The notes beneath the pieces are model-generated. The model did no database searches, was not told the DNA's origin, and saw only the letters and a program-made list of their open reading frames with translations. A stretch of 35,569 nucleotides of DNA from Oscillospiraceae bacterium (GTDB lineage Bacteria > Bacillota > Clostridia > Oscillospirales > Ruminococcaceae), in the NCBI GenBank assembly GCA_022508825.1, contig JAFLUI010000010.1, positions 1-35,569 on the forward strand, read 5' to 3'. The position numbers were made by a program, and so were the translations under genes. Every line of letters starts with the position of its first letter. Positions within the stretch are counted from its first letter, which is position 1. Below are positions 1-35,569 of the stretch, piece after piece.

Positions 1-67
1 AAAGCTCACCCCCGTTTCCGAGGGAAGATTTGACCGCCTACCGTTTTATTGATGTGTCCTTATCTTT

Positions 68-96
68 ATTTTACCGCATTTTCCGACATTTGTCAA
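68..96 (-). promoter_or_regulatory. SigA-type promoter reading off the left edge
   Basis: On the minus strand TTGACA (91-96) is followed by a 17-nt spacer and TAAAAT (68-73). It would transcribe leftwards into a gene outside the window, so bases 1-67 are probably its 5' leader. I could not assign the leader to any riboswitch class. No comparable promoter was found for folC, which reads the other way. Confidence 0.6.
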
Positions 97-133
97 CAAA
101 AATTTCCCATTCTGATGGAAAGGAAGAATCCCA

Positions 134-1390
134 TTGAATATCTATGAGGCTATGAATTATATAAACAGCTTTTCAAAGCTTGGAAAGCCGGTAAATAACC
201 TTCTGCGGTTCGCCCGTATAATGAGGGCTCTGGGCGACCCTCAGAGGGAGCTGGAGTTTATCCACGTTGCAGGGACAAACGGCAAGGGCTCCGTGACCCG
301 CATGGTCGCAGGCGCCCTCACCGCGGCAGGATACCGCACAGGCGAGTTTACCTCCCCATACATAAAGGTCTACAACGACCGCATCCGCATCGACGGAGTG
401 AATATCCCCGACAACGACCTTGCGGACATAGTCACATGGCTGAAGCCTATTATAGACGACCTCTGCACCGACTGCTCACAGTTTGAGATCACCACCGCCA
501 TCGCATTTATATATTTTGCCCACCGCAAGTGCGACATCGTCGTTCTGGAGGCAGGTCTGGGCGGTCTGCTGGACTGCACAAACATCATCGAACACCCCAG
601 AGCGTCGGTCATAACTTCCATTTCCCTTGACCACACCGCAATTTTAGGGGACACCATCGAAAAGATCGCAAGACAGAAGGCAGGCATCATCAAGCAGGAA
701 TGTCCCGTGGTGCTGTCACCGTCCCAGAAACGGGAGGTACACGCGCTTATGTACAGGACTGCCATACAGTTCAATTGCCGCTTTGTTACTCCCAACACCG
801 ACAAGCTGAAAATAGAAAAATGCGACTATACAGGAAATAAATTTATGTACAAGGGCTTTCCCTATAAGACCTCCATGCTTGGCAGACATCAGATAGACAA
901 TGCCCTTACAGCCATAGAGACCCTGTATACCGTCAAAAGGAACGGCTTTAACAAGGTCTCCTATGTAAATATCTATAAGGGTGTGAGTGAAGCGGCAGTG
1001 CCCAGCCGCTGTCAGATCATCCGTGAGGACAAGCCCTTTGTTATGATAGACGGCGCCCACAATCCCGGAGGCATGAGAGCCCTTGCGGATTTTATAAGGA
1101 CAGTCCCCAAGGCTCCGAAAATAATGATATGCGGCATGATGGAGGACAAGGACTGGCAGACTGCTATCGGCTACATCAGCAGATACATAGACGCGGCGGT
1201 GTGTCTGGACGGCTTTGCGCCCCGGACGGTCTTTGCGCCCAAGCTTGCGGAAATGTTCATTCAGGGAGAGGTGTCCAACCTGCGGGACGCTATCCCGAGG
1301 GCGGCTGTTCTGGCAGGCAAGGACGGGATGGTGGTAATAGCAGGGTCCCTGTATCTTGCGTCCGCACTGCAGAAGCATGGGTACGAATAA
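134..1390 (+). CDS. folC: Bifunctional folylpolyglutamate synthase / dihydrofolate synthase
   Basis: This is a Mur-ligase-family ATP-dependent cytosolic enzyme that adds glutamate to dihydropteroate or tetrahydrofolate. At 418 aa it has the usual family length. Visible signatures are the P-loop GTNGKGS at residues 47-53, a family block GLGGLLDCTN near residue 140, SISLDHT followed by KAGIIK, and DGAHNPGG in the C-terminal domain. The start is a TTG with an AAAGGAAG ribosome binding site (118-125) just upstream; no ATG in this frame would keep the conserved N-terminus. There is no clear terminator between it and the next gene, which has its own strong promoter 24 bp downstream. I see nothing odd in the enzyme itself. 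Confidence 0.95.
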   Translation: MNIYEAMNYINSFSKLGKPVNNLLRFARIMRALGDPQRELEFIHVAGTNGKGSVTRMVAGALTAAGYRTGEFTSPYIKVYNDRIRIDGVNIPDNDLADIVTWLKPIIDDLCTDCSQFEITTAIAFIYFAHRKCDIVVLEAGLGGLLDCTNIIEHPRASVITSISLDHTAILGDTIEKIARQKAGIIKQECPVVLSPSQKREVHALMYRTAIQFNCRFVTPNTDKLKIEKCDYTGNKFMYKGFPYKTSMLGRHQIDNALTAIETLYTVKRNGFNKVSYVNIYKGVSEAAVPSRCQIIREDKPFVMIDGAHNPGGMRALADFIRTVPKAPKIMICGMMEDKDWQTAIGYISRYIDAAVCLDGFAPRTVFAPKLAEMFIQGEVSNLRDAIPRAAVLAGKDGMVVIAGSLYLASALQKHGYE

Positions 1391-1413
1391 TTGGTGTCGG
1401 GCGGCATGATTTA

Positions 1414-1442
1414 TTGACAAAAATGCGTTTGTCTGGTATAAT
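1414..1442 (+). promoter_or_regulatory. Consensus SigA promoter of the C39-like gene
   Basis: TTGACA at 1414-1419, a 17-nt spacer, and TATAAT at 1437-1442. All twelve core bases match consensus. The start codon at 1481 has a strong GGAGGAG ribosome binding site (1470-1476), so this gene is probably well expressed in vegetative cells. Confidence 0.9.
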
Positions 1443-1480
1443 ATTAAAGTGTCTGAAATATTTTTAAACGGAGGAGCATT

Positions 1481-2302
1481 ATGGATAGTACAAAAAAAAC
1501 GGCGATAGCTGTTATATCAACATTTGCAGTTATAATTGCGGTCATGATCATACTTATTCCCTTTGAGAAGAAAAATCAGATCTATGAGAAGTGGGGAAGC
1601 ATAGCTGTACGTGCCGAAACGGACGAGAGGGCAGAGTATATAATAGAAAATGAAGAGCTTTATCCCGAAGAGCTTATCCATATGCTCAGGGTAGATCCTG
1701 ATCTTAATCTGGATTATGTGTATAATTATGTTTTTCATAAGGACGATTACAAGACCATGTCCTATACCGCCGAGGAGCTTGACGGGCGCATCCCCGCTCT
1801 TTATATGGACGACCCCAGATGGGCTTACCAGACCTTTAACGGTTCGTTCGTAATAAGGACCGGCGGATGCGGCTATGTTGCACTTACTATGGCATATATC
1901 GCTCTTACAGGGAAAACAGACTGGGATCCTTATAAGTTTATGCTGCTTGCTGACAGTATGGATGCGATGTCCATATTTGGCGGAGGCTTTAGTAATGATA
2001 AGATAGCAGAGGCAGCGGAGATCATTGGTCTGAAAGCCGCCGAATATTCTTTCTTTAATGAAAACAGACAGAAGGAAACACACGCTGATATAACAATTAT
2101 GAAGGACATTATTGACAGCGGACACGTTCTTCTTGCATCTATGGACGGTGAGACCTTCGGAGCGCATTTAATTATTATCAGAGGATACGAGGGTGACAGC
2201 TTTTATATCAACGACCCGGATGACAGGGAAAATACCGCAAGGCTTTGGAGCTATGATGAGCTTGATCCCGAAATGCGTTATATGTGGGATCTGTCCGCCT
2301 GA
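1481..2302 (+). CDS. Membrane-anchored C39-like papain-fold protein
   Basis: A 273-aa protein with a single N-terminal hydrophobic segment (residues about 7-27) and no lipobox, so it is probably tethered outside the cell by an uncleaved anchor. Residues about 100-273 look like a Peptidase_C39_2-type papain fold: DPRWAYQTF at 111-119, the Cys candidate in GGCGYVALTM (Cys130), a His candidate in AHLIIIRGY (His229) and an Asp in INDPDD (Asp245). In this family a Gln usually precedes the DPRW motif and forms the oxyanion hole; here the aligned residue is Met109. That makes peptidase activity uncertain, and a binding or pseudo-enzyme role is possible. It has its own promoter, is not followed by an ABC bacteriocin exporter, and is best regarded as a lone surface protein. 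Its substrate is unknown. Confidence 0.75.
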   Translation: MDSTKKTAIAVISTFAVIIAVMIILIPFEKKNQIYEKWGSIAVRAETDERAEYIIENEELYPEELIHMLRVDPDLNLDYVYNYVFHKDDYKTMSYTAEELDGRIPALYMDDPRWAYQTFNGSFVIRTGGCGYVALTMAYIALTGKTDWDPYKFMLLADSMDAMSIFGGGFSNDKIAEAAEIIGLKAAEYSFFNENRQKETHADITIMKDIIDSGHVLLASMDGETFGAHLIIIRGYEGDSFYINDPDDRENTARLWSYDELDPEMRYMWDLSA

Positions 2303-2327
2303 TTTTGTAATTTTTGCACAAAATCAG
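2299..2327 (+). terminator. Hairpin over the stop codon of the C39-like gene
   Basis: A perfect 10-bp inverted repeat, CTGATTTTGT (2299-2308) and ACAAAATCAG (2318-2327), with a 9-nt loop. The TGA stop (2300-2302) lies in the left arm. No T-tract follows, so it may stabilise the 3' end or be a weak terminator. Confidence 0.4.
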
Positions 2328-2352
2328 ACCTGGAAAATCTATGGAGATACTA

Positions 2353-2381
2353 TTGACATTTGCATGAGGGGTTAGTATAAT
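2353..2381 (+). promoter_or_regulatory. Consensus SigA promoter of the prepilin gene
   Basis: TTGACA (2353-2358), 17-nt spacer, TATAAT (2376-2381): again a full match to consensus. The ribosome binding site GGGGGAG (2418-2424) lies about 9 nt before the ATG at 2434. Confidence 0.9.
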
Positions 2382-2433
2382 AATTATAGGGTAAAATATG
2401 CAATAATTATATTTTGTGGGGGAGTGTGATAAT

Positions 2434-2928
2434 ATGAAGACAAAAGGTTTTACACTTATTGAACTGATCGTAGTTATTGCTATTATTGGCGCTCTTGCCG
2501 CAATTCTCATACCTTCTATGCTTGGATATGTAAGAAACGCCAGAATGAGAAGATTGAATTCAAATGCCAGAAGTATATACAGTGCTGCGCAGCTTGCAAT
2601 TACCGACACTAATAATGCAGCTTCGCAGGGGGTAGTGCCTGACTGCATTTATACGGGGGTCGATAATGGCATCGGTCATCCCGACGGCGGAGGCGCTGAC
2701 TGTGACCTTACCGATTATCTGGGCGATAATTTCAAAGGATATTTTGCTTTTGTGACCAATACGGAGGGAACAGGCTGTCTCTACACATGGTGGAGCGAAG
2801 AGCCTATTGCTCCAGGTGATGTAGAACAGCTGGACGAAGCACAGGTAAAGGCGCGGCTCCATTCGGGAGGAACACCGGTAGGATGTCATCCTCTTAAGAA
2901 GTATCCTGACGGTCAGGTATTTCCGTAA
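2434..2928 (+). CDS. Orphan type IV prepilin-like protein
   Basis: A 164-aa protein opening with the class III signal KGFTLIELIVVIAIIG. Prepilin peptidase would cut after Gly5, leaving Phe as residue +1 and the diagnostic Glu at +5 (Glu10). The hydrophobic helix (6-30) would hold it in the membrane and pack it into a pilus or pseudopilus. The globular part has four Cys (CIYTG, ADCDL, TGCLY, VGCHP), enough for two disulfides. A GTG at 2416 would add six residues but overlaps the ribosome binding site, so ATG 2434 is chosen. No pilB, pilC, pilD or second pilin lies in the window, so the assembly machinery must be elsewhere. It could belong to a type IV pilus or to a competence-type pseudopilus; the sequence cannot decide. 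Confidence 0.85.
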   Translation: MKTKGFTLIELIVVIAIIGALAAILIPSMLGYVRNARMRRLNSNARSIYSAAQLAITDTNNAASQGVVPDCIYTGVDNGIGHPDGGGADCDLTDYLGDNFKGYFAFVTNTEGTGCLYTWWSEEPIAPGDVEQLDEAQVKARLHSGGTPVGCHPLKKYPDGQVFP

Positions 2929-2945
2929 ATAACAGAAAAAACAAT

Positions 2946-2985
2946 GACTGCCGTCCCGGATTTGAAAAGGGGCGGCAGTTTTTTG
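2946..2985. terminator. Bidirectional intrinsic terminator
   Basis: Arms ACTGCCG (2947-2953) and CGGCAGT (2973-2979), with extra pairing inward, are followed by a run of six T (2979-2984) on the plus strand. On the minus strand the hairpin is followed by a T-rich tract across 2930-2942. It serves the convergent prepilin gene and gerA operon. Confidence 0.85.
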
Positions 2986-3006
2986 ATGCGGAAAGGGCAG
3001 TCATTT

Positions 3007-3633
3007 TTATGCAGGAGGAGGGACGTCAGTCTCTTCACCTATGAATGTGATGCCGTCAAAGACGACAGTGTCCTCCTCAGCATTTATACAGGGAAGCGGA
3101 ACGCTGCAGCCTTCTGCAGCGGATACCACAGCTGCAATGGAGGTGTATATGGTTTTTCCCCGTTCGGCGTTTATGTCCATCAGACGGAGAAGCTGTTCCG
3201 CAGAAAATGCCCCCTCCTCAAAAAGCACGCCTGCAACGGCAGCAGGATCCTCCGAATAAGCCACGGGACAGGCAGGAGAAACGCTGCTGTCAACAAAAAT
3301 TGAAAGATCGGGAGCTTTTATGCCGTCCCCTATAATTATCAGCTTGATATGACCGAGGAAAAGACGCTTCCCCACAGAAAGCTCTGCTTCTGCAAGAGCA
3401 TCCTTGATGGCTGCTCCCTTTCCCGGGACTGTTATGCTGTTTGCCTTGCTCAGGTCCGGGTCTGCAGTTCCGCTTTCCGATTTGTAGATCTGGAGGGTCA
3501 CATAATAAATGCCGTCCCTACGGTCAAGCCCCATAAGCTGGACGAATGCGCGGTCGTTGACCTCCATTCCACCGAAGCAGCCTGTCAGAAGCATTGAGGT
3601 CATGAGACACAACACTGTTAAAATTCTACGCAT
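3007..3633 (-). CDS. gerAC: Short GerAC-family spore germination lipoprotein
   Basis: Third gene of a gerA-type operon. GerAC proteins are lipoproteins of the spore inner membrane that act with GerAA and GerAB as a germinant receptor. The ATG at 3633 starts a signal peptide with lipobox LLTGC (residues about 15-19); an upstream TTG at 3660 is open but lies before the GGGGAGG ribosome binding site (3646-3652). The N-terminal domain is recognisable (EVNDRAFVQLMGLDRR, then VGKRLFLGHIKLIIIG), but the protein is only 208 aa, whereas family members are usually about 350-400 aa. The C-terminal domain is absent and a terminator lies about 20 bp past the stop, so no remnant remains downstream. It overlaps the gerAB end by 8 bp. 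The symbol names the family, not a specific receptor paralogue. Confidence 0.8.
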   Translation of the reverse strand: MRRILTVLCLMTSMLLTGCFGGMEVNDRAFVQLMGLDRRDGIYYVTLQIYKSESGTADPDLSKANSITVPGKGAAIKDALAEAELSVGKRLFLGHIKLIIIGDGIKAPDLSIFVDSSVSPACPVAYSEDPAAVAGVLFEEGAFSAEQLLRLMDINAERGKTIYTSIAAVVSAAEGCSVPLPCINAEEDTVVFDGITFIGEETDVPPPA

Positions 3634-4681
3634 TTTTCTTTTTGCCTCCCCTCGCTGCAAGAACTATAAGCGGGATGATTCCAGCCAGCAGGATGACAGA
3701 CCATCCCGAGCATACTATGTCATACACATCCGTAAAGGAAAGTCCCGTAAGAGCAAAGCAGGTGGTCATGGCAAAGACGATGGCTGCCGCAATAGTGGTG
3801 CGGAACCTGCATTTCGGAAAGACCTCCCCGATGAGTCCTGCGGAAATGTGGAGAAACAGGGCGATGTTTATTATAGCTGTAATGGTCCATACGATAAGGT
3901 AGAGAGCGTCTCCCCGCTGAATGAATCGGGCATCCCCGAATGCTCCCACCGCTAAAAAGGGGTACTGTGTAAGGAAAGCGAAGTTTCCCAGCACCGCAGT
4001 GATAAGCAGGGTCACGGAGGAGATAAGCGCAAGCTTTGAAGCAAGGAGACCGTATACTCCGCAGCGCAGACGGTCACGGACATTGCCCGCAAGAAATGCA
4101 AGAGCGCATATCTCCCCGTTGCGGGAAAGATCATTCAGGACAGCGGAGAAAAGACCGTTCGTGCTTGTAAACCTGAGATCGAGATTTGCAGTGTCGAATT
4201 TTTCTGCCGAGGAGATGCACATGATTATCAGCGCAGCGATAAAGAACCAGAAAAGCAGCACAGCGCTCCTGCCAAGGGCTTCAATGCCGAGACATCCGCA
4301 GTACACCCCCACGATCAGAAGCACGCCTATCCAGAGAATGCTTCCCGAATTTGCTGCTCCTTCCGCAGCCGGGAAAAAACGGGTGCCGAGAAATTCGCGG
4401 AAATCTATAAGGCTTCCGGCAGTATAAAAGAAAAAGAATATCAGATACAGCACCGCAAGAATAATACCTGCGGGCTTGTTTTTTTCTAAGGTCAGTCCCG
4501 TGACGCTCTCTTTCAGCAGCACAATGGGTATCAGAATCATACCCTGTATCACCGCTCCTATGGCAGAGGCAGCAATACGGACAGTCAGGGTATCCCTGCT
4601 GTCTGCAAAGGGGACAAAGGTCATAAGGGTAAAGACCCTGCACATGAAAAGCAGCAGCAGGAGCTGTCCCCAGCCTATCAT
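3626..4681 (-). CDS. gerAB: GerAB-family spore germination permease
   Basis: An integral membrane protein of about 351 aa with roughly ten hydrophobic segments, belonging to the spore_permease branch of the APC superfamily. It would form the transmembrane germinant-sensing subunit of the receptor in the spore inner membrane. The N-terminus MIGWGQLLLLLFMCRV fits the family's usual first helix. I choose ATG 4681, four bases past the gerAA stop with GGTGGAAG upstream. A GTG at 4708 would add nine residues and overlap gerAA, but it sits directly on an AGGGAGG motif with no spacing. The C-terminus ends in a basic tail (RGGKKKNA) and overlaps gerAC. It is slightly short for the family but looks intact. 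Confidence 0.88.
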   Translation of the reverse strand: MIGWGQLLLLLFMCRVFTLMTFVPFADSRDTLTVRIAASAIGAVIQGMILIPIVLLKESVTGLTLEKNKPAGIILAVLYLIFFFFYTAGSLIDFREFLGTRFFPAAEGAANSGSILWIGVLLIVGVYCGCLGIEALGRSAVLLFWFFIAALIIMCISSAEKFDTANLDLRFTSTNGLFSAVLNDLSRNGEICALAFLAGNVRDRLRCGVYGLLASKLALISSVTLLITAVLGNFAFLTQYPFLAVGAFGDARFIQRGDALYLIVWTITAIINIALFLHISAGLIGEVFPKCRFRTTIAAAIVFAMTTCFALTGLSFTDVYDIVCSGWSVILLAGIIPLIVLAARGGKKKNA

Positions 4682-4685
4682 TTTT

Positions 4686-6197
4686 TTATCTTCCACCGGG
4701 CTCGTCACCTCCCTGATTCATATTGGCTCCGTGAAGCTTTTCTACGGTCGCCTGTCCCTTTGCCATTTTCTTGAAGCCGATGCGTATGAGGACATCCCTC
4801 ATAGCTTTGGGAGTAAAGGGCGAAATGGGGGACATTACAGGCACTCCCTGATTTTCCAGTGAGCAGATGTTCACAAGCATTACCGCCGCAAGAAGAGATA
4901 TGCCGTACAGTCCGCATATGCCTCCCATAATAACGGCGATAAATCTCAGGACGGTGACAGGCTGGTCGAGAGCAGGTATCACAAATGATGCAGTAACGGA
5001 GATGGCACAGGCAAGGAGCAGTGGGTTTGAGATTATCCCCGCAGAGACTGCCGCGTCTCCGATTATGAGACCGCCCACTATTGACACCGCTCCGCCTACG
5101 CTTTTGGGGAGTCTGACTCCCGCCTCACGTATTATTTCATAGAAAAGCAGCACTATTACCGCCTCCACCGCAAGAGGCAGGGGAGCGGTCTGCTCGGCTG
5201 CGGCAAGAGTCACCAGCAAAGCATGATTGAAAAGCTCCGGATGGAAGGTCACCATTGCAACATACACCGCAGGCAGGAACACCGCCAGAAAGAATGCAAG
5301 GTACCGTATCCACCGTATCATGAAAGCATAGAAGGGTCTGAAATTGTAGTCGTCAAGGGTCTGGAAATTTTCGATGAACAGGGAGGGTATCACCAATGCA
5401 AATGGGGTGCCCTCAATGAGAAGACCCACTCTGCCCTCCAGTATTTTTGCGCAGAATACGTCGGGACGCTCGGTGACGGACACTCCCGAAAAGAGAGTGG
5501 GCTTCACATCGTCAAGGAATGGCGCTGCATATCCGCTGCCAAGGATAGTTTCAAGAGGCAGCTCCTCCAGACGTTTCCGCAGACGCTTCACCAGTTTCAT
5601 GGGGACCCTGTCCGCCATGTAGGCAAGTATCACGTCCACATGACTTGTTTTCGTGACAGAGAAAAGCTCAAATCTGAGCAGGGGGGATTTTATCCTGCGT
5701 CTGACAAGGGACATACTTGTCCGTACCGTTTCCACAAAGCCCTCGTGGGAGCCCCGGATATTTCCCTCAGAGGAGGGTTCGTTGATGCTGCGGGTCTCGT
5801 AGCCCTGAACTCCGAATGCAAAGGCGGTGTCCATGCCGTCTATGAGAAGTATTGCAAAGCCGCTCATAAGACGCAGGATAAGGTCTCCGTATTCGGTAGG
5901 CATACCTCTGTCGGTGGTAAGGAGCATATTGTCCTTTATGTGGTCAAATAATTTCTGAGGGGAGGGGATCTTTTTATCAGACAGCTCTGTCAATGGCACA
6001 AGCAGCAGATTTGTGATGGTCTGGGTGGAGATCATCCCCTCAAAGCAGAAAAGACAGCAGGAGATGTCTCCTATCCTGAATGGGTTGGACAGCAGGTCGG
6101 AGGTTTTCCCAAGTATCCTTTCAATACTTTCAGTATTTTCTTTTAATGATTTTACAAGTGGTATTTTATCAAATTCATACATATTGGGGGTAGTCAT
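4686..6197 (-). CDS. gerAA: GerAA-family spore germination protein
   Basis: First gene of the gerA-type operon, 503 aa, the usual length for GerAA. The soluble N-terminal region (to about residue 290) contains family features such as KTSHVDVILAYMADRV and VSVTERPDVF. It is followed by hydrophobic segments from about residue 295, including FLAVFLPAVYVAMVTFHPE. A short polar C-terminal tail follows. The ATG at 6197 has an AAGGAGAA ribosome binding site upstream. The operon order AA-AB-AC is the standard one. Forespore SigG control is expected from the family, but I could not find a convincing SigG site in the 116-bp divergent region before it. The germinant cannot be told from sequence. Confidence 0.92.
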   Translation of the reverse strand: MTTPNMYEFDKIPLVKSLKENTESIERILGKTSDLLSNPFRIGDISCCLFCFEGMISTQTITNLLLVPLTELSDKKIPSPQKLFDHIKDNMLLTTDRGMPTEYGDLILRLMSGFAILLIDGMDTAFAFGVQGYETRSINEPSSEGNIRGSHEGFVETVRTSMSLVRRRIKSPLLRFELFSVTKTSHVDVILAYMADRVPMKLVKRLRKRLEELPLETILGSGYAAPFLDDVKPTLFSGVSVTERPDVFCAKILEGRVGLLIEGTPFALVIPSLFIENFQTLDDYNFRPFYAFMIRWIRYLAFFLAVFLPAVYVAMVTFHPELFNHALLVTLAAAEQTAPLPLAVEAVIVLLFYEIIREAGVRLPKSVGGAVSIVGGLIIGDAAVSAGIISNPLLLACAISVTASFVIPALDQPVTVLRFIAVIMGGICGLYGISLLAAVMLVNICSLENQGVPVMSPISPFTPKAMRDVLIRIGFKKMAKGQATVEKLHGANMNQGGDEPGGR

Positions 6198-6313
6198 AAT
6201 AAAATTCTCCTTTGCAGGGTATTATTTCCGTTCTATGTAAAAAAATACATGGGATTTTTCATAGACTTCGGCAAACACTACATTAAGTAAATTTTGTCGG
6301 TGAGGAGAATTTT

Positions 6314-6985
6314 ATGGCTGTTGTATTTGTTCGTGCAGTGATACTTTATATACTGCTTATTTTTACTGTAAGACTGATGGGAAAGCGTCAGATAGGGGAG
6401 CTTCAGCCATCGGAGCTGGCTATCACCATACTGATCTCCAACATCGCCACACTGCCTGTGGAGGATACGGGAATGCCGCTTCTTACAGGAATAATCCCCA
6501 TACTGACACTGGCAAGTCTGGATGTTATAATGTCATGGCTTGGAATGAAAAGCCGTCTTATAAGAAAGATCATGTGCGGAAAGCCTGTCATAATAGTCAG
6601 TGACGGAAAGCCTGACCGGAAAAAAATGAAAGCCATCCGCTTTACAGTGGACGACCTTATTGCAAGCCTGAGAGGGCAGGGCATATTTGATATAAGCGAA
6701 GTACAGTTTGCGGTGGTGGAGACAACGGGAACACTGTCGGTGTATCAGAAATTTGCAGACAGGAACGTCACCAACAGCGACATGGAGCTTAAAGGCAAGG
6801 ACACCGACCCGCCGGAGGTAGTCATTGCAGACGGAGAGTGCATCCCTGAAGCCATGGAGCGCATCGGCATAACAAATGAGTGGATAGAAAATACTCTTAA
6901 AAGAGAAAAGACGGACATAAAGAGCGTGTTCCTTATGACCGTCACTGCGGATAAAAATTATTCTATTATGGGAAACGAGGGATAA
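6314..6985 (+). CDS. DUF421 (YetF-like) membrane protein
   Basis: A 223-aa protein with two to three N-terminal membrane helices (starting VVFVRAVILYILLIF), the family signature TVRLMGKRQIGELQPSELA near residues 19-37, and a soluble C-terminal domain (VDDLIASLRGQGIFDISEVQFAVVE begins the conserved part). The function of the family is not established; members are common in spore-forming Firmicutes. The ATG at 6314 follows TGAGGAGAA. It is transcribed divergently from gerAA and is followed after only 2 bp by a DUF4363 gene, an association seen in other Firmicutes. The pair probably works together at the membrane. Confidence 0.85.
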   Translation: MAVVFVRAVILYILLIFTVRLMGKRQIGELQPSELAITILISNIATLPVEDTGMPLLTGIIPILTLASLDVIMSWLGMKSRLIRKIMCGKPVIIVSDGKPDRKKMKAIRFTVDDLIASLRGQGIFDISEVQFAVVETTGTLSVYQKFADRNVTNSDMELKGKDTDPPEVVIADGECIPEAMERIGITNEWIENTLKREKTDIKSVFLMTVTADKNYSIMGNEG

Positions 6986-6987
6986 AT

Positions 6988-7365
6988 ATGAGCCGGGTAA
7001 TAACTGCGTTTGTAATAATCGGCGTGATAATGAGCTATTCCGCCTTTGCCGCATGGGTAATAAATGGGGAGAACAGGGAGCTTGTCTCCATTACCGAGGA
7101 GATAGCGGTGTACAATGAAAACGGCGACACTGCAAAAGCAAGCGCCGCCGCTGAAAGGCTTACCGAAAAATGGAGCAGGTTTGAGAAAAACATGAGCGTA
7201 TTTGTCCGTGACGACAAGCTTTACACGCTGAGTACATCCGTGTCAAAGGTGTCCCCCTATATAAGCGCCGCAAATGACGAGCTTGACGCAGAGCTTGAAA
7301 ATATCTGCCGCCAGCTCAGGCTCATATACCGCTCCGAGCTTCCTGTGTGGTATAATATTCTTTAA
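6988..7365 (+). CDS. DUF4363 family protein, partner of DUF421
   Basis: A 125-aa protein with an N-terminal hydrophobic segment (residues about 4-24) acting as signal or anchor, followed by a charged, mostly helical domain (WSRFEKNMSVFVRDDKL is characteristic). It begins 2 bp after the DUF421 stop, so the two are very likely translationally coupled. Its last codons overlap the end of the convergent EAL gene by 4 bp. No enzymatic motif is visible. The family assignment rests on length, architecture and its position behind a DUF421 gene; function is unknown. Confidence 0.7.
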   Translation: MSRVITAFVIIGVIMSYSAFAAWVINGENRELVSITEEIAVYNENGDTAKASAAAERLTEKWSRFEKNMSVFVRDDKLYTLSTSVSKVSPYISAANDELDAELENICRQLRLIYRSELPVWYNIL

Positions 7366-8567
7366 CGTCTCTTAAGGTCAGCGCAGACAACTATCATTCT
7401 GTTGTCCTTTGTGTAGAAGTGTGAAGAGATGGTCTTGCAGCTTTTCCCCGTGGCGCTGGATATGTACCATCCGGAAATAAAGGGATCCTCGATCTGCTCC
7501 TTGACGGCGTAGAAATAATTTTTTATGTCATGGTTCACGCCCTTGAGAGCGGGATGATATCCGGGCAGTATCTCGCTGCCCTCCACCATTACGGTGTCGG
7601 TTATCTGGAAGCCCTTTTCGTCGATAAGGAAGATACATTCAAGCTCACGGTGCTGCTGGGTATATTTCAGAAGGGTCTTGTCAAAATCGGCAGGGTCTGA
7701 ATTGACAAGAGTATTTACAAGCTCGTAGATGATGCGCTTGTAGGTCTCTATCTGGACGTTGACCGCCGTGGGATTATTTTTTATGCTCAGGTTCAGCTTC
7801 AGAGCCGCATCTTCCAGCTTGAGACGTGCTTCATTTGAGAATATGTAATTGAACTGCTCGGGACGGGAGAAGTAAAATCCCTGGAAATAGTCCACGCCCA
7901 TAAGCATACAGGTTATTACCTCGTCCACGGTCTCCACGCCCTCGGCAATGGTCATTGCGCCGATCTGCTTAGCGGTGTTGATGATGGACTTGAACACCTC
8001 CTGATTATAGGTGTTGGACTCTATATTGCTGATGATGGCACGGTCTATTTTAATGATGTCGGGATTTATCAGCATGATGCGGTTCAGCGTTTCAAGACCC
8101 TCGGAAACGTTGTCAAGAGCAATGAGAAATCCATTGGAGCGGTAGTAGTCCACGAACATAAGAAGATGGTAGCTGTCCTTGACACGGGACTCGTTAAGCT
8201 CGATGACGATATTTTCTGTAGGTATGCCGTACTCCTTTGCAGTGCGCAGTATCTCTCCGTTGCCGGGGACAACATCGTTGAGCACAGAGGTCTCGAAATT
8301 TATAAAGAGCATGGGAGCGGACTTTTCCTCTGCAAATGCGGCCATTGCCTTTTCGCGGCAGAGCCTGTCAATGGAGAGGATACTGTCATTTTCCTTTGCA
8401 TAGTTGAAAAGGAAATAGGGGGACACTACCTCGCCTTTGTAGTCGCCTCTGGCAAGTGCTTCGATGCCGATAGTCTTTTTGGTGTTCAGGGAATAGATAG
8501 GCTGGAACTCGACAAAGATGTCTTTATTTTCAATGACCTCCCGAACTATTTCAGGTGTTATATTCAT
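7362..8567 (-). CDS. EAL-domain protein with degenerate active site and C-terminal sensor-like domain
   Basis: A 401-aa cytosolic protein. Residues about 10-255 are an EAL (cyclic-di-GMP phosphodiesterase-type) domain: EALAR with Glu36, FINFETS (Asn90), VIELNE (Glu123), KID (Lys173), TIAEGVET (Glu209) and YFQGFYFSRP (Gln229). The normal DDFG loop reads DNVSEG (Asp152-Asn153), so the second metal-binding Asp is lost. Activity is therefore doubtful and a c-di-GMP-binding role is possible. Residues about 265-401 form a PAS- or Cache-like domain (GWYISSATGKSCKTIS). The frame stays open to 8672, but the extra 35 codons lie inside a repeat element. The ATG at 8567, with GGAGG at 8573-8577, is the credible start. 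Confidence 0.88.
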   Translation of the reverse strand: MNITPEIVREVIENKDIFVEFQPIYSLNTKKTIGIEALARGDYKGEVVSPYFLFNYAKENDSILSIDRLCREKAMAAFAEEKSAPMLFINFETSVLNDVVPGNGEILRTAKEYGIPTENIVIELNESRVKDSYHLLMFVDYYRSNGFLIALDNVSEGLETLNRIMLINPDIIKIDRAIISNIESNTYNQEVFKSIINTAKQIGAMTIAEGVETVDEVITCMLMGVDYFQGFYFSRPEQFNYIFSNEARLKLEDAALKLNLSIKNNPTAVNVQIETYKRIIYELVNTLVNSDPADFDKTLLKYTQQHRELECIFLIDEKGFQITDTVMVEGSEILPGYHPALKGVNHDIKNYFYAVKEQIEDPFISGWYISSATGKSCKTISSHFYTKDNRMIVVCADLKRR

Positions 8568-8580
8568 AGCAGCCTCCTTG

Positions 8581-8755
8581 AGGCAACACCGCACAAAGCA
8601 CGGCTGTCGCCTTTGCACGCAATCCGCTTGCATCTTTTCCGTCATCTTGCCCCAAAACTCCTTGACATACATAAAGTATGCCTGCGTCGTTTTAAGACAA
8701 TCTGACGAAAAATCTGACTGCGCGCCTTACGCACAATCTTCGTGCGGTATTGCCT
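8581..8755. repeat. MITE-like 175-bp element with terminal inverted repeats
   Basis: The ends are imperfect 18-bp inverted repeats matching AGGCAAYACCGCACRAAG: 8581-8598 on the plus strand and 8738-8755 on the minus strand, with two mismatches between them. It fills nearly all the space between two minus-strand genes. Its right end abuts the TAA (8757-8759) of the small membrane protein, and its left end lies 3 bp from the GGAGG of the EAL gene. It encodes no transposase and has no clear target duplication. It keeps an open frame into the EAL gene, which would give a false 35-residue extension. On the minus strand TTGTCT followed by TACTTT with a 16-nt spacer could act as a promoter. The family name is unknown to me. 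Confidence 0.8.
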
Positions 8756-8756
8756 T

Positions 8757-9089
8757 TTACTTGATCTTTTCGCAAATTTTATCGTAAATATAGTACAGCT
8801 TCTGGACACCGTTTTCAAGGAAATAGTAGTGACCTATATATGGTATCAGCAGTACAAGCATAAGTCCCGCCGCTGCAAGCATACCGAGATTTTCGGACAG
8901 CAGAAATGCAGCAAAGCAGATCATCATAAGCAGGGCAAACATCATGGTAACGAGAAAATGTATAAGTCTTTCATGCTGCATGAACTGTATCTTGACGAGT
9001 ATCTCTTTTTTCAGTTCCTGAAAATCAGAGTCCCCGCTTTCCAGCGCGGCAAGCATGGCTTTTATATAGTCTCCGAAATATTTTCTCAT
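8757..9089 (-). CDS. Small membrane protein of unknown function
   Basis: A 110-aa protein with a charged N-terminal helix (residues 1-40, rich in Glu and Lys), two adjacent transmembrane helices (about 43-65 and 70-90), and a short polar tail ending in YYIYDKICEKIK. I do not recognise the family. The ATG at 9089 has AGAGGA upstream, and a good SigA promoter (9138-9166) precedes it, so it is a real gene. The MITE-like element begins right at its stop codon. Whether it is cotranscribed with the EAL gene through that element is not certain. Confidence 0.75.
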   Translation of the reverse strand: MRKYFGDYIKAMLAALESGDSDFQELKKEILVKIQFMQHERLIHFLVTMMFALLMMICFAAFLLSENLGMLAAAGLMLVLLIPYIGHYYFLENGVQKLYYIYDKICEKIK

Positions 9090-9137
9090 AGTGATGTCCT
9101 CTTTCGCAAAAAATAATGCACAAATTTTCTCATTATC

Positions 9138-9166
9138 ATTATATCACATACGGGAAATTTTTTCAA
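9138..9166 (-). promoter_or_regulatory. SigA promoter of the small membrane protein
   Basis: On the minus strand TTGAAA (9161-9166), 17-nt spacer, TATAAT (9138-9143), about 50 bp before the start codon at 9089. Confidence 0.75.
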
Positions 9167-9190
9167 CGGGTTTTAAAAATTTTTCCGGAC

Positions 9191-9223
9191 AAAAAAACGG
9201 AGTCTTTTAGACTCCGTTTTTTT
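9191..9223. terminator. Bidirectional terminator overlapping the amidohydrolase stop
   Basis: Perfect stem CGGAGTC/GACTCCG, flanked by seven A on one side and seven T on the other, with a 5-nt loop. The amidohydrolase's last codons form one arm and its TAA (9207-9209) lies in the loop. Because it is symmetric it can act in both directions. Confidence 0.85.
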
Positions 9224-10001
9224 GTATAAGACGCTCTGCATTTTTATAGAGTATCATTTCTCTTTCTTCTTGGGTGAGGGGGATGCGGTCAAACATTTCA
9301 AGCTCGTCCTTTGCTGTCCACATGGGATAGTCCGTTCCGAAAAGTACATTCTCCACGCCGTATTTGTCAATAAGCTCACGGGCGTGCTCAGGTGTCATGG
9401 AGTAAAGAGAGCTTGATGTGTCCACCCATAAGCGTCTGCCGCCCAGGATCTCTGCGGCGCTGTCCCATTCTGACCATCCTCCGAAATGTGCGCCTATGAC
9501 ATCAAGCTTCGGGAAAGCGTCCAGCACCTTGATAAGACGCCGCGGCTTGGAGTAATCGGTACGGGTGTCCCCCATATGGATAAGTATGGGAAGTCTGCCC
9601 TCAATGACCTCGTATATCCTCATGGCGTTTTTGTCGTCGATATTGAACTTCTGGAAGTCCGGGTGTATCTTTACTCCCTTAAGTCCGAGGGAAATTGCCC
9701 TGTCCATCTCTTTTTCTATATCCTCATAGTCGGGATGGATGGCTGCGAATCCGATGAGCTTGTCCGGATATTCCTGTACGCTTCCTGCAATAAAATTATT
9801 TATGCTCTCCACCTGTGCGGGACTGGTTGCAACAGACTGGACTATGAATTTTTCTATCCCTGCATCGGCTCCGGTTTTTATCAGTGTCTCTACCGTGCCG
9901 TCAAGGTGCATTTCAAGTCCGCTGTAAAATTCGCCGACTCCGGCGACTGCTTTTGCCGCGATCTTTGCGGGGTATATATGAGCGTGTGCATCTATTATCA
10001 T
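9207..10001 (-). CDS. Amidohydrolase-family (amidohydrolase 2) metal-dependent hydrolase
   Basis: A 264-aa TIM-barrel hydrolase or decarboxylase of the amidohydrolase 2 family. It opens with the metal-binding HxH (MIIDAHAHIYP, His6 and His8). Later come KIHPDFQ, ILIHMGDTRTD, VIGAHFGGWSEWD and the closing metal Asp in LFGTDYPMW. Length is typical for the smaller members. The substrate cannot be read from the sequence; relatives act on diverse cyclic amides, esters and carboxylates. The ATG at 10001 follows AAAGGAATG. It lies 98 bp downstream of the MATE gene on the same strand with no intrinsic terminator between, so cotranscription is possible. Confidence 0.85.
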   Translation of the reverse strand: MIIDAHAHIYPAKIAAKAVAGVGEFYSGLEMHLDGTVETLIKTGADAGIEKFIVQSVATSPAQVESINNFIAGSVQEYPDKLIGFAAIHPDYEDIEKEMDRAISLGLKGVKIHPDFQKFNIDDKNAMRIYEVIEGRLPILIHMGDTRTDYSKPRRLIKVLDAFPKLDVIGAHFGGWSEWDSAAEILGGRRLWVDTSSSLYSMTPEHARELIDKYGVENVLFGTDYPMWTAKDELEMFDRIPLTQEEREMILYKNAERLIQKNGV

Positions 10002-10019
10002 AATATGACATTCCTTTCA

Positions 10020-10088
10020 AAAGGCTGAGCCTTTACCCTTACCGTTGCTTTGTTTTGAGTTAACTTGTAAGTTTGAGGCTCGGCAACG
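10020..10088. repeat. Palindrome-rich intergenic stretch between the MATE and amidohydrolase genes
   Basis: Three inverted repeats lie here: AAGGCT/AGCCTT (about 10021-10033), AACTTGTAAGTT (about 10062-10073), and an outer pair CCGTTGC (10042-10048) with GCAACG (10083-10088). No T-tract follows. It may be a small mobile repeat or an RNA-level processing site; no second copy was found in the window. Confidence 0.35.
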
Positions 10089-10099
10089 TTATAAAATTT

Positions 10100-11458
10100 T
10101 TATCCGATCTTAAAGCTTGCATTCCTCCAGTTCCCTCTGAAATAGAAGAAGGCTGCAAGTCCTGCCGAAAGCGTCCAGCCGATGGGCCACGCCCAGAGGA
10201 AAGCGGCAAACCCCATAAAGGGGACGAGTATGTACGAGATCACCACCCGCAGGAGCAGGTCGCTGAATGTGGACGCCATAAAGGAGCGTATTGCTCCTCC
10301 GCCCCGGAGGACGCCGTCCGAAAGGAGCTTTACCCCCAGAACTGCATAAAATGGAGCGCAGGCTCTGAGAAGTGACGCTCCTGCGTTCAGGGCTTCTGCG
10401 GAGGGCTCCTTTGAGAAAAGTCCTATCATGCTGTCTGCGAAAACAAGGTACCCTATCCAGAATGGAATCAGGCATATGAGAGTAAAGACTGCTCCTGCTT
10501 TATATCCTGCATGGATACGCTCCGGCTTTGCCGCTCCGATGTTCTGGGCGGCAAAGGAGCTTACTCCGTTTGAAATGCAAGCCATGATATTTACAGCAAA
10601 TGTGTTGAGCTTTATGGCTGCCGAGTATCCTGCAAGAATTGCGGGTCCCATGTCGTTTACAAGACCCTGTATAAGAAGATTTCCCACAGACACAAAGCTC
10701 TGCTGACATATTGTCGGTATTGCTATCCTGCTTATTGTCCGGAGCATATGATTTGAAAACATCGGACTGCGGTGAGGGATCTCTATTTTTTTCAGTCTGA
10801 AAAACAGGGTGACAGCCGCAAGGACGGCGGATATCCCCTGAGCGATAAAGGTCGCCCATGCAACGCCGGCAACGCCCATCTGCATGGGGATGACCATGAT
10901 AAGGTCGAGAATTATGTTTCCGATAGACGAGGCGATAAGAAAAATGAGAGGGGTCTTTGAATCTCCCAGAGCGGTGAAAATTCCCGTGCAGACGTTGTAT
11001 AAGAAAAGGAAGATAAGTCCGCCTATGTAGATGCGCAGATACAGCGCAGAGGCGTCAAAAATTTCCGCCTTGGTGTGGAGAGCGGTCATTATGGGGTCAC
11101 AGCAGAAAAGTCCCGCCACGGTAAGGATAGCTGCAAGGACTATTGTGGTTATAAGTGACGTGGACACCGCCGTTTTCATCCGGACGTATTCCTTTGCTCC
11201 GAAAAGCTGGGAGATGACCACTGCACAGCCTGAATTTATGCCGTTGGCTATCTGGATAAAAAGCATGGTGACGGGATAGGAGGCTCCAACAGCCGCAAGT
11301 GCAAGCTCCCCCTCTGCGGGAGTGGCTCCTGCAAAATTTCCTGCGATAACACTGTCGCAGATATTGTACATCTGCTGAAAGATTATGCTTATAAGCAGCG
11401 GCAGAGTGAACCGCCACAAAAGAGAAGAGGGTTTTCCTTTGGTCAGATCAGTTATCAA
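10100..11458 (-). CDS. MATE-family multidrug/solute antiporter
   Basis: A 452-aa transporter with about twelve membrane helices in two homologous halves, of the MATE (NorM/DinF-like) superfamily. It uses a Na+ or H+ gradient to export drugs or other organic cations at the cell membrane. The N-terminus carries the family motif PLLISIIFQQMYNICDSVI, and the second half begins with ISRIAIPTICQQSFVSVGNL. The start is TTG at 11458, preceded by AGGGGAC at suitable spacing; there is no upstream ATG that fits. A SigA promoter lies at 11500-11528. The substrate is unknown; no regulator gene is adjacent. Confidence 0.93.
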   Translation of the reverse strand: MITDLTKGKPSSLLWRFTLPLLISIIFQQMYNICDSVIAGNFAGATPAEGELALAAVGASYPVTMLFIQIANGINSGCAVVISQLFGAKEYVRMKTAVSTSLITTIVLAAILTVAGLFCCDPIMTALHTKAEIFDASALYLRIYIGGLIFLFLYNVCTGIFTALGDSKTPLIFLIASSIGNIILDLIMVIPMQMGVAGVAWATFIAQGISAVLAAVTLFFRLKKIEIPHRSPMFSNHMLRTISRIAIPTICQQSFVSVGNLLIQGLVNDMGPAILAGYSAAIKLNTFAVNIMACISNGVSSFAAQNIGAAKPERIHAGYKAGAVFTLICLIPFWIGYLVFADSMIGLFSKEPSAEALNAGASLLRACAPFYAVLGVKLLSDGVLRGGGAIRSFMASTFSDLLLRVVISYILVPFMGFAAFLWAWPIGWTLSAGLAAFFYFRGNWRNASFKIG

Positions 11459-11499
11459 AAGTCTGTCCCCTTTCGGTTTGATACATATTTTGCAATAAT

Positions 11500-11528
11500 A
11501 TTATACCTCTTTCGGGAAAATTAATCAA
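11500..11528 (-). promoter_or_regulatory. SigA promoter of the MATE gene
   Basis: On the minus strand TTGATT (11523-11528), 17-nt spacer, TATAAT (11500-11505). Confidence 0.75.
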
Positions 11529-11591
11529 ACAAATTTTGCACAAAATTCTAAATAAATTTGGGAGGATTTTTTACAAGACGGAGCTTTTTTC

Positions 11592-11620
11592 TTGACATTA
11601 ATGAGATATGGTAATATAAT
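11592..11620 (+). promoter_or_regulatory. Consensus SigA promoter of the metallophosphoesterase gene
   Basis: TTGACA (11592-11597), 17-nt spacer, TATAAT (11615-11620); full consensus. The ribosome binding site AAGGAGG at 11654-11660 is also ideal. Confidence 0.9.
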
Positions 11621-11664
11621 TATTTTAGCAGCAGATGATATTAACTGAACCATAAGGAGGCAAT

Positions 11665-12171
11665 ATGACGGGAAAAGTATTCTTCGCTGCCGATACTCAT
11701 TTTGGCGATGGTGCAATAATCAAGTATGAAAACAGACCCTTTGCGGATACCGATGAAATGGACAGGGTGCTGACTGAAAACTGGAACAGGACTGTTTCCA
11801 TGGACGACAGCGTTTTTCTGTTGGGAGATTTTTCGGCATATCCTCCCGAAAAAAGTTTGGAAATATGCCGCAGTCTTAACGGTCATAAATTTCTCGTTAT
11901 TGGAAACCACGATACACTAAATGAGCGGCAGTATTATGAGTGGGGATTTGAGGGAGTCAGCCGCTATCCTGTAATTTACGAAGGCTTCTGGATATTGTCC
12001 CATGAGCCGCTTTACGTGAATAAAAATATGCCCTATGCGAATATTTTCGGTCACGTTCATGCAAATCCCATTTACAAGACCGTTTCGGAACAGAGCTTTT
12101 GTGTGAGTATAGAAAGGATAGGATATACTCCGATAGAATTTGAGGAGATCAAACGGAAAATCAGGGAATGA
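11665..12171 (+). CDS. Small calcineurin-like metallophosphoesterase
   Basis: A 168-aa single-domain phosphoesterase with all five metallophosphatase motifs in order: DTH (Asp10, His12), GD (Asp55 in LLGDF), GNHD (Asn81-His82), a His in LSHEPL (His113), and GHVH (His130, His132). It should bind two metals and hydrolyse a phosphomono- or diester in the cytosol. It resembles the small stand-alone hydrolases often annotated as metallophosphoesterase or YfcE-like; the substrate is unknown. It has its own consensus promoter and is followed after 31 bp by an uncharacterised gene, so the two are probably cotranscribed. Confidence 0.9.
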   Translation: MTGKVFFAADTHFGDGAIIKYENRPFADTDEMDRVLTENWNRTVSMDDSVFLLGDFSAYPPEKSLEICRSLNGHKFLVIGNHDTLNERQYYEWGFEGVSRYPVIYEGFWILSHEPLYVNKNMPYANIFGHVHANPIYKTVSEQSFCVSIERIGYTPIEFEEIKRKIRE

Positions 12172-12202
12172 TAATTTTATTTGCAGAAAGGCGGCGATAT
12201 AA

Positions 12203-12595
12203 ATGACAGACGAAAGCAAAATCAACAGAACTCATAAAAACGTTGTTGGACACATGTGGCACGATGACGTGTATTGTATTGGTTTTACAGAATTGATCTA
12301 TGATAACTTCAAAGACTTTATTGCATTTTCAGAAATAATACCGGACGTTTTAGATCCTGAAGAATGCGGACCCTTCGGAGGATTGGAGGATATGAGCGGC
12401 TCCTTTGTCAAGGAGGGCATAAGAGTTGATACATGGTGGACAAGTTTAGTGGATTATTTTTGGGAAATACATACCTTTGACGAAGCTGTACATAAAAAAG
12501 TGTACGAATGGGGAGCTGCGGTATATGATGAGTACGTAAAACGGCACAAAGACAAACCTTTATCAGAAAGCTTTAATTTTAAACTTTTTGAATGA
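12203..12595 (+). CDS. Unknown 130-aa protein behind the phosphoesterase
   Basis: A soluble 130-aa protein rich in aromatic and acidic residues (HMWHDDVY near the start, VDTWWTSLVDYFWEIH in the second half). I do not recognise it. There is no signal peptide, membrane helix or known catalytic motif. The ATG at 12203 has AAAGGCGG upstream. It follows the metallophosphoesterase gene without a terminator and is itself followed by a strong terminator, so the two form a probable two-gene unit. Confidence 0.65.
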   Translation: MTDESKINRTHKNVVGHMWHDDVYCIGFTELIYDNFKDFIAFSEIIPDVLDPEECGPFGGLEDMSGSFVKEGIRVDTWWTSLVDYFWEIHTFDEAVHKKVYEWGAAVYDEYVKRHKDKPLSESFNFKLFE

Positions 12596-12634
12596 CGGTG
12601 ACGATCAATGGTTTAAGTATAGATCAAAAAGATC

Positions 12635-12669
12635 GAACGGCTGCGCGTAATACACAGCCGTTCTTATTT
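12635..12669 (+). terminator. Intrinsic terminator after the phosphoesterase unit
   Basis: Perfect 9-bp stem GAACGGCTG (12635-12643) and CAGCCGTTC (12655-12663) with an 11-nt loop, followed by the T-rich tract TTATTTT. Confidence 0.85.
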
Positions 12670-12691
12670 TATATTTTACAGCTTATCTCTG

Positions 12692-12753
12692 CTGCCCCCT
12701 TGATAGGGGGCTAAACAAAATAAACTGTTTGGTATTTTTAACGGTGGGGGTAG
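12692..12753. repeat. CCCCCTTGATAGGGGG-type palindromic repeat, copy 1
   Basis: A 62-bp unit that opens with CTGCCCCCTTGATAGGGGGC and closes with GGGGGTAG, so its ends are imperfect inverted repeats (CTGCCCCC and CTACCCCC). The middle holds AAACA/TGTTT, able to pair. Copy 2 lies at 23404-23467 with the same ends but a different paired middle. Both lie just past the stop codon of a minus-strand gene. Confidence 0.7.
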
Positions 12754-12768
12754 ATAATCGTCCAGGGC

Positions 12769-14133
12769 TCAGCCTTGGTCGGGGCAGCAGGCGAAGCCGC
12801 TGTCGATATAGTTTGCAATAAATCTTGCGTTGAAATTGCGCACTGCACATGGAGCGTCGTCCTCGGCAACACTCAGGCTTGCAGGAAGAACGAACTTGAT
12901 GCAGCGTACTGTTACGTCAGTGCAGAACTCCCTTGTGTGAGCAGGGATGACCATGGTCTTCATTCCGCGGTTGTACTCTATGCCCTCTGCGTCTGTCTCT
13001 GTGAGGATAGCGGCAAGAGCTACACGCTTGCCGGGACATACATTCTGGAGCGTAACGTCAAGGGATGCGATGGTGCCGGCAGTATCTATCACAAGATTTC
13101 CTGCGTCCAGTGTGACAACGTCCTCACAGCCGCTTACGCTGAGAGGGATAGGCTCGGGACAGCCCTCGGCAATGACCTCGGGGCAGTCCACAGAAAGTGT
13201 GGGAGAGGGGAAGTCTACAACGCTGCCCTCTGTGTCGGTGTATACTGTGGACTGGTTAGGCTCTACCGTTCCTGCGCAGGTGCCGAGATGCTCTACTGTA
13301 AATGTCAGTTCGACGCCTTCAATGGCATCATTGCCAAGATCTTCGATCGTCCATTGTACAGTGTTGTTGTCAATCAGACTTGCCTGACCCTGTGTCGGCA
13401 TGGATGTGCTTGTGATCCTGAAGCAGGGGGATACCGTATCGGTGATAGTAATATTTGTTGCACCGTCTCTTGCTATATTTTCGGTAAGAGTGCCGAAGAT
13501 GTCTGCGATCTGGGTTCCGTCGGGAGTAATATACGCAAAGGAAGCAGAAGGCGAGGAAGCCACGTCTTCAATAAGGCTCACATCGATACCGTCTCTGCCG
13601 TTCAGACCGATGACAAAGATAGTTATGCCGGATGCTTTTAACTGTGCAGCGATAGTTCTTGCATTTGCGCCGGTATTTGATAAGCCGTTTGTGAAAAGTA
13701 CGATGACCTTATTGTTTGAGGAGGACTGAAGAAGCTGTCCTGCTGCTGTAAGAGCAGCGGTAATGTTTGTATTTCCGTTTGCTGTCATATTATTTACAGC
13801 GCTCTTAAGCTCGCTTACATCGGTAATAAGCTGAGTGTCCGTTGTTGCTGTGGCAGCAAAGCTGACAACTGCCATGCGGTTTCCGTCGCCGATCTCACCG
13901 GACACCGTTCCGTCTGTAGCCTCTGCAATGATGTCGATAAGCTCGTTAGCTCCGTTTTTAACGTTTGTGAGAAAATCTCCCACCATGTCTCCGGAGCGGT
14001 CAAGCACCAGAACGATGTCAGCAGGATCCTCTGTTATATCAGGTCCTGCCACCAGGGACAGATTTATCTGGAAAGAGCCTTCACATTCAAGGCTCTCTGT
14101 ACTGAGAATTTTATTATAATTGATGATACCCAT
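12769..14133 (-). CDS. Cysteine-rich VWA-domain protein with altered MIDAS
   Basis: A 454-aa protein without a signal peptide or membrane helix. Residues about 35-215 are a von Willebrand A domain. The metal-site motif reads DRSGD (Asp45, Ser47, Asp49) where DxSxS is usual; Thr122 lies in NGNTNI, and the usual TDG is TNG (Asn149). Residues about 220-315 resemble a bacterial surface beta-sandwich (DUF11-like). The C-terminal third carries most of the twelve Cys, ending ACCPDQG. The ATG at 14133, with AAAGGAAT upstream, is preferred to an ATG at 14163 that overlaps no ribosome site. Proteins with a similar opening occur in other clostridia as far as I recall. Export route and ligand are unknown; a spore-surface or structural role is a guess. 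Confidence 0.75.
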   Translation of the reverse strand: MGIINYNKILSTESLECEGSFQINLSLVAGPDITEDPADIVLVLDRSGDMVGDFLTNVKNGANELIDIIAEATDGTVSGEIGDGNRMAVVSFAATATTDTQLITDVSELKSAVNNMTANGNTNITAALTAAGQLLQSSSNNKVIVLFTNGLSNTGANARTIAAQLKASGITIFVIGLNGRDGIDVSLIEDVASSPSASFAYITPDGTQIADIFGTLTENIARDGATNITITDTVSPCFRITSTSMPTQGQASLIDNNTVQWTIEDLGNDAIEGVELTFTVEHLGTCAGTVEPNQSTVYTDTEGSVVDFPSPTLSVDCPEVIAEGCPEPIPLSVSGCEDVVTLDAGNLVIDTAGTIASLDVTLQNVCPGKRVALAAILTETDAEGIEYNRGMKTMVIPAHTREFCTDVTVRCIKFVLPASLSVAEDDAPCAVRNFNARFIANYIDSGFACCPDQG

Positions 14134-14219
14134 TAAGATGATTCCTTTCTGAGCCGCATCCATGCGGGCTCAGTACATAATATGATGATGGGGCAGGGAG
14201 TGACACATTTTTTCGGGGA

Positions 14220-14248
14220 TTGACTTTTCCGTGATTTTATAGTATGAT
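14220..14248 (+). promoter_or_regulatory. SigA-type promoter of the glycosyltransferase
   Basis: TTGACT (14220-14225), 17-nt spacer, TATGAT (14243-14248), about 60 bp before the ATG at 14310. Confidence 0.7.
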
Positions 14249-14309
14249 TTTTTAAGGGGACAGAAGATCAAAATGATACGCAACGCGCTTGGGATACGGG
14301 GGTAAAAAA

Positions 14310-15426
14310 ATGAAGATATTAATGATAAATGTGCCCTATTCAGGACACGTAAATCCTACTATACCATTAACGAAGGAGCTTATAAAAAGAGGACATCAGG
14401 TCAGCTATATCAATGCAGAGGAATTCCGCAAAAAAAATTGAAGGGACGGGAGCCGCTTTTATCCCGTATGCAAACTTTCCCTCCGATATCAGCGAAAACG
14501 ACAAGAAGCGGACCTGCTTTCAGGCTGCATACGATACTGCAGTGGGACTGGAAGAAAAGTTTGATATACTGATATATGAAATGTTCTTTTATCCGGGTAT
14601 CGAAATAGCAAGAAAAAAGAACATACCCTGCGTAAGACAGTTTTCACAGCCTGCCTGGTCTGAGGATACATTGAAGGATACCTCGGTTATATTCAAAATA
14701 TCCGCCGGGCTGATAGATATGCAGGTGATGGGCAAAAAAAGGAGAGCGTCCATGGGGCTTAAATGCAGCTCCATGGTTGACGCGATCATACACGACAAGC
14801 CCGATCTGAACATTGTCTATGTACCGGAAAAATTTCAAAAAAGCAGGGACAGCTTTGATGGGGATTATGAATTTATAGTGCCTTTGCAGGAACAGGGGAA
14901 AAGTGATATCCTCATTCCTTATGACAAAATGGAGCACCCTATCGTTTATATTTCGTTGGGAAGTATTATCAGCAACCGCGGATTCTGCAGGGAGTGCATA
15001 AGAGCCTTCGGAGGGAAGGAGCTCTCGGTGATTTTGAACACAGGCAGGATAGCTCCCGATTCACTGGGAGATATCCCGGATAACATATATGCCTATTCCT
15101 TTGTCCCGCAGATCGAGGTGCTGGAGCACTCCGATGTTTTTCTTACGCACTGCGGAATGAACAGCGTAAATGAGGCTTTTGGCGCAGGAGTGCCTATGGT
15201 GGCTATGCCCTTTATGAACGATCAGCTTGAAAATGCAAAGCAGATAGTCCGTCTGGGAGCGGGAAGGAAAGTCCGGTCGTTTCCCAGCAGCGGAAAAGAG
15301 CTGTATAATGCAGTTTGCGAGGTTTATAAAAATGAAAAGTTCAAAAGCAATGTACTGTCCATGCAAAAGGAATTACGGGAGCAGTCGGATTGGGAGAGGA
15401 TACTGAAAAGAATCGAAGCTCTTTAA
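14310..15426 (+). pseudogene. MGT/YjiC-type glycosyltransferase, frameshifted at a poly-A run
   Basis: The ATG at 14310 follows a GGGGG ribosome site and opens MKILMINVPYSGHVNPTIPL, the standard N-terminus of macrolide-type UDP-glycosyltransferases (GT1). After 43 codons it meets TGA at 14439. The rest of the enzyme is in the +1 frame from about 14438 to 15426 (KIEGTGAAFIPYANF). The break lies in a run of eight A (14430-14437); with seven A the frame would run through, giving 371 aa, the normal family size. The donor-site motif is intact: THCGMNSVNEAFGAGVPM and DQLENA. An ATG at 14413 could start a shorter product but would lack the N-terminal fold. A recent pseudogene, a phase-variable gene, transcriptional slippage or a sequencing error are all possible. 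Confidence 0.85.
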
Positions 15427-15465
15427 CCGAGGACATCACAATGAAGAAAGTGAAGATGAAGAATA

Positions 15466-16536
15466 ATGAATACATATGCACAACGTTCGATAAAGCATTG
15501 TCTGGATATGCTTGCGCCCTTTGAACCCACCGGTACGGAAATTCAGGAGGGACAACATCAATTCTATCAGTTTATGCTTTCAATTTATCAGGGTATGTAT
15601 GAGGCTCCGGAAAAATATATGGTGTTTCCGAAGCTCTATGAAAAGTATATTCAGAAACGTCAGATAAATAAAACAGAGAAAGAACACTCTAATGATTCAA
15701 GAGAAAGTACGCTCCGGAATACTTTTCAGCAGGCGATACAGTTTTATGCGCTTTATTTTTACTATTCAGGTTTATGCAGCAATGGAGTGGATGAAAAGTC
15801 AGGCGCCCTTATTATTTCAGAAAATAATTATTCCGATGTGCTGGCTCGCATGAGCCGTATCCACCAGTCAGAGCATAACGAAAAAAGATATGAAGTACTG
15901 TCTGATATTGGAATTGAAGTCATGAGAAATGAAGATACCATTGAAATATCACATAAGACTTATACGCAGATGATGTCCGGACTTCTTTATTTGTGCAAGG
16001 CTCCGGACAGTAAGTATAAGCTGATGAATTATTTTCGTCTTGATTTCAAAAATGCTTATTCGCCAATTCCTGCCGTTGATGATATATGCAGGACACTTCC
16101 CGTTCAGAGTGCGGAAACGGTAAAAATGCTTGAGGAGCATTTATCAGGATTGAAAGTAAAAGCAAAGATAAGACCTCTGAGAGGTATTGTTTCGGATTTC
16201 AGATGGAAGGTCGAATATTCTTATAAGGGAAAAAATATATGCGGTTTCTATGCTGATAATGAATACTTTATGCTGTGCATTTATTTTAATGATTTTAAGA
16301 ATATCAATGCTTTTTCAAAGACTCTGCATGAAGAAGATACCGAGCTTTTTAACTGGTTCAAAGATAAGTTTCCGGAGAGACTTTGCAAATGCAAAAGCAA
16401 CCGCAGGGTGGATTTCGGCGATGAAACACGCCGTATTTGCGGATTGTCAAACCGTGCAGAAATAGCAGATCCAGATGCCGCTGATGTAAAAAATGCTCTC
16501 TATATATTAAAAAAATACAGAAATATTGAGATATAG
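15466..16536 (+). CDS. Unknown 356-aa protein
   Basis: A soluble protein that I do not recognise. The N-terminal half is mainly helical and charged; the C-terminal third has a compact block with YFMLCIYFNDF, then LCKCKSNRRVDFG and RRICGLSNRAEI, which looks like a conserved family core with a Cys-x-Cys pair. There is no signal peptide or membrane segment. The ATG at 15466 has only weak purine-rich sequence before it; an earlier ATG (15441) is in another frame and hits a stop. It lies 39 bp after the glycosyltransferase and may share its transcript. Confidence 0.6.
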   Translation: MNTYAQRSIKHCLDMLAPFEPTGTEIQEGQHQFYQFMLSIYQGMYEAPEKYMVFPKLYEKYIQKRQINKTEKEHSNDSRESTLRNTFQQAIQFYALYFYYSGLCSNGVDEKSGALIISENNYSDVLARMSRIHQSEHNEKRYEVLSDIGIEVMRNEDTIEISHKTYTQMMSGLLYLCKAPDSKYKLMNYFRLDFKNAYSPIPAVDDICRTLPVQSAETVKMLEEHLSGLKVKAKIRPLRGIVSDFRWKVEYSYKGKNICGFYADNEYFMLCIYFNDFKNINAFSKTLHEEDTELFNWFKDKFPERLCKCKSNRRVDFGDETRRICGLSNRAEIADPDAADVKNALYILKKYRNIEI

Positions 16537-16550
16537 CTGATGAGGACTTT

Positions 16551-16582
16551 ATGAAAATCGGAGAAGTCAGTTTATTGACAAA
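16551..16582 (+). pseudogene. Possible remnant of a MerR-type regulator start
   Basis: After a GAGGAC ribosome site, ATG 16551 opens MKIGEVSLLTK, very like the first residues of MerR-family helix-turn-helix proteins (MKIGEVAKLTG). The likeness stops at once, where the terminator hairpin begins. It may be a deletion scar or chance. Confidence 0.3.
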
Positions 16583-16622
16583 AACAGCAGACGCCAGATC
16601 AAACGGCGTCTGCTGTTATTCT
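16583..16622. terminator. Bidirectional intrinsic terminator
   Basis: Perfect 13-bp stem AACAGCAGACGCC (16583-16595) and its complement (16605-16617) with a 9-nt loop, followed by ATTCTTATT on the plus strand. The minus-strand side is flanked by TTTTGTC. It separates the unknown gene from tag. Confidence 0.85.
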
Positions 16623-17212
16623 TATTCCGCAATATATTTTACATCGTATTTGTCAATAAGCTTCTGATAGCAGTCGCAGTCCTTAATGTGGTCGTTGATG
16701 ATGCCGCTTGCCTGCAGATGTGCATACACGGTAACAGAGCCGATAAATTTCATCCCCCGTTTTTTTAAGTCTTTTGCTATCCTGTCAGACAGCTCGTTTG
16801 AAGCAGGGATATTTCCAAGCTCGTGACCCTTGTACAAAAGCATTTTTCCCTCTGTCCGGCTCCAGAGATAATCGGAAAAGGAGCCGAACTCCTCCCGTAT
16901 CCTTTGGACGCATCGGGCGTTGTTTATGACCGCCTCGATCTTCCTCCGGGAACGTATCACTCCCGGAGTGTTCATTATCCGTTCTATGTCCTGCTCGGAA
17001 TATTCAGCCACCTTGTCATAGTCAAAGCCGTCAAAGCAGGAGCGGAATATCTCCCGTTTTTTCAGGACGGTGTCCCAGCTCAGTCCGCACTGCATTACTT
17101 CAAGCATAAGAAATTCAAACTGCTTTATATCGTCATGGACGGGGACTCCCCATTCTTCATCGTGATATTTTGTTTCCAGCTCGTTTATCATGCACCATGG
17201 GCATCTGTTCAT
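16622..17212 (-). CDS. tag: DNA-3-methyladenine glycosylase I
   Basis: A 196-aa base-excision repair enzyme that removes 3-methyladenine from alkylated DNA. It keeps the zinc ligands known for the E. coli enzyme at the same positions: Cys4 and His17 (RCPWC, KYHDEEWGVP), His175 and Cys179 (NDHIKDC). The lesion-pocket block reads LEVMQCGLSWDTVLKKR, close to the usual LEGAQAGLSW. Length is standard. The ATG at 17212 follows AGGAAAGGG. It lies 65 bp downstream of galT on the same strand and may be cotranscribed; no SOS- or Ada-like site is visible. Confidence 0.95.
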   Translation of the reverse strand: MNRCPWCMINELETKYHDEEWGVPVHDDIKQFEFLMLEVMQCGLSWDTVLKKREIFRSCFDGFDYDKVAEYSEQDIERIMNTPGVIRSRRKIEAVINNARCVQRIREEFGSFSDYLWSRTEGKMLLYKGHELGNIPASNELSDRIAKDLKKRGMKFIGSVTVYAHLQASGIINDHIKDCDCYQKLIDKYDVKYIAE

Positions 17213-17277
17213 TTTACATTACCCTTTCCTGCTTTAAGACAATAGGGACGGAAATTGTCCGCCCCCTGTTTTATTAA

Positions 17278-18777
17278 TTATATCGTTGAAACAAATCTTC
17301 CGAAGGCTGCGCTGCCCTTTGCGTTCCGCTTGAAAACTCCTGCGTGTTCAAGCACCTTTGAAAATACCAGACCGATCTCCTTCCGGATGATCTCATCCAC
17401 ATTTTCGGCGGTAATATTGTTCCGGGACGCAAATTTCTCCGCCCAGTCAGCGTGCTTTTCAAGCTCGGGAATAGTCCGTACTGCATCCGCTCCCTTGTTT
17501 ACAAGAGTGTCTGCAAGGAGCTCCATTTCCCCTTTGAGACGTGCAGGAAGCACCGCCAGTCCCATTACCTCGATAAGACCGATGTTCTCCTTTTTGATAT
17601 GGTGGAGCCTTTCGTGGGGATGGAAAACTCCCAGCGGGTGCTCCTCGGTGGTGATGTTGTTCCGGAGTACAAGGTCAAGCTCGTAGATGTTCCCGTTCTT
17701 CCGTGCAATGGGAGTTATGGTGTTGTGAGGGACGCCATCTGTTTCTGCAAATATGAATGCGCTCTCGTCTGTGTAGCCCCTCCATTTTGTAAGGATACGG
17801 TCTCCAAGCTCGATAAGACGTTCATAGTCGGCACAGCGGAGTCTGAGGACGGACATGGGCCATTTTACTTTGCCTACTTCAACATCCTTGAAGCCGTGGA
17901 TAGCAAACTCCTCCTCGATGGGAGCGGTCGCCATTGCAAAGGTGTACCGTCCCCCCTGAAAATGCTCATGGGTCAGGATGGAGCCGCCTACGATGGGAAG
18001 GTCGGCATTGGACCCGATAAAATAATGTGGGAACTGCTCAACAAAATCAAACAGCTTTGCAAAAGCGGAGCGGTCTATTTTCATGGGTGTGTGGACGCTG
18101 TTCAAAAGGATACAGTGCTCGTTGTAATAAACGTAAGGGGAGTACTGGAGACACCAGCGCTCGCCGATTATTTTAACCGGTATGATGCGGTGATTTTGCC
18201 TTGCAGGGTGGTTGACTCTGCCTGCATAGCCCACGTTTTCCTCACAGAGCATACATTTCGGATAGCCGCTCTGCTTTGCGTTCAACGCCGCGGCGATAGC
18301 CTTGGGATCCTTTTCGGGCTTGGAAAGATTTATGGTTATGTCCAGCTTTCCGTATTCGGTATCCGCAGTCCATTTCATGTCCTTGGCGATACGGTAGCGG
18401 CGGATATAGTCTGAATCGCAGCTCAGCTTATAGTAATAGTCTGTAGCCGCGGCAGGAGACTTGCTGCCGTAGATGCTGCGGAATTTTTCAATGACCTCCG
18501 AAGGTCTGGGAGTTATGCATCCCATAAGCTTTGTGTCGAACAGGTCACGGTAAACGATGCTGTCCTCGATGATACCCTGACTTACTGCGTAGTCAAGAAG
18601 CTCCTTAAGGACGGGCTCAAGCTCTACCCTTGCATAGTTTTCCTCAGGCGGGTCATAGTCGTCGATATGGAGCGCCTCACAGATGGAATTGGCGGCGTAT
18701 ATCCTGTCCTCCGCAGAGATAAGTCCGTTTTCAAGGCCGTAGCATACAAGCTTGCATACAGCAGCATGAACACTCAT
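17278..18777 (-). CDS. galT: UDP-glucose-hexose-1-phosphate uridylyltransferase, class II
   Basis: A 499-aa Leloir-pathway enzyme that exchanges UMP between UDP-glucose and galactose-1-phosphate in the cytosol. It is of the Firmicute class II form (longer than class I). Recognisable blocks are MGCITPRPSEV, KCMLCEENVGYAGR, GGSILTHEHFQGGRY (the nucleotidyl-transfer His region), and HPHERLHHIKKENIG. The ATG at 18777 is chosen over one at 18786 because the AAGGAG ribosome site (from about 18790) lies directly on the latter. The surface-protein gene ends only 15 bp upstream, so galT is probably translated from the same message. No galK or galE lies in the window. Confidence 0.95.
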   Translation of the reverse strand: MSVHAAVCKLVCYGLENGLISAEDRIYAANSICEALHIDDYDPPEENYARVELEPVLKELLDYAVSQGIIEDSIVYRDLFDTKLMGCITPRPSEVIEKFRSIYGSKSPAAATDYYYKLSCDSDYIRRYRIAKDMKWTADTEYGKLDITINLSKPEKDPKAIAAALNAKQSGYPKCMLCEENVGYAGRVNHPARQNHRIIPVKIIGERWCLQYSPYVYYNEHCILLNSVHTPMKIDRSAFAKLFDFVEQFPHYFIGSNADLPIVGGSILTHEHFQGGRYTFAMATAPIEEEFAIHGFKDVEVGKVKWPMSVLRLRCADYERLIELGDRILTKWRGYTDESAFIFAETDGVPHNTITPIARKNGNIYELDLVLRNNITTEEHPLGVFHPHERLHHIKKENIGLIEVMGLAVLPARLKGEMELLADTLVNKGADAVRTIPELEKHADWAEKFASRNNITAENVDEIIRKEIGLVFSKVLEHAGVFKRNAKGSAAFGRFVSTI

Positions 18778-18792
18778 TAAAAACATCTCCTT

Positions 18793-21708
18793 TTATTTTG
18801 ATGATTTGATACGCTTTCTTATTATTACCGCAAGCGCTCCGGCTATGGAGATCAGCAGGATCCCGATTCCCGCATAAGACAGACCGTCCATCAGAACGCT
18901 GTCCTCATAAAAACCTGCCCCGCTGGAAACGTCGTCATCATCTGCATCTGCAGAGGAGGTATCCTTTCCCGGAGAAACAAAAGGAAATGCACCTGGTCTC
19001 TGCCACGAACCGCTTGGCGGATACGGAGATCCCGACGGCTCCTGATCGACCGGAGGATCATTTTTTGGAGGATCATCGTCCTTTGGGGAATCATCCTTCT
19101 TGGGCGGGTCATCTTCTTTGGGAGGATCCTCGTTTTCGGGAGGCTCCTTGTCTTCCGTGTCATCAGGTGTCAGTTCTTCCTCGCTTCTGACTTCTTTTCC
19201 GAATATAGGACGTCCCAGCTTCTCGCTCATTATCCAGATATTATTGAAGTCCCAGCCGACTATGGTAAAGATCGATCTAGTGTTGAACTGCTCTTTATCT
19301 ATAGGGACAGCCCCGATGTCGGATTTATTATCACCGCCTACTCCGAAGTCTGCTGTATCATCAAGATAGAAGCAATTCTCTATTTTTCCGGGGATCTTTC
19401 CGCTGAAAAGGAATCCCACAACACCGCAGACATCACTGTCGCCGGTGACCTTACCGACGCTGTAAGCATTTCTTACTGTTCCTGCAGTGGAATCGGCCGC
19501 ACTGTTATATCCTACAACACCGCCCACATATTTTCCAGATTCAATATCACCTGTGTTATAGCAGTTTTCTACCATGCCTCCGTTGTCACCTGCAATACCT
19601 CCTGCAGAACCCCAGGTACCTTTGATATCCCCCGTACTGAAGCATATCCTTACCGTTCCGGGATTATTTCCGACGATACCTCCGATTCTGTCTCTGCCTG
19701 AAACATTACAGCCGTAGTTATAGCAATATTCTATCGTACCATCGACGCCATTATACCCTGCAATGCCTCCGATGTCATCAGCCTTATCAAGAAGATCGAT
19801 ACTTCCGTCCACAACACCCAGGTATCTGATGGTGCCGTTATTATATCCGAACAAGCCGTATCCGTTATTGCCGCTGTCTTTGGAGGTGATACTCATACCG
19901 CTTATCACTTTTTTGTTTCCGTCAAATGTTCCTGCAAAAGGCTTGCATTTCAGGGGATCCTCTTTTACATAGACACCTATGGGTGTCCAGTTTCTGACAC
20001 TGCTCATGTCAATATCATTTTCCAGTCTGAAATGCTTATCATATCCGGTATATCCTTCATTGACATGATCGCGGAGCTTCTTCAGCTCGTCAAGACCGTA
20101 GATGCGGTACGGGGCTTTTTCCGTGCCCGCACCGTCAAATTCTGACCATACAGGCTCAATAGGCATGATATTATTTTCAGTTGAATCAACAAATACCGGG
20201 CGGATCAGACCGCTTTTGGTGTCCTTGACGATCACCCATACACCGCCGTCGGAAGCCCAGTCTTTAAATGTATCTTCGTTTTCAAGATCGGCTCCGGATA
20301 ATGCTTTTGCGCCGTCAGTATCCGCGCTGCCAATTCCGCCTGCCGCTGTGTCTGAGAGATACCAGCAGTTTGTGACTGCGCCGGTGCCGGTGACACTTCC
20401 TGCAACACCTCCGCCGGTGGTGACAGTACCGATATTATAACAATATACCACCTTGCCGGAAACGCTTCCTGCAACTCCGCCAACATTGCCCGTGCCTCTG
20501 ACAGCGCCGAGGTTATAGCAGTTTTCTGTTGTGTTGCTGTTTTCCGACCCGACAACACCGCCTACATTTGTGTCCCCGGTGACATTGCCTTCGTTATAGC
20601 AGATATGTGTTTTGCCGTTGTTATCGCCTGTAATTCCGCCTACATTGCTTGTTCCCGAAACTTCGCCTGAGTTATAGCTTTTTTCTATCGTACTGCTGCT
20701 GCTTCCTGCAATGCCTCCCGAATTGGAGCCGCCGCCAATATTTCCTGTGTTATGACAGCCTGTGACTGTGCCCGAATTATCACCTGCAATACCGCCTGAG
20801 CCGACAGTACCGGAAACGCTTCCGGAGTTAGTACAGTCTATGACTGATGAGGCGTTGTATCCCACAATGCCGCCGATACATGATGCGGAGTCCTTTCCAA
20901 TGTTCCCGGAGTTCTCGCAGTATCTGACCGTTCCGGCATTGTATCCCACGATACCGCCGATATTTTGGTCACTGCCCTGGACATTGACGCCTCCACCGAC
21001 GGTGCAGTTTTCGATAGTACCGCCGTCATTATATCCCGCGATCACGCCTGTATTGTTCTTGCCGCCAACGTAGCCGAATGGTATATCAATGTTTTTGACA
21101 GTACCGCCTTTGACATATCCGAACAAACCATAGGAATATTCACTGAGCTTGGAAGTATTATCGACGTTCAGTCCTTTTATCGCATAATTGCCTTTATCAT
21201 CAGCTCTTTTGCCGTCAAGTGTGCCGGAAAATGGCGTATCATTGCGGCTGTTATCATTATAATAAGCTCCTATGGGCGTCCATTTGCCTTCAAGCTTTGA
21301 CAGGTCAATATCTGCCGTCAGATCAAAAAACATACCATTGTAATCATTGCCGCCGTTGACAGCATCTGCAAGAGCTTTAAGCTCTGCAGCGGATGAGATC
21401 AGATAGGGTGTTTCTACCGAACCATCGCCGCCGCTGAACACAGGATCGTTATTGCCGCCGTTATCCCCGCCATCGCCTTCGTTTTCGCCGGTGTCCCCGT
21501 TATTACCTGTGCCGCCGCCGCTCTCGTTCTCATTCGTGCCGTCCCCGCTGTTCTCGTCTGCATTGCCGGCTTCGTCCGCGGCGGCTGCCCCGTCCACGAC
21601 CTCATCTGCAGAGACGCCGGGACCTTCTTCCGCCATTGCAGAAAACGGCATCGAAGACAGCATCACTGCCGCAGCAATGACAGCGGCTATGTATTTTAAC
21701 GTTTTCAT
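18793..21708 (-). CDS. Large GLUG-repeat surface protein with C-terminal membrane anchor
   Basis: A 971-aa secreted protein. Residues 1-26 are a signal peptide (cleavage after SAMA). An acidic Gly/Asn/Glu-rich linker spans about 27-92. Two GLUG beta-helix blocks follow: about 100-460 with eight repeats and about 520-840 with four, built on GGIVGYNxGTV-type units of about 23 residues. A Pro/Asp/Lys-rich stalk and one transmembrane helix (GIGILLISIAGALAVII) with a basic tail end the protein. There is no LPxTG motif, so it is probably held by the helix itself. The ATG at 21708 has GGGGGA upstream; an open extension to 21807 is rejected. GLUG proteins often act in adhesion, but the ligand is unknown. 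The repeats could recombine and change length. Confidence 0.88.
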   Translation of the reverse strand: MKTLKYIAAVIAAAVMLSSMPFSAMAEEGPGVSADEVVDGAAAADEAGNADENSGDGTNENESGGGTGNNGDTGENEGDGGDNGGNNDPVFSGGDGSVETPYLISSAAELKALADAVNGGNDYNGMFFDLTADIDLSKLEGKWTPIGAYYNDNSRNDTPFSGTLDGKRADDKGNYAIKGLNVDNTSKLSEYSYGLFGYVKGGTVKNIDIPFGYVGGKNNTGVIAGYNDGGTIENCTVGGGVNVQGSDQNIGGIVGYNAGTVRYCENSGNIGKDSASCIGGIVGYNASSVIDCTNSGSVSGTVGSGGIAGDNSGTVTGCHNTGNIGGGSNSGGIAGSSSSTIEKSYNSGEVSGTSNVGGITGDNNGKTHICYNEGNVTGDTNVGGVVGSENSNTTENCYNLGAVRGTGNVGGVAGSVSGKVVYCYNIGTVTTGGGVAGSVTGTGAVTNCWYLSDTAAGGIGSADTDGAKALSGADLENEDTFKDWASDGGVWVIVKDTKSGLIRPVFVDSTENNIMPIEPVWSEFDGAGTEKAPYRIYGLDELKKLRDHVNEGYTGYDKHFRLENDIDMSSVRNWTPIGVYVKEDPLKCKPFAGTFDGNKKVISGMSITSKDSGNNGYGLFGYNNGTIRYLGVVDGSIDLLDKADDIGGIAGYNGVDGTIEYCYNYGCNVSGRDRIGGIVGNNPGTVRICFSTGDIKGTWGSAGGIAGDNGGMVENCYNTGDIESGKYVGGVVGYNSAADSTAGTVRNAYSVGKVTGDSDVCGVVGFLFSGKIPGKIENCFYLDDTADFGVGGDNKSDIGAVPIDKEQFNTRSIFTIVGWDFNNIWIMSEKLGRPIFGKEVRSEEELTPDDTEDKEPPENEDPPKEDDPPKKDDSPKDDDPPKNDPPVDQEPSGSPYPPSGSWQRPGAFPFVSPGKDTSSADADDDDVSSGAGFYEDSVLMDGLSYAGIGILLISIAGALAVIIRKRIKSSK

Positions 21709-21760
21709 ATACGATCCCCCCGATAAATTTTTGCGTAAAAATATTATGCTGATTACTGAT

Positions 21761-21789
21761 ATAATAGCACGATTTGAGGATTTTGTCAA
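21761..21789 (-). promoter_or_regulatory. SigA promoter of the GLUG-repeat gene
   Basis: On the minus strand TTGACA (21784-21789), 17-nt spacer, TATTAT (21761-21766), about 50 bp before the ATG. Confidence 0.85.
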
Positions 21790-21821
21790 TATTTTGCGCG
21801 GATACAAAGGAAAAAACGGTA

Positions 21822-21850
21822 TTGATTTTTCCTTAAAACAGATATATAAT
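21822..21850 (+). promoter_or_regulatory. SigA promoter of the DUF1294 gene
   Basis: TTGATT (21822-21827), 17-nt spacer, TATAAT (21845-21850); divergent from the GLUG-gene promoter. Confidence 0.75.
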
Positions 21851-21885
21851 ATTTATGCAGCGAAGGACGGAAAGGAAAATGCAAA

Positions 21886-22161
21886 ATGAAATATTTTATG
21901 GTCTATCTTTTAACAGTAAGCATTGCGGCGGTAATTATGACAGTGTCGGACAAGTCCCGGGCGAAAAAGCACAAGCGCAGAGTTTCGGAGAAAACGCTTT
22001 TTATCACCGCCGCTCTCGGAGGCTCTGCGGCAATGTACATTACAATGCTTACTATCCGTCACAAGACAAAGCACAAGCGGTTCATGATAGGTCTGCCGCT
22101 TATCATTTTTGCGCAGACGGCGATCTTATGGTATTTGTTTATGTCAAAGGGGATATACTGA
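21886..22161 (+). CDS. DUF1294 small membrane protein
   Basis: A 91-aa protein with about three hydrophobic segments. The family features are clear: VSDKSRAKKHKRRVSEKTL, then LGGSAAMYITMLTIRHKTKHKRF, with the invariant basic stretch and RHKT. The function of DUF1294 proteins is not known. It has its own promoter and a GGAAAGGAAAA ribosome site. No partner gene is evident: the next gene has its own promoter too. Confidence 0.88.
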   Translation: MKYFMVYLLTVSIAAVIMTVSDKSRAKKHKRRVSEKTLFITAALGGSAAMYITMLTIRHKTKHKRFMIGLPLIIFAQTAILWYLFMSKGIY

Positions 22162-22206
22162 TTTTATACCGCTTAATTTTGGACATAAAAAATTAACGGA
22201 ATTTAC

Positions 22207-22235
22207 TTGACACACTTACCCTGAGGTGATATCAT
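22207..22235 (+). promoter_or_regulatory. SigA promoter of the substrate-binding lipoprotein
   Basis: TTGACA (22207-22212), 17-nt spacer, TATCAT (22230-22235). The 78-nt leader contains a small hairpin GGAC/GTCC near 22257-22270 but no recognised riboswitch or T-box. Confidence 0.75.
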
Positions 22236-22312
22236 AGTAAAGCGGTATGTTATGCAGGACATTTTGTCCGAACTTGCAAAAACAACAAATTATCGAAAGG
22301 ATCGCAGTATTT

Positions 22313-23329
22313 ATGAAAAAGCTTAAAATCGTATCAATGCTTCTGGCAGCGGCTGTTTCCTTAATGGGTCTGACCGCCTGCTCAGGAGGAAATGAGGGCG
22401 GAGGAGACACCGTTTCCGCAGACTCATACAAGGTAGGTGTCATCCAGTTCGGAAGCCACCCCTCCCTTGACAACTGCTATCAGGGCATCGAGGAGGCTCT
22501 TAAAGCTTCCCCAATATCAGACAAGCTTGATATAGACCTCCAGAACGGCAACTTTGACGCCGCCACCTGCGACACTATTGCAAAGAACATGGCAGCTAAA
22601 AAGTACGATATTATTTTTGCTATCGCAACACCTGCAGCAGTTTCTGCATACTCTGCAGCAGCTAACACAGATGTTCCCGTAGTTTTCTGCGCAGTATCAG
22701 ACCCCATTGCAGCAGGTATCGTTGAGGACATGGACGCTCCCGGCGGCAGCTGCACAGGTACCGCAGACGAGCTGGACTTTGATGCTCAGACAGAGCTTAT
22801 CAAGGCTCTCCAGCCTGACGTAAAGAAAATCGGCGTACTTTATACCACAAGCGAGGCAAACTCTGTTTCACATCTTTCAAAGTTCAGGGAGATAGCTTCC
22901 TCAAAGGGTATTGAGGTTATCGACCAGGGTGTTCAGGGTGCGGCAGACATCCCCCAGGCAGCGGCAACACTTGCGCCTAAGGTGGACTGCATCAACAACT
23001 TCACAGACAATAACGTAGTAGCAAGTCTGACAGTTGTTCTGGAGCAGGCAAATGCAGCGGGGATCCCTGTTTACGGTTCCGAGGTAGAGCAGGTCTCCAA
23101 CGGCTGTATCGCTTCCATAAGCATTGACTATGTTGCTCTCGGAAGAGCGACAGGAGACGTAGGAGTCCGTATCCTTGGCGGTGAGTCAGCAGGAACTATC
23201 CCTGTTGTGCGGTTCTCCGAGGGAACTCCCGTTGTAAACACCGAGGTAATGGAAAGGTTCAATATCGCACTTCCGGACGCATACGCAAATGCTGAGAAGG
23301 TTACTACAAACACCGAGGCAGCAGAATAA
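22313..23329 (+). CDS. Orphan ABC transporter substrate-binding lipoprotein (TrpX/PF04392 type)
   Basis: A 338-aa lipoprotein: signal peptide MKKLKIVSMLLAAAVSLM and lipobox LTAC (Cys at about residue 23). The mature protein is a two-lobed periplasmic-type binding fold of the ABC_sub_bind family: VGVIQFGSHPSLDNCYQGIE, DIIFAIATPAA, VPVVFCAVSDP, and KKIGVLYTTSEANS. Relatives are often linked to amino-acid uptake, including tryptophan (TrpX), and are normally followed by permease and ATPase genes. Here a terminator follows directly, so the membrane parts must be elsewhere or the protein acts alone. ATG 22313 is used because it starts the signal peptide; an open extension to 22247 has no ribosome site. 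Confidence 0.9.
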   Translation: MKKLKIVSMLLAAAVSLMGLTACSGGNEGGGDTVSADSYKVGVIQFGSHPSLDNCYQGIEEALKASPISDKLDIDLQNGNFDAATCDTIAKNMAAKKYDIIFAIATPAAVSAYSAAANTDVPVVFCAVSDPIAAGIVEDMDAPGGSCTGTADELDFDAQTELIKALQPDVKKIGVLYTTSEANSVSHLSKFREIASSKGIEVIDQGVQGAADIPQAAATLAPKVDCINNFTDNNVVASLTVVLEQANAAGIPVYGSEVEQVSNGCIASISIDYVALGRATGDVGVRILGGESAGTIPVVRFSEGTPVVNTEVMERFNIALPDAYANAEKVTTNTEAAE

Positions 23330-23362
23330 TAAGCGAGGCGGCAAAAAATCGCATAAAATTTT

Positions 23363-23394
23363 AAAGGGAGTACCAAAAGGCACTCCCTTTTTTG
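23363..23394 (+). terminator. Intrinsic terminator of the lipoprotein gene
   Basis: Stem AAAGGGAGT (23363-23371) with ACTCCCTTT (23382-23390), then a T-run to 23393. Confidence 0.85.
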
Positions 23395-23403
23395 CATTCT
23401 ATA

Positions 23404-23467
23404 CTGCCCCCTTGATAGGGGGCTTGGATGTAATAAATTATTCGCTGTTATTAACATTTGGGGGTAG
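23404..23467. repeat. CCCCCTTGATAGGGGG-type palindromic repeat, copy 2
   Basis: A 64-bp unit with the same CTGCCCCCTTGATAGGGGGC opening and GGGGGTAG closing as copy 1 (12692-12753). The middle differs, but TAATAA/TTATTA can pair where copy 1 has AAACA/TGTTT. It lies 24 bp past the mgsA stop. A GC-rich hairpin (about 23477-23490) follows it, as a hairpin follows copy 1. Confidence 0.7.
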
Positions 23468-23491
23468 AAAAAGCCCGCGGGGGCTCCCCGC

Positions 23492-23893
23492 TCATGCAGG
23501 ATTAACAAGCTGACGCCAGTCAAGGTCGCCCCTTTCAAGAGCGTGTATCAAAGCTTCCGCTGTGGCAATATTAGTCGCCACCGGAATGTTGTGTACATCA
23601 CAAAGTCTGAGAAGATCCCTCTCGTTAGGCTCATGAGGCTGTGCTGTAAGAGGGTCTCTGAAAAAGAGAAGAAGGTCGATTTCGTTGCAGGATATACGCG
23701 CACTGATCTGCTGGTCTCCGCCCTGGGAGCCGCTTAAATACCGCTGGATATTCAGTCCTGTTGCCTGCTCTACCATCTTGCCGGTAGTTCCTGTTGCGCA
23801 CAGGTTGTTCCGGGACAATACTCCGCAGTATGCAATACAGAACTGGACCATAAGCTCTTTTTTGGTATCATGCGCAATTAAAGCTATATTCAT
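23492..23893 (-). CDS. mgsA: Methylglyoxal synthase
   Basis: A 133-aa enzyme converting dihydroxyacetone phosphate to methylglyoxal and phosphate, a bypass of lower glycolysis. Catalytic and phosphate-binding elements known from the E. coli enzyme are present: His8 (IAHD), the ATGTTG phosphate loop, Asp60 (GGDQQI), Asp80 (FFRDPL) and His87 (PHEPN, where E. coli has HDPD). The ATG at 23893 is preferred to one at 23902, which lies directly on the GAGAGGA ribosome site. It lies 52 bp after minD, the usual last place in the Firmicute shape/division cluster. Confidence 0.95.
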
Positions 23894-23945
23894 TATTATC
23901 ATTCCTCTCCGTTTGTTTTTTCCGGGGATGCGGCAGAACCGATCA

Positions 23946-24698
23946 TTATTTTGTGAGTATCTTGAAGCTGAGAGGTATATCCTCGCCCTTTATACGCTTG
24001 GAGATCGCATCAAATGCCTTTAACGCAATGGAGCTGTTGGGAAGGGGCTTGCCCTTTCCTGTGGATATTACTATATCATTGTCCTTCGGGATAACACCGA
24101 TAAGCTGTACACCTACAGTGTCGATTATCTCGTCAAGGTCGATAATGATGTCTGCCTCGAATATCTCGGGGTCTACCTTGTTGATGATAAGACGCTGCTT
24201 TTTATTTCCTCTCTTGTAAAATTCGTCCGACATGAGACGTGCGTCACGGACGCATATGGGGTCGGGCGTTGTATTTACAAGGATAAGGTCAGACTGTTCA
24301 ACAACATCGAAAACGCTTTCGTTAGTACCTGCAGAGGTATCAACGATTATGTATTCGTAGTATTTGCGCATCTCGTTGCAGATATTAGAAATTATTTCCG
24401 CTTCTACCTTGGCAAAAGGATCCTCCGGAGCGCAGATAACACTCAGGTTGTTCGCGAAATCCTTAGCATTTGTTGTAGCCTTGTAGATATCACATTCGCC
24501 TTTGAGAACAGAACCCAGGTCATATTGGATGCTGTCCTTTACACCCAGCATGATGTCAAGACATCTCAGACCGAAGTCCAGCTCGATGATAAGAGTCCTG
24601 TGTCCCTGTCTTGCAAGGGCAAATCCAAGCTCGGCACATATGGAGGATTTGCCGGTGCCTCCTTTACCGGAAGTAATTGCAATAATTTTTGATGCCAT
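23946..24698 (-). CDS. minD: MinD-type septum-site ATPase
   Basis: A 250-aa ParA/MinD-family ATPase. The deviant Walker A box is GKGGTGKSS (Lys11 and Lys16), with switch residues [17 protein letters not shown] and Walker [10 protein letters not shown]. MinD places the division site by recruiting MinC to the membrane. The C-terminus ([14 protein letters not shown]) is only weakly like the amphipathic membrane-targeting helix of classical MinD, and minC and minE are absent here, so the role may be altered. The ATG at 24698 has AAAGGAG upstream. It has its own promoter (24770-24797). Neighbours mrdA, mreD and mgsA support the MinD assignment over other ParA-like proteins. Confidence 0.85.
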
Positions 24699-24769
24699 AA
24701 TTAACTCCTTTCGTGCATAGGGCACTTGAAGATATAGTACTCAGCATAGAATATATTCATCTATTTTAT

Positions 24770-24797
24770 ATTGTACCACAAAATGAGGATTTGTCAA
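24770..24797 (-). promoter_or_regulatory. SigA promoter of minD-mgsA
   Basis: On the minus strand TTGACA (24792-24797), 16-nt spacer, TACAAT (24770-24775). It allows minD and mgsA to be expressed apart from mrdA. Confidence 0.7.
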
Positions 24798-24886
24798 AGT
24801 GTTTTTGAGAGGTTTGCACAATTTTGTGACGTTCCCACTAAATTTTTTGTGATTTTTGTATGTTTTGTACATACAAGGCGGACGGG

Positions 24887-26965
24887 TCAAGGCTCAGTCC
24901 TGCCTGCTACCACTGCTTCGGGGTCTTTTATTATAATAGTGGGGTGGGGAGGAACATAATCCTTGTCATAATATGCCTCTATTATCTGCTTTATCATGAA
25001 TTTGGAATACTCTCCGTGCTCAACAAATCCGGCGAAAGCTATTTCCGGCTCGTCTGCAGGGTAGAATCCTATAAACGCAGAGCCTGTGTCCTCTGCCGAT
25101 GTCATCTGGGGGGTACCGGTTTTTATCGCCGCTTTCTCAGGAAGGCTTGTCAGCAGATAAGAGGTGTAATAGTCCTTTTCCATAGGATAGCTGTAGGCTG
25201 TGAATGCTGCAGCCTGCTTCATGCCCTGAGTGATAAGGTCAAAGGTCTCCCCGGTTTTGTCGGGTATGGCGGAAACGATAGTGGGCTGCTTGACGTAAAC
25301 AAGCTCCTCCATATTGTAGGTGTAGACGCTGTCCACCATATGAGGCTGATAGCGGACTCCCTTGTTTGCGATAGTACACGCCTGAACTGCCATCTGCAGC
25401 GGTGTTACGGCGGTCTCGGACTGTCCTATTGCTTCCTGCACAACAAGACCTGCGTTCCATTCAAGACCTCTTGCAAGCAGACTGTCGGGAGTTGCGATGT
25501 AGCCCTTGCTTCCTCCCGGTTCAAGATAGGTGTCGTTTGCAAGACCGTACATATTTGCATAGCTTGCTATCATATCGGGACCCATGACCCTGCCCACTTC
25601 ATAGAAGAAGATGTTGCAGGATTTTTCTATTGCCGTTATGACGCTTATTCCTCCGTGCCAGCCTGTGCATAATGGCTGATAGTCGTCCCAGTAGGTGTAT
25701 TTGTGTCCGCAGTAGACGGTGGAATTTCTGCTTATATACCCCTCGTTCAGACCCGCTGTAGCGGTGACTGTCTTGAAGGTGGAGCCGGGACGGTACAGTC
25801 CGTTGGTGGCTCTGTTTGTAAGGGGGGAGTTTTCTCCGTTGAGCACGGAAGCGTAATCGGTAAGATAGTCGTTTATATCATATGTGGGGGAGGTAGCCGC
25901 TGCAAGGAGGGCTCCGTTTTTAGCGTCCAGGACTACAAGTGCGCCTGCATTGGCGTTCATGCCCTTTGCCTTGGTGCTGGTCTGGTTGTTGAGCCAGAGG
26001 ATGTGATTTTCAAGTATCTCCTGAACGTCCCGCTGATAGTCGATGTCAAAGGTGAGCTTTACGGTATTTCCGGGGACAGCCTCCTCGGTGACTTTGTCCG
26101 AGATCACCACGCCGTTGAGCAGGTCAAGGGTACGGGTGCCTTTTTTGCCCCGCAGCTCAGACTCCATTGCCTTTTCTATGCCGGATTTTCCGATGACATC
26201 ATTGAGAGCGTAGCCGCTTCCCTTATGCTCCTCGTACTCCTCGGCGCTTATGGCTCCCACTGTTCCGATAAGGTGGGGAGCAGCGTCTCCCACTGCGTAG
26301 ATGCGGATAGCTTCCTCGATGATGTCCATTCCCTCAAGAGTGTAGGAGGCTTCCTTAAGGCGGACAACGGTATCCATGGGGATATCCTCTGCAAAGGTGT
26401 ATCTGTTTGAAAGGGAAAAGCTGCGGAGGATCATTTCATAGCGGATGCCTGCGATATTTCTTTTTTCCGCTTCGGTGTATCTGCTGTCTATGTCGTACAG
26501 AGAGTACATTGCCATGAGACAGTCCTCTGCAGTGGCATAGGGCTGGACGCCTATTTCCTTTCGCAGCTTTACTATGTCGCCGTCACGGGCGTCAAGATAT
26601 TCATAGGGCTGCCCGCGGCTTATGGGGAGGGTGTCTATCCATGGGACGCCGTCCTCATCCAGGATCTTTGTTATGCCGTTTATGATGCGGTTCATTTCCT
26701 CTTTTCCGCTTGGGAAAAACGCCTTTTCTATGACCACATTGAAGCCTGTTTTGTTTATGACTATCTCATGACCGTCCTTGTCCACGATCTCGCCCCTTGG
26801 AGAGGTTATGACCTGAGTGGCACTGCGGGTGGTCTGTGCTTTTTCAAGATAGGCTGCGCCGTTTACGATCTGTATTTTCATAAGGTCGACAGAGCACAGC
26901 GCAAGCATGGCGAGTATCACGATAAAGAAAAATGCCGCTCTTACTCCTTCAAAAAATTTTTTCAT
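24887..26965 (-). CDS. mrdA: Elongation-type class B penicillin-binding protein (PBP2)
   Basis: A 692-aa peptidoglycan transpeptidase with one N-terminal membrane helix (about 9-30), a pedestal domain (PRGEIVDKDG near 56), and a C-terminal transpeptidase domain. The active-site motifs are complete: STFK (Ser395), SCN (449-451) and KTG (615-617). It cross-links side-wall or peripheral wall together with a SEDS protein (RodA), which is not in this window. The position after mreD supports PBP2 rather than the sporulation or division paralogue. The ATG at 26965 has no close canonical ribosome site; a hairpin (26976-26994) separates it from AAAGGAGAG at about 26996-27004 and could bring that site near when folded. 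Confidence 0.92.
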   Translation of the reverse strand: MKKFFEGVRAAFFFIVILAMLALCSVDLMKIQIVNGAAYLEKAQTTRSATQVITSPRGEIVDKDGHEIVINKTGFNVVIEKAFFPSGKEEMNRIINGITKILDEDGVPWIDTLPISRGQPYEYLDARDGDIVKLRKEIGVQPYATAEDCLMAMYSLYDIDSRYTEAEKRNIAGIRYEMILRSFSLSNRYTFAEDIPMDTVVRLKEASYTLEGMDIIEEAIRIYAVGDAAPHLIGTVGAISAEEYEEHKGSGYALNDVIGKSGIEKAMESELRGKKGTRTLDLLNGVVISDKVTEEAVPGNTVKLTFDIDYQRDVQEILENHILWLNNQTSTKAKGMNANAGALVVLDAKNGALLAAATSPTYDINDYLTDYASVLNGENSPLTNRATNGLYRPGSTFKTVTATAGLNEGYISRNSTVYCGHKYTYWDDYQPLCTGWHGGISVITAIEKSCNIFFYEVGRVMGPDMIASYANMYGLANDTYLEPGGSKGYIATPDSLLARGLEWNAGLVVQEAIGQSETAVTPLQMAVQACTIANKGVRYQPHMVDSVYTYNMEELVYVKQPTIVSAIPDKTGETFDLITQGMKQAAAFTAYSYPMEKDYYTSYLLTSLPEKAAIKTGTPQMTSAEDTGSAFIGFYPADEPEIAFAGFVEHGEYSKFMIKQIIEAYYDKDYVPPHPTIIIKDPEAVVAGRTEP

Positions 26966-26975
26966 TTTTTTAATT

Positions 26976-27130
26976 ATGCTCCCGCAGGGAGCATCTCTCC
27001 TTTCACGTACGTTTATGCCGAATAAATTCGCCTTGCGGTTTTGCTCAGCAAAATTTCAGAACTCAATTTATTGAGTATGCAGTCATGAAAAGCACAAAAC
27101 TCGAAGTTTGAAAATCTTTGATTTTCAAAC
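26976..27130. repeat. Composite palindromic element, copy A
   Basis: Four inverted repeats in a row: ATGCTCCC/GGGAGCAT (26976-26994), TTTTGC/GCAAAA (27039-27053), ACTCAA/TTGAGT (27061-27076), and an 11-bp perfect pair GTTTGAAAATC/GATTTTCAAAC (27106-27130). The last two modules are joined by CAAAACTCGAAG, also seen in copy B (31281-31404). It fills the leader between mreD and mrdA. Confidence 0.65.
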
Positions 27131-27142
27131 ATAGCCTCCTGT

Positions 27143-27709
27143 TTATTCTCTTACAATATCATCGGACTGCTCTTCGATGTAGTCCTCCACAATTACTCCA
27201 AGATGCTTTACCATAAAGCGGACGATAAAATACAGGGGGAGAACGGAAATTTCTGTGTAGATCATAACCGGCAGAAATTCTCCCAAGAAAATTTTTACCG
27301 ACGGGTCGTACTCCCATATAGCATAGTAAAAAAAGTAGTGGGTCATTCCCTGTATAAAGACCGCTGCAAGGTTTATAAGCAGTATGCTCAGTATGTGCCG
27401 TCTTAAAAAGAAATGGAACAGCAGAGATGCCATCAGGCAGCACCACAGCATAATGATGCCGCTGAGTCCTATCATGGTGCCCTGCGCAGTGTCCAGAAGA
27501 AGTCCTGCAGCGCATCCGAAGATCGCCGATTCAAAGGGCTCCTCAAACATGGATACGCACATTGCTGTGGGTATGAGGAAAAGGGGAGTCCTCAGATTGA
27601 CAGGCGCTGTGGTCATGTAGATATAGGAGACTGCCAGAAGCAGAAAATACAGCACCCACCGTATGACAGTATTCCGTTTTTCCTTTTTTCGTTTAAGGTC
27701 GATATTCAC
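27143..27709 (-). CDS. mreD: Rod-shape-determining membrane protein MreD
   Basis: A 188-aa integral membrane protein with about five to six helices, typical length for MreD. It starts with a basic segment (KRKKEKRNTVIRW) before the first helix and has the family-like stretches TAPVNLRTPLFLIPTA and SAIFGCAAGLLLDTAQG. MreD works with MreC, RodA and PBP2 in the elongation complex. The start is GTG at 27709 with AGGAG upstream. It lies 28 bp after the response regulator and is followed by mrdA. mreB and mreC, which normally precede mreD, are not in the window. Confidence 0.82.
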   Translation of the reverse strand: MNIDLKRKKEKRNTVIRWVLYFLLLAVSYIYMTTAPVNLRTPLFLIPTAMCVSMFEEPFESAIFGCAAGLLLDTAQGTMIGLSGIIMLWCCLMASLLFHFFLRRHILSILLINLAAVFIQGMTHYFFYYAIWEYDPSVKIFLGEFLPVMIYTEISVLPLYFIVRFMVKHLGVIVEDYIEEQSDDIVRE

Positions 27710-27737
27710 TGTTTACTCCTCGATTTCTTACTCAGAC

Positions 27738-29288
27738 TTACTCATCGATCTCTTCCTCGTCGTCGCTGACGGCAGATTCGCCGCGGCTCTGCCTTTTGTA
27801 GCTGAGAGGGCTTATCCCCACATATTTTTTGAATTTATTATGAAAATAATTTATATTGGTGTACCCCACCATTTCCGCTACCTCGTAGACCTTGTACTCG
27901 TCCATTTCAAGAAGGCGCTTGGCTTCGGTGATGCGTATGCTGTCAAGATAGTTGTTGAAGTTTTCTCCGGTGTATTGGTGGAACACCTTTCCAAGATACG
28001 CTCTGTTGTATCCGAAAATTGCTGCAAGCTGCTCGAGACGGAGCTCGCTGTTGTAGTTTGATCTGATGTACTGCACAACGCGCTCCATGGTGCTTTTGGT
28101 GGTGCGTCCGAAATGAGCGGAGGACAGCTCGGAGAGGGTCGTTTTAAGCAGCTCGATTATCTCGAAAAGACTGGTCTGCTCTCCGATCTTCGCAATAAGC
28201 TCGTCGTTGATGAACTGCTCTGTTTTCTTGTCCCCGATATTTTTTATCAGCTTTGACTTTATATCCATAACGGCGGTTATGCAGGTGATCTTTATTCGCT
28301 CGGCTGTGTATGTGTCCCTGCAGAAGGAGACCTGAAAGCGATCCAGAGCGTCATTCAGTCTGTCGGTATCGTTGATCTCTATATATGCATAGATACGGTC
28401 AATGATCTCATCTATCTGAGCAGTCTCCTGAATGTCACTGCTGACAGTTTCTCTGCTGACGATACCGTGGTGCATATACTGGAAACGGTTTTTCAGCAGC
28501 TCGTCCGCCTCATGATAGGAGCGCTTTATATCGGACATCTCCGAAACGGTGCAGCCCATGGTGATAAATATCCTGTCCGGATATTCCTTGCAGAGCTCGG
28601 AAAGATATTCCATCATCAGGCTCCGGCTCATGTCCTTGAAAAGGGCTGCGGTCATTCCGCTGAATCCGGGTGTTATCACGTCCGCCTCACAGTCGTCCTC
28701 CATACGCTTTTTAAGGGTATTTAAAAGGGTGTTTTTTTCCTCTGCGGTCATGCTTTCGGCTGCGGCAATGATGACTGCCGTATAGGTGCTGTGGTCATAG
28801 GAAGACAGCTCACTGCTTTCCAGCGCCTTTTCATCGCCGAGAAGAAGTGCCTGCACGACCCTTTCGCTCATGTATTCGCTGCCATGCTCAAGTGCGATCT
28901 TATTTCGTTCCTCATCCTCGATCTCCTCACGCAGAGCCTTCAGCACCTCGATCATCTCGTCCTCATCCACGGGCTTAAGGATAAACTGCTTGACGCCAAG
29001 GGACATTGCCTCCTTGGCATAGGTGAAATCCGAGTATCCCGAAAGTATCAGGCACTTTCCGTCAAAGCCTCTTTTTTTGGCAGCGTCTATCATTTGTATA
29101 CCGGTCATGCCGGGCATTTTCACATCGGCTATAACGATGTCGGGGGAAAGGCTCATTATTTTTGTCAGACCGTCGTCACCGTCCTCGCCCTCTCCTATAA
29201 CTTCAAGTCCAAGCTCCTGCCAGGGGATCATCATTTTTACACCCTGGCGAACATTGTGCTCATCATCAACAAGCAATACCTTTATCAT
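27738..29288 (-). CDS. YesN-type AraC-family response regulator
   Basis: A 516-aa cytosolic regulator. The N-terminal receiver has Asp8-Asp9, the phospho-acceptor Asp55 (ADVKMPG) and the Lys in ILKPVDE. A long middle region (about 125-400) is of the type found in YesN-like regulators. The C-terminus holds two helix-turn-helix motifs of the AraC type (LEQLAAIFGYNRAYLGKVF and VYEVAEMVGYTNINYFHNK), followed by an acidic tail. ATG 29288 has GAAAGGAG upstream; an open extension to 29351 runs into the kinase gene and is rejected. Its kinase partner lies 55 bp upstream. YesMN pairs usually control carbohydrate ABC transporters; none is adjacent here, and mreD is the next gene down. Confidence 0.92.
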   Translation of the reverse strand: MIKVLLVDDEHNVRQGVKMMIPWQELGLEVIGEGEDGDDGLTKIMSLSPDIVIADVKMPGMTGIQMIDAAKKRGFDGKCLILSGYSDFTYAKEAMSLGVKQFILKPVDEDEMIEVLKALREEIEDEERNKIALEHGSEYMSERVVQALLLGDEKALESSELSSYDHSTYTAVIIAAAESMTAEEKNTLLNTLKKRMEDDCEADVITPGFSGMTAALFKDMSRSLMMEYLSELCKEYPDRIFITMGCTVSEMSDIKRSYHEADELLKNRFQYMHHGIVSRETVSSDIQETAQIDEIIDRIYAYIEINDTDRLNDALDRFQVSFCRDTYTAERIKITCITAVMDIKSKLIKNIGDKKTEQFINDELIAKIGEQTSLFEIIELLKTTLSELSSAHFGRTTKSTMERVVQYIRSNYNSELRLEQLAAIFGYNRAYLGKVFHQYTGENFNNYLDSIRITEAKRLLEMDEYKVYEVAEMVGYTNINYFHNKFKKYVGISPLSYKRQSRGESAVSDDEEEIDE

Positions 29289-29343
29289 TAACTTTCTCCT
29301 TTCAGATACACAGCGTATATTCACAAAACCCGCAGATCTTCCA

Positions 29344-31251
29344 TCAGGCACCGCGTGAGATGTTCCTGCTTATCTCACTGTACTTCTGGGGAAGCTTCTT
29401 CATAACATTTTCGTCCACTATCCTTGGCAGAGTGACGCTTATTGTGGTACCTCTGCCCTGAACGGTCTTCACCGAAAGGCCGTATTCCTCACCGTGGTAC
29501 ATCTTTATACGCTTATTTACATTGGTAAGACCGATACTTTTTCCGGAAGAGGTGTCGTTTTTCTCCAGCTTTTGGAGAAGCTCCTTCATTCTTTCGGGAG
29601 TTATGCCCTGTCCGTTGTCCGACACGTCGATGGATACGTTTTCTCCGCTGTAACGGACCTTGATGCTGATGCGTCCGTTTGACTTGGAGCCTTCAACACC
29701 GTGTACAACAGCATTTTCAACTATAGGCTGTATGATGAGCGGAAGCACCTTGTAGTTACGGTCCACCTCGCAGTAGATGGAGTAGGACACCCTGTCCCCG
29801 AAGCGGGCGGACTGGAGCTCAAGATAGCTCCGTGTAAATTCAAGCTCCGATTCAAGGGTCACCATGCCGTCCTTTACTTCAAGGCACCGCCTCATGAATT
29901 TTCCCAGTTTTTTTACCAGGTCGGCAGTTTCCTTGTCGTTATTGCAGTATGCCTTCATTCTTATAGTCTCAAGAGTGTTATAAAGGAAATGAGGATTTAT
30001 CTGGCTTGCAAGGGTCTTGAACTCCGCCTCCATCTGATTTAGCTTGAAGCTTTCCGACTGTATCTTTGCTTCATAGGCATCGTTTATAAGCTTCTGCATA
30101 CTGTCCACCATTTTTTTCAGGTCCTGGTAAAGGTCGTATATCTCGTCGCCGCCCTTGATGTCGTCGGTGAGCTCAAAGCTTCCGTCCGCAACGGTGTGCA
30201 TTTTATCCTGCAGGGAACGTATACGCCTTGTGAACATACTTGAAAAGAGTATCAGTATCAATACAGAAAGTATAACACACAGAAGACTATACCAAACGTA
30301 AATGATGATCGTGCTGTTTAAAGTCTTGTTGTAAATAGCGGTGGGCTTGACGATGTATACCTGAAAAAGATTTCCCGTATTTTCATAGTCAAAGTAGGAA
30401 ACAACGGTGTATCCCTTTTTTTCAAGCTGATGATTTCCGCCTGACAGCTTTTCGGAATTGCTTATGCCCATAGGAAAATCATTTTCGTAATTCAGCACCA
30501 TTCTTTCCCTGCAGCCTTCTACCGTACTGTAGAAAACCACTCCCTGATTTACGCACAGAACTACTCCTGCGCTTACATCGGAGGTAAATTCGGCATACCA
30601 TTCGGGGTCTACCGTCACCACCATAGCTCCGCAGAAATCGCCGTTTTTGTCTGCAAGGGGAGTGACAAGAGCAAGCCTGCTTTCGGGAGAAGTATATCCG
30701 GCAGACTTTGTATCCCCATCCGCATTGCTTTCCTCTGCGGTGTCGGTGATGACCTCATTGTCAAGGGTTATAAGCTGCCATCTCGGTTTATCGGTTTCCG
30801 AGGCTTTTTTGTACCAGTATGAGTCCTGTATCTCTTTATTTGCATATCTGAAATCGGAATTATAAACAAAGCCGTCAATATCAAGATAAAAATAGAAGCT
30901 GTCCACCTGAGGATACATACCGTTTTGCTCGGGAATGATGCTGTTCTGCATATAAAAGGTATAATACTCATCGTTATTTACAAATTCCTGCCTCAGCAGG
31001 GCGTTCAGGCTGTCACTTTCCAGAACGGTCTTGCTTATATTTGACACTGTGGATACGGTGTCCTTCAGTCTGGTCTTGATGCTGTCCGCTTCGGATATAG
31101 TCCCGTTTCCTGCATTGCTCTGCATGACGCTTATAAAATTATAGAGCAGGTAAACGCCTCCAAGGATAACGGGAACAAGTGTGGCGACGCACATCAGTAT
31201 AAGCTTATTGCGGAATTTCATACTCAGTATTTTTTGTATAAGAGAAGCCAT
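29344..31251 (-). CDS. YesM-type sensor histidine kinase
   Basis: A 635-aa membrane kinase. It has a first helix at about 17-39, an extracellular sensor (about 40-305, Cache-like), a second helix at about 310-330 (YSLLCVILSVLILILF), a HAMP linker, and a His_kinase/HATPase module. The phospho-acceptor is His421 in INPHFLYNTLE, the N box is PIVENAVVHG (Asn513) and the G box is DNGQG (Asp545), followed by SIGLTNVNKRI. These are the marks of the YesM (LytS-like) branch. The ATG at 31251 has AAAGGCGGG upstream; an open extension through the repeat to 31371 is rejected. The ligand is unknown. Confidence 0.92.
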   Translation of the reverse strand: MASLIQKILSMKFRNKLILMCVATLVPVILGGVYLLYNFISVMQSNAGNGTISEADSIKTRLKDTVSTVSNISKTVLESDSLNALLRQEFVNNDEYYTFYMQNSIIPEQNGMYPQVDSFYFYLDIDGFVYNSDFRYANKEIQDSYWYKKASETDKPRWQLITLDNEVITDTAEESNADGDTKSAGYTSPESRLALVTPLADKNGDFCGAMVVTVDPEWYAEFTSDVSAGVVLCVNQGVVFYSTVEGCRERMVLNYENDFPMGISNSEKLSGGNHQLEKKGYTVVSYFDYENTGNLFQVYIVKPTAIYNKTLNSTIIIYVWYSLLCVILSVLILILFSSMFTRRIRSLQDKMHTVADGSFELTDDIKGGDEIYDLYQDLKKMVDSMQKLINDAYEAKIQSESFKLNQMEAEFKTLASQINPHFLYNTLETIRMKAYCNNDKETADLVKKLGKFMRRCLEVKDGMVTLESELEFTRSYLELQSARFGDRVSYSIYCEVDRNYKVLPLIIQPIVENAVVHGVEGSKSNGRISIKVRYSGENVSIDVSDNGQGITPERMKELLQKLEKNDTSSGKSIGLTNVNKRIKMYHGEEYGLSVKTVQGRGTTISVTLPRIVDENVMKKLPQKYSEISRNISRGA

Positions 31252-31280
31252 GATATCCCGCCTTTCTGCATTTTTATGAC

Positions 31281-31404
31281 CATTTTCCCGACAGGGAAAA
31301 TGTGTCCTCCTATTTTTCGATGTTTTGTGCTTTTGCGTAAGCAAAATTACGAGCGGCAGCGAGGAAAACAAAACTCGCAGTTTGAAAATCTCAGATTTTC
31401 AAAC
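31281..31404. repeat. Composite palindromic element, copy B
   Basis: Inverted repeats in order: CATTTTCCC/GGGAAAATG (31281-31302), TTTTGC/GCAAAA (31331-31346) and GTTTGAAAATC/GATTTTCAAAC (31380-31404). The last pair is identical to copy A and is preceded by CAAAACTCGCAG, one base different from copy A. It lies in the leader of the histidine-kinase gene; the rest of the 345-bp gap to the HD-GYP gene holds only that gene's promoter and leader. Confidence 0.65.
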
Positions 31405-31499
31405 ATTCATACATATTATTATTTTATCATATTTCCTATGTAAATTCATGAACTTTTAGTTAATAGCGCTGTCCGAAACAAAATTTTAAGGATATATAC

Positions 31500-31528
31500 T
31501 TGTGGTTTCTGAAATAATATGGTATAAT
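31500..31528 (+). promoter_or_regulatory. SigA-type promoter of the HD-GYP sensor
   Basis: TTGTGG (31500-31505), 17-nt spacer, TATAAT (31523-31528). A start codon at 31502 in the same frame lies inside this promoter and cannot be used. Confidence 0.65.
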
Positions 31529-31597
31529 TTTAACATGATTCTGCAAATTTTAAAAGGAGACGGCTCGCTGCAGAAACGCAGGAGCATTATAAAGGAT

Positions 31598-34588
31598 ATG
31601 AACCGATTTTCAAGATGTGCAGCCGTTTTTCTTGCCGCTGCTCTGATAATGTGTCTGACAGCACTGACTGTCTCGGCAGCGGTCGATAATGTCCCTTATG
31701 TTGTTACGGTCTATAATGAGACCAACGGGCTTCCTACAGGCGAAGCAAATGCTGTCCTGCAGACCTCCGACGGATACATATGGATAGGAAGCTACGGCGG
31801 TCTTATACGCTATGACGGCACGGACTTCCGTGAATACAGTATGGGACAGGGCAATACCGCTGCAGTAAGAGCGCTTATGGAGGACTCCTCAGGCAGGCTC
31901 TGGATAGGCACCAACGATGCAGGCGTATTTGTAATGGAGAATGATATCATCACGCATATAACGTCCCCATCGGACGGCTCCTTCCTCTGCATACGGGATC
32001 TTACCGAGAGCAGTGACGGACGTATCTATGCTGCTTCCAATTCGGGCATATGCGAGATAGAGGAAGGCAGGATCATCCCCTGCACGGCTGACGGGATATC
32101 GGGAAACACCTGCTACTCTGCTGCAGCGGATGCTTACGGACGGCTTTGGGTCTCTATGAATGGCGGGATGTGCGCAGTGATAAAGGACGGGGAGCTGCTG
32201 AGGACATATTCGTCTGACAGGTTTTTTGATGATAGTGAGATATACAGCACCTCTGCCAGAAACGGCGAAATCCTCCTGGGAAGCTCGGGAAATGAAATAG
32301 CGGTGCTTAGCTTTACCTCAGAGGAGCTTGACGGATTTGAAGTGCGGTATATAAATACAGGAAGCATCCGGACACACAACAGGATAGATGTGTCCGATGA
32401 CGGACAGATACTTGTATGCGGTCTGCAGGGCTTTGCTTTTGTTGATGCGGACGGCTCTGTCCGTGAGTTCGGTGAGCGCCATAAGGCAATGTCCCTCAAT
32501 GATGCTGCCTGTGACTACGAGGGCAATATCTGGCTTGCGTCCTCAAGCAATGGAATAATAAAATATACAGAGGGTTGCTTCGATGCGGTGGGTACCGATG
32601 CAGATATGGACGATGTTACGGTAAATACTGTGGCTGTCCTGCCGAATGGAGTGTGCTATGCCGGAACGGACACGGGTCTTATCGCGTTCAGACTCGGAGG
32701 CGGCAGAATCGAAAACAAGCTCACCGAGCTGATGGAGGCTGCACGTATCCGTCATATAATTACCGACAGCAGCGGAAACGTCTGGGTGGCTTCCTACTCC
32801 GAGAATTCGGTGGTCTGCTATGAACCGAACAGCGAGGAGATCACCGTTTACTCTCCCGGGAACGGTCTTATAGGCGACAGAGTAAGAGTGCTGCGGGAGC
32901 TTTCCGACGGACGGATCGCAGTGGGTACACAGACAGGCGTCAGCATAATAAAGGACGGACGCATCGTCAGAAGCTACGATGAAAAGGACGGTATGGCAAA
33001 CGCCTCTATACTCTGCTTTGAAGAGGGAGAAAACGGGGTCATATTCGCAGGCACTGACGGCGGAGGTATATATGAGCTGTCGGGAGACAGTGTGATATGT
33101 CACGGTTCCGATGAAGGTCTGAGCGACGGCGTTGTGCTCAGGATGTTAAAAAATTCGGATGGGGACGGTTATTTCGTCAGTGCAGGAAGCAGTCTTTACT
33201 ACCGGGAAAACGGCACCTTCCGCAAGCTGACAAACTATGTGGGAGCCGCAGGCAGTGTCTTTGACATCTATGACAGGGACGGTATCCTCTGGGTAATGCA
33301 GAACAACGGCATATTTGCCGTAAGTAAATCCGGGCTGCTTAGCGGCAGTCAGCTTGGTGAAAAGGAATATGGGTTCAGTCACGGACTTACAGGCTCCCTT
33401 AATGCAAATACATGGAGCTTCCTCACTGATGAAGGAAAGCTTTATATCCCAACAAGAAACGGTATAAGTCTGTTTTCATTCAGCGGTACCGAGACCGGTC
33501 TGCCGAAGGTCATAATAAATACTGTAAGCGTTGACGAGACGGTCTATGAGCATCCGAAGGAGATCACGCTGGGAAGCGACGTCCAGCGTATCACTGTTGA
33601 TTTTGCGGCGCTGTCCTTTACGGACACCTCAAAGCTGCAGATCACATACAGTCTGAACGGCTTTGACGACAGGACATATCAGCTTGAAGACGGCAAAAGC
33701 GGCAGCGTGAGCTATACAAATCTTCCGGGCGGGACATATGATTTTGAGCTTTCCATCTGCAATGCAGACGACCCCTCGTCTGTACGGACGGTGACCATGA
33801 AGCTCGTAAAGGAAAAAAAACTCAGCGAATACTTCCTGTTCAGGATGACCGTGACCATACTTCTTATAGCAGTATTCAGCGCAGCAGTTTTCGTGATACA
33901 AAAAATAAGGCTGGAGCGTGTAAGACGCAGGCAAAAGGAGTATAAGCAGATACTTGAGCAGTCCCTTCTGTGCTTTGCAAAGGCGATAGATGCCAAGGAC
34001 AGATATACCAACGGACATTCTGCCAGAGTGGCGTATTATTCGGTGGAGCTTGCAAGGCGAATGGGTCTTGACGAGCAGTCCTCCGAGCGTATTTACTATA
34101 TTGCGCTTCTCCACGATATAGGAAAGATAGGCATACCGGACAGTATCCTTAACAAGCCCGAGAAGCTCACTCCCGAGGAAGAGGAGATAATGAAGAAGCA
34201 CCCTCTTATCGGCGGAGAGATACTGAAGGACTTTACTGCTCTTGCGGATATTTCAGACGGCGCGATGTACCATCATGAGCGTCTTGACGGCAAGGGCTAC
34301 TGCAGGGGACTTTCAGCAGAGGACATCCCTCCCGTTGCAAGGATAATAAGCGTGGCGGACACCTTCGACGCAATGGCAAGCGACAGATGCTACCGCAAGG
34401 CACTTCCCACAGAGGTCATAAAGGAGGAGCTGAAAAAATACAGCGGCACTCAGCTTGACCCTCAGGTAGTCCCCCATATGCTTGCAATGATAGAGGAGGG
34501 TATTGCGCCTGTGGATATCAAGGGGATAACCTTTGCAGACAGTGAAAGCAATAATGGGTACATCTCCAAAGAAGGGGAGCCCACATAA
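31598..34588 (+). CDS. Propeller-type sensor with HD-GYP output domain
   Basis: A 996-aa membrane protein. A signal peptide or first helix spans about 6-27. A large extracellular region of two-component-regulator-propeller repeats follows (units such as DGYIWIGSYGGLIRYDG and SGRLWIGTNDAGVFV), then a Y_Y_Y-like beta-sandwich (about 650-735), one membrane helix (about 746-768), and a cytosolic HD-GYP domain (about 785-960). HD-GYP residues are present: NGHSAR, LLHDIGK (His839-Asp840), KHP, MYHHER. The GYP triad reads GYC (900-902). Such domains usually degrade cyclic-di-GMP. The fusion couples an extracellular, probably carbohydrate-type, signal to second-messenger turnover. ATG 31598 gives a proper signal peptide, with AGGAG at about 31580-31584. 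Confidence 0.9.
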   Translation: MNRFSRCAAVFLAAALIMCLTALTVSAAVDNVPYVVTVYNETNGLPTGEANAVLQTSDGYIWIGSYGGLIRYDGTDFREYSMGQGNTAAVRALMEDSSGRLWIGTNDAGVFVMENDIITHITSPSDGSFLCIRDLTESSDGRIYAASNSGICEIEEGRIIPCTADGISGNTCYSAAADAYGRLWVSMNGGMCAVIKDGELLRTYSSDRFFDDSEIYSTSARNGEILLGSSGNEIAVLSFTSEELDGFEVRYINTGSIRTHNRIDVSDDGQILVCGLQGFAFVDADGSVREFGERHKAMSLNDAACDYEGNIWLASSSNGIIKYTEGCFDAVGTDADMDDVTVNTVAVLPNGVCYAGTDTGLIAFRLGGGRIENKLTELMEAARIRHIITDSSGNVWVASYSENSVVCYEPNSEEITVYSPGNGLIGDRVRVLRELSDGRIAVGTQTGVSIIKDGRIVRSYDEKDGMANASILCFEEGENGVIFAGTDGGGIYELSGDSVICHGSDEGLSDGVVLRMLKNSDGDGYFVSAGSSLYYRENGTFRKLTNYVGAAGSVFDIYDRDGILWVMQNNGIFAVSKSGLLSGSQLGEKEYGFSHGLTGSLNANTWSFLTDEGKLYIPTRNGISLFSFSGTETGLPKVIINTVSVDETVYEHPKEITLGSDVQRITVDFAALSFTDTSKLQITYSLNGFDDRTYQLEDGKSGSVSYTNLPGGTYDFELSICNADDPSSVRTVTMKLVKEKKLSEYFLFRMTVTILLIAVFSAAVFVIQKIRLERVRRRQKEYKQILEQSLLCFAKAIDAKDRYTNGHSARVAYYSVELARRMGLDEQSSERIYYIALLHDIGKIGIPDSILNKPEKLTPEEEEIMKKHPLIGGEILKDFTALADISDGAMYHHERLDGKGYCRGLSAEDIPPVARIISVADTFDAMASDRCYRKALPTEVIKEELKKYSGTQLDPQVVPHMLAMIEEGIAPVDIKGITFADSESNNGYISKEGEPT

Positions 34589-34608
34589 ATAAAGAAAGGA
34601 TAATTTTT

Positions 34609-35508
34609 ATGGATTACGCACGTTTTGAATGGAAAAGTGACTACAACATAGGTGTTGAGATCGTAGACAAGGCTCACAAGCAGCTCTGCTCCATACTCAA
34701 CAGACTGGTCGACAATCTTCAGTGGGGGGACCCCCAGTCAAACAAAAGGACCTGCATGGAAGCCATCAAATATCTGAAGGACTATACCATCAAGCACTTT
34801 GCAGAGGAGGAGGAATATCAGCAGTCCATAGGCTTTCACGGATATTCAAAGCACAAGCAGATGCATGATAATATGCGGGACATCGTTATTCCCGCTCTTG
34901 AAAGAGAGATGGAGTCCAAGGATTACTCTCTTGCGTCCATAAAGCATTTTACAGGAGCATACACAGGATGGTTCATGCACCATGTACTTATCGACGATCA
35001 GGCTATAGTAGGAAAGGTCCGCAGCAAATGGCTGTACAGTGCAAACGCTGACAAGGTGACCATACTTGAGGATCGCGCCAAGGTTTTGATATACGGACTG
35101 TTCCAGATGCAGGCGGAGCTGGTGAGTCACCAGTACGACGGATATGAGATAGACGAGGCATTTTACTGTGAGGCTGTCTTCAAGGACGAAACAGAGAGGA
35201 TCCTTTACAGGGGGACTCTGGCGATAGAGATGGAACTGCTGCTTGCGTCTCTGAGCGCCATCATGAATAAGGACATAAAAGAGATAGACGACGTTATAGC
35301 TCCTATGGCAACGTCTTTGGCAAGCTCCTTTATTTCGGATGTTACCAAGTCATTTGCGGCAAAGCATCTTTCAACGATCAGCACCACCGTGCTTCAGAGG
35401 GCGGACTTCTATGCGGAATTTGATGATGTTTATCCCGACTACAGCCTGTTGTGGCGGACGGATCACGGGTACTTTGCGTTCTGCCTGAATGTCAGAGAGC
35501 AGAGCTGA
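34609..35508 (+). CDS. Bacteriohemerythrin-domain protein with unknown C-terminal domain
   Basis: A 299-aa cytosolic protein. Residues 1-140 are a hemerythrin (O2- or redox-sensing di-iron) domain with the full ligand set: His23, His63, Glu67, His82, His86, His125 and Asp130 (KAHKQL, IKHFAEEEEY, KHKQMH, HHVLIDD). Residues about 150-299 are a second domain I cannot name with certainty. Its pattern of helix and strand (GTLAIEMELLLASLSAI, then DVIAPMATSLASSF) is faintly like CheX/CheC, but the catalytic Glu and Asn are not there. It starts 20 bp after the HD-GYP gene with AAAGGA upstream, so the two are probably one operon: a redox signal beside a cyclic-di-GMP enzyme. Confidence 0.85.
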   Translation: MDYARFEWKSDYNIGVEIVDKAHKQLCSILNRLVDNLQWGDPQSNKRTCMEAIKYLKDYTIKHFAEEEEYQQSIGFHGYSKHKQMHDNMRDIVIPALEREMESKDYSLASIKHFTGAYTGWFMHHVLIDDQAIVGKVRSKWLYSANADKVTILEDRAKVLIYGLFQMQAELVSHQYDGYEIDEAFYCEAVFKDETERILYRGTLAIEMELLLASLSAIMNKDIKEIDDVIAPMATSLASSFISDVTKSFAAKHLSTISTTVLQRADFYAEFDDVYPDYSLLWRTDHGYFAFCLNVREQS

Positions 35509-35531
35509 GTTGGTATGTAAATTATCATTTA

Positions 35532-35548
35532 GCGGCGCAAAGCGCCGC
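35532..35548. terminator. GC-rich hairpin after the hemerythrin gene
   Basis: Perfect 7-bp stem GCGGCGC/GCGCCGC with a 3-nt loop. No T-run follows, and a second palindrome TGCAC/GTGCA (35557-35569) comes right after, cut by the window edge. It may be a terminator or the start of another palindromic repeat. Confidence 0.45.
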
Positions 35549-35569
35549 AACTGATTTGCACAAAGTGCA

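What the first reader, a model, noticed from the sequence alone, without database searches (positions are those of the whole stretch)
12692..12753. Two-copy palindromic repeat with conserved ends and exchanged middle pairing
The copies at 12692-12753 and 23404-23467 share CTGCCCCCTTGATAGGGGGC and GGGGGTAG ends, while their middles differ but each can pair within itself. Both lie 15-25 bp past the stop of a minus-strand gene and are followed by another hairpin. Preserved structure with changed sequence suggests selection on an RNA or DNA fold. I recall similar CCCCCTTGATAGGGGG repeats in Ruminococcaceae, from memory only.
Basis: partly seen in the sequence, partly recalled or inferred. Interest (0 to 1): 0.55.

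Follow-up and report, generated by a model that had tools for sequence, protein, structure and literature searches.

The report
Modular hairpin repeats at gene ends
The two palindromes are copies of a roughly 95-base, multi-hairpin repeat scattered dozens of times through this bacterium's genome, mostly just after genes; it appears to be a mobile piece of non-coding DNA whose two separated recognition motifs change together.

Summary
The two window copies belong to a dispersed repeat: 43 exact hairpin cores and 85 model matches in this 2.88-Mb genome. It occurs in 15 of 21 genomes of the genus, with no convincing member elsewhere in the family. Each copy has an invariant GC hairpin (H1), a length-conserved spacer, GGGGGTAGA (tail), sometimes extra hairpins, and a terminal hairpin (H5) at or inside the stop of the opposing gene. 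A gene 3' end lies within 30 nt of H5 in 26 of 39 copies, against 11 of 38 on the left and about 14% of random intergenic points. Six of nine readable orthologous sites in a sister species are empty, so it is an insertion. H5 classes are swapped between copies and shared with a second repeat family. A stronger coupling was missed: H1 loop and tail change together (TTGATA/TAGA, TTGA/TGA, TGGACA/TCGA), in 26 of 27 similar-spacer pairs with different loops. Best reading: a BOX/REP-like, modular, non-autonomous mobile repeat with an unknown mobiliser; Y1 transposases are missing from all six genomes with 40 or more matches.

The parts
12685..12693 (+). copy 1, left flank (weakly conserved, consensus ACTAAaC[CT])
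   Evidence: column information about 0.5-0.8 bit at -11 to -2 before the core over 43 copies, background further left
12694..12711 (+). copy 1, H1 hairpin GCCCCC-TTGATA-GGGGGC
   Evidence: 43 exact cores in the genome; compensatory changes in relatives
12712..12745 (+). copy 1, variable spacer, length-conserved (33-37 nt by the definition); can form a 5-bp AT hairpin
   Evidence: pairing not better than base shuffles over the 43 copies of this genome
12746..12754 (+). copy 1, G-run and tail GGGGGTAGA; the tail type is coupled to the H1 loop type
12762..12778 (+). copy 1, H5 terminal hairpin CCAGGGC-TCA-GCCTTGG (class B-like); contains the stop codon of the minus-strand VWA-domain gene
   Evidence: element not seen in the 300 nt behind the orthologous gene in G002 and four other genus genomes (a sixth, G008, could not be judged because its gene is broken)
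12769..14163 (-). neighbouring gene, VWA-domain protein, whose last codons and stop come from H5
   Evidence: Pfam PF00092, E 4.3e-22; orthologue in G002 at 72% identity has a different C-terminus and stop
12635..12663 (.). terminator-like hairpin between copy 1 and the left (+) gene; reported on the minus strand, so copy 1 sits between the minus gene and its probable terminator
23397..23405 (+). copy 2, left flank
23406..23423 (+). copy 2, H1 hairpin GCCCCC-TTGATA-GGGGGC
23424..23459 (+). copy 2, variable spacer
23460..23468 (+). copy 2, G-run and tail GGGGGTAGA
23477..23491 (+). copy 2, H5 terminal hairpin GCGGGG-GCT-CCCCGC (class C); abuts the stop codon of the minus-strand gene at 23492-23494
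23363..23390 (.). terminator-like hairpin between copy 2 and the left (+) gene, reported on the minus strand

Best explanation
The finding is two copies of a genus-restricted, modular, non-coding interspersed repeat of about 95 nt (longer with extra hairpins), comparable in kind to BOX elements and REP/BIMEs. SHOWN: it is dispersed in tens of copies. It is absent from six of nine readable orthologous sites in a sister species, so it is gained or lost as a unit. It has a fixed order (left flank, H1, spacer, G-run plus tail, optional hairpins, H5). H5 is exchanged freely between copies and is shared with another repeat family. H1 and H5 are kept as hairpins. The H1 loop and the tail change together. 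The H5 end lies at gene 3' ends, often supplying the stop codon. INFERRED: it is a non-autonomous mobile element handled in trans by an enzyme that reads the folded single strand (H1 loop plus tail as one recognition unit, H5 as the far end), landing at or surviving best at gene 3' ends, where it becomes a 3'-UTR hairpin cluster. Any benefit to the host (mRNA protection, separation of convergent transcripts) is secondary and not shown.
For: Copy number: 43 exact cores with control 0; 85 matches at E<=0.01 (which scored only the best 150 candidates per genome). Mobility: empty orthologous sites in G002 at L001, L014 and L041, L004, L026 and L120. Homology resumes at the H5 end in L041 and L014, and at L120 the insertion falls at the stop codon (AAGTAAGCACC in G002, AAATAGCAAGG in G000). 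Orthologous sites filled in both species carry different modules: H5 class differs at L007 and L020, loop/tail subtype differs at L024. Tandem copies occur at L122 and L105. Modularity: loop type is independent of H5 class in G000 (mutual information 0.118, shuffles 0.158); H5 also closes a second family in G002; the hairpin of the extra module also occurs in other contexts. Coupling: TTGATA-TAGA 62 of 64, TTGA-TGA 31 of 34, TTGCTA-TAGA 6 of 6, TGGACA-TCGA 4 of 4 among 114 copies read; mutual information 0.865 against 0.115 in G000; among similar-spacer pairs, loop differs and tail differs 26 of 27, loop same and tail same 167 of 177. Position: right 3' end within 30 nt 26 of 39, left 11 of 38, random 14%. 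Covariation of H1 and H5.
Against: No mobiliser was found: Y1_Tnp (PF01797) occurs in only 4 of 21 genus genomes and in none of the six genomes with 40 or more matches (three of these six are incomplete: G012 and G007 78%, G008 89%). Rep_1 and Y2_Tnp gave nothing, but their control genomes were silent too. No replication-strand bias was seen (11 of 19 in G002 and the window; 17 of 43 by local skew in G000). No target motif is evident at H5 beyond T in 46 of 84 at the first base, and a stop codon exactly at the H5 end occurs in only 8 of 84. Movement was never observed; recombination or gene conversion could explain part of the swapping. The empty sites rest on one sister species, so loss in that species is not excluded site by site.
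Confidence: 0.68

Rival explanations
1. A host-serving structured RNA: the element is kept at gene 3' ends because, transcribed from the minus-strand gene, H5 and H1 act as 3'-UTR hairpins that block exonucleases or separate convergent transcripts.
For: H5 lies at or in the stop region in 26 of 39 copies, and 14 of 34 copies with both neighbours called lie between convergent genes; H1 and H5 pairings are conserved; both window copies are predicted fairly stable in the minus-strand RNA (z -2.15 and -1.99).
Against: In the window the minus genes already have a terminator-like hairpin beyond the element; orthologous genes lack the element in the sister species; most copies have no T-run after either hairpin; 11 of 39 copies have a gene 5' end on the H5 side instead.
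Confidence: 0.17
2. A fast-evolving relic or recombination substrate: hairpins and modules spread by slippage, cruciform-induced recombination and gene conversion, with no transposase and no present mobility.
For: Free exchange of H5 classes, including between orthologous sites; hairpin modules shared by otherwise unrelated repeats; no transposase family found.
Against: Empty sites with homology resuming at the H5 end (L041, L014); fixed module order; coupled loop and tail with the spacer kept between them, which simple conversion of one end would break.
Confidence: 0.15

Closest known systems
BOX elements of Streptococcus pneumoniae (PMC3049150, passages read)
   Same: Composite of modules in fixed order with variable inner parts, stem-loop forming, intergenic; the authors regard the pneumococcal repeats as parasitic
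   Different: Different sequence and modules; BOX is described with terminal inverted repeats resembling an IS, whereas here the two ends (H1, H5) are unrelated to each other and no matching IS was found; no loop-tail coupling in the passages read
REP / BIME families tagged GTAG or CGTC (PMC3733652, abstract, background, start of results and passages read; PMC2817692, passages)
   Same: Short GC hairpins in high copy, predominantly downstream of genes and between convergent or unidirectional ORFs; one class (CGTC) also lacks a dedicated transposase
   Different: REPs are 20-40 bp single palindromes with a near-fixed tag; here the element has several different hairpins, the bases after the G-run vary (TAGA, TGA, TCGA) with the H1 loop, and no Y1 (RAYT) gene is found in any of the six genomes with 40 or more matches
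IS200/IS605 ends read by TnpA (IS608; PMC5934647, start of abstract seen in the search listing; details of guide and cleavage motifs recalled)
   Same: Works-like comparison only: hairpin ends plus short motifs that must match each other
   Different: No TnpA gene in the copy-rich genomes; the coupled motifs do not pair simply; one sits in a hairpin loop
Rolling-circle double-strand origins of the Rep_1 kind (nick site CTTGATA, PMC10378824, passages read)
   Same: H1 shows C-TTGATA in the loop of a GC hairpin
   Different: No Rep_1 gene in 21 genomes (control silent); about a third of the copies read carry CTTGA without TA (34 TTGA of 114)

Membership tests
REP (GTAG-tagged, RAYT-associated) | fixed GTAG tag next to the palindrome | tested here: not met
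   tail is TAGA, TGA or TCGA depending on the loop; GTAG appears only in one subtype
REP (GTAG-tagged, RAYT-associated) | Y1 transposase (RAYT) in the genome | tested here: not met
   PF01797: 0 in G000; 4 of 21 in the genus, none of the six genomes with 40 or more matches
REP (GTAG-tagged, RAYT-associated) | high copy number, extragenic, mostly downstream of genes | tested here: met
BOX-like modular interspersed repeat (as a kind) | several hairpin modules in fixed order, some optional or exchangeable | tested here: met
BOX-like modular interspersed repeat (as a kind) | presence/absence at orthologous sites | tested here: met
   six empty, three filled of nine readable sites against G002
MITE of a DDE transposon | terminal inverted repeats | tested here: not met
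   left (flank, H1) and right (H5) ends are unrelated sequences
MITE of a DDE transposon | target-site duplication | tested here: inconclusive
   none noticed when reading flanks; not tested statistically
IS200/IS605-derived element | mobilised by a Y1 TnpA present in the genome | tested here: not met
   several of the genomes are incomplete
Rfam RNA family | match at gathering score | tested here: not met
   0 in the window; only matches far below the gathering scores for six loci
Intrinsic terminator | stem followed directly by a T-run | tested here: not met
   H1 not reported on either strand at the two window copies; H5 of copy 2 only is reported, with the T-run starting after GGGC

The most novel reading that the evidence does not exclude
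A new class of non-autonomous single-strand mobile element in Firmicutes: the H1 loop (CTTG-ATA) and the tail some 40 bases downstream form one two-part recognition site, analogous to the cleavage and guide motifs of IS608 but read by an enzyme that is neither Y1 TnpA nor Rep_1, with interchangeable terminal hairpins (H5) as the other end and gene 3' ends as landing sites.
Probability: 0.15. Interest if true: 0.8.

Novelty: new variant of a known kind. Interest (0 to 1): 0.47.

Why it matters
Small palindromic repeats are best described in Proteobacteria and streptococci. This is a well-bounded family in one clostridial genus with three features that make the mechanism testable: interchangeable end modules, two separated motifs that change together, and an end that marks gene 3' termini. 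The motif coupling predicts which variants should be processed together by an unknown enzyme. For annotators, many genes in this genus (including the window's VWA-domain gene) end inside repeat sequence, so their last residues are repeat-derived.

Tried and rejected
Riboswitch or known RNA family: rejected, no Rfam match. Conserved middle hairpin: no consensus pair; not above base shuffles in the own genome (146 of 200 as good), in G012 (76 of 200) or in G002 (124 of 200); small excess after re-pairing within genomes (7 of 500). Outer pairing of the left flank with the tail: no association between tail type and any of ten left-flank columns. Y1, Rep_1 and Y2 enzymes as mobiliser: not found (the last two without a ringing control). 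Phage or plasmid carriage: no match in IMG/VR for two subtypes nor in plasmids. Replication-strand bias: none. Stop codon as exact target: 8 of 84, not convincing. Simple Watson-Crick explanation of loop-tail coupling: tried by hand, no antiparallel pairing fits all subtypes. Equal length of the three G/C runs: looked suggestive by eye, but the counts are mixed (C-run 5 with tail run 5 in 87 of 114; C-run 4 with tail run 4 in 7 and with 5 in 8), so it is not claimed. Print: no paper in the held library contains the four core strings (two subtypes, both orientations); searches listed no description of such a repeat in Ruminococcaceae or Clostridia. Rows left out of counts: 7 D-class copies of 43 were left out of the model alignment, and most D-class tails were not matched by the regular expression behind; 4 and 5 of 43 copies lacked enough flank or an ORF for the right and left counts; the H5 classifier left 10 of 114 unclassified. 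The similar-spacer comparison counts pairs, not independent events, and no phylogenetic correction was made.

Full report
Observation. GCCCCCTTGATAGGGGGC occurs twice in the window even with three mismatches allowed, against 0.01 expected. The minus-strand stop codons are 15 and 24 nt beyond the copies, and the second hairpin is there in both.

Copy number and anatomy. The genome in which the window lies (G000, 2.88 Mb, 212 contigs) has 43 exact copies of CCCCCTTGATAGGGGG and none of the reversed control. Read in full, each has a weakly conserved left flank (ACTAAaC[CT]), the hairpin H1, a spacer of nearly constant length, a G-run followed by TAGA, and a terminal hairpin H5. H5 comes in three main classes (for example GTCAAGGCTCAGCCTTG, GTGCAGGGCGCCGCCTTGC, CCCGCGGGGGCTCCCCGC). 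Seven of the 43 copies have additional hairpins between tail and H5. Information content falls to background about 11 bases left of the core and beyond H5.

Distribution. A covariance model (R1) built from 36 of the 43 copies finds 85 matches in G000 and matches in 15 of 21 genus genomes at E<=0.01: G012 88, G008 52, G013 45, G002 42, G007 40, G015 36, G020 29, and fewer in seven others; none in G001, G003, G004, G006, G011 and G017 (best 150 candidates per genome scored). Among 119 genomes spread over the family only G000 and two others had a match (stricter filters); I read both others and neither is a member (one is a plain terminator). The exact pattern occurs in 4 of 61 relatives, all of the same genus. 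Named carriers are Oscillospiraceae bacterium HAN076, Ruminococcus sp. Mgla_MAG_15 and an uncultured Clostridia bin (records near the window's own genome may be left out there). The repeat is therefore genus-restricted in what I searched.

Mobility. Against 0.97 Mb of the sister species G002, six sites filled in G000 are empty in G002 (L001; L014 and L041; L004, L026 and L120) and three are filled in both (L007, L020, L024). L018, L019 and L038 could not be read cleanly and L029 was cut from the output. At L041 and L014 the homologous flank resumes at the H5 end. At L120 the insertion falls at the stop codon. At L004 it lies just before the stop and the gene now reads through the element. At L026 and L001 it replaces the last codons. 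The three sites filled in both species differ in H5 class (L007, L020) or in loop and tail together (L024: TTGATA/TAGA in G000, TGGACG/TCGA in G002).

Position. With a simple ORF caller, the H5 side has a gene 3' end within 30 nt (overlap included) in 26 of 39 copies; the left side in 11 of 38; random intergenic points in the same loci 14%. Stops most often fall inside H5. A stop codon exactly at the H5 end is not special (8 of 84). In the window both minus-strand genes have a terminator-like hairpin beyond the element, which fits insertion between the stop and an older terminator rather than a new terminator.

Structure. H1 and H5 are conserved as hairpins with changes on both sides. H1 is invariant in the 43 copies because they were found by its exact core; variants appear with the model. 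The middle has no consensus pairing. In G000 the spacers fold no better than base shuffles (146 of 200 sets as good) and slightly better than re-paired halves (16 of 500). G012 and G002 show nothing, and a mixed set of 25 spacers from the remaining genomes does better (3 of 400), but that control mixes species. Re-pairing strictly within genomes gives 7 of 500 over 96 spacers. So there is a small excess of self-pairing, visible in some copies only, and no general compensatory exchange.

Loop-tail coupling. In 114 copies that could be parsed, loop TTGATA goes with TAGA (62 of 64), TTGA with TGA (31 of 34), TTGCTA with TAGA (6 of 6), TGGACA with TCGA (4 of 4). Within G000 the mutual information is 0.865 bits (shuffles 0.115), whereas loop and H5 class are unrelated (0.118, shuffles 0.158); over all genomes and over those other than G000 and G002 a weaker loop-H5 association exists (0.253 and 0.480), as expected if species differ in both. 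Among G000 and G002 copies with similar spacers, those that differ in the loop also differ in the tail in 26 of 27 pairs, and those with the same loop share the tail in 167 of 177. For example L121 and L011 have almost the same spacer but TTGA/TGA and TTGATA/TAGA. The two motifs are separated by the G-strand of H1 and the spacer. Left-flank columns show no association with the tail. I could not find a base-pairing scheme that explains all subtypes; recognition of both motifs by one protein or a non-canonical contact are open. The loop motif C-TTGATA equals the nick site of Rep_1-type rolling-circle origins (PMC10378824, passages), but no Rep_1 gene was found (control silent), so this is a lead only.

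Shared modules. In G002 the H5 hairpins also close another repeat (CCGTGTCGTATTTTACT...GTATGCAACG...H5). In G000 the hairpin of the long copies (17 places) also occurs in other contexts (many of those contigs end at the hairpin, so some upstream parts are unseen). The genus thus has a set of exchangeable hairpin modules.

Comparison with what is known. In kind this is a modular interspersed repeat like BOX (PMC3049150, passages) and like REP/BIMEs in its position downstream of genes (PMC3733652, abstract, background, start of results and passages). It fails two tested REP criteria: a fixed tag, and a RAYT. It fails the terminal-inverted-repeat criterion of DDE-type MITEs. No described family with these strings was found.

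Verdict. It is most likely a non-autonomous mobile repeat with conserved outer hairpins, exchangeable terminal hairpin and a coupled loop-tail recognition unit; the mobiliser and any host function remain unknown.

Noticed in passing
window 27094-27132 and 31368-31406: A second repeat in the window: ACAAAACTCG[AC]AGTTTGAAAATC...GATTTTCAAACAT, 92% identical, next to GCAAAA-type hairpins; its CAAAACTCG part resembles the extra hairpin module of the long copies.
   Followed up: partly
L161, L173, L174, L178, L192, L202, L204, L210 and others (G002): A separate repeat family with CCGTGTCGTATTTTACT...GTATGCAACG as its left part that ends in the same H5 hairpins as the family studied here.
   Followed up: partly
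L239, L240, L252, L253 (G000): The hairpin GAGTTTTGCTGCGCAAAACATCG occurs in other composite repeats (e.g. behind ACGAACGCAAGCGTTCGTTTGC) and several contigs of the assembly end at it.
   Followed up: no
L007 and G002 L162: One copy sits beside a stretch rich in TTTTCCACA/TGTGGAAAA, possibly an origin region, and is filled in both species with different subtypes.
   Followed up: no
L091, L104, L148, L150 (G013), L111, L098 (G019): In these species the element is embedded in a longer repeat with shared outer flanks (aaaggcttaac..cca on the left, aaattatcattta on the right in most) and a spacer such as GTTTAAAC-n-GTTTAAAC.
   Followed up: no
window 18793-21807: A long minus-strand ORF (1004 aa) with many imperfect repeats about 78-84 nt apart, apparently a repetitive protein.
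   Followed up: no
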